Of a stretch of DNA of 64,000 nt, positions 1 through 64,000 are shown in pieces. Each line of letters begins with the position of its first letter. Within the stretch, counting starts at the first letter, position 1. The position numbers and the translations under genes are program-made. The notes under the pieces were generated by a model. It saw only the letters and a program-made list of their open reading frames with translations. It ran no database searches and had not been told where the DNA came from. The stretch covers positions 1,674,001 through 1,738,000 of the forward strand of contig NZ_CP032098.1 in NCBI RefSeq assembly GCF_003544935.1, given 5' to 3'. Origin of the DNA: Malaciobacter molluscorum LMG 25693. Lineage in GTDB: Bacteria; Campylobacterota; Campylobacteria; Campylobacterales; Arcobacteraceae.

Positions 1-597
1 AAGCTAAAACTTTATGACAAAAATGAGCTATTACAACAAGCTTTAAGTAAAAAAGATAGTATAAAAGCTTCAACATTATATAAAGATATTATGAAAAAAA
101 ATGTTGATGTTGCAAAAGCTGATTACTACCCTACTTTGTACTCTCATTTAGAGTATGGATATAATGACAATAGATATAATTTTTCAAATGACAAAGATTA
201 TTATAATGCTGTTATTGGCTTAAAATATACACTTTTTGATAACACAAGAGAGATAAAAGTACAAAAAAATAAAATAAACTATCTAAAAGCTAAAATAAAT
301 CATGAAAAACAGATAAATTATATAAAAATGCAAATAGATAACTCTATTGATGATTTAAATACAAAAATTGCAATATTAAGTGCAAAAATAAGCTCTTTTA
401 ATTTAGCAAAAAAAATATTTGAGCAAGCTAATAAAATGTATAAAAACCATTTAATATCTATGACTGATTTATTAAAACAAAAATCTGATTTTGAAGTTGC
501 TCAAGCAGAACTATTAAATGCAAAATATCAAAGATATGTAGCAGAAGCAAAAGTTGCAAAGATTATAAATTTAGATTTTTTAGATTTGAAGGATTAA
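1..597 (+). CDS. TolC-family outer-membrane efflux protein, C-terminal part
   Basis: The frame is open from the first base of the window, so the start lies outside it; 198 residues are visible before the TAA at 595-597. The visible part has a beta-strand-rich stretch ending in an aromatic motif (YTLFDN), then a long charged helical hairpin with regularly spaced Lys/Glu/Ala and Leu. This is the usual second half of a TolC/OEP monomer, which forms the outer-membrane channel of a tripartite pump. It is followed directly (1 bp) by an RND adaptor and an RND permease, which supports the same role. An AAGGAT near its end serves as ribosome binding site for the adaptor. The substrate cannot be read from the sequence. 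The assignment rests on fold pattern and context rather than a full-length motif. Confidence 0.8.
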   Translation, partial: KLKLYDKNELLQQALSKKDSIKASTLYKDIMKKNVDVAKADYYPTLYSHLEYGYNDNRYNFSNDKDYYNAVIGLKYTLFDNTREIKVQKNKINYLKAKINHEKQINYIKMQIDNSIDDLNTKIAILSAKISSFNLAKKIFEQANKMYKNHLISMTDLLKQKSDFEVAQAELLNAKYQRYVAEAKVAKIINLDFLDLKD

Positions 598-598
598 A

Positions 599-1378
599 AT
601 GATGAAACTATTTATAGCTATATTTTTAATGATAAGTTGTTTATATGCACAAACAATACAAACATCAGGAACTGTAATATCTGATAATCAAAAAGTAATT
701 ACAAGCAAACATATGGGATATATAAAACAAGTGAATGTTACTGAGGGTTCATATGTAAAAAAAGGTGATTTACTTTATATTATTGACTCTACTTCTTTAA
801 ATTCTCAAAAAAATGAGATATTAAATAATCTTGAAATATTAAAAAACAATCAAGATAATTTATATATAAATCTAAACAGATATAAAAGATTATATAAAGA
901 TGACTTAGTATCAAAATATGATGTAGAACAATTAGAACTAAAATATAATAATTTAAAAAATCAAATTCAAATAGTAAAAGAGAAATTAAAAAATATAAAC
1001 AACGAGTTTAAATATCTTAAAGTAAAATCTCCAATAGATGCAATGGTTATAAAAAAATCAATAAATGTTGCAAATATGGCAATAGTTGGTCAACCTGCTT
1101 TGATATTAACGGATATGAATAAGTTAAAAGTAAAAACACAAATAAATGAAAGTGATTTATTGAATATAAAATCAGCACAAAATGTTAAGATATTCATACC
1201 ATCATTAAAATTAACTACAAAAGGAAAAGTAAGTGCAATAATTCCAAATATTGACACAACTTCACACTCTTTTACAATAAAAATCGATTTTTTAACAAAA
1301 AACAAAAATATATATCCAGGTATGTATGCACAAATAGATATTTTTGTAAAAGATAATGGAAATAAAAATGAACAATAA
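599..1378 (+). CDS. RND efflux periplasmic adaptor (membrane fusion protein)
   Basis: This 259-residue protein has an N-terminal signal peptide (about residues 1-18, ending LYAQ). A half lipoyl/barrel-sandwich motif follows (GYIKQVNVTEGSYVKKGDLL, about 40-59), then a coiled-coil hairpin (about 70-135). The second lipoyl half (KSPIDAMVIKK) comes next, and then a beta-barrel ending at PGMYAQIDIFV. Adaptors of this family usually have 350-400 residues, so this is a short form with a reduced membrane-proximal domain. It links an inner-membrane RND permease to the outer-membrane channel. The start ATG at 599 is preceded by AAGGAT; the second ATG at 602 has slightly better spacing and cannot be excluded. 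The end overlaps the permease gene by 23 bp, consistent with coupled translation in one operon. Confidence 0.88.
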   Translation: MMKLFIAIFLMISCLYAQTIQTSGTVISDNQKVITSKHMGYIKQVNVTEGSYVKKGDLLYIIDSTSLNSQKNEILNNLEILKNNQDNLYINLNRYKRLYKDDLVSKYDVEQLELKYNNLKNQIQIVKEKLKNINNEFKYLKVKSPIDAMVIKKSINVANMAIVGQPALILTDMNKLKVKTQINESDLLNIKSAQNVKIFIPSLKLTTKGKVSAIIPNIDTTSHSFTIKIDFLTKNKNIYPGMYAQIDIFVKDNGNKNEQ

Positions 1379-2945
1379 AAATGACTTTAGTACGAAGTTA
1401 AACCCAAATCTAAATATTGCAGGTAGATTATCTTTAGGTTTTATAAATCATCCTTTAACTGCTATATCTATTTTTTTAATTTTGGCGCTTGGATATATTT
1501 CATTAATTGTTATGCCAAGAGAAGAAAATCCACAAATAAAAGTAAGTGGTGGAGCCGTAATAGTTGCAATGCCAGGAGCAACTCCAAGCCAAATACAAAA
1601 AGTAATAATAAATCCTTTAGAAAAGAAATTAAGAGAGATAAAAGGAATAGAACATATTTACTCTTTTGCAAAAGATTCTATGGCAATTGTACAAGTGCAA
1701 TACTTTATTGGAGAAGATAAAGAGAGTTCAAACTTAAAATTATATAACCAAATTATGAGAAATATGGATATGATGCCAAAAGGCGCGATGACTCCAATAA
1801 TAAAGACAATGGATATTGATACAGATATACCAATAACAACTATTGCATTTTATTCTCAAAAAAAGAATAATAAAGATTTAATCTCACAAACTGAACTTTA
1901 TAAACAAATAGATAAATTAAGTAAAGAACTAAATAAAATAGACAATGTTGCTTTAATTAATCTAAAAGGTGAAAAAAAAGAGCAATACAATATTTTACTT
2001 AACTCAAATAAAATATCTCAATATAATCTATCAATGGTACAAGTTTTAAAAAGAGTAAAAGCACTTGCATATAATACTCCAAATATTAATGGTGATACAA
2101 AAAATAATGAACTATTAATATTTGGAATAAAACAAGCAATAACATCTTCTAAAGATATAGAAAATATAATTATTTCATATCAAAATGGTATTGCAGTCTA
2201 TTTAAAAGATATTGCAAAAGTTGAGAAATCTTATGATATTCAAAATAAAAAAGAGGCTATTTTATATCAAAGAGATAAAAATAACAACTTTGAAAAAACT
2301 TCAAATATTACAATGTCAATTTCTAAACTAAAAGGTGCAAATTCAGTTGTAATAAATGAAGAGATTTTTAATTATATAAATAGTATAAAAGATGATTTAC
2401 TAAAAAAACATATAAAATATACTATTACACGAGATGATGGATACACTGCAAATAATGCAGTTAATTCCTTAGTTCAAAATCTTTTAATCTCTATTTTTAT
2501 TATAGCTATACTTTTAATATTTTCATTGGGATTTAAAGAAGCAATGATTGTTTCACTTGCTGTGCCTATGATTTTATCTGTTACTTTGTTTGTTGGATTT
2601 ATTTTAGGTGAGACAATAAATAGAATTACACTTTTTGCACTTATTGTATCTTTGGGAATGTTGGTTGATGCTGCAATTATTGTAATAGAAAATATTCATA
2701 GACATAGAAAAGATAAACCAGATGCTAATATAGAGATTTTATCTATTAATGCAACAAATGAGATTGGAAATGCGACAAATATAGCAACAATTGCTATTAT
2801 TCTTACATTTTTACCGATGTTTTTTGTAGGTGGAATGATGGGACAGTTTATGCACCCACTTCCTGTATTTGTACCTATTGCTTTAGTTATTTCGTTAATT
2901 GTTGCTTATGCTTATACTCCATATTTAATAAAAAAATTTTTATAG
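1356..2945 (+). CDS. RND efflux permease, N-terminal half (split gene)
   Basis: The 529 residues match the first half of an AcrB/CusA-type permease. TM1 (about 32-52) is followed by the PREENPQI motif, a first periplasmic loop of about 330 residues, and then TM2-TM6. TM4 carries GMLVDAAIIVIEN, the proton-relay segment, with one Asp followed by Ala-Ala as in CusA-type pumps rather than the Asp-Asp of AcrB. The frame ends at TAG (2943-2945) just after TM6. The next gene is in the same frame 9 bp on and supplies TM7-TM12. Together they would make about 1,084 residues, the normal length of the family. The start could be ATG 1356 or ATG 1368; neither has a strong ribosome binding site. Confidence 0.88.
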   Translation: MEIKMNNKNDFSTKLNPNLNIAGRLSLGFINHPLTAISIFLILALGYISLIVMPREENPQIKVSGGAVIVAMPGATPSQIQKVIINPLEKKLREIKGIEHIYSFAKDSMAIVQVQYFIGEDKESSNLKLYNQIMRNMDMMPKGAMTPIIKTMDIDTDIPITTIAFYSQKKNNKDLISQTELYKQIDKLSKELNKIDNVALINLKGEKKEQYNILLNSNKISQYNLSMVQVLKRVKALAYNTPNINGDTKNNELLIFGIKQAITSSKDIENIIISYQNGIAVYLKDIAKVEKSYDIQNKKEAILYQRDKNNNFEKTSNITMSISKLKGANSVVINEEIFNYINSIKDDLLKKHIKYTITRDDGYTANNAVNSLVQNLLISIFIIAILLIFSLGFKEAMIVSLAVPMILSVTLFVGFILGETINRITLFALIVSLGMLVDAAIIVIENIHRHRKDKPDANIEILSINATNEIGNATNIATIAIILTFLPMFFVGGMMGQFMHPLPVFVPIALVISLIVAYAYTPYLIKKFL

Positions 2946-2954
2946 GTAATTAAT

Positions 2955-4610
2955 ATGAAACTAGAAAATTTTATACACAAAATTCTTGAATCAAAATCTA
3001 AATCTAATTTAGTCTATTTAATTACTTTAATTTTATTTATACTATCTATTTTAACATTTCCTACAAAAATTACAAAAGCAAAAATGCTTCCAAGTAAAGA
3101 TTCAGATACTTTCTCAATTTATGTTGATTTAAAAGATGGTTCATCTTCATCAAAAACAAAAGAAGTTACTCAATGTATCTCAAATGAATTACAAAAAAAT
3201 GAGAATATTACAAATATTTCTGTATTTATAGGTGAAGGTCAACCACTTGATTTTGCGGCACTTGTTAAACTTAGCGCATTAAAAGATAAACAATGGCAAG
3301 CAGAAATGATGGTAAATATAGAAAAAGAGAATAATAGAGATATTTCAAGTTATAATTTGGTATCAAAAATAAGAGAGCCTATAAAACAAAAATGTACAAA
3401 ATATGATGCAAATATTAAATTTGTAGAACTTCCAGCAGGACCGCCTGTATTAGCTTCACTTGTTGCACAAGTATATGGAGGAAAAGATTTTTATAGTAGA
3501 AGAGATTTTGCAAATAAGATAGCAAAAATATTTAAAAAACAAAGAACATTGGTTGATATTGATGTTATGGCAAGTAAAGATTTTGATAAATATGAATTAA
3601 TACTTGATAATAATAAAATAATAAAAAGTGCAGTTAGTTTAGAGCAGATAAAACAGATAATATTTTTGGCTTTTGAAGGAGTAAATATCTCTGTTGTGAA
3701 TGACAGCAATGCACAAAATCAAATACCAATATTTCTAAGACTTGATGATAGTAGATTAATAGAAAAACAAGATATAAAATCATTAAACGATAAATTAAAA
3801 ACTCTAAAATTGAAAAATGCATATAATCAAATGGTAAGTGTTTCCGAACTTGTAAAAATAAAAATAATAAAAAAAGAGCCTGAAATAACATCAAAAGATT
3901 TAAAACCAGTAATTAATGTAATTGCAGAGACAAATAAAGATAGTCAAATATATCCACTTTTAGATGCAAGAGAAGATATGATAAATAGTTTGAAAAGTGA
4001 TTATGAAATAATAAAAACAAATATGTTAAATCTATCTTTTATAAATAAAAAAACAAAAGAGAGATTTGATTTAGTATTTGATGGAGAACTAAAAGTTACA
4101 ATTGATACTTTTAAAGATTTAGGTGGAGCTTTTATTATTGCATTGGTGCTTATATTCTTTCTTATGGTTATGTATTATAAAAGTTTTGCAATATCAGGAG
4201 GTATTGTTCTATCAAGTTTTATCTCAATTATTGGAGTTATTTTAGCTCATATAATAATGAATATATTTACACAAGATACATTTTATTTAACGGCAACATC
4301 TTTAATAGGATTTATTGGTCTTATCGGAATAAACTCAAGAAACTCTACTTTAATTATTGACTTTACAGTACAATTAATAAAAGAGGACAAATTAAAAATA
4401 AATGAAGCAATAGCAAAGGCTACTGCAACAAGGTCAAAACCTATTATATTAACTGTTTTAACAATGGTATTTGCATCAAGTTTACTTGCAACTGATGCAG
4501 TATTTGGAGGTTTGGGTGTTGCTTTAATTGGTGGAACACTTATATCTTATGTAGTATCTATGTTTTTTGTACCTGTAATTATAAAAAATCATATTAAAAA
4601 GCTTTTATGA
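2955..4610 (+). CDS. RND efflux permease, C-terminal half (split gene)
   Basis: The 551 residues correspond to the second half of an RND permease. They comprise TM7 (about 20-38), a second periplasmic loop containing FVELPAGPPVLASLVAQVYG, and TM8-TM12. TM10 carries GLIGINSRNSTLIIDF, where the Arg-Asn-Ser replaces the Lys of AcrB, as in many related pumps. The gene is in the same frame as the N-terminal half, separated by one TAG and three sense codons. The bases AGG at 2944-2946 overlap that stop and lie 8 bp before the ATG, a usable ribosome binding site for re-initiation. Both halves look intact, so this may be a working two-subunit permease like SecD/SecF. A recent nonsense mutation or a sequencing error would look the same. 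Confidence 0.86.
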   Translation: MKLENFIHKILESKSKSNLVYLITLILFILSILTFPTKITKAKMLPSKDSDTFSIYVDLKDGSSSSKTKEVTQCISNELQKNENITNISVFIGEGQPLDFAALVKLSALKDKQWQAEMMVNIEKENNRDISSYNLVSKIREPIKQKCTKYDANIKFVELPAGPPVLASLVAQVYGGKDFYSRRDFANKIAKIFKKQRTLVDIDVMASKDFDKYELILDNNKIIKSAVSLEQIKQIIFLAFEGVNISVVNDSNAQNQIPIFLRLDDSRLIEKQDIKSLNDKLKTLKLKNAYNQMVSVSELVKIKIIKKEPEITSKDLKPVINVIAETNKDSQIYPLLDAREDMINSLKSDYEIIKTNMLNLSFINKKTKERFDLVFDGELKVTIDTFKDLGGAFIIALVLIFFLMVMYYKSFAISGGIVLSSFISIIGVILAHIIMNIFTQDTFYLTATSLIGFIGLIGINSRNSTLIIDFTVQLIKEDKLKINEAIAKATATRSKPIILTVLTMVFASSLLATDAVFGGLGVALIGGTLISYVVSMFFVPVIIKNHIKKLL

Positions 4611-4649
4611 GTAAACACTTTATACACAAATACAAGGTATAAGTTTAAG

Positions 4650-5150
4650 ATGAAAAGTAAATTCAAAAAGTTAGTAAAAGAGATTTTAAAACTATCAATT
4701 ATTTTAATAATAGCAATGAATATTATCAGTTATTTTAAATCAACACAACTAAATAAAGAAAACCTAGCTATAAATGAGTTTAAACTGATTGAAAACTCAA
4801 AATATACAATAAAAGACAATAAACCATTAGTTATACATTTTTGGGCTACATGGTGTCCTATTTGCAAAATAGAAGCATCCAACATTCAAAAACTTTCAAA
4901 AGATTATAATGTAATAACAATAGCAGCACAATCTGGAACAAATGAAGATATAAAAAAGTATATGAAAGAGAATAATGTGGATTTTAAAGTTGTAAATGAT
5001 AAAGATGGATATTATTCAAAAAAATTCAATATTGAAGTATTTCCTACAACTTTAATTTATAATGATAAAAAAGTTCTAAAATTTAGTGAAGTAGGATACA
5101 CTCCAACTTTGGGACTGTATTTAAGAGTTTGGTATAGTAAGCTATTCTGA
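4650..5150 (+). CDS. Membrane-anchored TlpA/ScsD-like thioredoxin-fold protein
   Basis: This 166-residue protein has one N-terminal membrane segment (about 12-29) and a periplasmic thioredoxin-like domain. The redox motif is WCPIC (Cys69 and Cys72), and the cis-proline follows in FPTT (Pro132). This resembles protein disulfide oxidoreductases of the TlpA/ResA/ScsD group, which move electrons to or from periplasmic thiols and in some species guard against copper damage. It follows the RND genes by 39 bp on the same strand and may be co-transcribed; that would fit a metal or envelope-stress role, but this is inference. The ribosome binding site is weak. It ends next to a hairpin that faces the convergent acetyltransferase gene. 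Confidence 0.85.
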   Translation: MKSKFKKLVKEILKLSIILIIAMNIISYFKSTQLNKENLAINEFKLIENSKYTIKDNKPLVIHFWATWCPICKIEASNIQKLSKDYNVITIAAQSGTNEDIKKYMKENNVDFKVVNDKDGYYSKKFNIEVFPTTLIYNDKKVLKFSEVGYTPTLGLYLRVWYSKLF

Positions 5151-5171
5151 TTTATGATTATAAATCATAAA
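5151..5171. terminator. Hairpin between convergent genes
   Basis: TTTATGATT and AATCATAAA form a 9-bp stem with a 3-base loop, placed exactly between two convergent stop codons. It probably works in both directions; no long T-run follows. Confidence 0.5.
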
Positions 5172-5619
5172 CCATTGCAATCTCTTCACAAATAGGAAAC
5201 AACTTACATCTAATACAATCTGCCCATATTTTGTGTTCTGGAATATCTTCTTTTTCTATTTTTCTAAAACCAATACTTTCAAAAAAACCTTGTTCATAAG
5301 TTAAAGATAAAATTTGAGACAACTCATATTTTCTACCCTCTTCTATACAAGCTTCAACAAGTTTTTTCCCAAGTTTCAAACCTCTAAACTCTTTAGAGAT
5401 TATCAAACTTCTAACTTCTGCTAATCTTGAAGAGTGAATATGAAGTGCTGTAAAACCAGCCATTTTACCATCTACACTAACTACAATATAAGATCTTATT
5501 GTATTTGCCATTTCATCTTCTGTTCGAAGTAAGATTTTACCACTATCGACTTCAGGTTTAACCAATGTTTGCATATCTTTTATATGAGAAACAGTAGGTT
5601 TAAAAAATTTGATTTCCAA
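5158..5619 (-). CDS. GNAT acetyltransferase, short ArgA-like (N-acetylglutamate synthase candidate)
   Basis: This 153-residue single GNAT domain has an acetyl-CoA loop of the form R-G-x-K-x-G (about 79-84, RGLKLGKKL) after a typical beta4 strand (VRSLIIS). The C-terminus has three cysteines (Cys135, Cys138, Cys144) in IWADCIRCKLFPICEE, a pattern I associate with short ArgA-type N-acetylglutamate synthases in bacteria lacking the long kinase-fused form. The likely role is the first step of arginine synthesis, but general N-acetyltransferase is the safe call. The TTG start at 5619 has GGAG 8 bp upstream and overlaps the end of engB by 20 bp, so it is the last gene of the run that includes lptA and engB. 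Confidence 0.8.
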   Translation of the reverse strand: MEIKFFKPTVSHIKDMQTLVKPEVDSGKILLRTEDEMANTIRSYIVVSVDGKMAGFTALHIHSSRLAEVRSLIISKEFRGLKLGKKLVEACIEEGRKYELSQILSLTYEQGFFESIGFRKIEKEDIPEHKIWADCIRCKLFPICEEIAMVYDL

Positions 5620-6211
5620 ATAAGTGCTCCGTTATTGCATTTTGTAGATCAAGCATTCCTCTCTTTTTCAAATTTGAGATAAAAATACCATCAGGATAAG
5701 CTCTTTTTAGTTTTGCTAAATCACTCTGCTTTAATTTATCTGTCTTTGTAAAAGCATTAATAATAATTTGATCGCCTCTTTTAATTGTATTTAGAAACTC
5801 ATCAACATTTGTATCTATATCTAAATTTGGATGTCTAGCATCTATTAAATGTACAAATATTTGAAGACAAGGTCTTTCTTCTAAATATCCTGTCAAATTC
5901 CTATTCCAATCTTTTTTCAAGCCTTTTGAAACTTTTGCATATCCAAAACCTGGTAAATCTACAAATCTTGCATAAAGATAAGGCAACTCTTCATTTTGAG
6001 TTTTAAACTTTATGTCAAAATAGTTAATTAGTTGAGTTTTACCAGGAGTAGAAGATGATTTTGCTAAACCTTTTCTATTTGTTAAAGTATTTAATAATGA
6101 AGATTTACCAACATTACTTCTCCCAAGAAAAGCAACTTCTGCTTTATCTGGACTGGGAGAATCAGAAATACTCTGTGCTGAAGTTAAAAATGAAGCATCA
6201 ACAATTTTCAT
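5600..6211 (-). CDS. engB: Ribosome biogenesis GTPase YsxC/EngB
   Basis: This 203-residue protein is a TrmE-Era-EngA-YihA-type GTPase. It has G1 GRSNVGKSS (30-38), a switch I region with STPGKTQ (G2), G3 DLPGFG (85-90) and G4 TKTD (about 155). The length is normal for the family. EngB assists assembly of the large ribosomal subunit in the cytoplasm. Its ATG overlaps the lptA stop by one base (TAATG), so translation is probably coupled. The same order (hisB, kdsC, lptC, lptA, engB) is seen in other Campylobacterota. Confidence 0.97.
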   Translation of the reverse strand: MKIVDASFLTSAQSISDSPSPDKAEVAFLGRSNVGKSSLLNTLTNRKGLAKSSSTPGKTQLINYFDIKFKTQNEELPYLYARFVDLPGFGYAKVSKGLKKDWNRNLTGYLEERPCLQIFVHLIDARHPNLDIDTNVDEFLNTIKRGDQIIINAFTKTDKLKQSDLAKLKRAYPDGIFISNLKKRGMLDLQNAITEHLFGNQIF

Positions 6212-6717
6212 TATTTTTTTGTCCCATTATCTTTTTTATTATCTTCTAAATTAATAATAAATCTAACTGGTTTATTATCAGTTCCATTTACTTTTGCTTC
6301 ACCAGTTTTTTGATCAATAAATATTTTATCTCCATAAACTTTTCTATCTTCAACTTTTTCTTTAATAAATCCATTACCAATAATAACATATCTATCTTCT
6401 TGTGGATAATATATTACTTTATTACCTTTACCTTCATATTGTTTATTATTTTGAGAAATAATCGTAAAAGTAACATTACCTATAGCTACATATCTTAAAG
6501 GTACTCTTTTTTGATTTGCATTTTTTTTAGACATATATACTTCTAATCTATCAGAGTCTAATTTATCTTGCTGTTTTCTTAATTTAACATCACCTGTAAA
6601 AATTGATACACCTTTCCCATCATTACCTTCAAATTTCTTAGCATCAATTATTAATTTATTTGAAGTTGCCATTAATATAGATGCTGTAAAAAACAGTAAT
6701 ATAAATAATTTTTTCAT
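6211..6717 (-). CDS. lptA: Lipopolysaccharide transport periplasmic protein LptA
   Basis: This 168-residue protein has a signal peptide (about 1-17) and an OstA/LptA beta-jellyroll domain. The domain includes GVSIFTGDVKLRK, a repeat of beta strands, and YVIIGNGFIKE. LptA forms the periplasmic bridge that carries lipopolysaccharide between the inner-membrane LptBFGC complex and outer-membrane LptD. It sits directly after lptC and kdsC, a lipopolysaccharide gene set. Its length is close to E. coli LptA (185 residues). The ATG at 6717 is 8 bp downstream of the lptC stop, with AAGGAAACGT before it. Confidence 0.92.
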   Translation of the reverse strand: MKKLFILLFFTASILMATSNKLIIDAKKFEGNDGKGVSIFTGDVKLRKQQDKLDSDRLEVYMSKKNANQKRVPLRYVAIGNVTFTIISQNNKQYEGKGNKVIYYPQEDRYVIIGNGFIKEKVEDRKVYGDKIFIDQKTGEAKVNGTDNKPVRFIINLEDNKKDNGTKK

Positions 6718-6725
6718 ACGTTTCC

Positions 6726-7253
6726 TTATTTTGTAGTTTCTATTTCAAAATGTGAATTTTTAGATTTCATAATCTCTTTTTGTAAATCTAGATAAAGATT
6801 TTCACCTCTTAAATAGTGTTTATAATAAGTCCCATTAAATGGTACAGTATTAGTTGCAATCTGAGTTTTATCATTATAATATAACTCTTGAGTATTCAAA
6901 GTTATAAAATCATCTCTTCTAAATTTAACATCTTTTATAAATGTATAATTATCTTCTTTTTTTATTATTACATCTGCATTAATAAAATCTGTTGCATTCT
7001 TTACTTTTTTATCATTTGCTTTTAAAATAAACTCACCTTGATACATAATATCATGAGTTTTAAATCTAGAAGCTTTTTTAGCTTTTACTATTTTTGTTGT
7101 TGTTTCTTCATTTAATGTGTACATAGTAGAATCATTAAATGTAATTAATGGTACATCTTTTTGCTCATTTATATTGTTGTTTTCAGAAAGAGGAATAAAA
7201 TAGATTCCTAAAGAAAAAGCAAAAAGAGCATAAATGAAAAATTTTATAACCAT
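6726..7253 (-). CDS. lptC: Lipopolysaccharide export protein LptC
   Basis: This 175-residue protein has one N-terminal membrane anchor (about 3-20) and a periplasmic jellyroll. Its strands LYYNDKTQIATNTVPF and LRGENLYLDLQKE are typical of the LptC/OstA fold. LptC passes lipopolysaccharide from the LptBFG transporter to LptA. Sequence conservation in this family is low, so the call depends partly on its position between kdsC and lptA. It overlaps kdsC by 10 bp. Residues of the C-terminal strand (MKSKNSHFEIETTK) match the usual end of LptC. Confidence 0.88.
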   Translation of the reverse strand: MVIKFFIYALFAFSLGIYFIPLSENNNINEQKDVPLITFNDSTMYTLNEETTTKIVKAKKASRFKTHDIMYQGEFILKANDKKVKNATDFINADVIIKKEDNYTFIKDVKFRRDDFITLNTQELYYNDKTQIATNTVPFNGTYYKHYLRGENLYLDLQKEIMKSKNSHFEIETTK

Positions 7254-7741
7254 GCTTTTAAAAACTCCTCTTCTAAATTATCTTTTTTTACAATATATTC
7301 AATCATCTCTCGTACTGCACCATTTCCACCACTATTTTTACATATTACATTTACAAAATCTTTTAAATAGTGACTCCCATTTGCAGGGGTAAAAGACAAT
7401 TGCGCTTTTTTTAACATCTTATAATCATTTAAATCATCACCAATTACTGCAACTTGAGTCCATGAAAGACCTTCTTTATCAAGAATTTCTTGTAAAACTT
7501 CATGCTTATTATGAACCTTTTGATATAAATGTGTAATATTTAAATCACCAGCTCTTTTTTCAACTATTTTAGAAGTTCTACCTGTAATAATTGCTGCTTT
7601 TTTGCCCATCACTTTCGTCCAAGTAGCAATAGCTAAACCATCTGCAACATCAAATGATTTTAATTCATCTAAACTATTTGTATAAGTTATTTTGCCATCT
7701 GTCAATGTACCATCAACGTCTAAAACAACAAGTTCAATCAT
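7244..7741 (-). CDS. kdsC: 3-deoxy-D-manno-octulosonate 8-phosphate phosphatase KdsC
   Basis: This 165-residue HAD-family phosphatase has no cap domain. Motif I is LDVDGTLTDG (nucleophile Asp8 and acid Asp10), motif II is the Thr of AIITGRTS, and motif IV is IGDDLNDYKM. KdsC removes phosphate from KDO-8-phosphate to give KDO, the inner-core sugar of lipopolysaccharide. This agrees with the neighbouring lptC and lptA. It overlaps the end of hisB by 4 bp (ATGA). Length is as expected for a tetrameric KdsC. Confidence 0.95.
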   Translation of the reverse strand: MIELVVLDVDGTLTDGKITYTNSLDELKSFDVADGLAIATWTKVMGKKAAIITGRTSKIVEKRAGDLNITHLYQKVHNKHEVLQEILDKEGLSWTQVAVIGDDLNDYKMLKKAQLSFTPANGSHYLKDFVNVICKNSGGNGAVREMIEYIVKKDNLEEEFLKAWL

Positions 7742-8310
7742 AAAATACCTTTTGTACTAGGTATTCCTAATTTCTCATTTTTCATCATTGCTCTTCTTAG
7801 TGCAACAGCAACTGATTTAAATGCTGCTTCTAAAATATGATGTTTGTTTTTACCTCTTTCATATATTATATGGCAAGTAAGTCCTGCATTCATTATAAAA
7901 GCATTAAAAAACTCTTCTGCTAATTCGACATCAAAATCACCCACTTTGTCTTTTATATCTAACGTATAAACTAAAAAGGGTCTATTACTTAAATCAAGTG
8001 CACATGTAACTGCTGCTTCGTCCATAACAACAGTAGCATTACCATATCTTTCAACTGCTTGAATAGGGAATATTGCTTCTTTTAAAGCTTTACCTAAAAC
8101 AATTCCACAATCTTCTACACTATGATGAAAATCAATATGCAAATCACCTTTACATAATAATTCAATATCAATTCCACTATGTTTTGACAATGCTTCAAGC
8201 ATATGATCAAAAAATCCAATTCCTGTATCAATTTTACTATTACCAGAACCATTAATGTCAAGTTTACATTTTATATCAGTCTCTTTTGTTTTTCTATTCA
8301 ACTCAACCAT
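7738..8310 (-). CDS. hisB: Imidazoleglycerol-phosphate dehydratase
   Basis: This 190-residue single-function enzyme catalyses the sixth step of histidine synthesis. The metal-binding His clusters are present: GFFDHMLEALSKHSG, DFHHSVEDCGIVLG and NKHHILEAAFK. The E. coli protein is fused to a phosphatase domain; here only the dehydratase is present, as in other Campylobacterota. The ATG is preceded by AAGGGAG, a strong ribosome binding site, so a unit start here is possible. No other his genes are adjacent (hisS at 16682 is a tRNA ligase). Confidence 0.97.
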   Translation of the reverse strand: MVELNRKTKETDIKCKLDINGSGNSKIDTGIGFFDHMLEALSKHSGIDIELLCKGDLHIDFHHSVEDCGIVLGKALKEAIFPIQAVERYGNATVVMDEAAVTCALDLSNRPFLVYTLDIKDKVGDFDVELAEEFFNAFIMNAGLTCHIIYERGKNKHHILEAAFKSVAVALRRAMMKNEKLGIPSTKGIL

Positions 8311-8321
8311 TTTTTCTCCCT

Positions 8322-9158
8322 TTAATGTGCAATAATCATTGCACCATTGATTCCTAATCGTTTTTTAAAGTCTGTTGCTTCTTCTTCACTTCTAAATCCA
8401 CTTACCCAAACTCTATTTATTGGTTTGTCTTCAAAGTAACCTTCTTTAATTATCACTTTATAATTTTTACCTATAATATTTTCAAATTTTCTTTGAGTAA
8501 TTTTTGCACCCTCATATCTTCTAAATGCACCAACTTGTACATAATATTTTCCAACAGACATAACTTCTTTTTTCTCTGTTTCTGATTTTGCAATTTTTCC
8601 ATGAAAACCAAGAACAGTAAGTTTAACTTTTGCTGTTCCTTTTTTTACCATATCTATAGATCTTGCTGCTTTATTTGATAAATCTATAATTCTTCCACTA
8701 ACAAAAGGTCCTCTATCATTAATTCTTACAACAACAGAACGTCTATTTTCAAGATTATCAACTCTAACCATTGTATTCATAGGCAAAGTTTTATGTGCAG
8801 CTGTCATTGCATACATATCATAAATTTCACCATTTGATGTTCTTCTTGCATGAAAATTTGGTCCATACCAAGAAGCAATACCAGTTTGAACATCACTTAC
8901 TTTTGCAACTGTTGGATAATACCATTTTCCATCAATTTGATAAGGTCTCATAGTTGCTCTATGCATTGCTTTTGAGTTTTTCATTTGTTGGTGTGGTATT
9001 TTTCTATATCCAGAATAATTTCCAGATGAACCACCATAATATCCCCCATTTGAATAAGAAGAGAAACATCCTGTAAATAAAAAGGTAGATGCAACCATTA
9101 AACTACTACTAATTGAAAAATTGATTATACTACTTTTTGATAACAATTTTATCTCCAA
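8322..9158 (-). CDS. rlpA: RlpA-like septal lytic transglycosylase lipoprotein with SPOR domain
   Basis: This 278-residue lipoprotein has a lipobox FTGC (lipid Cys31), then a Gly/Tyr/Ser-rich linker. A double-psi beta-barrel (about 90-185) carries ASWYGPNFHARRTSNGE and INDRGPFV, the RlpA catalytic region with its Asp. A C-terminal SPOR domain (about 200-275, YYVQVGAFRRYEGA) binds denuded peptidoglycan at the septum. Its 5' end overlaps the end of mltD by 29 bp. A start nearer the lipobox would leave too short a signal, so the long form is preferred. Two peptidoglycan hydrolases in tandem suggest a shared role in cell separation. Confidence 0.93.
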   Translation of the reverse strand: MEIKLLSKSSIINFSISSSLMVASTFLFTGCFSSYSNGGYYGGSSGNYSGYRKIPHQQMKNSKAMHRATMRPYQIDGKWYYPTVAKVSDVQTGIASWYGPNFHARRTSNGEIYDMYAMTAAHKTLPMNTMVRVDNLENRRSVVVRINDRGPFVSGRIIDLSNKAARSIDMVKKGTAKVKLTVLGFHGKIAKSETEKKEVMSVGKYYVQVGAFRRYEGAKITQRKFENIIGKNYKVIIKEGYFEDKPINRVWVSGFRSEEEATDFKKRLGINGAMIIAH

Positions 9159-10548
9159 TATTTATAAAATTTGATTCAAGTTTATTATCACTCATTAATT
9201 TTTTTAAATCTATTTTATATTTTTTTGCAATAGAATACAAAGTATCTCCATTTTTAACTTTATATACTACACTTCTTTTTCTAACAATCTTTTTATTTGC
9301 CAAAACTAATTTACTTGAAGATAGTTTTGATGAAGTTGTAATTGGTATAATTAATTTTTGTTTTAAAGATAAAAGATTAGAATGAAGTTTATTGAAATCT
9401 TTTATAATTTTATATGAAACATGATACTTTTTACCAATACTATGTAAAGAATCTCCTCTTTTAACAACATATACTAAATACCTACTATCTTTTATTAAAT
9501 CTTTATTTGCTTGATATCTTGCAAGCCTACTATAAGGAATATAAATATCATATTTTTTAACATAAGGTGGAACAATTTGTAGTTTTAAATGTCTATTTAA
9601 ATTTTTTAATTCATTATAATCAATTCCAACAGCAGTTGAAATAGATCTTAAATGAAGTCCACCTTTTACACTAATAGTTGCAACAGATGAAGTAGCACCA
9701 ATATTTAAAAGATGCGCATTATTATTTTCTGTAATAAAACTTTGATTATTCATCATTCCAAGTGCAATAATTTTTCTTATATACATTCTACTTTCACTTG
9801 GAATATATTGTCTATTAATTTTACTTTGAACTTCAAGAAGTTCATCTATATCTAAAGAAATTCCCCATTTTTGAACTTCATTATAAACTCTTCTTAATTT
9901 ATAAAAGGGTTCGCCACCTCTTTGATAATAATATATAATTTTTCTAAATTCTTGAATTTTTTTATTATATTTTTGTTTTGGATGTTCATCTACATACTTA
10001 TCAATTGTAGCTCTTGTAAGACCTTCAATAACTCTTCCTTCACCACAATTATAAGCAATTGCAGCCAAATACCATTTTCCAAATGTTTTATGTAAATGTT
10101 TTAAATAAGTAGCTGCTGCTTTAGTAGATTTTACTAAATCCATTCTTTCATCAACATACAAATTTATATCTAAATCATAATGTTTACCAGTTCCATACAT
10201 AAATTGCCAAATTCCCATTGCTTTTACATTTGATTTAGCATCAATAGTAAAATCAGATTCAGCCATAGCCATATATAAAAAAACTGCAGGAACTTTTTCA
10301 TCCCTAAGTATTTTTTTTATATTTGGAACAAACAGCGAAGCATCTGTAAGTTTTTTTACATAATGATTTTGATTATGTTCTCTTAATAAATTTTCATATG
10401 TTTTTTGTAGTTTATAATCAGTAATAAAAGAAGACTTAATATCTAAGTCTTCTAATATTTGTAAATCTCTTTGGTTATAATTTGCACCAATTAAAGATGC
10501 AAAAGTAAAATTAACTAATATAAATAAAAATAAAGCTATTTTAAACAA
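9130..10548 (-). CDS. mltD: Membrane-bound lytic murein transglycosylase MltD-like, LysM repeats
   Basis: This 472-residue protein has a signal peptide (about 1-17), a family-1 lytic transglycosylase domain and C-terminal LysM repeats. The catalytic Glu is Glu97 in MAMAESDF, followed by the family motifs MGIWQFM and AIAYNCGEG. LysM modules lie at about 355-400 (YVVKRGDSLHSIGKKYHVS) and 425-470 (YKVKNGDTLYSIAKKYKID). A degenerate one may precede them near 285. It cleaves glycan strands in the periplasm. The start is TTG at 10548, with AGGAAA upstream. It is probably in one unit with rlpA. Confidence 0.94.
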   Translation of the reverse strand: MFKIALFLFILVNFTFASLIGANYNQRDLQILEDLDIKSSFITDYKLQKTYENLLREHNQNHYVKKLTDASLFVPNIKKILRDEKVPAVFLYMAMAESDFTIDAKSNVKAMGIWQFMYGTGKHYDLDINLYVDERMDLVKSTKAAATYLKHLHKTFGKWYLAAIAYNCGEGRVIEGLTRATIDKYVDEHPKQKYNKKIQEFRKIIYYYQRGGEPFYKLRRVYNEVQKWGISLDIDELLEVQSKINRQYIPSESRMYIRKIIALGMMNNQSFITENNNAHLLNIGATSSVATISVKGGLHLRSISTAVGIDYNELKNLNRHLKLQIVPPYVKKYDIYIPYSRLARYQANKDLIKDSRYLVYVVKRGDSLHSIGKKYHVSYKIIKDFNKLHSNLLSLKQKLIIPITTSSKLSSSKLVLANKKIVRKRSVVYKVKNGDTLYSIAKKYKIDLKKLMSDNKLESNFINIGDKIVIKK

Positions 10549-10584
10549 ATAATTTCCTAAATCTTAAAATAGTGCATATTTTAT

Positions 10585-11373
10585 CTAATTTATATTAGAG
10601 AACTCCTTAAATAAGGTTTTTGCATTATTTGTAGTAAAAGTTTCAACTTCTTCAAGGCTTATTTCAAGTAATTCTGAAATTTTTTGAGCCACCAAAGTTG
10701 TATATGCTGGTTCATTTCTTTTACCTCTATAAGGATGAGGAGTTAAATATGGTCCATCTGTTTCTATAATAATTTTTTCTTTTGGTATTTTAGGAAAAAC
10801 TTGAATTAACTTTCTTGCATTTTTGAAAGTTAAAACTCCACCTATCCCAAAATAAAAATTTTCATTTGCCAAACTTATTAATTGTTCATCTGCATTAAAG
10901 CAATGCAAGACACCACCTACTTCCTTTGCATTATAATCTAATAATAACTTTTTAGAGTCATTAGAAGCATCTCTTACATGCACAATTAAAGGTTTTCTAA
11001 CTTCTTTAGCAAACTCAATTTGTTTTATAAAAACATCTTTTTGTAATTTTATCTCTTCTTCTTTATCAATTTCAGATTCAGGTAATCTAAAATAATCTAA
11101 TCCGCATTCGCCAACAGCTATACATTTAGGATGAGTTACATACTTTTTCATTATTTCTAAATCAAATGCATTCGCATCATAAGGATGAACTCCTACTGAA
11201 AAATATACTTCATCATACTTTTCAGCTAATTCAACAGCACGTGGTAAATCTTTAGGATCGGCTCCAGGTATTAAAAAACCTTTTACATTTGAATCTAAAG
11301 CATTAGATATTACAGTTTCAATATCTTCATAATATTGTTCATTATCTAGATGACAGTGTGTATCAATAATTAT
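10585..11373 (-). CDS. tatD: TatD-family metal-dependent DNase/hydrolase with a non-standard start
   Basis: With the start placed at ATA (11373-11371) the product is 262 residues, normal for TatD. It begins with the metal-binding HxH motif (IIDTHCHLDN). Further ligands are at VGECGLDYFR, HVRDAS, HCFN and ETDGPYLTP. There is no ATG, GTG or TTG between the upstream in-frame TGA (11391-11389) and the ATG at 11151, and starting at 11151 would remove the HxH motif. An AAGG lies 9 bp before the ATA. The ATA shares bases with the TAA of the upstream gene (ATAA), just as ATGA would. TatD proteins act as 3'-5' exonucleases in DNA repair and degradation. Confidence 0.9.
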   Translation of the reverse strand: MIIDTHCHLDNEQYYEDIETVISNALDSNVKGFLIPGADPKDLPRAVELAEKYDEVYFSVGVHPYDANAFDLEIMKKYVTHPKCIAVGECGLDYFRLPESEIDKEEEIKLQKDVFIKQIEFAKEVRKPLIVHVRDASNDSKKLLLDYNAKEVGGVLHCFNADEQLISLANENFYFGIGGVLTFKNARKLIQVFPKIPKEKIIIETDGPYLTPHPYRGKRNEPAYTTLVAQKISELLEISLEEVETFTTNNAKTLFKEFSNIN

Positions 11374-11675
11374 GATAAAAACCTTTTTTCAACTAAATTT
11401 ATAATTCCATTAATATCTTGAACATCTTCACCTTTTATCCAAGCATCAATTCCAAAATTTTTAAAAGCATCATAATCACTGTCATCATCAATTACTGCTA
11501 TTGAAACAAATTTTTCTTTACAAACTTCATGTTTGTTCTCTTCAAAATCAAAAATTGAATTTATATCTAAAATAGCAATATCTGCTTTATTAGAAACACC
11601 ACTATCAAAGTTTTCTACTTGGTGTTTATTATCAATTAAAGATTCATCAAAATTACAAAAAGTTACTATGTTCAT
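11370..11675 (-). CDS. Small receiver-like protein of unknown function
   Basis: I do not recognise this 101-residue protein by name. Its pattern of alternating hydrophobic strands and helices resembles a shortened response-regulator receiver domain. ADIAILDI would be the strand with the usual acceptor position, and IAVIDDDSDYDAFKNFGIDAWIKG looks like the end of a receiver. The conserved Asp/Thr/Lys set is not clearly present, so phosphorylation is doubtful. It lies between hslU and tatD and its stop overlaps the apparent ATA start of tatD. It is preceded by AGGGGTAGTC, a good ribosome binding site. Function is unknown. Confidence 0.7.
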   Translation of the reverse strand: MNIVTFCNFDESLIDNKHQVENFDSGVSNKADIAILDINSIFDFEENKHEVCKEKFVSIAVIDDDSDYDAFKNFGIDAWIKGEDVQDINGIINLVEKRFLS

Positions 11676-11736
11676 GACTACCCCTTGTCTTTATTAGTAA
11701 AATATAAATTATTTTATCAAATTAAAAATTAAAAAA

Positions 11737-13065
11737 CTACAAGATATATCTTGCTGTATCTTCATTTTCAACAATATCATCAAGTTTTTCTTCAACTAAA
11801 GCTTCATCAATTATAATTGTTTCACCTTTTTTTTCATCAGCAGAAAAACTTATATCTTCTATTACTTTTTCAATTACAGTATGTAATCTTCTAGCTCCAA
11901 TATCTTCTGTTTTTTCATTTGCACTTACAGAATATTTTGCAAAAGCTCTAATTGCTTCATCTTTAAATTCTAAAGTAACACCTTCAACTTCAAGAAGTGC
12001 TTTATATTGTCTAAGTAATGAATTTTTTGTATTTGTAAGAATTTTATAAAGTGCTTCTTCATCTAAAGAATTCAATTCAACTCTTAAAGGAAATCTTCCT
12101 TGTAATTCTGGAAGTAAATCACTTGGCTTAGAAACATGGAATGCACCAGCAGCTATAAATAAAATATGATCTGTTTTTACTTGACCAAATTTTGTTTGAA
12201 CACTACTTCCTTCTACTATAGGAAGTAAATCTCTTTGAACACCCTCTTTTGATGGATCTTGATTTTGTGTTTTTGAACTTGTTGCAATTTTATCAATTTC
12301 ATCTAAGAAAATTATCCCACCATTTTCAGCTCTTTTAATCGCTTCGATTTTAATTGCTTCTTGGTCTAATAATTTTTCACTTGCCACATCTTTTAATAAA
12401 ACTTTTGCATCTTTAATTGACACTTCTTTTTTTACTTTTTCTTTGTTTAATCCACCTAACATCTTAGATAAACTTTCTTGCATTGAAGTCATATCCATTG
12501 GCATTGATGAGTCAATTATTTCTACATGTGTTTTTTTAGGAAGTTCAATTTCAATTTTTTTATCATCTAATTGTCCACTTAAAAGTTTCTCTTCCATTTT
12601 GTTATAAGTTTTAATAAATGACTCTTTTGCACTTTCACTTGCACCTTCAGGAAGAGGAGGAACTAATTTTTCAATAATTTGTTTATTTACTTCATCACCA
12701 ATTTTATCTGCAATTTTTTCTTCATACTCTTTTGTTACAAGATTAATCGATTCATAAACTAAATCTCTTATCATTGATTCTACATCTCTTCCAACAAAAC
12801 CAACTTCTGTATATTTACTCGCTTCAACTTTTACAAAAGGAAGTCCCATCATTTTTGCCAATCTTCTAGCAATTTCAGTTTTACCTACACCTGTACTTCC
12901 AATCATTAGAATATTTTTAGGCATAATTTCTTCTTGTAAGGCTGGCTCAACTTGCATTCTTCTAAATCTATTTCGTAGTGCTAATGCAATTGTCTTTTTT
13001 GCATTATCTTGACCAATAATATAATCGTCTAAATATTCAACAATTTGTTTAGGAGTTAAATCCAT
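11737..13065 (-). CDS. hslU: ATP-dependent protease ATPase subunit HslU (ClpY)
   Basis: This 442-residue AAA+ unfoldase has Walker A GSTGVGKT (56-63) and Walker B IIFLDEIDKIA (about 250). A sensor/arginine-finger region contains ELQGRFP and EDIGARRLHTVIEK. An insertion (I) domain lies between them, as expected. HslU unfolds substrates and feeds them to HslV; its C-terminal tail (ARYIL) docks into HslV. The start ATG at 13065 follows the hslV stop by 1 bp with AGAGGA before it. HslVU is made under heat shock in many bacteria; no operator is obvious here. Confidence 0.98.
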   Translation of the reverse strand: MDLTPKQIVEYLDDYIIGQDNAKKTIALALRNRFRRMQVEPALQEEIMPKNILMIGSTGVGKTEIARRLAKMMGLPFVKVEASKYTEVGFVGRDVESMIRDLVYESINLVTKEYEEKIADKIGDEVNKQIIEKLVPPLPEGASESAKESFIKTYNKMEEKLLSGQLDDKKIEIELPKKTHVEIIDSSMPMDMTSMQESLSKMLGGLNKEKVKKEVSIKDAKVLLKDVASEKLLDQEAIKIEAIKRAENGGIIFLDEIDKIATSSKTQNQDPSKEGVQRDLLPIVEGSSVQTKFGQVKTDHILFIAAGAFHVSKPSDLLPELQGRFPLRVELNSLDEEALYKILTNTKNSLLRQYKALLEVEGVTLEFKDEAIRAFAKYSVSANEKTEDIGARRLHTVIEKVIEDISFSADEKKGETIIIDEALVEEKLDDIVENEDTARYIL

Positions 13066-13066
13066 A

Positions 13067-13603
13067 TTAATCCTCTATTTTTAAAATTTTTATATTTTGA
13101 TTTGTATATATACATAAATCACCAGCAATCATAAGTGATTCTTTCACTAAATCTTCTGGTTGTAAATTTGAGTGTTTTGCAAGTGCTCTCGCAGCTGATA
13201 TTGCAAAATTACCTCCACTTCCAATTGAAGCAATTTTACCATCTTCTGGTTCCACTACATCTCCTGTACCACTTAAAATAAATATATGTTCTTTATTTAA
13301 TACAATCATCATAGCTTCTAATCTTCTTAAAACTTTATCTTTTCTCCAAGCTTTAGAAAATGCAATTACTGCTTTTAATAAATCTCCTTTAGTAGTTTGA
13401 AGATGCTCTTCAAACATGTCAAATAGATTAAAAGCATCTGCTGTACTTCCAGCAAAACCTGCTAAAATCTGACCATTATATAATGTTCTAATTTTAGTAG
13501 CATTACCTTTTAATACAGAATTACCAAATGTAACTTGACCATCACCACCAATTACGGCTTGGTTCTCACCTTTATATGCTAATATCGTAGTAGCTTCAAA
13601 CAT
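13067..13603 (-). CDS. hslV: ATP-dependent protease peptidase subunit HslV (ClpQ)
   Basis: This 178-residue threonine peptidase has mature N-terminal Thr in [11 protein letters not shown] (after removal of the first residues), then [11 protein letters not shown] and [10 protein letters not shown]. It forms a double hexamer that degrades proteins unfolded by HslU. It is 5 bp downstream of rplI and 1 bp upstream of hslU, giving an rplI-hslV-hslU unit. Length matches the family (about 175). Start ATG at 13603 with GGAGAG 8 bp upstream. Confidence 0.98.
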
Positions 13604-13608
13604 TATAA

Positions 13609-14055
13609 CTACTCTCCAATAATATCAATTTTTAAATTTGCATGAACTGCATGACCTAATTTACAATCAACTTCATAAATTCCAGGTGCTTTTATTTTTT
13701 TATCAACAGTAATGTTCTTTTTATCAATAATAATTTCAAAATCTTTTTCAAGTGCATCACTTATCTCTTTATTTGTAACTGAACCAATTAAATGTCCATT
13801 TGCACCAATTTTATGTTTGATTGTTAATTTTGTAGCATTAAGTTTTTCAGCTAAAATTTCTGCTTGTGCAATCTCTTCAGCTTCTATTTCTTTTTCTCTT
13901 TTCTTTTGAGCTTCATATTTTTTTAGTACATCATTAGTAGCATGTAAAGCCAGTCCTTTTCCTATTAAGAAGTTTTTACCATATCCATCTTTTACTTCTT
14001 TTACTTCACCAGCTTTACCTAAGCTTTTCACATCTTTTATTAATAATACTTTCAC
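13609..14055 (-). CDS. rplI: 50S ribosomal protein L9
   Basis: This 148-residue protein has the L9 N-terminal signature ([20 protein letters not shown]), a long connecting helix and a C-terminal 23S-binding domain ending LKIDIIGE. It binds domain V of 23S rRNA and lengthens the large subunit. The start is GTG at 14055 with GGAG 7 bp upstream. It is followed at 5 bp by hslV. The 68-bp gap to the recombinase-like gene upstream contains a TACAAT-like -10 element, a likely promoter for the rplI-hslVU run. Confidence 0.97.
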
Positions 14056-14123
14056 AATAACTCCAATACTTATTTAATTGGTGATTATTGTACTATAATT
14101 AATTTAAAGTGAAAATTAATAAT

Positions 14124-14765
14124 TTAACTTGCTATGTCAAGAGTATTTTTCAAATTCTCTCTTATATTTCTTTTTTTAACATAATTATTCAATCCTATAT
14201 GATTACTATATCCTAATAATTTTGCTATTTTTCTAACTGATAATCCTACAGATAAAAGTTCTTCTATTTTTTCTCTTTGTGAATCAAATTTTGATTTTTG
14301 AATAGTACCTTTTGGTTTACCAAGATGAGCACCTTCTAATTTTTTTGCAGTTAATGCTTCTTTAGTTCTAATACTCATTAACTCTTTTTCAAGTTTTAAT
14401 GTCATAGAAATTACACCTAATATCATTTGAGTTAACATATCATTATCATCAATCAAATCTAAATTTTGTTTAATCACAATAATTCTAATTTTATTGCTAA
14501 GTAAAAATTTAACTATTTCTAAAATAGTTTCAGTAGTTCTAGCAAATACATTTAAATCTGCAACCAAAAGTGTTGTTTTACTTTGACAATTTTTTAGAAA
14601 ATCCAACATATTTTTTTCTTCATTTGGAGTATTAATTTCTATCTCTATACTTTGAAAAATTTTAATATTTTTCTTATGAATATAATCTTCCAAAATCTTT
14701 TTTTGTTGTTGAGTATATGACTCATTATTTTTATTCACACGAACGAAACTGAAAATTTTAGACAC
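14124..14765 (-). CDS. Serine-recombinase homologue lacking catalytic residues, with C-terminal DNA-binding domain
   Basis: The 213 residues have the layout of a resolvase/invertase. An N-terminal domain (about 1-130) is followed by the dimer helix (MTLKLEKELMSIRTKEAL), the linker AKKLEGAHLGKPKG, and a C-terminal helix-turn-helix (about 165-200, LSVRKIAKLLGYSNH). The usual RVST at the active site is R-V-N-K here (Arg9, Asn11), so the nucleophilic serine is gone. The usual LDRLGRS is DLNVFART, losing the Asp-Arg pair. The DNA-binding half therefore looks kept and the strand-cleaving half dead. It is probably a DNA-binding regulator or architectural protein rather than an active recombinase. 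There are no partner sites or mobile-element genes beside it. The start at ATG or GTG near 14765 has AAAGGA upstream. Confidence 0.85.
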   Translation of the reverse strand: MSKIFSFVRVNKNNESYTQQQKKILEDYIHKKNIKIFQSIEIEINTPNEEKNMLDFLKNCQSKTTLLVADLNVFARTTETILEIVKFLLSNKIRIIVIKQNLDLIDDNDMLTQMILGVISMTLKLEKELMSIRTKEALTAKKLEGAHLGKPKGTIQKSKFDSQREKIEELLSVGLSVRKIAKLLGYSNHIGLNNYVKKRNIRENLKNTLDIAS

Positions 14766-15079
14766 AATAGTTCCTTTACATTAAGTATTATATTTATATT
14801 ATATTATAAACATTTTGTATTAGTTTTAATATTTTAATTTATACGAAATGTTAATACAATTTGAATAAATATATTCTTAATTTCTTCTTATTAAGTCCAT
14901 TTTTTTCAATATTTATATATTTTTGTTATACAAGAAATAGTTATACATTTTGAAAAACATCAAAAAGTAAACTATTAAAGCTCTTTGAATTATTTTTTAA
15001 ATTTTTTTATTTGATTTGCTATAAAGTATTTTTTAGCTAATATCTATTTTGTTTATTTAACCTTATCAAAGGATTTGTA
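14766..15079. promoter_or_regulatory. Repeat-rich intergenic region between divergent recombinase-like gene and ubiX
   Basis: This 314-bp region has no convincing gene. It contains an imperfect inverted repeat: AACATTTTGTAT at 14809-14820 and ATACGAAATGTT at 14841-14852 (one mismatch, 20-bp gap). Next to it TTGTATTA (14815-14822) and TAATACAA (14852-14859) form another pair. ACATTTTG recurs at 14945-14952, and GTTATACA occurs twice, at 14925-14932 and 14940-14947. AT-rich -10-like elements are plentiful. These are candidate binding sites for the adjacent recombinase-like protein or another dimeric regulator of the divergent promoters. Evidence is the repeats only. Confidence 0.5.
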
Positions 15080-15634
15080 TTGAAATTAGTTGTTGCTATA
15101 ACAGGAGCAAGTGGAGCAAGTTTAACTCTTAAATTTGTTGATAAACTTCCTGAAAATATTGATGTTTACTTAGTAGTTTCAAATAGTGCAAAAACAGCTT
15201 TGAAACTTGAAGAAAATATCTCAATAAGAAACTATTTTGACAAAAAAGAAAATATAACTATTTTAAAAGACAATAATATATCAGCATGTATTGCATCTGG
15301 TTCTTTTGGTGTTGATAAAATGATTGTATTACCATGTTCTATGAATACTCTTGCAAAATGTGCAGTAGGAATTTCAGATACTTTAATCACTAGAGCTTTT
15401 ACGGTAATGTTAAAACAAAAAAAAGATATTATTTTAGCACCTAGGGAAATGCCTTATAATCCAATTATTTTAGAAAATATGTTGAAATTATCTAAACTTG
15501 GTATAACTATTGCTCCTCCAAATCTTGGGTATTATTCAAAACAACAAACTCTTGAAGATATGGAAAATTTTTTAATTGGTAAATGGTTTGATTTATTAGG
15601 TATTGAAAATAATTTATATAAAAGATGGGAATAG
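15080..15634 (+). CDS. ubiX: Flavin prenyltransferase UbiX
   Basis: This 184-residue protein has the FMN-binding ITGASGAS (7-14) and the conserved PCSMNTLAKCAVGISDTLITRA and LAPREMPYN segments. UbiX attaches a dimethylallyl group to FMN to make prenylated FMN for UbiD-type decarboxylases, used in quinone synthesis. No ubiD is in the window. The start is TTG at 15080, with AAAGGA 7 bp before it. It begins a long plus-strand run with coaD, tmk and hisS; coaD starts 3 bp after its stop. Confidence 0.95.
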   Translation: MKLVVAITGASGASLTLKFVDKLPENIDVYLVVSNSAKTALKLEENISIRNYFDKKENITILKDNNISACIASGSFGVDKMIVLPCSMNTLAKCAVGISDTLITRAFTVMLKQKKDIILAPREMPYNPIILENMLKLSKLGITIAPPNLGYYSKQQTLEDMENFLIGKWFDLLGIENNLYKRWE

Positions 15635-15637
15635 ATC

Positions 15638-16132
15638 ATGGAGAATAACACACAACCAAATGAGGGATCTTATAAAAAAGCTATTTATAGTGGAACATTT
15701 GATCCAATTACAAATGGACATATGGACATCATAAGACGTGCTTCATTTATTTTTGATGAAGTAGTTATAGCTGTTGCAAAAAGTGAAGCAAAAAATCCAA
15801 TGTTCTCACACGAACAAAGAGTAGAATTTGCGAAACAAGCAACAAAAGATTTATCAAAAGTAAAAGTTATAGGTTTTGATACATTATTAGTTGAATTAGC
15901 AACTGAAATGAAAATAAATACAATAATAAGAGGATTAAGAGCAGTAAGTGACTTTGAATATGAGTTACAAATGGGCTATGCTAACTCCTCAATAAATAAA
16001 AATATAGAAACACTTTATTTAATGCCCACTTTAAAAAATGCTTTCGTTAGCTCTACAATAGTAAGAGAATTAATTAGATTTAATGGAAGCTTTTTTCATC
16101 TTGTACCAAAAGAAGTTTTAGAATGTATATAG
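15638..16132 (+). CDS. coaD: Phosphopantetheine adenylyltransferase
   Basis: This 164-residue nucleotidyltransferase has the HxGH-like loop in GTFDPITNGH and the C-terminal VSSTIVREL. CoaD adenylates 4'-phosphopantetheine, the fourth step of coenzyme A synthesis. Homologues usually begin near MKKAIYSGTF; the chosen ATG adds about 12 polar residues (ENNTQPNEGSY). It has GATGGGA upstream and no good internal start is seen, so the extension is kept. The end overlaps tmk by 10 bp. Confidence 0.96.
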   Translation: MENNTQPNEGSYKKAIYSGTFDPITNGHMDIIRRASFIFDEVVIAVAKSEAKNPMFSHEQRVEFAKQATKDLSKVKVIGFDTLLVELATEMKINTIIRGLRAVSDFEYELQMGYANSSINKNIETLYLMPTLKNAFVSSTIVRELIRFNGSFFHLVPKEVLECI

Positions 16133-16689
16133 TTATAGAAGGGATTGATACAGCTGGAAAATCTACACAATTAGATATTTTAGCTAACAAATATAAAGAT
16201 GCTGTTTTTACAAAAGAGCCAGGTGGAACAAAAATTGGATCAAAATTAAGACAGATGGTTTTAGGTGGAGAAGCAAAATCAAAACTTGCTGAAATGTTTT
16301 TATTTCTTGCAGATAGAGCAGAACATATGCAAGAAATTGTAAATAAGAATAAAAATAAAATTGTTATTTCTGATAGATCAATGATATCTGGTATTGCATA
16401 TGCAAAACATTTACCATTAGATGATGTAATAAAACTAAATTTATTAGCAACAGAAAATACTCTTCCAAGTCATGTTATTTTATTAAAATTATCAAAAGAA
16501 GAATTGAAGAAAAGATTATCTTTAAAGGAACATGATTCAATTGAATCAAGGGGAATTGATTATTTAATAGATATTCAAAATAGAATGGAAGAGACAATTA
16601 AAAAATTAAATTTAAATTATATATTTATAGATGCAAGTTTAAGTATTGAAAAGATTTCAAAAAATATAGAGGATTTTTTAAATGAGTAA
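16123..16689 (+). CDS. tmk: Thymidylate kinase
   Basis: This 188-residue P-loop kinase has the nucleotide-binding EGIDTAGKSTQ (about 5-15), the dTMP-binding EPGGTKIG and the DRSMISGIAYA motif. It converts dTMP to dTDP. The family is usually about 205 residues, so this is a slightly short version with a compact LID, as seen in other Campylobacterota. It starts inside the 3' end of coaD (10-bp overlap) and ends overlapping hisS by 8 bp, so the three genes are probably translated in a coupled fashion. Confidence 0.95.
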   Translation: MYIVIEGIDTAGKSTQLDILANKYKDAVFTKEPGGTKIGSKLRQMVLGGEAKSKLAEMFLFLADRAEHMQEIVNKNKNKIVISDRSMISGIAYAKHLPLDDVIKLNLLATENTLPSHVILLKLSKEELKKRLSLKEHDSIESRGIDYLIDIQNRMEETIKKLNLNYIFIDASLSIEKISKNIEDFLNE

Positions 16690-17908
16690 AGAAAAAGTTA
16701 TACAAAGCCTAAGGGGGATGAAAGACATATCAAACGAAGAGAGTAAACTATTTACTTACTTCTGTGAGAATGCTGCAAAAATTGCAAAGAATTATGGTTT
16801 TGAATATATAGAAACACCTATTTTAGAAGAGACTTCACTATTTAAAAGAAGTGTGGGAGAGAGTTCAGATATTGTAAATAAAGAGATGTATCAATTTATA
16901 GACAAAGGTGAAAATGATGTTTGTTTAAGACCTGAAGGAACAGCTGGTGTTGTAAGAAGTTTTATTCAAAATAAATTAGATAGAGCTGGTGGTATAAAAA
17001 AATGGTACTACCATGGTCCAATGTTTAGATATGAAAGACCACAAAAAGGAAGATTAAGAGAGTTCCACCAGTTTGGGGTTGAAGTATTTGGAATAAGCTC
17101 TGTTTATGAAGATGCAAATATAATAATGATGTTAAAAGAAATATTAGATTTTTTTCAAATAGGACATAAACTTCAATTAAACTCTTTAGGTTGTAAAGAA
17201 TGTATGCCAATATATAGAGAAAATCTAGTAAAACATCTTACAAGTTTTAAAGAAGAACTTTGTGAAGATTGTAATAGAAGAATAAAAACTAATCCAATTA
17301 GGGTATTAGATTGTAAAAATGAGAAGTGTCAAAATCTATTAAAAGATGCTCCAAAAATTACATATAATTTATGTAATTCATGTAATGAGGATTTCAATAA
17401 ATTAAAAGAAATATTAGATTTTAATAATGTCGATTATGAAATAGATTCTAACCTTGTTAGAGGTTTAGATTATTATTCTAAAACTGCCTTTGAATTTGTA
17501 AGTGATGAAATTGGTTCTCAAAGTGCAATTGCAGGTGGAGGAAGATATGATAGATTAGTAGAATTTTTGGGAGGACGTGAGACTCCTGGTGTAGGATTTG
17601 CAATAGGAATTGAAAGATTATTAGAATTAGTAAAAATAAATGAAAAAAGCGAAGACATCTATTATGTTGGGGCATTAAGTGAAGATGCTTTAAACCAAGC
17701 TATAAAAGTGGCAAATTTAAAAAGAAAAACAAATAAAACATATATAGAATATACTCCAAGAGGTTTTGGTAAACATTTTAATCTTGCAGAAAAAAATGGT
17801 GCGAATATTGTGGTTTTAATTGGTGATGATGAATTAAAATCTAATATGTTGTATGTTAAAAACATTTCAACACAAGAAGAAAAAAAGATAAAAGTTGAGG
17901 AATTGTAA
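16682..17908 (+). CDS. hisS: Histidine-tRNA ligase
   Basis: This 408-residue class II synthetase has motif 2 (KKWYYHGPMFRYERPQKGR), the histidine-binding RGLDYYSKTAFEF and motif 3 (PGVGFAIGIERLLEL). A Cys pair cluster (CKECMPIY, CEDCNRR, CNSCNEDF) sits in the insertion domain and may bind zinc. The C-terminal anticodon-binding domain begins at about 325. The start ATG overlaps tmk by 8 bp. speA follows 2 bp after the stop. Confidence 0.97.
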   Translation: MSKEKVIQSLRGMKDISNEESKLFTYFCENAAKIAKNYGFEYIETPILEETSLFKRSVGESSDIVNKEMYQFIDKGENDVCLRPEGTAGVVRSFIQNKLDRAGGIKKWYYHGPMFRYERPQKGRLREFHQFGVEVFGISSVYEDANIIMMLKEILDFFQIGHKLQLNSLGCKECMPIYRENLVKHLTSFKEELCEDCNRRIKTNPIRVLDCKNEKCQNLLKDAPKITYNLCNSCNEDFNKLKEILDFNNVDYEIDSNLVRGLDYYSKTAFEFVSDEIGSQSAIAGGGRYDRLVEFLGGRETPGVGFAIGIERLLELVKINEKSEDIYYVGALSEDALNQAIKVANLKRKTNKTYIEYTPRGFGKHFNLAEKNGANIVVLIGDDELKSNMLYVKNISTQEEKKIKVEEL

Positions 17909-17910
17909 AG

Positions 17911-19704
17911 TTGAATAATTTTGGTATAGATTTATGGAGTAACAATAATTTTTTTATTGAAGATGGTTTATTAAAAATCAATCATAAAAACAAACCATCA
18001 CTAATCTCATTAGTTAAAGAGATTAGAAAACAAAACTATAAAGGTCCTTTGTTATTTAGATTTCCACATCTAATTGAAAAACAAATAACAAGACTTTATA
18101 ATACATATAATGCAGCAATTAAAGAAAATAATTATCATGGAAAATTTAATGCAGTTTTTCCTTTAAAAGTAAATCAATTCCCTACTTTTGTACATCCTTT
18201 AATCGAAGCTGGTGAAAAATTTAATTATGGATTAGAAGCAGGAAGTAAAGCTGAACTTATAATAGCAATGACTTATAACAAAAAAGCACCTATTACAGTG
18301 AATGGATTTAAAGATAAAGAGATGATTCATTTAGGTTTTATTGCTAAAAAAATGGGTCATAATATAACTTTAATTATTGAAGGTTTAAATGAGCTTGAAA
18401 CAATAGTTGAAGTATCAAAAGAGACAAATTTACCTTGTCCTAGTATTGGTCTTAGAGTAAGACTATTTAATGGTGGAAGTGGTGCATGGGCAAAATCAGG
18501 GGGAATTGATTCAAAATTTGGATTAAGTTCAACTGAAATATTAGAAGCATACGATGTTTTAGAAAAAAATAATCTCTTTGATTGCTTAACAATGATTCAT
18601 TTTCATATTGGTTCATCAATGAATAATATTAAACCTTTAAAAAATGCATTAAAAGAGTCTGGACATATTTATGCAGAACTTAAAAATCTTGGGGCAACAA
18701 ACTTAAACTCTATTAATATTGGTGGTGGTTTAGGAGTTGAATATTCTCAATATAAAAGAACAATAAACTACTCTTTGCAAGAATTTGCAAGTGATGTTGT
18801 ATTTACATTAAAAAACATTGCTAGGCAGAAAAATGTTGAAGAGCCTAATATTTTCACAGAATCAGGAAGATTTATTTCAGCTTCTAGTGCTGTATTAATT
18901 GCACCTGTATTAGAACTTTTTTCTGCAGAATATGAAGCTGAACACTTGAGATTAAAAGAAGTAAATCCTCCTTTAATTGTAGAATTAAATGAATTATATA
19001 AAGATATGAAAAAAAGAAATGCTTTAGAATATATGCATGATAGTATTGATCATCTAGAATCCTTATTAAAACTTTTTGATTTAGGGTATATTGATTTAAA
19101 AGATAGATCAAATGCAGAAATTTTAACAAATTTAATTATCAAAAAAGCTATTTCATTTTTAGAAGTAAATGCATATGAAGAGTTAAAAAGAATTGATAAT
19201 AAAATTCAAGAAAAATATCTTTTAAACTTTTCAATTTTTCAATCACTTCCAGATTTATGGGGAATAAATCAAGAGTTTCCAATTATGCCAATAACACATC
19301 TTGATAAAAATCCTACAAGAAGTGCTTCAATTTGGGATATTACTTGTGACAGTGATGGAGAAATAGAATTTAATCCTAATAAACCTTTATATTTGCATGA
19401 TGTTGATTTAGATAAAGAAGAGTATTTTATAGGTTTTTTCCAAGTAGGAGCTTATCAAGATGTATTAGGGATGAAACATAATCTATTCTCTCATCCAACA
19501 GAAGTAAATGTAACTTTTGATGAAAATGAAGTAAAACTTGAACAAATTATTGAGTCTCAAAAAATTATAGATATTCTTGATGATATTGATTATGATACAA
19601 ATGAGATAAAATCAATTTTAAATAGTCAATTAGATGATGATATATATGAGATATTAGAAAAATACTTAAATGATAATTCATACTTAAAAACAACTTGGAG
19701 TTAA
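17911..19704 (+). CDS. speA: Biosynthetic arginine decarboxylase
   Basis: This 597-residue PLP-dependent alanine-racemase-fold (type IV) decarboxylase is slightly shorter than E. coli SpeA (658). The PLP-lysine lies in NAVFPLKVNQFP. The barrel motif HFHIGSSMNNI and the glycine-rich GGGLGVEY phosphate-binding loop follow, with a C-terminal beta domain containing a conserved Cys/Asp (ITCDSDGEIEF). It converts arginine to agmatine for polyamine synthesis. The start is TTG at 17911, with GAGG 10 bp upstream. It is part of the ubiX-cysE run, with cysE translation-coupled. Confidence 0.95.
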   Translation: MNNFGIDLWSNNNFFIEDGLLKINHKNKPSLISLVKEIRKQNYKGPLLFRFPHLIEKQITRLYNTYNAAIKENNYHGKFNAVFPLKVNQFPTFVHPLIEAGEKFNYGLEAGSKAELIIAMTYNKKAPITVNGFKDKEMIHLGFIAKKMGHNITLIIEGLNELETIVEVSKETNLPCPSIGLRVRLFNGGSGAWAKSGGIDSKFGLSSTEILEAYDVLEKNNLFDCLTMIHFHIGSSMNNIKPLKNALKESGHIYAELKNLGATNLNSINIGGGLGVEYSQYKRTINYSLQEFASDVVFTLKNIARQKNVEEPNIFTESGRFISASSAVLIAPVLELFSAEYEAEHLRLKEVNPPLIVELNELYKDMKKRNALEYMHDSIDHLESLLKLFDLGYIDLKDRSNAEILTNLIIKKAISFLEVNAYEELKRIDNKIQEKYLLNFSIFQSLPDLWGINQEFPIMPITHLDKNPTRSASIWDITCDSDGEIEFNPNKPLYLHDVDLDKEEYFIGFFQVGAYQDVLGMKHNLFSHPTEVNVTFDENEVKLEQIIESQKIIDILDDIDYDTNEIKSILNSQLDDDIYEILEKYLNDNSYLKTTWS

Positions 19705-19706
19705 TG

Positions 19707-20444
19707 ATGATAGAAGAGAAGAAAGAGAAAATATCACTTTGGAAATTAATAAAAGAGGACTTTTCTGTTCCTAAACAAAATGATCCTGCTTTAAACTCTA
19801 CGGTAGAACTATTTTTTAACTATCCTGGAGTTTGGGCAATTATAAATTATAGAGTTGCAAATAGTTTACATAAAAAAGGATTTAAAAGACTTTCACGAGT
19901 CATAAGTGGTATATCATCTTGTCTTACAAAAACTGATATTCATCCAGGTTGTGAAATAGGTAGAAGAGTATTTATAGACCATGCAATTGGCGTAGTAATT
20001 GGAGAAACAACGATAATAGAAGATGATGTACTTATTTATCAAGGAGTAACATTAGGTGGTGTATCTTTAAATAAAGGGAAACGTCACCCTACTATAAAAT
20101 CAAATTGTGTTATTGGAAGTGGTGCAAAAGTTTTAGGAAATATAACAGTTGGTAAAAATTCTAGAATAGGAGCAAATTCTGTTGTAATTTGTGATGTACC
20201 TAAAAATTCTACAGCTGTGGGAGTACCTGCTAAAGTAATAAAAAGAGATGATAAAAAATGTAAACTATCTCATAATGATTTACCAGATATTAATAAAGAG
20301 ATGTTTGATTACTTATTAAAAAGAGTTGCCGTACTTGAAAATGCAGTTAAATCTTATGATGGAATTGATTTAACAAATGAAGATAAAGAATTAGAAGATA
20401 TATATCAAAGATTTATAAAAGCAATGAACTCAATAAAACAATGA
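19707..20444 (+). CDS. cysE: Serine O-acetyltransferase
   Basis: The chosen start is the second of two tandem ATGs (19704 and 19707), because GGAG at 19697-19700 is best spaced for 19707. The product is about 245 residues. The N-terminal region is helical. The left-handed beta-helix carries hexapeptide repeats (TDIHPGCEIGRRVFIDHAIG, TLGGVSLNKGKRHPTI, GAKVLGNITVG, RIGANSVVICDVP), with catalytic His/Asp residues in it. CysE makes O-acetylserine, the first step of cysteine synthesis, and is usually feedback-inhibited by cysteine at the C-terminus. It overlaps the speA stop by the TAATG arrangement. Confidence 0.94.
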   Translation: MIEEKKEKISLWKLIKEDFSVPKQNDPALNSTVELFFNYPGVWAIINYRVANSLHKKGFKRLSRVISGISSCLTKTDIHPGCEIGRRVFIDHAIGVVIGETTIIEDDVLIYQGVTLGGVSLNKGKRHPTIKSNCVIGSGAKVLGNITVGKNSRIGANSVVICDVPKNSTAVGVPAKVIKRDDKKCKLSHNDLPDINKEMFDYLLKRVAVLENAVKSYDGIDLTNEDKELEDIYQRFIKAMNSIKQ

Positions 20445-21175
20445 TTGAATTAGCCCTTTTAGGAGTTTTTACTGGATTTATAGCCGGTTTTTTTGGAGTG
20501 GGAGGAGGAATGCTTCTCGTTCCTTTACTTATAGTATTAGGCTATCAAATGAAAGAAGCTATTGCAATTTCTATTATGCAAATGGTATTTAGTTCTGTTT
20601 TTGGTAGCTTTTTAAATATAAAAAAAAGTATTGAAGTATTAAGAGATGGTGTTTTTCTTGGAATTGGAGGAATTTTTGGAGGTTCTTTTAGTGGTATAAT
20701 AATTTCAAATTTTTCAAATACATCATTACAATACTTTTTTATTTTTATAATAATCTTATCAATTTTAAGAATATTTTTTTCACCTGTAGAACCGATAAAA
20801 GAAGTAAAAAAACAAAATAAATTTTTATTAATATTAATAGGATTCGTAATTGGACTTTTTGCCATGAGTATAGGTATTGGAGGTTCTGTCATGCTAACTC
20901 CAATTTTAGTTGGATTTATGCATTATAGTATAAAAAAAGCTACTTCATTAGGTTTATTTTTTGTAGTTTTTTCTTCAATTTCTGGTTTTATATCATTAAC
21001 TCTTCATGGAAAAATGCTCTTAACACAAGGATTAATAGTTGGTATTTGTTCTTTAATAGGTGTCTATTTTGGAATAAAAATGAAAAATATGATACAAGCA
21101 ACATCATATAAAAAATACATTCTCTTATTAAATACTTCAGTATTAATACTAATGGCTTCAAAAACATTATTTTAA
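20441..21175 (+). CDS. TauE/SafE-type sulfite exporter family permease
   Basis: This 244-residue membrane protein has two similar halves of about four helices each. Each begins with a glycine-rich motif, GFFGVGGGMLLVPLL (about 15-29) and SIGIGGSVMLTPILVGF (about 143-159), the mark of the TauE/SafE family. Members move sulfur-containing or organic anions across the inner membrane. The ATG overlaps the cysE stop by 4 bp, so it may serve the sulfur/cysteine pathway. That link is inference, because family substrates vary. Confidence 0.9.
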   Translation: MIELALLGVFTGFIAGFFGVGGGMLLVPLLIVLGYQMKEAIAISIMQMVFSSVFGSFLNIKKSIEVLRDGVFLGIGGIFGGSFSGIIISNFSNTSLQYFFIFIIILSILRIFFSPVEPIKEVKKQNKFLLILIGFVIGLFAMSIGIGGSVMLTPILVGFMHYSIKKATSLGLFFVVFSSISGFISLTLHGKMLLTQGLIVGICSLIGVYFGIKMKNMIQATSYKKYILLLNTSVLILMASKTLF

Positions 21176-21289
21176 TTATAAATTTATGTAAAAGTTAAAT
21201 TCTTTAACTTACAAATTTTATATATGTAGTTTCATTTTACTTTGGTATAATAAGGGTTTTCAAAATTTAAGAAATATAGGTCAATAATA

Positions 21290-24112
21290 ATGAAAGATAC
21301 AATTAAAATATATAATGCAAAAGAGAATAATTTAAAAAATATAAATCTAGAAATTCCAAAAAATAAATTAATAGTTTTTACAGGACTTTCAGGTTCGGGT
21401 AAATCAACTTTAGCCTTTGATACACTTTATGCAGAAGGTCAAAGAAGATATATAGAATCCTTAAGTGCTTATGCAAGACAATTTTTAGATAAAGTAGGAA
21501 AGCCAGATGTTGAAAGAATAGAAGGTTTAACTCCAGCTATTGCAATTGACCAAAAAACAACTTCAAAAAATCCTCGTTCAACAGTTGGGACAATTACAGA
21601 AGTTTATGATTATTTTAGACTTTTATATGCAAGAGTTGGAAAACAACATTGTTATAAATGTGGAAAACCAATCTCACAAATGAGTTCTTCAGATGTAATT
21701 GAACAAGTTTTATCTCTTCCAAATGAAGCAAAAATAATTATATTAGCTCCACTAATTAATAGAAAAAAAGGAACTTTTGCTGATTTATTAGAAAGTTTAA
21801 GATCAAAAGGTTATGTAAGAGCGATTATTGATGGTGTTATGGTAAGACTTGATGAAGAAGTTGAACTTGAAAAAAATAAAATGCACACTATTAAAGTTGT
21901 AATTGATAGAGTTGTAGTACGTGAAGAAAATAGAGATAGAATTGCACAAGATGTAGAAAAAGGTTTAAAAGAGAGTTTTGGAGAATTAGAAGTTGAAATA
22001 ATCAATTTTAAAGAATTAGAGTGTGAAAAACATGTTCATTATTCTGAACATATGGCTTGTTTTGATTGTAAAATATCATTTGAACCACTTGAACCTTTAA
22101 GTTTTTCATTTAATTCACCAAAAGGAGCTTGTCCTTCTTGTGATGGACTTGGAATCAGATATGCTCTTGATATGAAAAAAATTATAAATGAAGATTTAAG
22201 TTTAAAAGATGGAGCAATCAAAATAATTTATGGTTTTAATAAAGGTTATTATTTCAAAATGTTAACAGCATTTTGTGAAGCTGCAAATATAGACATGAAT
22301 AAAACTTTTAGTGAATTAGAAGATCATGAAAGAAAAGCTATTTTACATGGTGGAGTTGAAGAAGCTGAATTTACATGGAAAAGACACAAATTAAGAAGAA
22401 AATGGGAAGGTATTGTAACAATAGCTTACAATATGGTAAAAGATGAAAAAGATATGGCAGAATACATGACAGAAAAAATATGTGATTCATGTAATGGAAA
22501 TAGATTAAAGCCCTCTTCTCAAAGCGTATTTGTAGCTAAAAAAACTATTTCAGATATTATAAATTTACCAATTGAAGATGCACATAAGTTCTTTCAAGAC
22601 AATAAAAACTTTGATTATTTAAATGAACAAAATAAAATGATTGCTGCACCAATTTTAAAAGAAATAAGAGAAAGAATCTTTTTTTTAGATGATGTTGGAT
22701 TAGGTTATATTACATTAGGAAGAGATGCAAGAACAATCTCAGGTGGTGAAGCTCAAAGAATTAGAGTAGCAAGTCAAATTGGTTCAGGTTTGACAGGAGT
22801 TATGTATGTACTTGATGAACCTTCTATTGGTCTGCATGAAAGAGATACTGCAAAATTAATTAAAACACTTAAAGCTCTACAAGAAAAAGGAAATACTGTT
22901 ATTGTTGTTGAACATGATAAAGAGACAATAAAAGAAGCAGACTTTATTGTAGATATTGGACCAAAGGCAGGAAAATATGGAGGAGAAATTGTATTTGCTG
23001 GAACAATGAAACAAATGCTAAAAGCAAATACCTTAACAGCACAATATGTTTCTGGTAAAAAACAAATATCTTATATTTACAATAGAACACAAGAAGATTT
23101 TATTGAAATAAAAAATGTAAATATAAATAATATAAAAAATTTAGATGTTAAAATACCACTTAAAAATTTAGTTGCTATTACAGGTGTTAGTGGTAGTGGT
23201 AAATCTTCACTTATTTTGCAAACTTTACTACCTGTAGCAAAAGAGTTATTAAATCATGCAAAAAGAGTTAAAAAAGTTGATGGTGTAGAAATCAATGGAT
23301 TGGAAAATCTAGATAAAGTAATATATCTTGATCAAAGTCCAATTGGAAGAACTCCAAGAAGTAATCCTGCAACATATACAGGATTAATGGATGAAATTAG
23401 AGTTCTTTTTACAAAAACAAAAGAAGCAAGCCTTAGAGGATATAAAGTAGGAAGATTCTCATTTAATGTAAAAGGTGGAAGATGTGAAAAATGTCAAGGA
23501 GAAGGTGAAATAAAAATCGAGATGCACTTCTTACCAGATATAATGGTAAAATGTGATGAGTGTAATGGACAAAGATATAATAAACAAACACTTGAAATTC
23601 TTTATAAAAGTAAAAATATTGCAGATGTTTTAAATATGAGTGTTGATGAAGCACTAGAATTTTTTGCAAAAGTTCCAAAAATTTATGCAAAACTAAAAAC
23701 ATTAAGTGATGTAGGTCTTGGATATATAACATTAGGTCAAAATGCAGTAACTCTTAGTGGAGGAGAAGCTCAAAGAATTAAACTATCAAAAGAGTTAAGT
23801 AAAAAAGATACAGGAAATACTCTTTATGTACTTGATGAACCTACAACTGGACTACATTTTGCTGATGTGGATAGACTAACAAAAGTTTTACACCATTTAG
23901 TTGAAGTTGGAAATTCGGTACTTGTAATTGAACATAATCTTGATATTATAAAAAACTCTGATTGGATTATAGATATAGGTTTAGAAGGTGGAAGTAAAGG
24001 TGGTAAAATAGTAGCAGAAGGAACACCACAAGAACTTGCAGATACACATAAAAAAACAAAATCTTACACAGGTTTTTATCTAGAAAAAGAACTTAACGAA
24101 CATAATAAATAG
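21290..24112 (+). CDS. uvrA: Excinuclease ABC subunit A
   Basis: This 940-residue ABC-type DNA-damage sensor has two ATPase modules. Walker A motifs are FTGLSGSGKSTL (about 31-42) and ITGVSGSGKSS in the second half; ABC signatures are TISGGEAQRI and TLSGGEAQRI. Zinc sites are CYKCGKP, CFDCKISF with CPSCDGLG, and CEKCQGEG with CDECNGQR. UvrA locates bulky lesions with UvrB in nucleotide excision repair. The upstream 114-bp gap is its likely promoter; ATG at 21290 has AGGTC before it. A 24-base palindrome starts at its stop codon. Confidence 0.98.
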   Translation: MKDTIKIYNAKENNLKNINLEIPKNKLIVFTGLSGSGKSTLAFDTLYAEGQRRYIESLSAYARQFLDKVGKPDVERIEGLTPAIAIDQKTTSKNPRSTVGTITEVYDYFRLLYARVGKQHCYKCGKPISQMSSSDVIEQVLSLPNEAKIIILAPLINRKKGTFADLLESLRSKGYVRAIIDGVMVRLDEEVELEKNKMHTIKVVIDRVVVREENRDRIAQDVEKGLKESFGELEVEIINFKELECEKHVHYSEHMACFDCKISFEPLEPLSFSFNSPKGACPSCDGLGIRYALDMKKIINEDLSLKDGAIKIIYGFNKGYYFKMLTAFCEAANIDMNKTFSELEDHERKAILHGGVEEAEFTWKRHKLRRKWEGIVTIAYNMVKDEKDMAEYMTEKICDSCNGNRLKPSSQSVFVAKKTISDIINLPIEDAHKFFQDNKNFDYLNEQNKMIAAPILKEIRERIFFLDDVGLGYITLGRDARTISGGEAQRIRVASQIGSGLTGVMYVLDEPSIGLHERDTAKLIKTLKALQEKGNTVIVVEHDKETIKEADFIVDIGPKAGKYGGEIVFAGTMKQMLKANTLTAQYVSGKKQISYIYNRTQEDFIEIKNVNINNIKNLDVKIPLKNLVAITGVSGSGKSSLILQTLLPVAKELLNHAKRVKKVDGVEINGLENLDKVIYLDQSPIGRTPRSNPATYTGLMDEIRVLFTKTKEASLRGYKVGRFSFNVKGGRCEKCQGEGEIKIEMHFLPDIMVKCDECNGQRYNKQTLEILYKSKNIADVLNMSVDEALEFFAKVPKIYAKLKTLSDVGLGYITLGQNAVTLSGGEAQRIKLSKELSKKDTGNTLYVLDEPTTGLHFADVDRLTKVLHHLVEVGNSVLVIEHNLDIIKNSDWIIDIGLEGGSKGGKIVAEGTPQELADTHKKTKSYTGFYLEKELNEHNK

Positions 24113-24133
24113 CAAAGAGTTAACTCTTTGCTA
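24110..24133. terminator. Perfect 24-bp palindrome at the end of uvrA
   Basis: TAGCAAAGAGTT and AACTCTTTGCTA form an uninterrupted palindrome starting with the uvrA TAG. It can form a hairpin in RNA, but the following bases are AT-rich without a long T-run, so it may be a weak terminator or mRNA-stabilising hairpin. Confidence 0.55.
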
Positions 24134-24247
24134 AACTTAAATATAAATTAATTTTTATTCTAATTTTTTATTTTTTATACTTTATAAGTTTATACTAAAA
24201 ACATTCTTTATATAATAACAGCATATTTGAAAAAAGGAAAATTTAAT

Positions 24248-25477
24248 ATGCCACAAAAAACAAAGGGCATCCTATTAAATATAGGTGTTCAGATTATTAT
24301 TGCAATGATAATAGGTATCATTGTAGGATTATTGATGAAAGAACAAGCATCAATGTTCGAACCACTAGGAACAATATTTATTCATTTAATTAAAATGCTT
24401 GTAGTTCCATTAATTGCGATTTCTATTATAAGTGGAGCAGCAAGTCTTGGTGGAACAAGTTCAGCAGGTAAAATAGGTATTTCTACTTTTGCATTTTTTT
24501 TAATAACTTCAGCTTTTGCTGTTTTATTAGCTCTTGGAATGGGAGAATATTTCAAACCAGGTAGTGGAATAGATTTAACAACTGTAAAACATATGTTTTC
24601 AAATGAATATGCAGATAAGGGTGAAATACCAGGTTTCTTTGAAACAATCATAGGAATTATTCCAACAAATGTATTTCAATCACTAACAAGTGCTAATATT
24701 CTGCAAATTTTATTTTTCTGTTTATTTCTTGGTATTGCTATTTCAAAATTAGAAAAAGAAAAATCTGCTCCATTAATAAATGGATTAAATGCTTTAGTTG
24801 AAGCTTTTATTTGGATGATTAATATAGTTATGAAATTTGCTCCTATTGGGGTATTTGGACTTATGGCAGATGCAATTGGTCAATTTGGTTTTGATATATT
24901 AAAAGTAATAACAAATTTAGTTGTTGTTTATATGATTGCTATTTTAATTTTTGGATTCTTATTTTTCCCAGCTTTAGTAAAACTATTTTCTTCATTAAGT
25001 CCAAAAAAGTTTATTTTAGCTATGAAAAAACCACAAACTGTAGCTTTATCAACGGCTTCATCAATGGGAACGCTACCAGTAACAATGGAAGTGTGTGAAG
25101 ATGAATTAAAAGTATCAAAAAGTACTTCATCTTTTGTTTTACCTTTAGGTGCCACTATAAATATGAGTGGTAATGCAATTTATTATGGACTTGCAGCTAT
25201 ATTTTTTGCCCAAGTATTTCACATAAATTTAGGATTTGCTGAATATGGAGCTATTATATTAACAGCAACAATTGGAGCTATTGGACAAGCAGGTGTTCCT
25301 GGTCCCTCATTCCTTGTTGTTGCTGTATTAATAGCTGCAAATATTCCTATTGAAGGATTACCTTTATTATTCGCTGTAGATAGAATATTTGATATGACTA
25401 GAACAGCTTTAAATATCACTGGTGATGCAGCATGTGCTGTAATCATTGATGATAATTTCAATAAAGAAAAAATCTAA
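24248..25477 (+). CDS. Dicarboxylate/amino acid:cation symporter (DAACS family)
   Basis: With the start at ATG 24248 (AAAGGA 9 bp upstream) the product is 409 residues. The TTG 21 bp earlier would lie before that ribosome binding site and is rejected. The protein shows the family re-entrant loop STASSMGTLPVTMEVCED, the NMSGNAIYYGLA motif in TM7 and TIGAIGQAGVPGPS in the second hairpin. It probably imports C4-dicarboxylates, glutamate or aspartate with Na+ or H+. It is a single-gene unit with its own promoter region. Another DAACS member, sstT, lies at 37048. Confidence 0.94.
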   Translation: MPQKTKGILLNIGVQIIIAMIIGIIVGLLMKEQASMFEPLGTIFIHLIKMLVVPLIAISIISGAASLGGTSSAGKIGISTFAFFLITSAFAVLLALGMGEYFKPGSGIDLTTVKHMFSNEYADKGEIPGFFETIIGIIPTNVFQSLTSANILQILFFCLFLGIAISKLEKEKSAPLINGLNALVEAFIWMINIVMKFAPIGVFGLMADAIGQFGFDILKVITNLVVVYMIAILIFGFLFFPALVKLFSSLSPKKFILAMKKPQTVALSTASSMGTLPVTMEVCEDELKVSKSTSSFVLPLGATINMSGNAIYYGLAAIFFAQVFHINLGFAEYGAIILTATIGAIGQAGVPGPSFLVVAVLIAANIPIEGLPLLFAVDRIFDMTRTALNITGDAACAVIIDDNFNKEKI

Positions 25478-25496
25478 TATATCAAAATAAAAAATT

Positions 25497-25550
25497 AAGC
25501 TTTTAACTTAAATTATGTCTCACTTTGAGATAATTTAAGTAAAAAAGCTT
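25497..25550. terminator. Bidirectional hairpin between convergent genes
   Basis: ACTTAAATTA (25506-25515) pairs with TAATTTAAGT (25531-25540), with TCTCA/TGAGA continuing inside and AAGCTTTT/AAAAGCTT flanking outside. The stem overlaps the stop of the minus-strand gene and follows the symporter stop. Confidence 0.7.
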
Positions 25551-25872
25551 TTAGTTTCATCATTTCATCAGTTGGATACTGATTTTCAGATTCACCTCTT
25601 ATTGCTTTAACATAAAAATCTCTAGAGTTACTATTGTAACCAAAATTTAAATTTGTTAAAGTAAATTCAATTATATTTGATGTATCAACATCTTCTTTTT
25701 TAGTTTTAACCTCTTTTGATTCACTTATTTTAGAGAACTCTTCTTTTGAAATCTCTTTTGAGTTTTTTCCCTCGATTACTTGAGAAGTAGCACTCGAAGG
25801 TTGAACTGTTTGAGCTTTATAAATCTGTTCACTAGAATAAGCTTCAAGTTTAGGCATTACACCATATTCCAT
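25513..25872 (-). CDS. Conserved-looking small protein of unknown function
   Basis: I do not recognise this 119-residue cytoplasmic protein by name. It has a low-complexity, Lys/Glu/Ser-rich middle (about 35-65). A C-terminal segment of about 45 residues with NNDFGYNSNSRDFYVKAIRG-like composition and YPTDEMMKLKAFLL looks structured. There is no signal peptide or membrane segment. It has an excellent ribosome binding site (AAAGGAGG 6 bp before ATG), so it is likely to be expressed. It is a lone gene, divergent from the CNNM gene. The C-terminal half resembles small flagellar/regulator accessory proteins only in general composition, so no function is offered. Confidence 0.7.
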   Translation of the reverse strand: MEYGVMPKLEAYSSEQIYKAQTVQPSSATSQVIEGKNSKEISKEEFSKISESKEVKTKKEDVDTSNIIEFTLTNLNFGYNSNSRDFYVKAIRGESENQYPTDEMMKLKAFLLKLSQSET

Positions 25873-26018
25873 AACAACCTCCTTTTCAAGAGTATTTTAA
25901 TTCCTATATCTAATTATATAGAAATTTTATAATTAATGTCAAATAATTATTGTTTAAAGTTTATTTATGCTAATATACGTTGTATTTTTTTTCAAAATAT
26001 CAACTTTATTATAATTAA

Positions 26019-26088
26019 GGAGTCCTTATTGGAAGATCATTCCCAGAGGTGCAATATGATTACAGGTGATAAAAAATGGAAATGTTAA
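26019..26088 (+). other. Possible leader peptide/structured leader upstream of the CNNM gene
   Basis: AAGGAG (26017-26022) is followed at 6 bp by a TTG (26029). It opens a 19-codon frame (MEDHSQRCNMITGDKKWKC) ending at TAA 26086-26088, which overlaps the start of the next gene (ATG 26076). The segment is visibly less AT-rich than its surroundings. AAGGAGTCCTT itself can fold into a small hairpin that would hide the first ribosome binding site. This could be a translated leader controlling the downstream gene, or a structured RNA. Only sequence pattern supports it. Confidence 0.4.
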
Positions 26089-27125
26089 TTCTTCTATTTT
26101 TTCTTGTGATTGGTACGTCATTTTTATGTTCGGTTTTAGAATCTATTATTCTATCAACAACAATTTCATATATATCAGTTATGGAAAACAATAGTCCAAG
26201 TACTGGGAAATTACTAAAGAAATTAAAATCAGATATTGATATTTCAATCGCTTCAATTTTAATAATAAATACTATTGCAAATACTCTTGGTGCTACAGCT
26301 ATTGGTGTTCAAGCACAAAATGTATTTGAAGGAAACAGTGAATTAGTAATGTTAATTTCAATTATATTAACATTTATGATTCTATTTTTTGCGGAAATTA
26401 TTCCCAAAACAATTGGTGCAGTTTATTGGAAGGAGTTAGCTCCTATTGCAGCAAGATTAATAAATATATTTGTATTTATAACATATCCAATAATATTAAT
26501 AACACAATTTGTTACAAAAAAAATTGCAAAAAATGCTTCAACTTGTGATTCTTTTTCAAGAGAAGAGTTAATTCACTCAACTTTATTAAGTGAGGAAGAA
26601 GGTGTTATTGGTGATTTAGAATCTGATATTATAGAAAATACATTATCATTAAATGCTATAAAAATAAAAGATATTTTAACACCACGATCAGTAGTTTATG
26701 CAGTACAAAAAGATACTTTAATAAAAGATATCTTAGAAGATAAAAGAACTTATAAATTCTCAAGAGTTCCCGTTTATGATGACTCAATTGATAATATTAT
26801 AGGTGTGGTATTAACAAAAAAACTTTTTAAACAAGCAATAAAAGATAAAAATGTACCTATTGAAAATATTATGACATCAGTATTTACATTAAATGAAAAT
26901 ATTCCAGTAGGAAAAGCATTAAGTAAGTTTATTCAGAAAAAAGAACATATGTTTATTGTTCTTGATAACTATGACCAAACTGAAGGTCTAGTAACATTAG
27001 AAGATTGTATTGAAACTCTGTTAGGTTTAGAAATAATGGATGAATTAGATACAACAGCTGATATGAGAAGACTTGCTTTAAATAAAATGAAAGCAAAAAG
27101 AAAAGAAAAAGAGAAAGAAAATTAA
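26076..27125 (+). CDS. CNNM/CorC-type transporter protein (DUF21 plus CBS pair)
   Basis: This 349-residue protein has an N-terminal DUF21/CNNM membrane domain (about 1-135, with FAEIIPKTIGAVYW). Two CBS domains follow (about 190-320, including ILTPRSVVYAVQKDT and IENIMTSVFTLNENIPVG). The C-terminal CorC_HlyC domain of longer members is absent; the end is a basic tail. Such proteins are linked to Mg2+/Co2+ or Na+ homeostasis, with CBS domains sensing ATP-Mg. ATG 26076 is preceded by AGGTGA 7 bp upstream and an in-frame stop at 26070. The possible leader frame overlaps it. Confidence 0.88.
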   Translation: MEMLILLFFLVIGTSFLCSVLESIILSTTISYISVMENNSPSTGKLLKKLKSDIDISIASILIINTIANTLGATAIGVQAQNVFEGNSELVMLISIILTFMILFFAEIIPKTIGAVYWKELAPIAARLINIFVFITYPIILITQFVTKKIAKNASTCDSFSREELIHSTLLSEEEGVIGDLESDIIENTLSLNAIKIKDILTPRSVVYAVQKDTLIKDILEDKRTYKFSRVPVYDDSIDNIIGVVLTKKLFKQAIKDKNVPIENIMTSVFTLNENIPVGKALSKFIQKKEHMFIVLDNYDQTEGLVTLEDCIETLLGLEIMDELDTTADMRRLALNKMKAKRKEKEKEN

Positions 27126-27229
27126 TTCTCTTTTTCTAAACTACAAAAAAACTTAAAACTTTTTATCTACTTATTTTTATATAAAACCATTAATTTATAA
27201 AAGCTATAATGAACTTAAAAAGGTATTTT

Positions 27230-27709
27230 ATGTTAAATGAATTCATAAATAGTTTTAAAAGTATTAATTTATCTACCCTAGATGAAAATAATTTCCCGTT
27301 TAGTAGTTACGCTCCTTTCATAAAATATAACAATAAATACTATGTTTATTTAAGTGATATGGCTAAACATGCAAATAATCTAAAAAACAATCCAAAAGTT
27401 TGTATTTTTTTTATAGAAGATGAAAAAGATTGTGAAAATATATTTGCAAGAAAAAGAGTTACATTACAGGCAACTTCAAATCTAATTAAAAGAGATACAA
27501 AAAAATTTGAGAAGATTTTAGATGAATTTGAGAAACTAAATAAAGATACTGTAAAAGTAACTAGAGAAATGCTTGATTTCAATCTTTTTGAATTAACCCC
27601 TATTTATGGAGAAGCAATTTTTGGTTTTGGTAAAGCATATAATATTGGTGGAGAACATTTTGATACTTTAATCCAAAGAGATAACCTAAAAGGACATAAA
27701 AGTAAATAG
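27230..27709 (+). CDS. Short HugZ-like haem oxygenase/pyridoxamine-oxidase-fold protein
   Basis: The start at ATG 27230 is chosen because AAGG lies 6 bp upstream; the ATG at 27209 would place that site inside the gene. The 159-residue product has the split-barrel fold of the PNPOx group (STLDENNFPFSSYAPFIKY, KVCIFFIED). It also has the HugZ hallmark GFGKAYNI near the end. The C-terminal NLKGHKSK keeps a His that in HugZ helps hold haem. H. pylori HugZ has about 250 residues with an extra N-terminal part; that part is missing here. It may degrade haem or bind it, which fits the following DsrE-like gene only loosely. Confidence 0.8.
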   Translation: MLNEFINSFKSINLSTLDENNFPFSSYAPFIKYNNKYYVYLSDMAKHANNLKNNPKVCIFFIEDEKDCENIFARKRVTLQATSNLIKRDTKKFEKILDEFEKLNKDTVKVTREMLDFNLFELTPIYGEAIFGFGKAYNIGGEHFDTLIQRDNLKGHKSK

Positions 27710-27784
27710 TATTATAAAATTAACTTATCTATAAGCATTATAAAATTATAATATTTTATTATAATTTCAACATAAGGAATAGTT

Positions 27785-28204
27785 ATGAAACTAATTTTTT
27801 CTGTAATTGTCTTTTTTATTTTAGGAAGTCATTTATATGCAGATAATATAAAAGGCTTAAATGTTTTAGTTACATCAAAAGATTCACAAACTCAAATGAT
27901 GTCAATGGTTCTATCAATGATGAGTTTAAAACAAAAAAAAGATGTAAATATTGTGCTTTGTTCAGATGGTGGGAATTTAGCTCTTAAAAATTTCAAAGGT
28001 GAAGTTTTAAAACCTATGAATAAAACACCCAAAATGATGTTACAAGCACTTATTAAAAAAGGAGCAAATGTAAAAGTTTGTCCTCTATTTTTACCAAATA
28101 AAAATATGAAAGAAAGTGATTTAATACAAAATGTATTAGTTGCTAAACCAATGGAAGTAGCAAAGTTATTATTAAAAGATGATTTTAAAAATCTTACTTT
28201 TTAA
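27785..28204 (+). CDS. Periplasmic DsrE-like protein
   Basis: This 139-residue protein has an N-terminal signal peptide (about 1-19, ending LYADN). A DsrE/DsrF-like Rossmannoid fold follows: GLNVLVTSKDSQTQMMSMVLS, NIVLCSDGGNLAL, and KKGANVKVCPLFLPN with a Cys in the place where active DsrE-type proteins carry one. Such proteins take part in sulfur transfer or unknown periplasmic thiol chemistry. It has its own SD (AAGGAATAG) and probably its own promoter, and is followed by a strong bidirectional hairpin. Confidence 0.82.
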   Translation: MKLIFSVIVFFILGSHLYADNIKGLNVLVTSKDSQTQMMSMVLSMMSLKQKKDVNIVLCSDGGNLALKNFKGEVLKPMNKTPKMMLQALIKKGANVKVCPLFLPNKNMKESDLIQNVLVAKPMEVAKLLLKDDFKNLTF

Positions 28205-28234
28205 TAGATTAGCTCAATTAAGGAGCTAATCTAT
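28204..28234. terminator. Bidirectional hairpin between DsrE-like gene and pdxH
   Basis: A 12-bp stem (ATAGATTAGCTC, 28204-28215, pairs with GAGCTAATCTAT, 28223-28234) with a 7-base loop lies between two convergent stop codons. Confidence 0.75.
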
Positions 28235-28853
28235 CTATTTTCCAACTATTATCAACTAAAGTATATTGAAATCTATCATGTAATCTATTTTTTGCACCTT
28301 GCCAAAATTCTATTTTTTCAGGTTTTATAATATATCCACCCCAAAAAGATGGAAAAGGAATTTCTCCTTTTACAAATTTATTTTTTATCTCATTAAATTT
28401 TGCTTCTAATACACTTCTTGAACTTATTACTTCGCTTTGATGTGAAACCCATGCGCCCATTTGGCTGCCTTTAGGTCTAGACAAAAAGTATTTTAATGAT
28501 TTTGTAGAAGAAATTTTAGAAGCACTTCCTTCAATTTTCACTTGCCTTTCCAATCCAAGCCATGCAAAATGTAATGCTACTTTTTCATTTTCCTCTATTT
28601 GTTTAGCTTTTTCACTTTCATAATTTGAGAAAAATACAAACCCACTTTCATCAAAAAATTTCAGTAAAACAGTTCTAATTGAGGGCATCATATCTTTTCC
28701 TACAGTTGCTAAACTCATTGCATTAGGTTCAATAAGATCTGCATTTATTGCTTGAGAGAACCATATTTCAAACTGCTTTATGGGATTAGCATCTAAATCT
28801 TTTCTTCTTAATCCATTATTAACATACTCTTCTCTCATTGAACTTAAGTCCAC
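28218..28853 (-). CDS. pdxH: Pyridoxamine 5'-phosphate oxidase
   Basis: This 211-residue FMN enzyme oxidises pyridoxamine or pyridoxine phosphate to pyridoxal 5'-phosphate. Family motifs are present: PNAMSLATVGKDMMPSIRTVLLK, GFVFFSNYESEKA, and the C-terminal EFWQGAKNRLHDRF and WKIDRLAP. The start is GTG at 28853 with AGGAG upstream at good spacing. It follows the glutathione peroxidase gene by 11 bp, so it probably shares its promoter. Confidence 0.96.
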   Translation of the reverse strand: MDLSSMREEYVNNGLRRKDLDANPIKQFEIWFSQAINADLIEPNAMSLATVGKDMMPSIRTVLLKFFDESGFVFFSNYESEKAKQIEENEKVALHFAWLGLERQVKIEGSASKISSTKSLKYFLSRPKGSQMGAWVSHQSEVISSRSVLEAKFNEIKNKFVKGEIPFPSFWGGYIIKPEKIEFWQGAKNRLHDRFQYTLVDNSWKIDRLAP

Positions 28854-28864
28854 AATATTTTCTC

Positions 28865-29398
28865 CTAAAATAGTTTTTCTATATCTTTTTCTAAACTTTT
28901 TGGTGTTGTTGAAGGAGAATATCTTTCAATAACTTTTCCATTTTTATCTATTAAAAATTTTGTAAAATTCCATTTAATTGCTTCTGTTCCTAAAACACCT
29001 GAAGCTTGTTCTTTCAAATATTTATATAAAGGTTCAGTTTTATCACCATTTACATCTATTTTTGAAAACATTGGAAATTTAACATTATATGTTAAAGAAC
29101 AAAACTCTTTTATCTCTTCATTTGTTCCAGGTTCTTGATTCATAAATTGATTACAAGGGAACCCTAATACTACAAAATCTTTAGACTTATATTTTTCATA
29201 TAATTTTTCTAAACCTTCATATTGAGAAGTAAATCCACATTTACTTGCAACATTTACAATTAATAAGACTTTATTTTTGTATTCCCCCATATTTATTGAT
29301 TTCCCATCAATTGTCTTTACATCAAAATCATAAATAGTTTTCATATTACCTCCTATTAAATTAGATAAAAACAGTAATAAAATAATAAGTAACTTCAT
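28865..29398 (-). CDS. Glutathione peroxidase-like protein with two possible starts
   Basis: This 177-residue thiol peroxidase has Cys54 (SKCGFT), Gln84 (FPCNQF) and Trp142/Asn143 (KWNFTKF), the tetrad of the family. The long form begins with a hydrophobic signal-like stretch (about 1-18) and starts at ATG 29398, with AAGGA 8 bp upstream. A second ATG (29344, residue 19) has a near-perfect AGGAGGT 4 bp upstream. Cytoplasmic and exported forms could both be made. The gene overlaps the SRPBCC gene by 4 bp and precedes pdxH. Reductant is probably thioredoxin rather than glutathione, as there is no selenocysteine. Confidence 0.9.
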   Translation of the reverse strand: MKLLIILLLFLSNLIGGNMKTIYDFDVKTIDGKSINMGEYKNKVLLIVNVASKCGFTSQYEGLEKLYEKYKSKDFVVLGFPCNQFMNQEPGTNEEIKEFCSLTYNVKFPMFSKIDVNGDKTEPLYKYLKEQASGVLGTEAIKWNFTKFLIDKNGKVIERYSPSTTPKSLEKDIEKLF

Positions 29399-29847
29399 TG
29401 TATTTTTCCTTCTAATATTTTTTTTGTAATATCTTGACGATATTTAAACATATTGTCAATGTCTCTATAAATAAAATAATTTACTAATTTTCCCAAAAAT
29501 CCAAAAGGTACTTCATATCTTACCACATCTTTCAGTAAAATTCTATTTCCTCTTTCTTCAAATATATGTTGGTGTTCCCAATATTTAAAAATGGATTTTT
29601 CTGCAATATCAATCAAAATCTTTGGTCTTTCAAGTTTTTTTATCTTAACACTCCAATTTAAGCTAATAAAATTTTTCGTAACTTTAATATTCATAATACT
29701 GCCTTCTTTGGGAATGAAGTTTTCATTTAAAAGTTTTACTTTTATATTTGGTGGAGTTATTTTTACTAAATTATTAGTATCTAGATGAAAATCAAAAATA
29801 TCATCTAATGTTGTATCTATATAGATAGTTCTTGTATAAATTTGCAT
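29395..29847 (-). CDS. SRPBCC-family (START-like) protein
   Basis: The start is placed at ATG 29847 (MQIYTRTIYI), because AAGGAG lies 5 bp upstream; the TTG/ATG further upstream would put that site inside. The resulting 150 residues have the helix-grip layout of polyketide cyclase/dehydrase-like proteins: TRTIYIDTTLDDIFDF, MNIKVTKNFISLNWSVKI and VPFGFLGKLVNYFIYRDID. Members bind hydrophobic ligands in a deep pocket; the ligand is unknown. Its end overlaps the glutathione peroxidase start as ATGA. The region also contains an ankyrin protein upstream on the same strand. Confidence 0.85.
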   Translation of the reverse strand: MQIYTRTIYIDTTLDDIFDFHLDTNNLVKITPPNIKVKLLNENFIPKEGSIMNIKVTKNFISLNWSVKIKKLERPKILIDIAEKSIFKYWEHQHIFEERGNRILLKDVVRYEVPFGFLGKLVNYFIYRDIDNMFKYRQDITKKILEGKIQ

Positions 29848-29915
29848 AAATACTCCTTTTTTATTAAGTATATCCATAAAAGAAGTATTTAAATATATTA
29901 TTTTTGTTAGTTAAT

Positions 29916-30476
29916 TTAATTTTTATTAAATTTTTTTAATATATTATCAATCTTTAAATCTTTTGCTAAAGAGTAAGCACTATTACCTAAGACATCAGGT
30001 TGATTTATATCAGCACCATTTTTCAATAGATAATCAATACTATGTATTTTATTATATAAAACAGCATAAATAAAAGCTGTTGCATTTATTTCATCTAAGA
30101 AATTAATTATATCTACACCACAAGATTTAAGACATTTTAACATCTTTACATCATCATTATATACTGCATAATGAACAGCATAAAGAGTAGGCGTAACATA
30201 TAAATTAATTCCTTTATTAATAAGTAGTTTAACTGCATCAATATTTTTATAATATATTGCCCAATAAAGTGCATTCCTACCTTTATTATCTCTAATATTA
30301 ATATCAGCATTTAAAGAGATAATAACTTCAATATTTTTATTTAATGCAATTGATTCAAAAAGTACACACCAACCTTTTTCATCTTGATAATTTATATCTT
30401 GATTATGAAAAATAGGTTTTTTAAATGAGAAATATTCGCTAAAATTCTCATCATAAATAAATATATTTCTACTCAT
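29916..30476 (-). CDS. Ankyrin-repeat protein
   Basis: The 186 residues hold four or five ankyrin repeats (about 25-180), with the patterns GRNALYWAIYYKNIDAVKLL, INLYVTPTLYAVHYAVYND and NATAFIYAVLYNKIHSIDYLL followed by NGADINQPDVLGNSAYSLAKD. There is no signal peptide. Ankyrin proteins bind other proteins; in C. jejuni one helps deliver haem to catalase, and here a peroxidase gene lies nearby. The functional link is only an analogy. It has AAGGAG 8 bp upstream of its ATG and is 68 bp before the SRPBCC gene. Confidence 0.9.
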   Translation of the reverse strand: MSRNIFIYDENFSEYFSFKKPIFHNQDINYQDEKGWCVLFESIALNKNIEVIISLNADINIRDNKGRNALYWAIYYKNIDAVKLLINKGINLYVTPTLYAVHYAVYNDDVKMLKCLKSCGVDIINFLDEINATAFIYAVLYNKIHSIDYLLKNGADINQPDVLGNSAYSLAKDLKIDNILKKFNKN

Positions 30477-30611
30477 GCTATTATCTCCTTGATTAAACTT
30501 TTACAATATTATCAAAACAAAGCTTAAATATATATTGATAATCGTTATTAATATTATATTCTTTTTATTTTAATTTTTTTTATATTATAATTCATTCAAA
30601 GGATAAGATAA

Positions 30612-31265
30612 TTGAATAATAATATATTAAATCAAAGAGATTTTTGTTATAAATGTAATAGACCTCAAAGTTCATGCATGTGCAAATATATAGATAGTTT
30701 TGAAACAAATACTAAATTTGTCATACTAATGCATCCTAAGGAGCATAGAAAAACAAAAAATGGCACTGGAAAAATAACTTCCTTACAGCTTAAAAATAGT
30801 GAAATTTTTGTTGGTATTGATTTTTCAAATAATATAAAAATAAATAATTACATAAAAAATTATGATTGCTTTGTATTATATCCTGATAAAAGTGCTATTC
30901 AATTAAATTTTACTTCGATAAAAAAACAAAAAAGCAAAAAAAAGATTTTACTTTTTATTATTGATTCTACTTGGCCTTGTTCTAAGAGAATGTTAAAATT
31001 AAGCAAAAACTTAAATAACTTACAAAAAGTAAGTTTTATATCAGAACAATTATCAAATTTTAAATTTAAAACTCAGCCAGAACATTATTGTTTATCAACT
31101 ATTGAATCTACTAAAACTATTTTAGAACTTTTAAATAATCACAATATAGAAAGTATTGAAAAATCTAAACTTGATAACTTTTTACTTCCATTTGAAAAAA
31201 TGGTTGATTATCAACTTTCATGTATAGAAAAAAGAAATATAAGATATAAATCTAATTCTATTTAA
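30612..31265 (+). CDS. DTW-domain protein (TapT-like tRNA acp3U transferase)
   Basis: This 217-residue protein has the DTW-family hallmark IDSTWPCSKRM (Asp117 to Trp120). Near the N-terminus are four cysteines (Cys12, Cys15, Cys22, Cys24 in FCYKCNRPQSSCMC) that probably bind zinc. DTW proteins such as E. coli TapT add the 3-amino-3-carboxypropyl group to U47 of some tRNAs using S-adenosylmethionine. LMHPKEHRKTKNGTG is the conserved substrate-binding segment. The start is TTG at 30612 with AAAGGA upstream. Its 3' end overlaps the opposite-strand membrane protein gene by 8 bp. Confidence 0.9.
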   Translation: MNNNILNQRDFCYKCNRPQSSCMCKYIDSFETNTKFVILMHPKEHRKTKNGTGKITSLQLKNSEIFVGIDFSNNIKINNYIKNYDCFVLYPDKSAIQLNFTSIKKQKSKKKILLFIIDSTWPCSKRMLKLSKNLNNLQKVSFISEQLSNFKFKTQPEHYCLSTIESTKTILELLNNHNIESIEKSKLDNFLLPFEKMVDYQLSCIEKRNIRYKSNSI

Positions 31266-31848
31266 ACTTTTTTTTAAAAAATTCTTTTATTTCTTCTTTC
31301 ATAGTATTTTTATATCCATTAATTGAAGTAAATAGAAAAAACATAGATTGAATCATAAAAAAGTAAAATTCATTAGAATATCCAACAAATACATATAATA
31401 AATCAGCTAAAAAAAATAAAATAAAAGCATAAGATCTTATTATATGATTTCTACTTGATAATAAAAAATTTCCTATTATTGCCATAGATGCAGCACTGCT
31501 GTCAAGAATTAGCACTTCAAAATGAATAGAAGATATAGATTTAAAATATAAAGCGGTAAGTAATATTATAAAATAAATAATCGATATAATAAGTACAATT
31601 TTAAAATCTCTTTTAGGATTATTAGATTTTCTAACTATCCCTAAAAAAGCCCCTGCATAAAAAAAGCATAATTGCACTAGCATAGGAACTTTACCTTCAA
31701 ATAAAAAAAATGCTAATAAAGATAAATTTGCACATAAAAAGCTTATAAATGCAAAATATAAAGGTCTTTGATTATATTTTGTACTCAAAGACATTAAAAA
31801 CGCACCAAGAATAGAAAATATTGCACCAAGTGCTTCTAATATTAGCAT
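31258..31848 (-). CDS. Multi-helix membrane protein, YgjV/PnuC-like
   Basis: The 196 residues have about seven hydrophobic segments (roughly 3-18, 30-48, 58-70, 83-103, 112-130, 135-155, 157-175). GNFLLSSRNHIIRSYAF sits before the last segments. The layout, with a basic tail, is like YgjV or PnuC-type small permeases. No catalytic motif or signal peptide is seen. Function and substrate are not known. Its 3' end overlaps the DTW gene by 8 bp on the opposite strand. It lies 40 bp after the larger nuclease-fold candidate on the same strand. Confidence 0.65.
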   Translation of the reverse strand: MLILEALGAIFSILGAFLMSLSTKYNQRPLYFAFISFLCANLSLLAFFLFEGKVPMLVQLCFFYAGAFLGIVRKSNNPKRDFKIVLIISIIYFIILLTALYFKSISSIHFEVLILDSSAASMAIIGNFLLSSRNHIIRSYAFILFFLADLLYVFVGYSNEFYFFMIQSMFFLFTSINGYKNTMKEEIKEFFKKKFK

Positions 31849-31888
31849 AAAAACTCCAAACTTTTGGCGTATTATATTCTATTAAAGA

Positions 31889-33028
31889 TTACAATGAAGT
31901 AATATAGTTATCTGATAATTTTTTACTTATTGCATTAATATTTTTTATAAGAAGTCTATGTTCAGGTTTAAAGATTTTTGTAATAAATTTTGTCTCTTTA
32001 TTTGTAAAACCTTCTGGATCTTTTGTTTCAATACTTAATTTATTATTTGTAAGTGCAATTCTTTTTAATTTATGATCAGATTGTCTTGCATAATAAACTA
32101 ATTCAAATTTTTTTTGATTTATTTTTTCTATTGAAACTATTACTTTATTATCTTTTACTTTTTCACAATAAGAAGGCACTAACACTTTAAAATCTTTTAA
32201 ATAAACAAATCCTATATATAATTTAGTAAACACATCAAAATATAAAGACAATTTTTTAGATTTAAAAAAGCATAAATCTACTGCATGATTTTTATGTGCT
32301 CTACTTTTTTGTAAGATCCATTCTAATGTTTGATAATAAGAAAATTTCTTATAATTTACATTTACAGCTTCAATATATTTTTTATCATTATAAGGTATTA
32401 AAGGTACATTTGAATGTTTTTTTAAGATTAAATCTTTTAAAATCTCATCATCATTAAAATCTTTAGTAATCCAAATAGTACAATAATCAGGAAATCTACT
32501 AATTCCTGTTGAACCTTCAGTTAATACTATTAATGCTTTTATATTAAAACTTGGAAAAAGAATTTTTAAAAGTGCAGATTTTTTAAATAAACGTTTATTT
32601 AAATTTGCAGTTTTTTTAGATTTACTCATTTCTACAAAATAAAGACTATCTTTTGTAAAAAATAATGCATCAAATTCACTTATATCTTTATAAACTGATT
32701 TATAAACAATTTGTGCACCCTTATCAATCAATAAACCATTTTTTTTGAATATATTATTTTTATTTTGATGTGGACCTTTTAAAATAAATCTTTTTACTTC
32801 ATCTTTATCTTGAACATAACGTAATAGATGTTCATAAATAATATTTTCAAAAATCTCACCTTTAAAACTATGATATTGTAAATCCTCTTTACAATCATGT
32901 TTTAAATTACCTTCAGTATCATAAAGTTTTTTTAAATATCTATTATCAAATTTGTAATGAAAAAGATTTGTACGAATATTTGTTAAGTCTAGTTTTTTTA
33001 TCTCTTCTGTAATTTTAAATTCTTGCAA
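31889..33028 (-). CDS. Unknown protein with PD-(D/E)XK-like features
   Basis: I do not recognise this 379-residue protein. Near its middle a helix GEIFENIIYEHLL (Glu58, Glu61) is followed by SEFDALFF (Asp120) and YFVEMSKSKK (Glu133). This order resembles a PD-(D/E)XK nuclease core, with a shifted lysine. A second part contains GSTGISRFPDY, and the C-terminal half is basic with no clear motif. It may be a nuclease or a structural relative that lost activity. The start TTG at 33028 lacks a clear ribosome binding site, so its 5' end is uncertain. It is not linked to defence genes that I can identify. Confidence 0.55.
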   Translation of the reverse strand: MQEFKITEEIKKLDLTNIRTNLFHYKFDNRYLKKLYDTEGNLKHDCKEDLQYHSFKGEIFENIIYEHLLRYVQDKDEVKRFILKGPHQNKNNIFKKNGLLIDKGAQIVYKSVYKDISEFDALFFTKDSLYFVEMSKSKKTANLNKRLFKKSALLKILFPSFNIKALIVLTEGSTGISRFPDYCTIWITKDFNDDEILKDLILKKHSNVPLIPYNDKKYIEAVNVNYKKFSYYQTLEWILQKSRAHKNHAVDLCFFKSKKLSLYFDVFTKLYIGFVYLKDFKVLVPSYCEKVKDNKVIVSIEKINQKKFELVYYARQSDHKLKRIALTNNKLSIETKDPEGFTNKETKFITKIFKPEHRLLIKNINAISKKLSDNYITSL

Positions 33029-33127
33029 TGCTTTGTTTTAGTATATAAATACTTCTTCCCTATTGTATTTTATTAAATTATACCCAAAGAGAAAGTTATT
33101 GTAAAGTAAAAAGTAGTAGAAAGAAGC

Positions 33128-33151
33128 AAAAGAGGACAAAATTCCTCTTTT
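33128..33151 (-). terminator. Terminator after metQ
   Basis: A 9-bp stem AAAAGAGGA/TCCTCTTTT with a 6-base loop lies just after the metQ stop on the minus strand; it is followed there by TTTTGCTTCTTT, a usable T-rich tail. Confidence 0.8.
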
Positions 33152-33163
33152 TTATATGTAGAA

Positions 33164-33967
33164 TTAAAATGCTTCTACGATAGAACCTTTATATTTTATT
33201 CTAATGAAATTTTTAATCTCTTCTGAGTTAATTGCTTTATCTAAAGCTTTTATATAAGGTTTATTTTCATTACCTTTTTTAACTGCAACTATATTTGCAT
33301 ATGGAGAATCTTTTGATTCTATTGCTAACGCATCTTTTAATGGATTTAAATTAGCTAATAAAGCATAATTAGTATTAATAACTGCTGCAGTAACTTCATC
33401 TAAAACTCTTGGCAATTGAGGCGCATCCAGCTCATCAATTTTTAAGTTTTTAGGATTATCTAAAATATCTTTTGCAGTTTTAAGTTTTACATCTTTGAAA
33501 GTTAATAAACCTTCTTTTTGTAAAATATCTAAAGCTCTACTCTCATTTGTTGGGTCATTTGGAACAGCAATTGTATCACCCTCTTTAATTTCACTTAAAG
33601 ATTTAATTTTATGAGAATATACTCCCATTGGTTCTAGATGTACTTTTACAGTTGCAACTAAATGAGTGTTTTTATTTTTATTAAACTCTTCTAAATATGG
33701 AACATGTTGAAAAAAGTTTGCATCTAATTCACCCTCTTCTACTGCAATATTTGGAGTTACATAATCTGTAAACTCAACAATTTCTAAAGTATAACCCTCT
33801 TTTGCTAATACTTTTTTAACTTCTTTTAAAATTTCAGCATGAGGAATAGGAGTAGCTCCAACTTTAATTACTTTTTTTTCTTGAGTTTTTTGCTTATCAT
33901 TATCTGAACAAGCACCTAAAAATAGTGCAACAAGTGCAACTAAAACTAATTTGAAAATGTTTTTCAT
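33164..33967 (-). CDS. metQ: Methionine ABC transporter substrate-binding lipoprotein MetQ
   Basis: This 267-residue lipoprotein has a lipobox LGAC (Cys20) and the NlpA/MetQ domain, with KVGATPIPHAEIL, DYVTPNIAVEEGELDANFFQH and the VPNDPTNESRAL motif. It binds L- or D-methionine at the outer face of the inner membrane and hands it to MetI. It is the last of the metN-metI-metQ genes. ATG 33967 is preceded by AAGGATAAAA. The usual length is about 270. Confidence 0.95.
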   Translation of the reverse strand: MKNIFKLVLVALVALFLGACSDNDKQKTQEKKVIKVGATPIPHAEILKEVKKVLAKEGYTLEIVEFTDYVTPNIAVEEGELDANFFQHVPYLEEFNKNKNTHLVATVKVHLEPMGVYSHKIKSLSEIKEGDTIAVPNDPTNESRALDILQKEGLLTFKDVKLKTAKDILDNPKNLKIDELDAPQLPRVLDEVTAAVINTNYALLANLNPLKDALAIESKDSPYANIVAVKKGNENKPYIKALDKAINSEEIKNFIRIKYKGSIVEAF

Positions 33968-33978
33968 TTTTATCCTTT

Positions 33979-34617
33979 CTATTTTTTTGTAATTTTATAT
34001 AAATAATCACCTAAGCTTTGGAAAAACTGTACTAAAACAATTAAAATTAATACAGTATAAAGCATAATATCAGTTTGAAATCTATAATAACCAAACTTTA
34101 TAGCTACATCACCAAGACCTCCTCCTCCAACAGCACCAGCCATTGCAGAAAAACCAATAACAGTAATCAATGTTAAAGTTATGGCTGAAATAATACCAGG
34201 TAATGCTTCAATAAACATTATTTTAAATACAATTTGAAAATTTCCTGCACCAAATGATTTTGCAGCCTCTATTACACCTGCATCTACTTCTTTTAAAGCA
34301 CTTTCAATTAACCTAGCTATAAAAGGTGCAGCACCAATAGTTAAAGGAACTATAGCAGCAGTAGTTCCAATACTTTTACCAACAATCATTTTTGTAACAG
34401 GAAATAAGACAATCATTAAAATAATAAAAGGAAAAGATCTTAACGTATTTATTAGAACATCTAAAACTCTATACAATTTTATATTAGGTGTTAAACCATC
34501 TTTTTGAGTCATTATTAAAATAATTGCTGTAAAAAAGCCAATAACAACTGCAATAAATGTAGATACCAAACTCATATATAATGTTTCCCAAATTGCAGGA
34601 AGTAAAATATCTATCAT
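33979..34617 (-). CDS. metI: Methionine ABC transporter permease MetI
   Basis: The start at 34617 ([16 protein letters not shown]) makes an ATGA overlap with metN and has GGGAG 8 bp upstream; the ATG 15 bp earlier lies inside metN and is rejected. The 212-residue product has five membrane segments. It also has the conserved permease cytoplasmic loop with [25 protein letters not shown] (the EAA motif). It forms the channel with MetN and MetQ for methionine import. Confidence 0.95.
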
Positions 34618-35573
34618 TTTAAAATCTCCCAATTAATATCTTTTGTTTTTAAATAATCACAAACTAAATCTTTTTGTGAATCTTCTATATTTATTACTAT
34701 ATTTCCAATGATATGAGTATTAATCTCTTCTAATTTTCCCCAAACAATATTAAAATCAATATCAAGTTTTCTTGCCATAGATGTTATTAAAGATTGATGA
34801 GCACTATCTTTAGGAAAATATATTTTAATATTTACACCATCAGTAGGTACAACTTCATCTTCACCTAAAAAGTGTTTCATCTTTTCATCAGGTTGCAAGA
34901 ACAAATCTTCTGTAACATCAAGTCCAATAATATTACCAAACTCTAAAAGTAATGCTTTTTGAGCAATTTGTTTTACTACTTCCATTTCATGAGTTACTAA
35001 AATAATTGTAATATTCAATTCTTGATTAATCTTTTTTAAAAGATTTAAAATTGAAGTTGTAGTATTTGGATCAAGTGCAGAAGTAGCTTCATCACTTAAT
35101 AAAATATCTGGATCTAAAGTCAAAGCCCTTGCAATTGCAACTCTTTGTTTTTGTCCACCACTTAACTCTTTTGGATAAGATTTTGACTTGTTAGATAATC
35201 CAACTAAATGTAATAAATCATCTACTTTTTTCTTTATTGTAGAATCATCATATCCCCAAATTTCCATAGGTAAAGCTACATTCTCAAATACTGTTTTTCG
35301 TTGAAGTAAAGAAAAGTGTTGAAATATCATACCTATTTTCTTTCTAAATTCATTTAATTCTTTTTTCTTTAGATTCTTAACTTCATGATTATTTACAATT
35401 AAAGAACCTTCTTGATACTCTTCAAGTCCATTTATGCATCTTAATAAAGTAGATTTACCTGCACCACTATGTCCAACGATAGCAAAGATATCACCTTTAT
35501 CAATAGTTAAGTTAATATCATTTAAAACCTTTACATCACCATAGTATTTATTCAGATTTTTAATTTCGACCAA
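34614..35573 (-). CDS. metN: Methionine ABC transporter ATP-binding protein MetN
   Basis: This 319-residue ABC ATPase has Walker A GHSGAGKS (34-41), the LSGGQKQRV signature (about 136-144) and Walker [14 protein letters not shown]. The C-terminal NIL domain (about 240-319) binds methionine to inhibit transport. The gene begins the metNIQ unit. I saw no S-box or T-box in the 104 bp upstream. Its end overlaps metI by 4 bp (ATGA). Confidence 0.96.
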
Positions 35574-35677
35574 TAGTAAACCTTATAATATTTTTAAGTT
35601 TGTATAATATAAAAATAGTAATAATAAACCCATTAAATGAAACTTTTTAATAGATTTCTTACTACTTTTTTATTTAA

Positions 35678-36913
35678 TTACTGTTTTTGTTTTCTTAATT
35701 TTCTTATATTTTGTAACATCAAAAGAGAAACAACAAATGCAACACAGAAAAAACCTGCAAAAACATAAAGTGTTTGAGAATAACTTCCTGTTACATCTTT
35801 AACATTTGAGATAATTAAAGGACCTACTAATCCTGCTGCTGCCCATGCAGTTAGAATATAACCGTGAATTGCACCTAACTCTTTTGTTCCAAAAATATCT
35901 CCTATATAAGCTGGTATTGAAGCAAAACCTCCACCATAACAACTCATTATAAAATAAAGTACAACTTGAAAGAGTAAAAGTTCTTTAATATTTGGTAGTG
36001 CATAAAAAGCTATTGCTTGCGTTATAAAAAATATAACATAAACAACAGGTCTTGTTAAAAAATCAGATATACTTGCCCAAAAAATTCTTCCAGCACCATT
36101 AAATACTCCCATTAATCCAACAGCGGCAGCTGCAGCTAATGCACTCATTCCCATTATTTCTTGTAATAAAGGAGAAGCTACTCCAATTATTGCAATTCCA
36201 CAAGTAATATTTAAAAATAACATTATCCATAAACCATAAAATCGAGGAGTTTTAATTGCCTCATCTAAAGTCATACTTGATAAATCTTCTTTAATTTTCT
36301 TTTTACCAGAGTCTAATTTTTTCTTGAATTTTTTAGGTAAATATCCATCTTTTGGTTTTTGTAAATAAATTGCTGAGATAAACATAATTATAAAATAAAC
36401 TGTTCCTAAAATAAAAAATGTATTTGCAATACCAACAGAACTAATTAAAAGTTTAATCGCAGGTCCTGAAATTGCAGATGCAAAACCAAATCCCATTATA
36501 GCTAAACCTGTTGCCATACCTCTTTTATCTGGAAACCATTTTACTAAAGTTGATACAGGTGAAATATATCCAATTCCTAATCCACAACCACCTAATACTC
36601 CATAAAAAAAATAAAGTAAAAGTTTTGATTCCATTAAAATAGCAAGACCAGAACCAGCAGTTCCTATTCCAAATGCAAAAGCAGCAATAGTTGCAGAAAC
36701 TCTTGGACCATTTTTCTCTACAAATTTTCCCATTAAAGCAGCTGATAACCCCAAAAAGAATATTGCAATACTAAATGCTATAGTAACATCAGTTAAATCC
36801 CAATTCATCTGTTTTTGAATAGGTGTTACATATACACTCCATGCATAAACAGAGCCTATACATATATGTACACCAACAGCGGCAAGTGCCATTAACCAAC
36901 GATTTTTCTTCAT
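35678..36913 (-). CDS. OFA-type major facilitator transporter
   Basis: The start at 36913 (MKKNRWLMALAA) has GGGGA 5 bp upstream; an ATG 12 bp earlier has none. The product is about 411 residues with 12 hydrophobic helices. Early segments carry GSVYAWSVYVTPIQKQM, and GGCGLGIGYISPVS is the OFA-family motif. GLVGPLIISNVKDVTG is near the end. OFA members exchange oxalate/formate or carry other monocarboxylates; the substrate here is unknown. A long basic loop (about 190-215) joins the two halves. It stands alone between metN and sstT. Confidence 0.9.
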   Translation of the reverse strand: MKKNRWLMALAAVGVHICIGSVYAWSVYVTPIQKQMNWDLTDVTIAFSIAIFFLGLSAALMGKFVEKNGPRVSATIAAFAFGIGTAGSGLAILMESKLLLYFFYGVLGGCGLGIGYISPVSTLVKWFPDKRGMATGLAIMGFGFASAISGPAIKLLISSVGIANTFFILGTVYFIIMFISAIYLQKPKDGYLPKKFKKKLDSGKKKIKEDLSSMTLDEAIKTPRFYGLWIMLFLNITCGIAIIGVASPLLQEIMGMSALAAAAAVGLMGVFNGAGRIFWASISDFLTRPVVYVIFFITQAIAFYALPNIKELLLFQVVLYFIMSCYGGGFASIPAYIGDIFGTKELGAIHGYILTAWAAAGLVGPLIISNVKDVTGSYSQTLYVFAGFFCVAFVVSLLMLQNIRKLRKQKQ

Positions 36914-37015
36914 CAAATTCCCCATGTGTGTAGTTGTACAGGGATTTTAGCATAAGATTAATAAAATGAAATATCTAAAAAATTTAAGTTTTTAAATTAA
37001 AGTAAAGTAAAGTAT

Positions 37016-37044
37016 TTTATAACTCCTAAAAAAGGAGTTATAAA
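37016..37044 (-). terminator. Hairpin after sstT
   Basis: TTTATAACTCCT pairs with AGGAGTTATAAA across a 5-base loop (12-bp stem). It lies just past the sstT stop on the minus strand. The T-rich tail is only partial. Confidence 0.65.
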
Positions 37045-37047
37045 TAT

Positions 37048-38253
37048 CTACTCTTTTGTAGCGCAACTTGCAGTAAAAATTACATCAGTTGAAGAGTTAA
37101 GTGCAGTTTCTAATGAATCTTGTACAACTCCAATAACAAATCCAATAGCAACAACTTGTAAAGCAACATCATTAGATATTCCGAATAATGAACAAGCTAA
37201 AGGAATTAATAATAAAGAACCACCAGCAACACCAGAAGCTCCACAAGCTGCAAGTGCAGAAACAATACTTAATAAAAGTGCAGTTGGTAAATCTACTGGA
37301 ATTTGTAAAGTATGAACAGCTGCTAAAGTTAAAACTGTAATAGTTACAGCTGCACCTGCCATATTTGTAGTTGCGCCTAAAGGAATAGATACAGAATAAG
37401 TGTTTTCATCTAAATTTAATTTTTTACATAAATTCATATTTACAGGGATATTTGCAGCACTACTTCTTGTAAAAAATGCAGTTACAGCACTCTCTTTAAT
37501 ACAAGTAAAAATTAAAGGAAAAGGATTTGATTTTGTTTTTATAAATACAATAATAGGATTAATGATAAATGCAATAAAAAGCATAGTCCCAACTAATAAT
37601 AGTAAAATTCTTCCATAACTAAATAGTGCATCAAAACCAGTTTTTGCAAATGTGTTTGCAACTAAACCAAAAATACCAAAAGGAGCAAGTCTAATTATAA
37701 ACTGAACAATTTTAGTAATTCCTGTTGAAATATCAAAAAATACATTTTTTGTGTCTTCATTACTATAATGCATGGCTACACCAATTGCAATTGCCCAAAC
37801 TAAGATTCCTATAAAATTACCTGTTTGTAATGCATGAATTGGATTATCAACCATATTAAATAAAACAGATTTTAAAACAGAAATAACACTATCTGGTGGT
37901 GTAGTAGCAACATTTGCAGCATCAGGTAAAACTAAAGCGATTGGAAAAATAAAACTAGCAATAACTGCTGTTAAAGCAGCTAAAAATGTACCAATTAAAT
38001 ATAAAATAATTATAGGTTTAATTTTTGTTTGTACACCCATCTCTTTTGTTGCAATTGCTGTAGATACTAAAACAAAAACTAAAATAGGTGCAATTGCTTT
38101 TAAAGCACCAACAAAAAGTGTTCCTAAAATAGAAACAGCATTTGCAAAGTCTTTAGAAATATATCCTGCTAATACACCTAATACAATTCCAATTAGAATT
38201 TGTAAAACTAAATTACCATTAAAAAACTTGTAAGCTAAACTATCTTTACGCAT
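37048..38253 (-). CDS. sstT: Serine/threonine:sodium symporter SstT
   Basis: This 401-residue DAACS-family transporter has the SstT marker [20 protein letters not shown], the [16 protein letters not shown] helical segment and [20 protein letters not shown]. It imports L-serine and L-threonine with Na+. The family is otherwise close to the dicarboxylate symporter at 24248, but sequence motifs differ enough to separate them. The upstream region holds a 22-bp perfect palindrome that may be an operator. It is followed by a hairpin. Confidence 0.93.
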
Positions 38254-38456
38254 AATAATCCTATTCTGATATAAATAATTTTTATCTATATTTGATTTTT
38301 AAAGGTAAAAAGTATATCCAATTTTTATTTTAATTCTAGAATTAAAATCATTTTTATCTTATTTTTTATAAAAAATGACATATTTCAAACAAAAAGCGAT
38401 GAAATCATAATGTAACTATAAAAATATATAATTAAAAAAATAAAAAGGAGGTAATT
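38254..38456. promoter_or_regulatory. Divergent control region with a 22-bp perfect palindrome
   Basis: The palindrome ATTTTAATTCT/AGAATTAAAAT lies at 38327-38348, between sstT (minus) and a small ORF (plus). It is a candidate operator for a dimeric regulator. AT-rich promoter-like sequence surrounds it; no gene is seen on either strand in this part. Confidence 0.5.
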
Positions 38457-38570
38457 ATGTTAAAGGTTAGTTTGTCTTTTATTGCTATAAGCATAATGTT
38501 TACAATTAGTGCTGTTTCAACTTTTATAAAAGAGTATATTTTTTCTTCAAATGCAAAAATAGCTTCATAG
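38457..38570 (+). CDS. 37-residue predicted membrane peptide
   Basis: This small frame (MLKVSLSFIAISIMFTIS, then AVSTFIKEYIFSSNAKIAS) has a near-perfect ribosome binding site, AAGGAGG 7 bp before its ATG, and ends at a TAG inside a 12-bp-stem hairpin. The first 20 residues form one hydrophobic helix; the rest is polar with Lys and Glu. Single-helix peptides of this kind often bind and adjust larger membrane complexes; no partner is visible. It is below the length at which most gene finders report genes. Conservation in related genomes would decide whether it is real. Confidence 0.72.
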   Translation: MLKVSLSFIAISIMFTISAVSTFIKEYIFSSNAKIAS

Positions 38571-38585
38571 ATGCTATGAAGCTAT
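38559..38585 (+). terminator. Hairpin terminating the small ORF
   Basis: ATAGCTTCATAG pairs with CTATGAAGCTAT (12 bp, 3-base loop), overlapping the TAG stop of the small ORF. It lies just before a convergent gene, so it may act in both directions. Confidence 0.7.
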
Positions 38586-38596
38586 CATAAATCAAT

Positions 38597-39499
38597 CTAC
38601 ATTTTTTTAAAAATCATATTTTTTAAACTTTTCTCATCATTAATAGAAGGAAATCTTTCTGAATTATTCAATCTTTTTATATATTTAAAATCTTTTGCAA
38701 ATTCTAAAAATAATTTTTTAATAAAATTTGTATCAAGTTCTGGTGCATTTAATGCACTTAAAATAATACAATCATTAGAAGATAAGCAGAATAACCTTTT
38801 TACTATCTTTTCATAATCTTTTGTTGCTGCAAAACTTCCTTTTTGAAAAGATGGAGGATCAATAATAATTAAATCATATGGACCTAATTTTTTTATTTTA
38901 TTCCATGATTTTAAAATATTATGAGGTAAAAATTTCACTTTTTTAGTATCTAAGTTATTTATAAGATGATTCTGCCTTCCAAGTGAGAGCGCATTTTTAG
39001 CCATATCTATATTCACAACCTCTTTTGCACCACCTGCAATTGCACAAACACTAAAAGAGCAAGTATAAGAAAAAAGATTTAATACTTTTTTATCTTTTGC
39101 ATTTTTATAAACAAACTCTCTTCCTTTTTTCATATCTGCAAAAAAGCCAATATTTTTATTAGAAAAATTCAATTGATATTTTAAACCATTTTCTATTGCA
39201 AAAACACAAGAGTCAAGTTTACCTTCTAAAATAATATTTTTATTTTCATACCTTCTTTGAAGAATTAATACTTTAAAGTTATATTCTTTATAAATATATC
39301 TTAAAAAATTAATAATCTCATTTTCAATACTCTCTTTTTGCTTTTCAAATATTATTGCAAAAAGTACCTCATCAATAGAATCTATTGTTAAAAAATTATA
39401 ATATTTATAAAAATTTCCTCTACCATGAAATAATCTTTCATATTCATTTGTTCTATTTTCTAAATTTTGTTTAACAACTTGTTCTAAAAATTCTATCAA
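38597..39499 (-). CDS. RlmI-like class I SAM-dependent RNA methyltransferase
   Basis: This 300-residue protein has an N-terminal region with GRGNFYKYYNF. The Rossmann methyltransferase domain has FFADMKKGREFVY, VLNLFSYTCSFSV (SAM binding), VNIDMAKNALSLG and the catalytic DPPSFQKGSF. Such enzymes methylate 23S rRNA (for example cytosine-1962 by RlmI), and the DPPSF motif is common to RlmI/RlmK. The PUA domain of RlmI is not evident in the N-terminal part. Its ATG overlaps the greB stop by 4 bp. Confidence 0.87.
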   Translation of the reverse strand: MIEFLEQVVKQNLENRTNEYERLFHGRGNFYKYYNFLTIDSIDEVLFAIIFEKQKESIENEIINFLRYIYKEYNFKVLILQRRYENKNIILEGKLDSCVFAIENGLKYQLNFSNKNIGFFADMKKGREFVYKNAKDKKVLNLFSYTCSFSVCAIAGGAKEVVNIDMAKNALSLGRQNHLINNLDTKKVKFLPHNILKSWNKIKKLGPYDLIIIDPPSFQKGSFAATKDYEKIVKRLFCLSSNDCIILSALNAPELDTNFIKKLFLEFAKDFKYIKRLNNSERFPSINDEKSLKNMIFKKM

Positions 39500-39999
39500 T
39501 CTAATACCTTTATATCTTTTAAATTAAAATCAAATTTTTCAATATTTATAACTTCATATTCAAATAATTTATCATTTATAAAAAGTTCAATTTCATCATC
39601 AATTGATTTTCCAAGTAGTTTTTTTCCTAATGGAGATTTATTTGATATAAAATTATATTTTGGATTTGTTTCATATGTACCTACAATAGTAAACTCTTTT
39701 TGCTCTTCTAATTCTAAATCAAATAGAGTTACTCTACTTCCAAAATTAACTTTATTATGAGGAATTTCATCTATATTTATAACATTACTATTTTTTATTA
39801 TTTTATCAAGAAATCTTAATCTTTTATCAATATTTCGTATTTGTTCTTTTGCACTTATATATTCAGCATTTTCACTTCTATCACCAAATTGTGCAGCTAT
39901 TTCTTTTTCTTTTATCCAATGTGGTTTTTCAACTTTTAATAGATGATTAAATTCATCCACAAACTTTCTAAAGCCATGTTCTGTAATTAATTCTTTCAT
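39496..39999 (-). CDS. greB: GreA/GreB-family transcription elongation factor, GreB-like
   Basis: This 167-residue protein has an N-terminal coiled coil (about 8-80, with EIAAQFGDRSENAEYISAKEQIR). The acidic tip DRSENAEY inserts into the RNA polymerase channel. A C-terminal FKBP-like domain contains NFGSRVTLFDLE and SPLGKKLLGKSIDDEIEL. GreB rescues backtracked polymerase. The start ATG 39999 is just before an AT-rich gap. Its greB identity over greA is moderately sure. The end overlaps the methyltransferase gene. Confidence 0.9.
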   Translation of the reverse strand: MKELITEHGFRKFVDEFNHLLKVEKPHWIKEKEIAAQFGDRSENAEYISAKEQIRNIDKRLRFLDKIIKNSNVINIDEIPHNKVNFGSRVTLFDLELEEQKEFTIVGTYETNPKYNFISNKSPLGKKLLGKSIDDEIELFINDKLFEYEVINIEKFDFNLKDIKVLD

Positions 40000-40049
40000 A
40001 AAAAGATTATATCTAATTTGAGCAAAATTGCATTTATATTAATAAAGTA

Positions 40050-40078
40050 AGTAAAAGAGTAAAAATACCTCTTTTACT
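40050..40078. terminator. Terminator between torA and greB
   Basis: AGTAAAAGAG pairs with CTCTTTTACT across a 9-base loop, followed by T-rich sequence on both strands; torA ends 9 bp away. Confidence 0.8.
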
Positions 40079-40086
40079 CTTTTTTA

Positions 40087-42582
40087 TTATGAAGGTTGTT
40101 TAAAAATAGTTAAATCTGGAGCTTTTTTTGTATATTTTTCAATATTAACTAATGCAGTATTTGAACTATTACCATTTGCTAGTTTTGAAGTTGGAATATC
40201 TTTTGTCAAAATATTTACAGAACCATTTATACATAAACTATTTTTTTGTGCTTTATCTAAAGGATTATACCAAGCACCTTCTTGAACTCTAACAACTCCT
40301 TTTTTTAAGTTATTAGTTACAATTGCACCAGCTAAAATTTCACCTCTTTTATTAAAAACTCTTACTACATCGCCATTTTTAATACCTTTTGCTTTTGCAT
40401 CTTCTGTATTAATCCATATTGGCTCTCTATTTGAAATTGCATATTTATCTCTTAATGAAGTATTATTTAATTGAGAATGAAGTCTATGTCTAGGATGAGG
40501 AGAGATTAAAGCAAATTCTGCTTTTTTATCTTTCATTCCTAACCACTCACTAGGTTCAAACCAAGTAGGATGTGCTTTACAATCATCATAATTCATTTTT
40601 TCAATAGTTTTAGAATATATTTCAATTTTACCTGATGGTGTTCCTAATGGATTTAAGATAGGATCTTCTCTAAAATCAGAATATCTTACAAATTGTGTAT
40701 TTTCAAATGGTGCTTCAAAAGTAATTGGTTTATTTGCTTTCCAAAAATCTTTAAACTTAGGGATTTTTAAATTCATTTTTAGTGTTTGATTATATGCTTG
40801 ATTATAGAACTCTTCTATCCATTGAATATCTGTTTTATTTTGAGTAAATTTATCAAATACATTAAACTCTTTTGCTAAATCACTAAAAATTTGATAATCA
40901 TCTTTTGCTTCAAATTGTTTTTTAACTGCTTGTTTCATAGGAACTATATTTAAATTTGAATAATCCCCTGTCATTGTAATATCATTTCTTTCATAACTTG
41001 TAGTTGTAGGCATAACAATATCTGCCATTCTTGCAGTTGGTGTCCAAAAAATTTCATTTACTACAATTGTTCTAGGTTTTTTCCAAGCTTTTATTAATGT
41101 ATTTATATCTTGATGATGAGAAAAAGGATTTCCACCAACCCAATAAATAAAATCAATTTCAGGATAAGTTACTTTCTTACCATTAAAATCCAATTTTTTC
41201 CCAGGATTTAATAATGCATCAGCTATTCTAGCCACAGGGAATGCATATTTTGCTGCATTCTCTAACCAAGATGAACCACCTGTATATTTTTTTGAAACTT
41301 CAATATTTGAAGTCATTCCTCCAATAATTGCGCCTTTTGTTGTAGGAACTCCACCATTTGAATAGTGATAAGATAATCCAAATCCACCTCCAGGAAGTCC
41401 AATTTGACCTATTACACTAGCTAGAGTTACTAACATCCAATGAGGTTGTTCTCCATGATGAGCTCTTTGCATTCCCCATCCAGACATAAACATAGTTCTA
41501 TTATCATAAAATAAATTTGCTAACTCTTTTATAGTTTTTTCATCAATACCACAAATTTTAGAAGCCCAAGCTGCATCTTTTACAATTTTGTCTTCTTTTC
41601 CATATAGATAATCTTTAAACTTTTCAAAACCTTCTGTATATTCACTTAAAAAAGATTCATCATATTTTTTAGCTTCAAGTAAAGTATGAACCATACCCAT
41701 CATCATTGAAACATCAGTATTAGGAATAGGAGCAATCCATCTTGCATCTAAATATTCACAAGTTTCTGTTTTATATGGATCAATACAAATTATTTTTTTA
41801 CCTGATTTTTTTAATTTCTCAAAATATTTAAATCCATTTTCATCTGTTGAACTCCATGCAATTTTCAACGTTGTTAATGGATTTGCTCCCCATATAACTA
41901 CAACTTTTGAATGTTCTAACACAACAGGCCATGAAGTTTGCTGTTCATAAACTTCTATTGTTCCAAGTACATGTGGCATAATAACTTGAGATGCACCAGT
42001 AGAATAATCACCAACTGTTCCAACAAATCCACCAGTTGCTGTCATAAACCTATGAAGAAGAACTCTTGAGTTATGCATATTTCCACTACTTTTCCATCCA
42101 TAACTACCTGCAAAAACTCCTTTTGTACCTTTTTCTTTTCTTGTTTTTTTAAGCTCTTTTGCTATTAATTTTATTGCTTTTTCATAAGATACCCTAACCC
42201 ATTTATCATTTCCTCTTAGATCTCTTTTAGGATCATCTGGATTATCTAAATATGATTTTCTAACCATTGGGTATTTTATTCTATCTTTTGCATAAATTAA
42301 ATCATCTGTATAATATTGTAAAGAATTTTTTATATCTGATGTTTTTTGATAAGGTTCTGATTTTATTACTTTTGAATTCTTTATTGTAAGTTTTAACATA
42401 CCCCAGTGAGCTGCTGTTAATACTTCTCCATTTTTAACTAATGAAGTAGAAAAACTTGATATTGTACTTGCTAAAAGTTCTGCTCTATTTGTAATACTAT
42501 CTAAGAATGGAACTGCTGTAAATAGTGCTGCTATTTTTATAAAACTTCTTCTATTTTGATTTATATTTTTCATGTTATTCAC
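40087..42582 (-). CDS. torA: Molybdopterin TMAO/DMSO-type reductase (TorA-like)
   Basis: This 831-residue periplasmic molybdoenzyme has a twin-arginine signal (NRRSFIKIAALF, about 9-20). Cofactor-binding motifs include SYGWKSSGNMHNSRV, GDYSTGASQVIMPHVLG (Ser ligand of Mo), WGMQRAHHGEQPHWM and the C-terminal HPRHRLHSQLNNTSL. No N-terminal [4Fe-4S] cysteines are present, as in TorA. It reduces TMAO or related N/S-oxides using electrons from the paired cytochrome. No TorD chaperone is seen nearby. It is 8 bp overlapping with the upstream cytochrome gene. Confidence 0.92.
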   Translation of the reverse strand: MNNMKNINQNRRSFIKIAALFTAVPFLDSITNRAELLASTISSFSTSLVKNGEVLTAAHWGMLKLTIKNSKVIKSEPYQKTSDIKNSLQYYTDDLIYAKDRIKYPMVRKSYLDNPDDPKRDLRGNDKWVRVSYEKAIKLIAKELKKTRKEKGTKGVFAGSYGWKSSGNMHNSRVLLHRFMTATGGFVGTVGDYSTGASQVIMPHVLGTIEVYEQQTSWPVVLEHSKVVVIWGANPLTTLKIAWSSTDENGFKYFEKLKKSGKKIICIDPYKTETCEYLDARWIAPIPNTDVSMMMGMVHTLLEAKKYDESFLSEYTEGFEKFKDYLYGKEDKIVKDAAWASKICGIDEKTIKELANLFYDNRTMFMSGWGMQRAHHGEQPHWMLVTLASVIGQIGLPGGGFGLSYHYSNGGVPTTKGAIIGGMTSNIEVSKKYTGGSSWLENAAKYAFPVARIADALLNPGKKLDFNGKKVTYPEIDFIYWVGGNPFSHHQDINTLIKAWKKPRTIVVNEIFWTPTARMADIVMPTTTSYERNDITMTGDYSNLNIVPMKQAVKKQFEAKDDYQIFSDLAKEFNVFDKFTQNKTDIQWIEEFYNQAYNQTLKMNLKIPKFKDFWKANKPITFEAPFENTQFVRYSDFREDPILNPLGTPSGKIEIYSKTIEKMNYDDCKAHPTWFEPSEWLGMKDKKAEFALISPHPRHRLHSQLNNTSLRDKYAISNREPIWINTEDAKAKGIKNGDVVRVFNKRGEILAGAIVTNNLKKGVVRVQEGAWYNPLDKAQKNSLCINGSVNILTKDIPTSKLANGNSSNTALVNIEKYTKKAPDLTIFKQPS

Positions 42583-43162
42583 CTTTCATATCTTTTGCAT
42601 GTTTTTGTAAATATTGTGTTACTAAGTATCTATCCATTTTAGGAATTGCTGTTCTATCAACCATTGCTTTAAACATACTAGGCCATTGATTTGCAGTAAA
42701 TTCTCTTACTGGATGTGCAGGATGACAAATTGCACAATTATTTTTAAATAACTCTTGTGCTTTTGAATATAAAGAGTCCAAATCTTTAGTAAGGTTATTA
42801 TCTTTTGTATAAGCAGTTAAAATTACTTTTGACCACTTTACACCATCTAATGCTTTTTCAGTAGATATTTTTTTAATATCAAATTTTGCACTTTTACTAA
42901 GTCCTGCAACTAATATTCTTTTTTCTTTAACAAAATATATAGCATTAGAAACACCCTCTTTCATATATCCTTCAACTTGAATTTTAATTTTTCCATTGTT
43001 TTTTTCTAAAATAGTTACTTTTGAAGTAGGAAGAAGTCTTCCTTTAACTGCGTCACTGGTAGAGTTCTCAAACAAATTTTTTACAGTACTTGTGTACATA
43101 TTTTCATTTGCAAATAATGATATACTAAAAAATAATACCATTAAAAATACATTTTTTTTCAT
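42575..43162 (-). CDS. Mono-haem c-type cytochrome partner of TorA
   Basis: This 195-residue periplasmic protein has a signal peptide (about 1-18) and one haem-binding CAICH (about 142-146) followed by PAHPVREF. A possible Met ligand lies near the end (IPKMDRYLV). The first 120 residues form a separate beta-rich domain. In C. jejuni a similar small cytochrome gene precedes a TorA homologue. It is the likely electron donor to TorA. The gene overlaps torA by 8 bp, consistent with co-translation. Confidence 0.9.
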   Translation of the reverse strand: MKKNVFLMVLFFSISLFANENMYTSTVKNLFENSTSDAVKGRLLPTSKVTILEKNNGKIKIQVEGYMKEGVSNAIYFVKEKRILVAGLSKSAKFDIKKISTEKALDGVKWSKVILTAYTKDNNLTKDLDSLYSKAQELFKNNCAICHPAHPVREFTANQWPSMFKAMVDRTAIPKMDRYLVTQYLQKHAKDMKGE

Positions 43163-43255
43163 AAATCTCCTTTTCCCTTTTAGTCATAATTAAATTATAA
43201 GAGAAATAAGAGTTTAAATAATTGGAAAAATGTAGCAAAAAAATGGCAAAAATTT

Positions 43256-44908
43256 CTATTTTACCTTTACAGTAAATAAAGCCCCATCTTTTATATTTTT
43301 TACACTTACAAAACCTTGCATATTATCTTCTATAATAGTTTTTGTCATATAAAGGCCAATACCTGTACCTTGTTTTGCATGTTTTGTAGTAAAATATGGC
43401 TCAAAAATTATATTTTTATCATCTAAATATATTCCACCAGCGTTATCATATATTTTTATTACAGTAAATTTTTTTCCTACTTTTATACTTATTTTTATCA
43501 ATGGATTTTTTATTCTTCTTGATACTAAAACATCTTGTGCATTTGATATAATATTTAAAATAGCATGTGAAAATTCACTAGAATATCCATAAATTATATT
43601 ATCTTCTTGTACATCAAATAATAATTTAATTCTATTATTGTGTAAAGAAGCACTTATAATAGAAATAGCTTTTTTACAAGATTGTAATATTGAAAAGTCA
43701 TTTTTTGATTTTGTAGGTTTAAAAAAGTTCTGAAAATCATTAATTGTATTTGACATATGTTGAGTTATTGTATTACAACTTCTAATACTTTCTAAAAGAT
43801 GATCTTTTTGTAAATCACTATACTTACTTATTGTTTCAAGTTCCATAAGTATTGCATTTATCTCACTTAAAGGTTGTCTCCATTGATGTGCAATATTTCC
43901 AATCATTTCTCCCATTGCAGCAAGTTTTGATTGTTGCATCATAAGTTTTTCTTGATTTGTTCTATGTTTTATCTCTTTTTGGATTTGATTTTCTAGACTA
44001 TCAATGGCTTCATTCATTACATTTTTTAAAGTATTTAACTCTTTTGATTTTCCCTCTTTTATTACTCGTTTTCCTAAATAGCCTTGCTTTAAACTATTTA
44101 ATGTATTTGTTGCTTCTTTAATAAGTTCATAATCATCATTTAAATTATCTTTTATTTGTTTTACTTTCTCATTTATTGCCGTACTCATCAAACCTAATTC
44201 ATCATTACTTTTAATATTTATATTTAGTGGATTTTTATAATCTGTTGGATTTTTCAAATAATCAAAAAAATTACTCAAACCTTTTTGTACAGTTTCAATA
44301 TCTTTTACTAACTTCATCATAACAGTAAAATCAAGTAATAAACCAATTAGCCCAATAGTTAAAACACCAAAAATTAAATATAAATTATTTTTATCAATTC
44401 TTTTCTTTAAATACGCAATATTTTTTTCAGAACTATCTAATTTTTGTGATTGTAATTTTTTTAATTTATCAATCAATATATAAAATTTTTTTCTTTCTAT
44501 TGTGGAAGTATTAAAAAGAGCATCTTTGTTATCTGATTTTAATGAATAATTTATAGTTTGCAAAGCTATATTTTTATAATCATCCCAATATTTATTATTT
44601 ATATTTATTTTTACTAAAAATTTTTCATCTAAATTATTCATTATAGAAATTATTTTTTTATTTATCTGCTTTTTATATTTTATATTAGGCGATATAACTA
44701 AAGATAAAATCATCTCTCTTAAGGTAAATAAGTCTTCAATATAAAAGGATTGTATTTTTTGAGTATCTTGAAAATTAATAATTATACTATTTGAATTTCT
44801 TAAACTATCTTGATTTATTTTAAAAGCTAACCAAGTAATAAAAAATATAGAAATTAGAATACTTACGGCTAATATAAGAAATTTTTGTCTTATTTTTAGA
44901 TTATTCAT
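43256..44908 (-). CDS. Membrane sensor histidine kinase beside torA
   Basis: This 550-residue protein has TM1 (about 10-28), a periplasmic sensor region of about 145 residues, TM2 (about 175-195) and HAMP-like linker segments (about 200-300). A HisKA box GNIAHQWRQPLSEIN follows (phospho-His341). The HATPase domain has the G1 box DNAGGIYL and the G2 box KQGTGIGLYMTKT. The H-box is typical of Campylobacterota. It is 30 bp after the response-regulator gene and 93 bp before the cytochrome. Control of torA by this pair is plausible from position; there is no TorT-like partner, so the signal is unknown. Confidence 0.9.
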   Translation of the reverse strand: MNNLKIRQKFLILAVSILISIFFITWLAFKINQDSLRNSNSIIINFQDTQKIQSFYIEDLFTLREMILSLVISPNIKYKKQINKKIISIMNNLDEKFLVKININNKYWDDYKNIALQTINYSLKSDNKDALFNTSTIERKKFYILIDKLKKLQSQKLDSSEKNIAYLKKRIDKNNLYLIFGVLTIGLIGLLLDFTVMMKLVKDIETVQKGLSNFFDYLKNPTDYKNPLNINIKSNDELGLMSTAINEKVKQIKDNLNDDYELIKEATNTLNSLKQGYLGKRVIKEGKSKELNTLKNVMNEAIDSLENQIQKEIKHRTNQEKLMMQQSKLAAMGEMIGNIAHQWRQPLSEINAILMELETISKYSDLQKDHLLESIRSCNTITQHMSNTINDFQNFFKPTKSKNDFSILQSCKKAISIISASLHNNRIKLLFDVQEDNIIYGYSSEFSHAILNIISNAQDVLVSRRIKNPLIKISIKVGKKFTVIKIYDNAGGIYLDDKNIIFEPYFTTKHAKQGTGIGLYMTKTIIEDNMQGFVSVKNIKDGALFTVKVK

Positions 44909-44937
44909 TATTTACCTTAAATATAAAAAGCATAATT

Positions 44938-45615
44938 TTATGAAACTTTATATCCAACTCCTGATAAGTTTATTATAAAATCTTTAGGCAGTTTTTTTCT
45001 TAGGTTTCGTACTAAAGATCTTAATGCATTATCAGTCATAACAACATCTTGCCAAACTTCATTTTGTAATTCTTCATAAGTGGTTATATTATTTATATTC
45101 TTAAAAAGTAATTCTAAAAATAAAATCTCTTTTTTTGTAAGTGCAATTGATTTTTTATTATGAATTAGACTTTTTTGATTCCAGTCATATTCATATCCAT
45201 TTGGTAGTTTCTTATAACTTATTTTGGAATCAGAAATAGAATCTATACAATACTCTAAAGCTTCTATTAACTTCTCTAAACTTGTTGGTTTTATAAGATA
45301 TTTTTCAATATGCATATCAATTAAAGATAATAGATATTTTTCTGTTGTATATGCAGTTTGAACAATAATACAAATATTTTTATTATGTTCTCTAACTTTT
45401 TTTATAAATTCAACACCATCCATATCTGGCATATGCAAATCAGTAATAATTAAATCAGCACAAAAAGTTTTCAATTTTTCTAAAGCTTCTAAACCATTTG
45501 AAGCTTCTTTCACATTTGCTACAATATATTTAAGTGTAGATACACTTTTTTGTCTTATAATATCTTCATCTTCTACAAATAAAATATTTAAATCTTTTAA
45601 AGTTATATTTGACAC
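44938..45615 (-). CDS. OmpR-family response regulator
   Basis: The start is GTG at 45615, because AAGGA lies 9 bp upstream; the TTG at 45636 would put that site inside. The 225-residue product has a receiver domain (ILFVEDED, phospho-acceptor Asp59 in IITDLHMPDMDG, Lys in YLIKPTS). A winged-helix output domain follows (SIALTKKEILFLELL, TDNALRSLVRNLRKKLP, ending GVGYKVS). It pairs with the kinase directly downstream. Its divergent promoter region faces the gene at 45753. Confidence 0.93.
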   Translation of the reverse strand: MSNITLKDLNILFVEDEDIIRQKSVSTLKYIVANVKEASNGLEALEKLKTFCADLIITDLHMPDMDGVEFIKKVREHNKNICIIVQTAYTTEKYLLSLIDMHIEKYLIKPTSLEKLIEALEYCIDSISDSKISYKKLPNGYEYDWNQKSLIHNKKSIALTKKEILFLELLFKNINNITTYEELQNEVWQDVVMTDNALRSLVRNLRKKLPKDFIINLSGVGYKVS

Positions 45616-45752
45616 AATTAATCTTCCTTTTTTCAAAAATATATTTTATCTAATGCACTCTTATTTAAAATAAAAATAAACAATATAATAAATTAATAAC
45701 TAATAGTTAAGTAATTAAAAGCTACTATTTTTAAAACAATATAAGGAATAAA

Positions 45753-46355
45753 ATGGCAAATAGTAGCAAAATAAATGAAATTTATGAAAAAATTAAAAGA
45801 TTAGAAGAAGAATTAAAACAAGAATATGAAAAAAATAAAGATAATTTTCATTTTAGAAAAGCTTTTAATAAATTTCAGTTTGATAAAGATTACATAAATA
45901 AATACAAAAGTAAAGTTATAAACTCTTTTAAATATTTATGGAGAGAAAGAGCTGGAATAATTTTAACAATTCCTATTATTTGGTCTGTATTAATACCAGC
46001 ATTTTTATTAGATATATTTGTTACACTATATCAAAATATTTGTTTTCCAATTTATAGAATTCCTAAAGTTAATAGAAAAGAATACATAATTATTGATAGA
46101 TATAATCTTTTTTATTTAAATAAAGTACAACAAATAAATTGCTTATATTGTGAATATTTTAATGGCCTTATAGGCTATGTAAGAGAAGTTGCTGGAAGAA
46201 CGGAGCAATACTGGTGTCCAATTAAACATGCAGAGAAGATGAAAGACAATCATTCAAGATATGATAAGTTTTTTGATTATGGTGATGCAAAAGCATATCA
46301 AGAAAATAATCAAGAAGTAAGAGAAAATTTTAAAGATATAAAAAAGGAAAAATAG
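45753..46355 (+). CDS. Unknown protein with membrane segment and Cys2-Cys-His motif
   Basis: This 200-residue protein has an N-terminal coiled coil (about 5-30, Glu/Lys-rich) and one membrane segment or hairpin (about 67-95). The C-terminal soluble region contains CLYCEYFNGLIGYVREVAGR, then WCPIKH. The pattern Cys130-x2-Cys133 ... Cys155-x3-His159 could hold a metal ion. I do not recognise the family. It is followed without gap by a DUF2391-like membrane protein in what looks like an operon. The start ATG follows AAGGAATAAA. Confidence 0.75.
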   Translation: MANSSKINEIYEKIKRLEEELKQEYEKNKDNFHFRKAFNKFQFDKDYINKYKSKVINSFKYLWRERAGIILTIPIIWSVLIPAFLLDIFVTLYQNICFPIYRIPKVNRKEYIIIDRYNLFYLNKVQQINCLYCEYFNGLIGYVREVAGRTEQYWCPIKHAEKMKDNHSRYDKFFDYGDAKAYQENNQEVRENFKDIKKEK

Positions 46356-46751
46356 ATGAATTTAAGATTTAACTTAGAAGATATTTCTCAGTTAGTAATT
46401 GGAGCATTTGCACTATGTGTTCCTATTTGTTTTTCCCAAGAAGCTTGGAATATTGCAGAAACTTTACCTATATTAAATCTTATTCTATTAGCTTTATTAA
46501 CCATATTTTTTCTTGGTTTTTATATTTATGGAAGTATTTTTCAATCAAATATAAAATCAAGGATCGCAGTATTTTTATTTAGAATTTTTATTGCTTATTT
46601 AATTACTATGCTAGTTGTTGCACTAACTCTTTTTGCTCTACATAAATTACCTGTATTTACTGATGTTTTATTATCAATAAAAAGAGTAATTGTAATATCA
46701 ATGCCTGCTTCTATTGGTGCGATAATAGTTGATGGATTAGATAAAGAATAA
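46356..46751 (+). CDS. DUF2391-like small integral membrane protein
   Basis: This 131-residue protein has three or four hydrophobic segments (about 12-27, 37-58, 68-88, 110-126) and the motif MPASIGAIIVDGL near its end, reminiscent of DUF2391. The sequence ends LDKE, encoded inside a perfect 30-bp palindrome shared with the convergent SulP gene. No enzymatic motif is visible. It follows the Cys/His protein on the same strand with no gap. Function unknown. Confidence 0.68.
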   Translation: MNLRFNLEDISQLVIGAFALCVPICFSQEAWNIAETLPILNLILLALLTIFFLGFYIYGSIFQSNIKSRIAVFLFRIFIAYLITMLVVALTLFALHKLPVFTDVLLSIKRVIVISMPASIGAIIVDGLDKE

Positions 46752-46766
46752 TTATTCTTTATCTAA
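46737..46766. terminator. 30-bp perfect palindrome joining two convergent stop codons
   Basis: TTAGATAAAGAATAA and its reverse complement form an uninterrupted palindrome centred exactly between stop codons 46749-46751 and 46752-46754. Its two arms encode the last residues, LDKE, of both proteins. It probably folds as a terminator for both directions. Confidence 0.8.
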
Positions 46767-48302
46767 AGCCTCTTGAAGTTTTTCATAAATATTTACATCT
46801 TTAAATATATTAGTCTTATCTAATGCTTCAATTTTATTTATATGTCTTTTCCTCAATACTAAACAAATATCTATACCTAAATCTTTTAATTTTAAAATTA
46901 ACTCTTCCAATGTAAAAATTGCAGAAATATCCATAAAAGGTACATTCGTACAATTTATAATTAATTTTTCTGTATCTAAAAGTTTATTTATCTCTTCTTC
47001 AAAAAATGATGCGGAACCAAAGAAAAAAGCTCCATTTATATCTAATACTCTAATTTTACTATTCTCTTGATTTACATCTTTATTTTCAATATTTTTTTCC
47101 AATGAAATTTTTAAGTTTGCTTCTTTTGATATTCTATAAACAATCAATAAAGAAGCTAATGTTATTCCAACTCCAACAGCCATAATTAAATCAACAAATA
47201 CAGTTAAAAGAAAAACTATAACCATAACAATCATATCATTTTTAGGAGCAAATCTTGCAACTTTTAAAAACTTATAATCTAATATATCTAATCCTACTTT
47301 CATTAAAATACCAGCAAGAACAGCAAGAGGTATTTTTGAAGCAATTGGAGCTAAAAATAGTACAATTAAAAGTAATACAATAGCATGAATTATTCCAGAT
47401 AATTTTGTTCTACCACCACTTTTTACATTTATTACAGTCCTCATAGTTGCACCAGCTCCTGGGATTCCACCAACCAAAGATACTAAAGTATTACCAATTC
47501 CTTGTCCAATTAACTCTTTATTTGAGTTATGTTTCGTTTTTGTAATTGAATCAGCAACTAAAGAAGTTAATAAAGTATCAATAGTTCCAAGTAATGCTAA
47601 AGTAATAGCTAACATTATAATATCTTTGCCATTTGAAAAATCAAATGAAGGAAATGAAAAAGAAGGCAAAGAAGTAGGAATTTCTCCTATTGTTTTTATA
47701 TCAAAATTAAAAACAATACTAAGAATAGTCATTGTTGTTAAAGCTAATAATGCAGGAGGAACTACATTTGCAATTTTTTTTGGAGTTCCTAACATTATAA
47801 TTAATGTAAATGTTGATAAAAATAATGCTTTATAATTTATACTTGAAAATGTATCGCTAAGATGAGATATTGTTCCAATAACTGAACTTTGTGAATCTAC
47901 ACCAATAAAAGGATTTATTTGTAAAATTATAATAATAATTCCAATTCCACTCATAAAACCTGATATAACAGGATATGGGATATATCTTACAAATTTTCCA
48001 ATTTTTAATACACCAAATAATATTTGAAATACTCCAGAAAGAAATACTACACACATTACAGCTTTTAAATCATTGTGAAATACGGTAATAGTGCTTGCCA
48101 TTACAACAGTCATAGGTCCTGTTGGACCAGAAATTTGAGAAGATGTACCACCAAATAAAGAAGCAAAGAAACCCAATACTATTGCTCCATAAAGTCCAGC
48201 AACTGCACCAGCACCACTTGCTACACCAAAAGCTAAAGCTAAAGGTAGTGCAATAATAGCAGCTGTTAAACCACCAAAAAAGTCACCTTTAAGATTTGAC
48301 AA
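46752..48302 (-). CDS. SulP-family anion transporter with STAS domain
   Basis: This 516-residue permease has a SulP membrane domain (about 1-390, with IIALPLALAFGVASGAGAVAG and GGTSSQISGPTGPMTVVMA). A C-terminal STAS domain follows (about 410-510, with VLDINGAFFFGSASFFEEE). SulP proteins carry sulfate, bicarbonate or other anions. The start is TTG at 48302 with AAGGAG 7 bp upstream. Substrate is not clear from sequence; no carbonic anhydrase gene is adjacent, so bicarbonate is not favoured. Confidence 0.9.
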   Translation of the reverse strand: MSNLKGDFFGGLTAAIIALPLALAFGVASGAGAVAGLYGAIVLGFFASLFGGTSSQISGPTGPMTVVMASTITVFHNDLKAVMCVVFLSGVFQILFGVLKIGKFVRYIPYPVISGFMSGIGIIIIILQINPFIGVDSQSSVIGTISHLSDTFSSINYKALFLSTFTLIIMLGTPKKIANVVPPALLALTTMTILSIVFNFDIKTIGEIPTSLPSFSFPSFDFSNGKDIIMLAITLALLGTIDTLLTSLVADSITKTKHNSNKELIGQGIGNTLVSLVGGIPGAGATMRTVINVKSGGRTKLSGIIHAIVLLLIVLFLAPIASKIPLAVLAGILMKVGLDILDYKFLKVARFAPKNDMIVMVIVFLLTVFVDLIMAVGVGITLASLLIVYRISKEANLKISLEKNIENKDVNQENSKIRVLDINGAFFFGSASFFEEEINKLLDTEKLIINCTNVPFMDISAIFTLEELILKLKDLGIDICLVLRKRHINKIEALDKTNIFKDVNIYEKLQEALDKE

Positions 48303-48322
48303 TTATTGACTCCTTTTATAAC

Positions 48323-48772
48323 TTATTTAAAAGATAAAAATAATTTTAACTTATTTATCTCAAGGTGAAGTGTACTCCTTTTTTCCTTATAATATATTTT
48401 CTTTTCTGTTATATACTTGTCACTATATAATCTATATTTCATTATTTTATTTTTATACTTAACCCAAAGCATTGAATCATTTTTTAAAAAATAGATTACT
48501 CTTTTTTGCTCAAATTTTATAAATCTATTTTTTCTTTTTTTGAAGATTAAAATAGCTTTGTATTGATTATTTCCTAATGGTTCTATACTACTTTTTTTAA
48601 GTTTATATTTACCATCGATAATATTTCCTAAAGAATCAACTTTTAAACTTCCACTGTCAATACTAAAAAAAGTTTGATTATTAAAATCTTTAATTTCATT
48701 TTTAAAAAAAACATTATTGAACCCAAAAAGTAAATTTGAAATAAAAAAGATTAATATAAAAAATTTTTTCAT
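48323..48772 (-). CDS. Secreted protein of unknown function
   Basis: This 149-residue protein begins with a signal peptide (about 1-17, ending LLFG). The rest is highly basic and beta-strand-rich (ILIFKKRKNRFIKFEQKRV). I do not recognise a family. It may be periplasmic or surface-associated. It is 20 bp before the SulP gene on the same strand, so the two may be co-transcribed. Start ATG has AAGGAAAT upstream. Confidence 0.65.
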   Translation of the reverse strand: MKKFFILIFFISNLLFGFNNVFFKNEIKDFNNQTFFSIDSGSLKVDSLGNIIDGKYKLKKSSIEPLGNNQYKAILIFKKRKNRFIKFEQKRVIYFLKNDSMLWVKYKNKIMKYRLYSDKYITEKKIYYKEKRSTLHLEINKLKLFLSFK

Positions 48773-48850
48773 TGTATTTCCTTTTTAATTTGATAGAATA
48801 AATATAAAGAATTATTGTGGAAAAATTGTTTATTAGGTAAAGGATAAAAA

Positions 48851-50218
48851 ATGAAAACATTTGACTTAATAATAATAGGAGCAGGAAGAGGAAGTTACTT
48901 AGCAGCAAAAGCAGCCAATCTTGGTAAAAAAGTTGCAATAATTGAGAAATCAAAATTAGGTGGTACTTGTCCTAATAGAGGTTGTGTTCCATCAAAACTT
49001 CTTATTGGATATGCAAATAAAATAAGAGAAATAAAATCATCAAAAAAACACTATATCAAATCTTTTATTGATGATATTGACATAGAAAAAATATTTGCAG
49101 ATACCAATGATTATATTAATTCAGTAGAAGATTTTTATGAAAAAATATTTAATGAAAATGTCACAGTTTATAGAGGTGAAGCTTCATTTGTTGAAAATAA
49201 AGTAATAAAAATAAATAAAGATAAAATAACAGCCGAAAATATTGTAATATCAACAGGTTCAAGACCAGCAGAACCTTTAACGGAAGGTTCTTGGACAAGT
49301 GATAATATTTTCCCTTTAAAACAAATACCTAAATCTATTACTATTGTTGGAGCTGGTTTTATAGCATGCGAATTGGCAAATTTCTTTGATTCAATTGAAG
49401 TAAAAACAATTCAATTAGTAAGAGGTGATACTTTACTTGAAAATGAAGATAAAGATATTCAAGAAATTTTCAAAGAACAGTACACAAAAAATGTAGATGT
49501 AAGATTTAATACATCAATAAAAGAAGCAACAAAACAAACAAATAATCATTTTAAAATAGAATTAGAAGATGGAAATTTTATTCAAACAGAAGCTCTTCTT
49601 TATGCTATTGGTAGAGTTTCTAATGCAGATACTTTGAATTTAGAAAATACAGATATTAAACTAAATGAAAAAGGTTTTATAAAAAGAGATGAATTTTTCC
49701 AAACAGATGTAAAAGGTGTTTATGTAGTAGGTGATGCAAGTGGAGAAAATATGCTTCAACATGCGGCAGCTTATGAAGTGAATCATTTAAGTAAAATACT
49801 GTTTGAAGATAAAATAAAGCCTTTAAAGTTTAAATATATGCCACATGCAGTATTTTCAGATCCAGAAGTAGCAAGTGTTGGTTTAACAGAACAAAAAGCA
49901 AAAAATTTAAACTTAAATTACGTAGTATCAACTACAAATTGGAAAGCAAGTGCAAAAGCAAAAGCTTTAAAAATAGAGTATCCTCAAACAAAATTTATCC
50001 TAAATCCTTATACATATGAAATTTTAGGTTGTCATTTAATTGGATTTGAAAGTGCTACGATTATACATCAAGTTTTAGCAGTTATGCACATAGATAATGA
50101 CATAAGACATTTAAAAAATATGTTATATATTCATCCTGCACTAAGTGAAGTTTTATTACCAGCTGCTGTAAATGCAATTAAAGTTATAAAAGAGTATAAA
50201 AAGTCACAAGAAACGTGA
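48851..50218 (+). CDS. Flavin pyridine-nucleotide-disulfide oxidoreductase (dihydrolipoyl dehydrogenase-like)
   Basis: This 455-residue class I enzyme has the FAD-binding GAGRGSYLAAKAA (11-23), the redox disulfide GGTCPNRGCVPSKL, the NAD-binding GAGFIACELANF, and the FAD motif VYVVGDASG. A C-terminal dimer domain carries the His-Glu-type base region HPALSEVLL. It resembles dihydrolipoyl dehydrogenase or mycothione reductase; no lipoyl complex genes lie nearby, so substrate is left open. It is separate from sodB, which is convergent, but both may deal with redox stress. Confidence 0.9.
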   Translation: MKTFDLIIIGAGRGSYLAAKAANLGKKVAIIEKSKLGGTCPNRGCVPSKLLIGYANKIREIKSSKKHYIKSFIDDIDIEKIFADTNDYINSVEDFYEKIFNENVTVYRGEASFVENKVIKINKDKITAENIVISTGSRPAEPLTEGSWTSDNIFPLKQIPKSITIVGAGFIACELANFFDSIEVKTIQLVRGDTLLENEDKDIQEIFKEQYTKNVDVRFNTSIKEATKQTNNHFKIELEDGNFIQTEALLYAIGRVSNADTLNLENTDIKLNEKGFIKRDEFFQTDVKGVYVVGDASGENMLQHAAAYEVNHLSKILFEDKIKPLKFKYMPHAVFSDPEVASVGLTEQKAKNLNLNYVVSTTNWKASAKAKALKIEYPQTKFILNPYTYEILGCHLIGFESATIIHQVLAVMHIDNDIRHLKNMLYIHPALSEVLLPAAVNAIKVIKEYKKSQET

Positions 50219-50224
50219 CTTTTT
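50198..50224. terminator. Terminator overlapping the oxidoreductase stop
   Basis: AAAAAGTCAC pairs with GTGACTTTTT across a 7-base loop, with a T-run in the stem foot and on both sides. It serves this gene and the convergent sodB. Confidence 0.85.
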
Positions 50225-50234
50225 ATTTAATTAG

Positions 50235-50813
50235 TTATTTTGCAAGGTTTGCAGCTACAAAATCCCAATTAACTAATTTCCAAAAATTTTCTAAATATGC
50301 TGGTCTTGCATTTCTACAGTCAATATAGTATGCATGTTCCCAAACATCACATGTTAATAATGGAGTTAGTCCTTCAGTAATTGGTGTTGCAGCATTTGGT
50401 GTTGAAATAATACTTAATTTTCCACTTGCATCTTTTACTAACCATGCCCAACCTGAACCAAAGTGTGTAACAGCTTTGTTTGTAAATTCAGTTTTAAATT
50501 TTTCTACAGAACCAAAATTTTCGATTAACGCAGCTTCTAATTCTGAAGAAACTGATGTTTCATTAGGAGTTAAACTATTCCAGAAGAAATCATGATTGAA
50601 TACTTGAGCAGCATTATTAAAAACCCCACCTTCAGAATCTTTTATTATATCTTCTAATGTTGAATTTTCATGCTTTGTACCTTCAATTAATTCATTTAAT
50701 TTATTTACATATGTTTGATGGTGTTTACCATAATGGAATTCTAAAGTCTCTTTAGACATTAAAGGTGCCAAAGCATCTAAGCTATAAGGTAAAGTCATTA
50801 ATTCATGTTTCAT
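50235..50813 (-). CDS. sodB: Iron superoxide dismutase
   Basis: The start at 50813 ([19 protein letters not shown]) has AAAGGA 6 bp upstream; an earlier ATG lacks a site. The 192-residue enzyme has the metal-ligand motifs [20 protein letters not shown], and [19 protein letters not shown] with Asp and His, as in Fe-[11 protein letters not shown] is the dimer-interface segment. It removes superoxide in the cytoplasm. No regulator gene is adjacent. Confidence 0.96.
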
Positions 50814-50920
50814 TTTTAATCCTTTGTTAATTTTTTTCATTTTTTAGGATACAATGAAATGGTTAAAAGAATTATTATAGATAAAAACTAATTTTTATTT
50901 TAAGATAATTTTTGTCCTAT

Positions 50921-51391
50921 TTAAGCAAGGTATTCCCTTAACTTTTTTCTAGAATATCTATCAACAAATGTAAATATCTTTTCTATATTATCTTTTAGAC
51001 AACTTTTTTTATGACCTTTAATTTTAATAACTTCAAAATCATACTTCTCACATAATAAAAAAAATTCTTCATATAATTGCTTATTTTTTACTAATTTATT
51101 TGTACTAGTTTTATAATTGTTTGATTGCAATTTTTCTTTTCTATTTAATAAAGATAAAATATTTTGGCAATCAGTATAAACAACAAATTTGCATTTTAAA
51201 TCTATATCTTTTAATGCCCAAATAAAAGTTTGTAACTCTAATTTTGTAGAAGAAGTATCTTCAAAAAATTTTGATTTGATTTTTTTTGTATCATGATGAT
51301 TAATATCATCACAAAATAAATAAGAACCAAAACCAATCTTTTTTTGAGGATTTACACTTCCATCTACAAATATATTATAAATTTTTTCCAT
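50921..51391 (-). CDS. RNase H-fold protein
   Basis: This 156-residue protein has the RNase H active-site order: Asp10 (NIFVDGSVN), Glu52 (TKLELQTF), Asp74 (VVYTDCQN) and Asp144 (TFVDRYSRK), with a His in KIKGHKKS before the last Asp. All four metal-binding acidic residues are present. It may be a ribonuclease HI acting on RNA-DNA hybrids, although the basic handle of E. coli RNase HI is weak. It is 82 bp from sodB and 20 bp from the NTF2-like gene. Confidence 0.82.
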   Translation of the reverse strand: MEKIYNIFVDGSVNPQKKIGFGSYLFCDDINHHDTKKIKSKFFEDTSSTKLELQTFIWALKDIDLKCKFVVYTDCQNILSLLNRKEKLQSNNYKTSTNKLVKNKQLYEEFFLLCEKYDFEVIKIKGHKKSCLKDNIEKIFTFVDRYSRKKLREYLA

Positions 51392-51411
51392 TAAAAATTA
51401 TAACATTAATA

Positions 51412-51882
51412 CTATAAACCTAACTTACTCATACAAGGATAATCATCAGGTCTAATATCTGTTTCCCATAAAAGTTTTCTATCTTCTTTATTAATTTTTA
51501 TATCATTTATACTTGCTAATCGTTTTTGCATTAACCCATTTTCATCAAATTCCCAGTTCTCATTTCCATAACTTCTATACCACTGATTTTTTTCATCATG
51601 CCATTCATATGCAAATCTAACTGCAATTTTATTTTTATCATAACTCCAAAGTTCTTTTATTAATTTATATTCTAATTCATTTTTAAATTTTTTTTCTAAA
51701 AACTCAACTATTTCTTCTCTACCTTTTATAAATTCATCTCTATTTCTCCAAAAACAATTTTTTGTATATGCAAGACTTATTTTATTTGAGTCTTTACTAT
51801 TCCATGCACTTTCTGCTAATCTTGCTTTTAATTTTGCATCTTCTAAACTAAATGGTGGTAATGTTTTTTTTTGATTTTTCAT
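51412..51882 (-). CDS. NTF2-like (DUF1348) protein under a TetR operator
   Basis: This 156-residue protein has an NTF2-like fold of the DUF1348 group: NSKDSNKISLAYTKNCFWRNRDEFIKG, YEWHDEKNQWYRSYGNENWEF and a C-terminal DDYPCMSKLGL. These proteins are often induced by reactive organic compounds, but their reaction is not settled. ATG 51882 has AAAGGAG upstream. A CAAACGATTGTTTG site sits 21 bp before the start and matches one before tetR, so this is the probable target of that repressor. Confidence 0.88.
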   Translation of the reverse strand: MKNQKKTLPPFSLEDAKLKARLAESAWNSKDSNKISLAYTKNCFWRNRDEFIKGREEIVEFLEKKFKNELEYKLIKELWSYDKNKIAVRFAYEWHDEKNQWYRSYGNENWEFDENGLMQKRLASINDIKINKEDRKLLWETDIRPDDYPCMSKLGL

Positions 51883-51902
51883 ATCTTTCTCCTTTTATCA
51901 AC

Positions 51903-51916
51903 CAAACGATTGTTTG
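51903..51916. promoter_or_regulatory. Operator copy 1 (CAAACGATTGTTTG) before the NTF2-like gene
   Basis: This near-palindrome matches, base for base, the site upstream of the tetR gene. It sits 21 bp upstream of the NTF2-like start codon, where bound repressor would block transcription. Confidence 0.8.
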
Positions 51917-51936
51917 ATTAAATATACAAAAAAATT

Positions 51937-52494
51937 TTAGTCCAAAAGACTAATAATTTCTTCACCTACTTTTAAATAATCCTCTTTTTTTCCATATAAA
52001 TTCATCATCATAATTGCTCCTTGAGTTAAAGCAATATATTTTTTTGATAAATTAATTGCATCAATATTAGTATATTTATCTTCTAATATTACCATTAAAG
52101 CATCCTGCCAATTTGTAAAATAACTTTTTATCTCATCAGCAAATACTTCATTTTGCAATGATGTTTCCAAAGCAAGATTTCCCAATAAACAACCACCTTC
52201 ACTATTTACAAAATAGTTATCAACTTTTTTAACAAAAAGTTTCAATTTTTCTTTTGCTGATAAATCACTTTGATAAGCAATTGAATAAATATCATTTTTA
52301 AAATATTCATGAATATACTTTAAAGATTCTAATCCTATTTCATCTTTACTCTTAAAATGATGATAAATACTTCCTTTTATTAGACCACAAGCATCTGCAA
52401 TATTTGCCATTGATGTATTATAATAACCATTTACTTTAAATAGATGAATTGAATTTTTTAAAATCTCTTCTTTTGATGTTTTTTTTATTGCCAT
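51937..52494 (-). CDS. TetR/AcrR-family transcriptional regulator
   Basis: This 185-residue protein has an N-terminal helix-turn-helix (about 8-55; ADACGLIKGSIYHHFKSKDEI). The all-helix ligand-binding core contains GGCLLGNLALETSLQ, a typical TetR pattern with one or more Cys that could react with electrophiles. Its own operator lies 7 bp before the ATG and overlaps the ribosome binding site (TTTGGGAAAA). It probably represses itself and the NTF2-like gene. The ligand is unknown. Confidence 0.92.
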   Translation of the reverse strand: MAIKKTSKEEILKNSIHLFKVNGYYNTSMANIADACGLIKGSIYHHFKSKDEIGLESLKYIHEYFKNDIYSIAYQSDLSAKEKLKLFVKKVDNYFVNSEGGCLLGNLALETSLQNEVFADEIKSYFTNWQDALMVILEDKYTNIDAINLSKKYIALTQGAIMMMNLYGKKEDYLKVGEEIISLLD

Positions 52495-52500
52495 AGTTTT

Positions 52501-52518
52501 CCCAAACGATTGTTTGGG
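52501..52518. promoter_or_regulatory. Operator copy 2 (CCCAAACGATTGTTTGGG) before tetR
   Basis: This 18-bp near-palindrome contains the same 14 bases as the copy at 51903. It lies just before the tetR start, giving autoregulation. Confidence 0.8.
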
Positions 52519-52598
52519 AAAATTTTAACTTATTTAATTTTTTTTGTCAAGAAAAAATAAGAAAACTTATATAAAATATAAAAAATAAAAGGAGAATA

Positions 52599-53294
52599 AT
52601 GAAATTTGATAAACTGTATGAAGGTAAATTAATAAAAAGATACAAAAGATTTTTAGCAGATATAAAGTTAGACAATGATGAAATTATTACAGCGCATGTA
52701 CCAAATAGTGGAGCGATGACATCTTGTATTGAAGAAAATTGTCCTGTATGGGTAAGCTTTCATGATAATCCAAAAAGAAAATTAAAATATACATTAGAAC
52801 TTACAAAAATAGATGATAATTTAATTTGTACAAATACAAATGTAGCAAATAAAATAGCCATAGAAGCTATAAAAAATGGAACAATAAAAGAGTTGCAAGG
52901 TTATGATATTTTAAAGTCAGAACAAAAATATGGCAAAAATAGTAGAATAGATATTTTATTAGAGAATGAAAATAGTGATAAAAAATGTTATATTGAAGTA
53001 AAAAGTGTAAGCTTAAAATTAAAAGACTCTTTAGCTTTTCCAGATGCAGTTACTGCAAGAGGAACAAAACATCTAAATGAATTAAGACAGATGGTAAAAC
53101 AAGGGCATAGAGCAATAATGTTATACGTAATTCAAAGAACAGATGAAGAAGATTTTAGAATAGCAAAAGAAATTGATCCAAAATATTATGAAACATTCAA
53201 AGAAGCCAAAAAAGATAATGTTGAAATTTTAGTGTACAAATCAACTATAGATTTAAATGAAATATATATAAGTAAAAGTAAACTTTTAAAATAA
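52599..53294 (+). CDS. sfsA: DNA/sugar-fermentation stimulation protein SfsA
   Basis: This 231-residue protein belongs to the SfsA nuclease-fold family: KRYKRFLADIKLDNDEIITAHVPNSGAM near the N-terminus, ILLENENSDKKCYIEVKSVSL with the nuclease-like EVKS (Glu and Lys), and FPDAVTARGTKHL. Members bind DNA and may have nuclease activity. The start ATG 52599 has AAGGAG 7 bp upstream. It stands alone. Confidence 0.94.
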   Translation: MKFDKLYEGKLIKRYKRFLADIKLDNDEIITAHVPNSGAMTSCIEENCPVWVSFHDNPKRKLKYTLELTKIDDNLICTNTNVANKIAIEAIKNGTIKELQGYDILKSEQKYGKNSRIDILLENENSDKKCYIEVKSVSLKLKDSLAFPDAVTARGTKHLNELRQMVKQGHRAIMLYVIQRTDEEDFRIAKEIDPKYYETFKEAKKDNVEILVYKSTIDLNEIYISKSKLLK

Positions 53295-53363
53295 TATTTT
53301 CTTATAATATAATCTTAAAGATATATAATCTATAATTATATAAAATATATTAAGGAATCTTAT

Positions 53364-53546
53364 ATGAATATTTTTAACAAAATAAGAGCTTTTTGCAGAC
53401 CTTTTAGAATATTTCTGGGTATAGTGTTAATTATTACGGGCTTTATTACAGGAATTGCATGGTTTTATTTAGGAGTTATTCCACTAATTGTTGGACTTAC
53501 AAACTTTTGTCCTTTATGTATGATTACTAAAAAATGTAGTATTTAA
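53364..53546 (+). CDS. DUF2892-like small membrane protein
   Basis: This 60-residue protein has two hydrophobic stretches (about 14-28 and 30-45) and a cysteine-containing end, CPLCMITKKC. The layout is that of DUF2892/YgaP membrane-domain proteins, which are often next to rhodanese genes; none is here. The start ATG follows AAGGAAT. A hairpin follows its stop. Confidence 0.8.
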   Translation: MNIFNKIRAFCRPFRIFLGIVLIITGFITGIAWFYLGVIPLIVGLTNFCPLCMITKKCSI

Positions 53547-53547
53547 T

Positions 53548-53573
53548 AGAGCTAAAGTTTAGACTTTAGTTCT
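53548..53573. terminator. Bidirectional hairpin
   Basis: AGAGCTAAAGT pairs with ACTTTAGTTCT (one G-T pair) across a 4-base loop, between two convergent genes. Confidence 0.65.
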
Positions 53574-54444
53574 GTCTTAAAACAGTTTTATTTTTACCAC
53601 TTCCTTTAGCTTCATAAAGACCTTTATCTGCATCTTTCAAAAAATCATCAATAGTAATAAATTCATCTTTAAAAAAAGATATTCCAGAGCTTATTGTAAA
53701 ATTAATTTTCTCATTATTATCAGTAAAAATAGTATCATTTTGAATAAAGATTCTTATTTCATCTATATTTTGAATAATATCTGCTTTATTTTTGTAAGTT
53801 CCAATTAAAGCAAACTCCTCTCCCCCTATTCTACCAAGAAAAGAATTTTTTAATTTTTTATTCATTATATTTAAAGCTGTTTGTTTTATAACAACATCTC
53901 CAATGTGGTGCCCATATTGATCATTTATCATTTTAAAGTTATCAATATCAATCATAATTGCATATAAATTTTTACTTGTAGTAAATAGTTGTTCTCCTTC
54001 TTCAAAGAATTTTCTTCTATTTAAAGTATTTGTCATAGTATCATAAGAAGAGATATATTCTAAATTTGAAATTAAATCTTTTATTTTTAATTGTGTTTTT
54101 ACTCTAACTAACAATTCTTTTGGTTTAAAAGGTTTAGTAACATAATCTATTCCACCAACTTCAAAGGCTTTTTCAATTGAATCTTCATCTGTTTTTGCAG
54201 TTATAAAAATAATAGGAATATTTTTTGTTTTTTTATCCAATTTAAGTTTTTGACAAAGTTCAAAACCATTAATATCAGGCATTACAATATCAAGTAAAAT
54301 TAGATCAGGGAGATTTTCTTCAATTATTTCAAAAGACATAGCTGCATCAAGAGCACCAAAAACATCATATTCATCCCCTAATAAATCAACTAATATTTCT
54401 ATATTTAAACTATTATCATCTATTACTAAAATTTTTTTATTCAT
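53566..54444 (-). CDS. Receiver-GGDEF diguanylate cyclase (PleD-like)
   Basis: This 292-residue protein has a receiver domain (1-120; acceptor Asp52 in LILLDIVMPDING, Lys in VTKPFKP). A GGDEF domain follows (about 130-292) with the active motif GGEEF (207-211). The RxxD inhibitory site that usually stands about five residues before the motif is absent, so product inhibition may be weak. It makes cyclic di-GMP on phosphorylation. It is directly downstream of a hybrid kinase (1-bp gap), the probable phosphodonor. Confidence 0.95.
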   Translation of the reverse strand: MNKKILVIDDNSLNIEILVDLLGDEYDVFGALDAAMSFEIIEENLPDLILLDIVMPDINGFELCQKLKLDKKTKNIPIIFITAKTDEDSIEKAFEVGGIDYVTKPFKPKELLVRVKTQLKIKDLISNLEYISSYDTMTNTLNRRKFFEEGEQLFTTSKNLYAIMIDIDNFKMINDQYGHHIGDVVIKQTALNIMNKKLKNSFLGRIGGEEFALIGTYKNKADIIQNIDEIRIFIQNDTIFTDNNEKINFTISSGISFFKDEFITIDDFLKDADKGLYEAKGSGKNKTVLRQN

Positions 54445-54445
54445 T

Positions 54446-57400
54446 TTATTTTTCCAATAACTTTATTAAATTTTTAAAATCGAACCTTTTTAAATAATTT
54501 TGTATTTGTTCAAGTTTTAAACTATCTTCTTTGCCTAAATTATAATTTGACAACTCTTCTACTATTGGTTTGCACTTTTTAATAAGTTTAGTTTTAGAAG
54601 CCTCTATTAATTTACTAAAAAGTTCTTTCTTTTTTTCTAAAGTAATATCCTTTTTATTTTTATTTTTCTTATGTAATTCTAAAATATTAGTAATAACATT
54701 TAATACATTATTTAATTCCTCAGATATTTTTATAATCAAATCATTAGTAAGCTTTTTTTGAGCACTTTCACATAATGAATGTAGTATTAAAGCACCAATG
54801 TTTAGACTAAGACCTTTTAATGTATGAATAATAATATATTTTTGGTTTTCTGTTTTATCTTTTATATTAAAATCACTATACTCCTTATAAAATTTTTCTA
54901 AAATATTTAGATATAAAGATATGTTATTATTTAATAAATTCAATGCTTTTGATGTATCCAAATGTTTTGATTTATATATATTTACTACATTTGATAAATT
55001 TTCATTACTCACAATATTTTCATCAATATTTTCTTTTTTTGATATGTATGTTAAAACAATCTTGTATAACTCTTCCACATTAATTGGTTTATCTAAGTGA
55101 GCATTAAATTTGGCATTTTTTGTTCTTTTTTTATCTTCAAGCATTGCATTTGCAGTTAAAGCAATAATTGGTATGGATGTATCTTCTTTTCTTAATATTT
55201 TTGCTGCTTCTAACCCATCCATTATCGGCATTTGTATATCCATTAAAATCAAATCATACTTAGTTCTATTTTTTAAATATAAATCAACACACTCTTGTCC
55301 ATTTTGAGCAATATCTATATAAATATTTGTATCTTCAAATAATCCTAATATAATTTCTTGATTTATTTTATTATCTTCTGCCAACAAAATTGTAGATTTT
55401 TCAAGATATGATAATTGTTGTTTCGAATTTAACATATCAATTTTTTTAATAACATTTTTCTTTTTTAAAGTCACACCATTTAATAATTCACTAATTTTCA
55501 AAGGGTTTAAAGGTTTTTTTATAAAAGTAGATACTCCAAGTTTATTTGTATCTTTATATATAAAGTCTTTAGAAAAGCTATTTGTCATCAAAATTATTTT
55601 TGACAAATCGATTATATTTCCTATTTTTAGTAAACTCTGCATTATATCAATTTTTTGAATATCCCAGTCTAAAAATATCAAATCATATTTATTTTTAAAT
55701 AAGTGTTCTTTTATATTATCAAAACTATGAATATATGAAGAATCAATATGAAAATTTTTTAATAACTTTTGAATTGATTTACACCAAGAGATATTATCTT
55801 CAATAATTAATATTTTCTTATCATCAATTTTCTCATAAAAATTACTTTTTTGTAACTCTTCTAATGGTATTTCAAAGAAAAAATTACTACCTTCACCTTT
55901 TTTTGAGTCAACACCAATTTGCCCATTCATCAAATCAACTAATTGTTTAGATATATTAAGACCTAATCCAGTACCACCATATTTTCTTGTCGTACTTCCA
56001 TCAGCTTGAGAAAAAGCTTTAAATAATTTTAGTTGTTCTTCTTTTGATAAACCAATCCCTGTATCAATAACTTCAAATCTATATTTATTTTCTCTTGTTT
56101 TTGATATATTTATAGAAATTTCACCATTATCTGTAAATTTTATTGCATTTGACAATAAATTTGTTAAAACTTGTGATATACGCAAAGAATCACCATAAAG
56201 TAAATTATTTATATCTTTTGAATAATTGACAATAATATCAATATTTTTTTCATAGGCTTTATATTCAACTAAACACAAACTATTCTCAACTAATAAAAAT
56301 AAATCAAATTTTGTCTTAACAATAGATAACTGCCTTGCTTCAATTTTTGATAAATCTAAAATGTCATTAATTATACTTAATAAAGATTTTGCACTATTAT
56401 CTATTTTTTCTAAATAAGTTCTTTGTTTATCATCTAAATTTGTTTGAAGAACTAAATGAGACATACCAATAATACCATTCATTGGTGTTCTAATTTCATG
56501 ACTCATATTTGCTAAAAATTCAGATTTTGCTTTTGTTGAAAGTTCAGCTTTCTCTTTTTCTTTTTCTAATTTATAAGAGATCTCTTTTTTTTCTGTTATA
56601 TCTCTAATTACAGTATGGATAATATTTTCATTATTTATTGAAATAACTGTTAAAACAACTTCAACCCAAATTAATTCACCATTAGATTTAATACTTTGCC
56701 ATTCAAATCGATTTGTTCCATTTGCAAAAGCCTCTTTTATTAATCTATTTGATTTAAGTTTTGAATTTTCTTTATTAGGCTGAAAAGCAGGAGATAAACT
56801 TTCTGGAGTTTTACCTATAATCTGATTTTTTTCATAACCCAAAATATTTGTTGCAGAAATATTACAATTAATTATCGTTGTACCACGAATTAAAAGTATT
56901 CCATCTGAACTTTTCTCAAATAAATTTTCATATATTTTTTTACTTTCTTCTAACTCTTTTGTTCTTTCAAGAACTTTTCTTTCTAAATTCTCATTTAATA
57001 ACTTTAAATCATTATAACTTATTTCAAGTTTTTGAGACATCAACATAAAAGTATTAGATAAAATTCCTATTTCATCATTAGTTTTGATTTTGATAAGTTT
57101 TTTATACTCTTGTAAGTTACCTTTGGCAATTTTTCTTGCAATTTTTGTTAATAAAATAATTGGATAAATAAATCTACTAGACCATATATATCCTAATATT
57201 GCAAATATAAAAGCAATAAATATAGATGATAAAATTGAATCTTGAATTGATATTTTTATTCTTTTTTCAATCTGTTCTTTTGCAATTTTTGTCTCATTTT
57301 GAATCTTTTCTAAAGAATAAACAAGATTTAATGTTCCCCAATTAGAGATAGTATTTATAGGAGTTGATATTAAAATAGAATTACTACTCTCTTCTAAATT

Positions 57401-57748
57401 AAAAGTATCGACATTTTTTTCTAATAAAACTCCATTATTAAAAATAACACTATTATTATTTTTTATTAATGTAACACCTAAAACATTTTCTCTTTTTTTT
57501 ATATTATTTAAAACTTCAGATATTTTATTAAAATCATTATTAGAAATATAATTTTCTATATCAGTTTTAATATATTTAATCGTATAAATTGCATCTTCTT
57601 TTAAATTATTTTTTATTAAATCAACTCTTTTTTCTAATTCTGATTTAAAAATTTGTTTTTGTGCTTGTATATTATTGTAAGTAAATAAAAAGATAATAAT
57701 TGAACCTATTGATAAAATTGTTAAAATAAACTTTTTTTCAAAACTCAT
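54446..57748 (-). CDS. Multi-domain hybrid sensor histidine kinase (HAMP, PAS, HK, two REC, Hpt)
   Basis: This 1,100-residue protein has TM1 (about 5-24), a periplasmic region and TM2 (about 172-195). HAMP (about 195-250), a coiled coil and PAS (about 280-395, SDGILLI) follow. The HisKA domain carries phospho-His417 in NMSHEIRTPM, and the HATPase carries DTGIGLSKEE and GGTGLGLNIS. Two receiver domains have Asp about 694 and Asp about 837 (LILMDIQMPIMDG). A final Hpt domain has His about 975 (IIHTLKGLSLN). The first receiver is less typical (LDWD). It is followed within 2 bp by the diguanylate cyclase, forming a phosphorelay towards cyclic di-GMP. The sensed signal is not evident. Confidence 0.95.
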   Translation of the reverse strand: MSFEKKFILTILSIGSIIIFLFTYNNIQAQKQIFKSELEKRVDLIKNNLKEDAIYTIKYIKTDIENYISNNDFNKISEVLNNIKKRENVLGVTLIKNNNSVIFNNGVLLEKNVDTFNLEESSNSILISTPINTISNWGTLNLVYSLEKIQNETKIAKEQIEKRIKISIQDSILSSIFIAFIFAILGYIWSSRFIYPIILLTKIARKIAKGNLQEYKKLIKIKTNDEIGILSNTFMLMSQKLEISYNDLKLLNENLERKVLERTKELEESKKIYENLFEKSSDGILLIRGTTIINCNISATNILGYEKNQIIGKTPESLSPAFQPNKENSKLKSNRLIKEAFANGTNRFEWQSIKSNGELIWVEVVLTVISINNENIIHTVIRDITEKKEISYKLEKEKEKAELSTKAKSEFLANMSHEIRTPMNGIIGMSHLVLQTNLDDKQRTYLEKIDNSAKSLLSIINDILDLSKIEARQLSIVKTKFDLFLLVENSLCLVEYKAYEKNIDIIVNYSKDINNLLYGDSLRISQVLTNLLSNAIKFTDNGEISINISKTRENKYRFEVIDTGIGLSKEEQLKLFKAFSQADGSTTRKYGGTGLGLNISKQLVDLMNGQIGVDSKKGEGSNFFFEIPLEELQKSNFYEKIDDKKILIIEDNISWCKSIQKLLKNFHIDSSYIHSFDNIKEHLFKNKYDLIFLDWDIQKIDIMQSLLKIGNIIDLSKIILMTNSFSKDFIYKDTNKLGVSTFIKKPLNPLKISELLNGVTLKKKNVIKKIDMLNSKQQLSYLEKSTILLAEDNKINQEIILGLFEDTNIYIDIAQNGQECVDLYLKNRTKYDLILMDIQMPIMDGLEAAKILRKEDTSIPIIALTANAMLEDKKRTKNAKFNAHLDKPINVEELYKIVLTYISKKENIDENIVSNENLSNVVNIYKSKHLDTSKALNLLNNNISLYLNILEKFYKEYSDFNIKDKTENQKYIIIHTLKGLSLNIGALILHSLCESAQKKLTNDLIIKISEELNNVLNVITNILELHKKNKNKKDITLEKKKELFSKLIEASKTKLIKKCKPIVEELSNYNLGKEDSLKLEQIQNYLKRFDFKNLIKLLEK

Positions 57749-57920
57749 TTATCCCCTTCATTTTTATATTAGAACTGTAATATACTATTCTAACTTAACA
57801 ATAGTGTCTATTATAGTTTTATATATAAAATTATTTATTATTTAAACAAAAGTGATACTTTAAGTTGCAACTATCAAATAAAGTCATTTTAAATATTATT
57901 TTTATAGTTTATGACACTTA

Positions 57921-60362
57921 TTATTTCATATTCTTTTTGAGTTTATTTGTAGCTTGAGCAGAATATGGATTTTCAGGCCAATAATGTTTTTTATATTTTC
58001 CTCGAAGTTCTTTTCTTACTTCTTCATATGAATTCTGCCAAAAACTTCTTAAATCATTAGTTATTTGAATAGGTCTTAATGCAGGTGATAATAATTCAAT
58101 TTGCAAAATAATTTTATTATTTAAAATTTTTATGGAATCATATGTTCCAAATATTTCTTGAATTTTTATACTCAATTTTGGCAATTTGATATTTGAATAA
58201 TCTATTTTTATTTTTGAACCACTAGCTGCCAAATAATATATAGGTGCTAATTGGTCAAGTTCTTTTTGTTGTTTCCAAGATAATCTATTAATCAAAATTG
58301 AATAAAGGTCTAATTTTTTTAAATCAAAAATAGACTTAATATCATTTAAATATATACTTAACCAATCTTCAATATCATTTAATAAATCTTTTTCATCAAA
58401 AGAAGCAAAACCTAAAGTTTTATCATTATAATTTAGAAAATCAACTCTTTGTTTTAATAAAATTGCTTTTTTATCCCAATTAAAAAGAGTTAAACCTTCT
58501 TCTTTTATAACTTGTATTATTAAATTTTTTAAATTACTTTCATCTATTTTACAAGGAGTAATATCTAATTCTAAATTTAAAAAATATTTAGTTTTTCTTG
58601 ATTGAAGTTTATTATTTTTTTTATCAAATATTATATTTTCTTCTTCTTTTATATAAAAACTAAAATATTTATAAATATCATTTAAATTAATTTTAAATGC
58701 ATTTATTATAAAAGAATCTATATTGTTTGTATTTACATTAATTGCTACTAAAAAATCTTCATTAAAAAGTATATTATCTTTAGAAAGTTTAGCACCTTTA
58801 TTATTACTAAGTTTATATCGTATATCATCTTTTTCTCTTATTTTTCCTAACCTATCAGGATAAGCAAATAATGCAAGTACACCTAATAAATCATACGAAA
58901 AAGTTTTTTTATTAATAGATTCAACTTCTTTTAATTTTTTTATATATAAATTTGCTTCTTTTAAAATATTTGCATTTTTTTGTTTTTCATAACAATCAAT
59001 AAAAAAAGAAAAAATATCATTATTTATACCATTTTCATTAAAAATTGATGCTAATATTGAAGCTTCATATGCAAAACCTAATTGATTTGCTTTTAAAATC
59101 ATATAAGCAAACCTAGGATGAATTCCTAATTTTATTGCTTTTTGACCAAAAGAAGTTATTTTATAATTTTCATCCATCATATTTAAATTTACTAATAACT
59201 CTTTTGCATGAGTTATTGATATTTCATTTGGTTTATCTATCCATTTTAAATCATCAAAACTATTTATTTGCCATAAAGATAATTCTAATAATGTTTGAGT
59301 TAAATCTGTTCTTAAAATCTCAGGCTTTAATGTTTCATCTAATATTTTTGATTCATGCCATAACTTATAACAAATACCATTTTCTAACCTACCGGCTCTA
59401 CCTTGTCTTTGAAGTGCAGATTCTTTAGAAATAAAACTTAATTCTAAATAATTTAATCCTGTTGAACTATCATATCTTGAAACTTTTTCTAATCCTGAAT
59501 CAATTACAACATTTACGTCTTCAATTGTCAAAGATGTTTGAGCAACATTTGTTGCAAGTATAATTTTTCTTTTATTTTGTTTTGAAATTGCTAAATCTTG
59601 AAGCTTTTTATTAAGATTAGAATATAAAGGTAAAACTAAAATATCTTTACTTATATTTAAACTATTTTTAACTTCAATTATCTGTTTTTGTCCATGTAAA
59701 AATACTAAAATATTTTTATTTGTATAAGTTAAAGCTTTATAAATTGTCTCAATAACTAAACTTACATCTTCATATTTTGGTTGTCTTATATCTTTAGGTA
59801 AATAAATATTTTTTACATCATAATTTTTAGCAATTGAAGTAATAATAGAAGCATTTAAGAACTCTGATAATTTTTCGCTATTTAATGTTGCAGACATTAT
59901 TAAAAGCTTTAAATCTTCTCTTAAAAATTCTTGAATTTGAAGAGAAAAAGCCAAAGTTAAATCTGTATGAATACTTCTTTCATGAAACTCATCAAAAATT
60001 ATCAAACCTATATCATCAATACTTTGGTTTGATTGTATTTTTCTAATTAACAAAGCTTCAGTTATAACTAATATTTTAGTCTCTTTTGAAAAACAACTAT
60101 CTAATTTAACTTGATAACCAACTGTTTTACCTACATTTTCATTTAAATTTTTTGCTAATTGTTTTGCAATAACTCGTGCAGCTAATCTTCTTGGTTCTAA
60201 AACTATAATTTTTTTATTTTTTAAATAATCTTCTTTTAATAAAGAAATAGGGATTACTGTACTTTTACCCGATCCTGTTGTAGCTTGTAAAATAACTCTA
60301 TTTTCATGTTTTAACTTTAATTTTAGTTCATCTAAGACTTCATATATTGGCAAATTATTCAT
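57921..60362 (-). CDS. hrpB: ATP-dependent helicase HrpB
   Basis: This 813-residue DEAH-type RNA helicase has Walker A ATTGSGKST (about 26-34), the DEFHERSIHTDL motif in place of DEAH, SATLNSEKL, and the helicase C motif TNVAQTSLTIEDV with QRQGRAGR. The C-terminal HrpB domain has WPENPYSAQATNK near the end, normal for the family. It likely acts on RNA or ribosome-related substrates. It has a 172-bp upstream gap without clear features. The opposite-strand parvulin gene begins 61 bp after its start. Confidence 0.95.
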   Translation of the reverse strand: MNNLPIYEVLDELKLKLKHENRVILQATTGSGKSTVIPISLLKEDYLKNKKIIVLEPRRLAARVIAKQLAKNLNENVGKTVGYQVKLDSCFSKETKILVITEALLIRKIQSNQSIDDIGLIIFDEFHERSIHTDLTLAFSLQIQEFLREDLKLLIMSATLNSEKLSEFLNASIITSIAKNYDVKNIYLPKDIRQPKYEDVSLVIETIYKALTYTNKNILVFLHGQKQIIEVKNSLNISKDILVLPLYSNLNKKLQDLAISKQNKRKIILATNVAQTSLTIEDVNVVIDSGLEKVSRYDSSTGLNYLELSFISKESALQRQGRAGRLENGICYKLWHESKILDETLKPEILRTDLTQTLLELSLWQINSFDDLKWIDKPNEISITHAKELLVNLNMMDENYKITSFGQKAIKLGIHPRFAYMILKANQLGFAYEASILASIFNENGINNDIFSFFIDCYEKQKNANILKEANLYIKKLKEVESINKKTFSYDLLGVLALFAYPDRLGKIREKDDIRYKLSNNKGAKLSKDNILFNEDFLVAINVNTNNIDSFIINAFKINLNDIYKYFSFYIKEEENIIFDKKNNKLQSRKTKYFLNLELDITPCKIDESNLKNLIIQVIKEEGLTLFNWDKKAILLKQRVDFLNYNDKTLGFASFDEKDLLNDIEDWLSIYLNDIKSIFDLKKLDLYSILINRLSWKQQKELDQLAPIYYLAASGSKIKIDYSNIKLPKLSIKIQEIFGTYDSIKILNNKIILQIELLSPALRPIQITNDLRSFWQNSYEEVRKELRGKYKKHYWPENPYSAQATNKLKKNMK

Positions 60363-60423
60363 TAGTATAATTATACTTAAAAAAGCTTTTAGCTATTATT
60401 TTCATTTATAAAAGGATTTTATT

Positions 60424-60705
60424 ATGGCACAAGCAACAGCAAGACATATTTTAGTAAATACAGAAAAACTAGCCAAAAAGATAAAAAAAGAGATATTAAA
60501 TAAAGAAATTAGTTTTGAAAAAGCAGCTAAAAAATTTTCTAAATGTCCTTCAGGTAAAAAAGGTGGGGAATTAGGAATGTTTAAAAAAGGTGATATGGTT
60601 AAAGAGTTTGATGAAGTTGTATTTACAAAAGAATTAAATAAAGTTCATGGACCTATAAAAACAGAATTTGGTTTTCATCTAATTGAAATAACAGGAAGAA
60701 TATAA
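60424..60705 (+). CDS. Parvulin-type peptidyl-prolyl isomerase
   Basis: The 93 residues are one complete parvulin domain without signal peptide: ATARHILVNTEKLAKKIKKE, FSKCPSGKKGGELGMFKKGDMV and GPIKTEFGFHLIEI. The Cys and His residues of the catalytic pocket are present. It is cytoplasmic, in contrast with secreted PpiA or SurA. It speeds proline isomerisation in folding proteins. AAAGGA lies 7 bp before the ATG. Confidence 0.94.
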   Translation: MAQATARHILVNTEKLAKKIKKEILNKEISFEKAAKKFSKCPSGKKGGELGMFKKGDMVKEFDEVVFTKELNKVHGPIKTEFGFHLIEITGRI

Positions 60706-60720
60706 AATCTTCTTGTTATT
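60687..60720. terminator. Bidirectional hairpin after the parvulin gene
   Basis: AATAACAGGAAGA pairs with TCTTCTTGTTATT (13 bp with one G-T pair) across an 8-base loop, overlapping the ends of two convergent genes. Confidence 0.7.
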
Positions 60721-61213
60721 TTGAAAGTGTTAGAGCAGATGATAAAATCTCTTTAGAAATACTATCTGTTATTAAATCTTTCCAGTAAGCTTTTCTATCT
60801 TCTACCTCATCAATAAACTGTAATTGCATTTTTACATCAAAAAATTCATCATTCATTATCTTTTCATGATAAGAATCATAAACTTTATCACTATTAGTTA
60901 AATCTTTATTATTATCAACAAAATCTTTCAAAGAGTGTAAAAAAGCATTAACTTTGATATTATCTTCATAAATTTGTTCAAAATCTTTATCATCATGAAA
61001 ATTGCTAATAAGTTTAACCATAACATTTAAAACATTTTCGACATTTATATCTAATTGTAACTCTTCTAATTTTGAAGCCATTTCATCTTTATCAAAACAT
61101 GTCTCTTTTACTAAAGTTCCTAAAGCCATTTGATAATAAATTTGATATTTTGATATAGAATCAACTAAACCCTCTTTTTGAAATTTTTCTTTTATTAATT
61201 GTTCTTTTTCCAT
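60716..61213 (-). CDS. Helical protein of unknown function
   Basis: I do not recognise this 165-residue protein. It is acidic and almost wholly helical (many Asp, Glu and Lys with Leu/Ile spacing) and has no membrane segment or signal. Only one cysteine is present. A motif-like stretch is FHDDKDFEQIYEDNIK. It may bind another protein, but no partner is shown. The start ATG at 61213 is not preceded by a good ribosome binding site, so expression is less certain. It stands between the parvulin and PlsC-like genes. Confidence 0.65.
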   Translation of the reverse strand: MEKEQLIKEKFQKEGLVDSISKYQIYYQMALGTLVKETCFDKDEMASKLEELQLDINVENVLNVMVKLISNFHDDKDFEQIYEDNIKVNAFLHSLKDFVDNNKDLTNSDKVYDSYHEKIMNDEFFDVKMQLQFIDEVEDRKAYWKDLITDSISKEILSSALTLSK

Positions 61214-61339
61214 AAATATATTTTATTTAATTAATTGTTTTTTTTAGCTTATAATATATAAAGATTTTTTATTATATTAATTATTACGATATAATAAAAA
61301 TAAAAGTGAAATTTTGTTTAAATACATAAAAAAAAAGAG

Positions 61340-62035
61340 GTGATTAAAATATTTCCAAATCTAAAAAAAATCAAAATAGCTATATATGCTATGTATCTAA
61401 CAAATAAATATGGAGTAAAACTTAAAAAATCAAAAAGTTCACAAGAAAAAATGAATCTAAGACTTGAATATTCTTTAAAATTACTAGATAAATTAAATAT
61501 TAAAATAGATATAGTAAATAAAGAACAAATACCCAAAACAGGTCAATATCTTCTTGTTTCAAATCATAGAAGTATAATTGATCCATTAATAATTGAAATA
61601 GCATTAAAAAATAGTGCAATAAATGGTTTTTGGGTTGCAAAAAAAGAACTATATAATTCACTTTTTTTTGGAAGTTTTACAAGAAATGCAGGATGTATTC
61701 TAATAGATAGAGAATCAAATAATATGTCTGAATTTTTTAAAAGAACTAAAGAAGTTGTAAAAGAAGGACACTCTATTTTTATTTTTCCAGAAGGAACAAG
61801 AAATACAACAACAGAAAAATTAAGCGATTTTAAAGATGGTTCAAAATTAATTGCTTTAAAAAATAGATTAAATATTTTACCTGTATTTATAAAAGATAAT
61901 GCAGATGAGATTTTAAAAGATGCTATAAATAATGGTACAAAAGATTTAACAATCAATGTACAAATTGGTGAAGTAATAAGTTATCGAGATAAACAATCAT
62001 TAAAAGCCAATTATAAAAAGCAGTTTAATATATAA
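61340..62035 (+). CDS. PlsC-like 1-acyl-sn-glycerol-3-phosphate acyltransferase
   Basis: This 231-residue lysophospholipid acyltransferase has the catalytic NHRSIIDPL (HX4D) and the substrate-binding FPEGTRN motif. The N-terminal 60 residues are basic and helical. It transfers an acyl chain to lysophosphatidic acid in membrane lipid synthesis. The start is uncertain: GTG at 61340 lacks an upstream site. An AGAGGTGAT that matches the anti-Shine-Dalgarno well overlaps it, so an ATA at 61349 or other downstream codon could be used. No ATG occurs before residue 18. Confidence 0.88.
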   Translation: MIKIFPNLKKIKIAIYAMYLTNKYGVKLKKSKSSQEKMNLRLEYSLKLLDKLNIKIDIVNKEQIPKTGQYLLVSNHRSIIDPLIIEIALKNSAINGFWVAKKELYNSLFFGSFTRNAGCILIDRESNNMSEFFKRTKEVVKEGHSIFIFPEGTRNTTTEKLSDFKDGSKLIALKNRLNILPVFIKDNADEILKDAINNGTKDLTINVQIGEVISYRDKQSLKANYKKQFNI

Positions 62036-62045
62036 ACTGCTTTTT
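62015..62045. terminator. Bidirectional terminator after the PlsC-like gene
   Basis: AAAAAGCAGTTTA pairs with TAAACTGCTTTTT (13-bp stem), with T-runs on both strands, between convergent genes. Confidence 0.85.
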
Positions 62046-62745
62046 ATACTTTTGTATTCATCCAAGATACTATTTGTTTACTAAAATTAATAGGATCTTC
62101 TAAGGGAATATTATGACTTATTCCTTCTCTACTACAAATATTTATATTTTTTAATTTCATATCTTTTAAGATTTTTATTGCATCATGATTTAAAAGCCTA
62201 TCACCTACACTATAATAGTAATAAATTGGTATATCAATATTTTTAATATATTCAAATAAATCTTTTCTATATAACGTTGAACCTAATTGATTTATAAAAA
62301 CCTCTTTACCTAAATTTTCATACATTAATTGAACTAATTTCACTAAATCTTTATCATTTTTATTTTCTAATAAAGATAAAGCTTTTTTTTCACCTAATAA
62401 AGTAAATCCATTTTTATTAATACTATTTATTTTTTCTGTTCTTCTATTAATTTCTATATTATTTGTTTTACTTGGAGTTCCAGCAACATTAAAAAGTCTT
62501 TTTACTCTATGTGGAAACATTATTGAAAAATAAGTTGCAATATAACTTCCAAGAGAAAAACCTAAAATATTAACTCTCTTTTCTTTTAATGTTTTATCTA
62601 AAATAGTATTTATTTGATCATAATCACTTGTATTTGGTATATTTATATGTACAAATTCAAATTTATCTTTTAATAAAGGAGTAAACCTTTGCCATAACCT
62701 TTCATCTGTCATAAGACCAGGTATTAAATATATTTTTTCTCTCAT
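62044..62745 (-). CDS. Alpha/beta hydrolase
   Basis: This 233-residue hydrolase has the nucleophile elbow GFSLGS (Ser64), an oxyanion region LIPGLMTDERLW, and a late His in SREGISHNIPLEDP. A core Asp is probable in YYYSVGDRLLNHDAIK. Substrate is unknown; esterase or hydrolase for a small ester is possible. ATG 62745 is preceded by AATTTTATAATG, without a strong ribosome binding site. It lies downstream of the PhzF gene on the same strand. Confidence 0.85.
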   Translation of the reverse strand: MREKIYLIPGLMTDERLWQRFTPLLKDKFEFVHINIPNTSDYDQINTILDKTLKEKRVNILGFSLGSYIATYFSIMFPHRVKRLFNVAGTPSKTNNIEINRRTEKINSINKNGFTLLGEKKALSLLENKNDKDLVKLVQLMYENLGKEVFINQLGSTLYRKDLFEYIKNIDIPIYYYYSVGDRLLNHDAIKILKDMKLKNINICSREGISHNIPLEDPINFSKQIVSWMNTKV

Positions 62746-62774
62746 TATAAAATTTCCATAAATTATAAATAATA

Positions 62775-63569
62775 TCAGATTTCAATAAAACCTTGTAAAT
62801 AACTAATAGCTTTACCACTAATTAATACTCTATTTTCTTTTACTTCGCAAAATAAAACTCCCGTTCTTTTAGAAGCTTGAAGAGCAACAAATTTATTTTT
62901 ATTTAATTTATCTTTCCATAAAGGAGCAAGGCCTGCATGAATAGAACCAGTAACAGGATCTTCATCTCCTCCATTTGCTGGCCAAAAATATCTAGAAATA
63001 AAATCATATTTATTACTATTATCCATTGAAGTAACAACAACATCAAAAGGTGCAAGTTCTTTAAGAATTTCATTTTTATATGTTACATTTAAAACATCAT
63101 CTTTATTTTCATAAATGGCAAAATATGCTTGTGAACTCTTATAAACTTCTATTGGAGTTATAGATAAACCTTCAATTATCTCAGTTGGTATCTCATTTAA
63201 AATTTCAGGTTTTCTATTTGGAAAATCCATTTGTATTAAATCATCAACTTTTTTTACTTCAAACTCTCCAATAGCTTTTGCAAAAAACGTTAAATTATTT
63301 AACTGTTTATTTTCATTAAATAAAATATGAGAACTTGCTAATGTTGCATGTCCGCAAAAATCTATTTCACAAATAGGAGAAAACCATCTAATATGATATA
63401 CTTCATGTTCATCTTGAACTAAAAATGCAGTTTCTGATAGATTATTTTCTATTGCAATATTTTGCATTAGACTTTCATCTATCCACTCATTTAAAATAAT
63501 TACAGCTGCTTGATTTCCTTTAAATAACTCATCAGTAAAAGCATCTACTATGTCAATTTTTAATTTCAT
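62775..63569 (-). CDS. PhzF-family isomerase-like protein
   Basis: This 264-residue protein has the two-domain PhzF fold. The catalytic Glu is Glu46 in NNLSETAFL, followed by FSPICEIDFCGHATLASSHIL, and the C-terminal domain has GGDEDPVTGSIHAGLAP. Family members isomerise or bind small carboxylic acids; this one is not near phenazine genes. The start ATG 63569 follows AAGGTATAAA. The hydrolase partial gene upstream is on the same strand. Confidence 0.92.
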   Translation of the reverse strand: MKLKIDIVDAFTDELFKGNQAAVIILNEWIDESLMQNIAIENNLSETAFLVQDEHEVYHIRWFSPICEIDFCGHATLASSHILFNENKQLNNLTFFAKAIGEFEVKKVDDLIQMDFPNRKPEILNEIPTEIIEGLSITPIEVYKSSQAYFAIYENKDDVLNVTYKNEILKELAPFDVVVTSMDNSNKYDFISRYFWPANGGDEDPVTGSIHAGLAPLWKDKLNKNKFVALQASKRTGVLFCEVKENRVLISGKAISYLQGFIEI

Positions 63570-63585
63570 TTTATACCTTATTTAT

Positions 63586-64000
63586 TTAAATATTAAAAAC
63601 CATTTTTTTTAGTTTTTCTAAATATTTTTCAAATGCTATATTATTATAATTTTTTGATTTTTTATTCATAAAACCATGATTATAAGAACTTATTTCAACC
63701 TCAACATTTTGTTTATCTAATAAAATATTTGATATTTGTTTTGTATCAAAAGAATCTTCATATTTTGCAAAAACAATATTTGTATTAACTTTTGGTTTTA
63801 ATTGCAAATAATCTCTAATTAAAGAAGGATAAAAACATATTATTTTTTTTAGGTTAGGCAAATACAAAGAAGATAATCTCCAAGCAACAGTTCCTCCTGC
63901 ACTAAACCCAAGAATAACATCAATATTTTCTTTTTTACAAATATTCAATGCTTTTTCAAGATATTTTTCATGTCCACACTTTTTTATAAAACTCTCATAA
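63586..64000 (-). CDS. Alpha/beta hydrolase, partial (5' end beyond window)
   Basis: The frame is open to the end of the window; about 137 residues are visible and the start lies beyond 64000. The nucleophile motif GFSAGG is present, followed by AWRLSSLYLPNLKKIICFYPS. A late FAKYEDSFDT could supply the Asp, and SSYNHGFMNKKS the His. This resembles a dienelactone hydrolase-type enzyme. It is 16 bp upstream of the PhzF gene on the same strand and may be part of one unit. Confidence 0.8.
   Translation of the reverse strand, partial: YESFIKKCGHEKYLEKALNICKKENIDVILGFSAGGTVAWRLSSLYLPNLKKIICFYPSLIRDYLQLKPKVNTNIVFAKYEDSFDTKQISNILLDKQNVEVEISSYNHGFMNKKSKNYNNIAFEKYLEKLKKMVFNI

Follow-up and report, generated by a model that had tools for sequence, protein, structure and literature searches.

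That enzymes of mobile elements can be exapted is well established. In Tn3, the tnpR and tnpA promoters are located within res, and the binding of resolvase autoregulates both (PMC7157771). A review of recruited mobile elements discusses Hin-type invertases, and its authors know of no serine resolvase serving chromosome segregation (PMC8987985). The cases of serine-recombinase exaptation found in the searched literature involve active enzymes; neither a dead serine resolvase acting as a regulator nor an account of the Arcobacteraceae gene analyzed here was found in the open-access text searched. This gene, located in a window of 64,000 nucleotides (the whole stretch of Malaciobacter molluscorum DNA that was analyzed), belongs to the known kind of mobile-element exaptation but is a new variant, with catalytic residues and crossover core lost and the binding parts kept.

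The gene is an intact open reading frame that starts with GTG and comprises 213 codons (Table 1). Pfam analysis of the protein revealed a Resolvase N-terminal domain (PF00239, E 3e-16) and an HTH_38 domain (E 1e-6). The AlphaFold model, for which the input was 32 aligned sequences, had a mean pLDDT of 86 and showed a resolvase fold with a long helix and a C-terminal helix-turn-helix (HTH), and its best PDB matches were the Tn3 and gamma-delta resolvase-DNA complexes. The N-terminal domain, the C-terminal HTH and the matching structure place the protein in the resolvase/invertase subfamily of the serine recombinase superfamily.

Among the described systems, the Tn3-family TnpR proteins (nearest intact loci L086, L096 and L105 among the best 80 loci) share the fold, linker and HTH with this protein, and the TnpR-res module shares the half-site sequence, the spacing of the upstream elements and the divergent gene layout; the two groups are sister clades. 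Unlike in Tn3-family TnpR, Ser10, Arg68 and the AACGNNCGTT core are lost here, ubiX-coaD-tmk occupies the place of tnpA, and the gene is an inherited chromosomal gene present nearly throughout the family rather than a mobile one. The best-scoring NCBIfam model was that of the Mpi family master DNA invertase (PRK13413), which has a similar length and domain order; an assignment to Mpi-type DNA invertases was rejected: the score of 84.8 bits is far below the cutoff of 272, and there is no intact catalytic motif. The resolvase catalytic fold is also common to IS607-type TnpA and the large serine integrases, which differ in domain order or size.

Table 1. Coordinates of the features in the window and, in the last four rows, of members of a second resolvase-like group in their own loci
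Feature	Position	Strand	Basis
Degenerate serine resolvase homologue, tnpR-like	14124..14765	-	ORF, Pfam, alignment, AlphaFold
Codon 11 (Asn), aligned with catalytic Ser10 of gamma-delta resolvase	14733..14735	-	alignment
Codon 73 (Val), aligned with catalytic Arg68 of gamma-delta resolvase	14547..14549	-	alignment
Long helix E, residues 110-143 (dimer helix in resolvases)	14337..14438	-	AlphaFold model, conservation
C-terminal HTH, residues 157-198	14172..14297	-	AlphaFold model, conservation
Element C, TTTACATTAAGTATTA, adjoins ribosome-binding site	14775..14790	+	family upstream alignment
Element B, TAAACATTTTGTATTA, inverted relative to A	14807..14822	+	family upstream alignment
Element A, TTAACATTTCGTATAA, near-invariant half-site	14839..14854	-	family upstream alignment
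Element E1, TTAAGAATATATTTA (consensus TTAAGcTTAnnnTTAA), res site I region	14866..14880	-	family upstream alignment
Divergent ubiX-coaD-tmk-hisS	15080..17908	+	Pfam for ubiX; other names from translations
rplI-hslV-hslU, downstream of the gene	11737..14055	-	Pfam for rplI
CcoG-linked group member, L151	4942-5565		
CcoG-linked group member, L152	4769-5449		
CcoG-linked group member, L153	5171-5821		
CcoG-linked group member, L154	4949-5644		

Catalytic residues, DNA-binding domain and inheritance

The catalytic residues were assessed in an alignment with gamma-delta resolvase and 27 non-redundant intact-motif relatives from outside the family, taken from the best 80 loci. The position of Ser10 is occupied by Asn, in agreement with the first-pass annotation, which had read the catalytic serine as replaced. 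Of the active-site arginines, Arg8 and Arg71 (codon 76) are kept and Arg68 is changed to Val; the position of Tyr6 holds Phe, and the Arg-rich SSRKTSKQRR around Arg45 of gamma-delta resolvase is replaced, with a deletion of two residues. The same annotation had described an Asp-Arg pair as replaced. The change of Arg68 is informative, but the Asp preceding it is not diagnostic because the intact relatives themselves carry Ser there.

The homologue search that the annotation had proposed recovered the same substitutions across Arcobacteraceae: of 64 non-redundant sequences, 59 carried Asn at the Ser10 position, 3 carried Ile and 2 had a gap, while the Arg68 position held Val in 62 and Ala and Ser in one sequence each. 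Ser at position 10 occurred in genus g8 only, in which four small genomes carry divergent orthologs; in the two that were read, position 10 was Ser, and both Arg8 and Arg68 were lost. These orthologs (L120 and L121 in genomes G012 and G029; also in G090 and G091) have a very different N-terminal domain and a conserved HTH, and their gene is displaced from ubiX. Judged from the alignment, catalysis is very likely absent in the 213-amino-acid protein.

The dimer helix, linker and HTH had been described as normal in appearance, and helix E is long in the model (Table 1). Within residues 159-205, in the HTH region, 32 of 47 positions were near-invariant in 64 family sequences, and the consensus residue was common to Arcobacteraceae and the intact tnpR relatives at 31 of the 47. 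The pooled pN/pS of 22 close pairs was 0.106 for the whole gene, and 0.134, 0.080 and 0.056 for residues 2-108, helix E, and the linker with the HTH, respectively; dN/dS in close pairs was approximately 0.01-0.17. Purifying selection acts on every part of the gene and most strongly on the DNA-binding part, and the value of 0.13 in residues 2-108 indicates that it extends to the former catalytic domain.

With a threshold of E 1e-30, 98 of the 104 Arcobacteraceae genomes had an ortholog, nearly always in single copy, and six genomes were without one. Order-level relatives outside the family gave distant matches only in the same search. The nearest relatives outside Arcobacteraceae among the best 80 loci had 39-45% identity and intact motifs, and their hosts included Legionella, Ktedonobacteria, Chloroflexota and Paracaedibacter. 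In the maximum-likelihood tree, the Arcobacteraceae orthologs formed one clade (100/99), sister to the intact relatives (97/87). The loss of the residues is dated by these comparisons in or near the Arcobacteraceae ancestor, with vertical inheritance since.

Some Arcobacteraceae genomes also carry intact-motif paralogs at 33-35% identity. Some genomes of Arcobacteraceae and of other Campylobacterales encode further resolvase paralogs (L111-L118); their contexts vary, and in most of them RVST-like and SRLGR or SRIGR motifs are intact. The Arcobacteraceae gene was also seen in bins that bear the names Helicobacter pylori, Desulfosporosinus and Sulfurospirillum (L064, L068 and L081), in L064 and L068 with ubiX-coaD-tmk-hisS as neighbours; the organism names of some metagenome bins are doubtful, and these three are probably mislabelled or contaminated.

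The upstream array and its relation to res

An AT-rich array of four elements was recognized upstream of the gene in an alignment of 57 non-redundant family sequences. The C and G of the element A consensus TAWCATTTTGTATAA were present in 57 of 57 sequences, and the element usually lies 89-92 bp before the start codon, closer in part of Aliarcobacter. Elements B (at about -49, often inverted to A) and C (at about -18) are weaker, and E1 lies at about -115 to -101, so that the array E1-A-B-C covers approximately 115 bp before the start codon; in the window, A and B together measure 36 bp from outer end to outer end. A 130-position profile of the array, applied to 41 genomes, gave strong matches only at the upstream region of the gene itself, with one clear copy per genome, and the next best matches elsewhere were weak (best 8.6e-4; the profile E-values are rough). 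No clear upstream array was found in genus g8. The upstream region had been called repeat-rich, which is true of it as a conserved array of binding-site-like elements but not as simple repeats; the repeat finder reported no direct-repeat family in this region. Between the array and ubiX, an imperfect inverted repeat was observed at 14899-14960 (29-nt arms, 76% complementary, 4-nt loop).

In the intact relatives, a palindrome AACGNNCGTT flanked by half-sites TTTTGTATA was located at about -110 or -120; 20 of the 27 relatives had an exact copy, compared with an expectation of 0.1 obtained by shuffling. Three of three tested intact relatives with a long divergent ORF by the array encode Tn3 tnpA there (PF01526, E 1e-93 or better). 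In the Arcobacteraceae upstream regions, matches to the AACGNNCGTT core were no better than those in shuffles; the palindromic crossover core of TnpR-res is thus missing in the family. The array upstream of the gene is present, and E1, A, B and C share half-site sequence and spacing with the intact relatives.

A matrix of element A, built from Arcobacteraceae only, was run on the intact relatives aligned on their core. Its main peaks were approximately 17.5 bp to the left and 18.5 bp to the right of the core centre in inverted orientation, with further peaks at +42 and +60 from the core; the mean scores of the main peaks were -8.8 to -14.8, compared with a maximum of -19.7 over 200 shuffled sets. 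In individual relatives, element A is seen at about -85 as TTAACATTCTGTAAAT (L086) and ATAACATTTTGTTTAT (L109). Since the peaks flank the core in inverted symmetry, element A is most likely a resolvase half-site. The centre of E1 is displaced by approximately 7 bp from where the core lies in the intact relatives; E1 was therefore placed in the site I region and rejected as an exact copy of site I. From these comparisons, the gene most likely kept the res binding layout and lost the crossover core and the catalytic residues.

The neighbours of the gene are housekeeping genes on both sides, the divergent one being ubiX, and no mobile-element gene or transposase was found near it, as the first-pass annotation had noted; a linked tnpA is thus missing at this locus. 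At almost all of the family loci that could be assessed, ubiX-coaD-tmk is the divergent neighbour of the gene, and this adjacency persists even where rplI-hslV-hslU sits elsewhere. The adjacency to rplI-hslV-hslU was not maintained throughout the family. In genus g4 (L023, L025, L077 and L081), ubiX is not a neighbour; the gene and element A are kept.

Candidate functions of the protein

We propose, with a probability of roughly 0.7, that the protein is a Tn3 resolvase that lost its catalytic activity and was exapted, and that it binds the former res array and represses its own promoter. The tnpR-res module of a Tn3-family transposon would have been exapted, and the resolvase catalytic residues and the res crossover core would have been lost in or near the Arcobacteraceae ancestor, with the resolvase fold, dimer helix, HTH and res-like half-sites retained. 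The protein would bind the E1-A-B-C array as a dimer or dimers and thereby repress its own promoter, as Tn3 TnpR does with tnpR and tnpA; the expression of the divergent ubiX-coaD-tmk-hisS may also change. We infer both the binding and the repression from sequence. Because the binding domain and the half-sites are kept and catalysis is very likely lost, the simplest function would be the non-catalytic part of the job of TnpR. Domestication as a non-catalytic DNA-binding protein, which had been suggested earlier, is strongly supported by the family-wide, nearly always single-copy and syntenic occurrence, the purifying selection, the near-invariant DNA-binding domain and the co-conserved array. 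The earlier interpretation as a whole stands in part; it had not included the Tn3/res origin. For a gene that automatic annotation would label as a recombinase, the analysis offers an operator that is precise and open to testing, together with a likely autoregulatory circuit. In genus g8, with a displaced gene, Ser at position 10 and no clear array found, another target or decay is possible.

Autoregulation alone leaves the retention of the gene unexplained. The products of ubiX-coaD-tmk-hisS serve in the supply of prenylated flavin, CoA and dTMP and as histidyl-tRNA synthetase, and a divergent regulator and target are a common layout. It is conceivable, if doubtful, that regulation of this operon, having replaced tnpA beyond res, is the main role and self-repression a secondary one. 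This would agree with the persistent ubiX-coaD-tmk adjacency and with Tn3, in which res controls both divergent genes (PMC7157771). However, in most loci the likely ubiX -10 (TTTTTGCTATTATC) is found about 35-45 bp ahead of ubiX, and it is not overlapped by element A, whose distance to the ubiX start is 109-288 bp with a median of 146; this leaves control of ubiX uncertain. Moreover, the gene and element A are kept in genus g4, where ubiX is not a neighbour, and in genus g8 the gene lies elsewhere. Control of the divergent operon by the dead resolvase is accordingly worded here as possible. Additional TTATACA/TTGTATAA-like half-sites were observed near the ubiX promoter in L009, L038, L039 and their relatives (Poseidonibacter and similar), and these could be additional operators for the ubiX side.

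The earlier suggestion of a nucleoid factor is not supported. A global regulator or nucleoid-associated protein acting at many chromosomal sites would suit the strongly conserved DNA-binding domain and the near family-wide presence, but is improbable: with one mismatch allowed, 41 A-type sites were found in the M. molluscorum genome compared with 73 for a reversed-pattern control, and exact sites numbered zero to three per family genome, about equal to controls. In 20 sampled regions, the secondary sites were mostly inside ORFs, and no second target shared across genomes was found among them. Pattern searches with zero and one mismatch and the array profile thus gave no excess of sites, and one array per genome together with A-type sites at control level fits a local self-regulating protein better; additional binding of low specificity, to looser sequences, is conceivable. 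It is also quite improbable that another factor binds the conserved array and that the target of the protein is unrelated to it, as the family matrix of element A detects inverted half-sites around the core of tnpR relatives from other phyla, and both groups have most of the HTH consensus in common. That the protein still recombines DNA, through another nucleophile or an intact partner, is very improbable; the fold, Arg8 and Arg71 are retained and some family genomes hold the intact paralogs described above, but Ser10, Arg68 and the crossover core are all lost, the homologue search gave no second match in the M. molluscorum genome, and the single-copy array leaves no partner site for recombination. 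As to a decaying remnant, the missing catalytic residues, the six genomes without the gene and the divergent g8 versions would fit, but nearly all copies are open reading frames, dN/dS is low, and the HTH and the array are conserved together, so that we give this reading next to no weight. A recent pseudogene is ruled out by purifying selection and the distribution over 98 of 104 genomes. Of the two observations that had been named as refuting domestication, close relatives with intact motifs were not found inside the family, only outside it at the identities given above, and a lack of selection on the DNA-binding domain is contradicted by its pN/pS.

A second resolvase-like group in Campylobacterales

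Another group of Campylobacterales genes (L119 and L125-L127; further members in Table 1), located by a CcoG/FixG-like gene, encodes a resolvase-like N-terminal domain without the catalytic residues. Like the Arcobacteraceae gene, it has a resolvase-type HTH and repeated boxes upstream of its own gene, but it differs in forming a separate clade and in its shortened helix E, TGACGA boxes and other neighbours. For the Arcobacteraceae gene, a more far-reaching proposal, which we put forward tentatively and think rather unlikely, is that the resolvase-res switch was captured whole, with ubiX-coaD-tmk-hisS replacing tnpA, and that the dead resolvase tunes both this operon and itself throughout the family. 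On this reading, the existence of the second group would suggest that such a capture took place more than once in Campylobacterales. Of 150 genomes of the order, nearly 60 gave a match to the CcoG-linked group with a threshold of E 1e-28. Its members belong to several families of Campylobacterales other than Arcobacteraceae, and most of them adjoin or lie close to the CcoG/FixG-like gene and a pyridine-nucleotide oxidoreductase gene.
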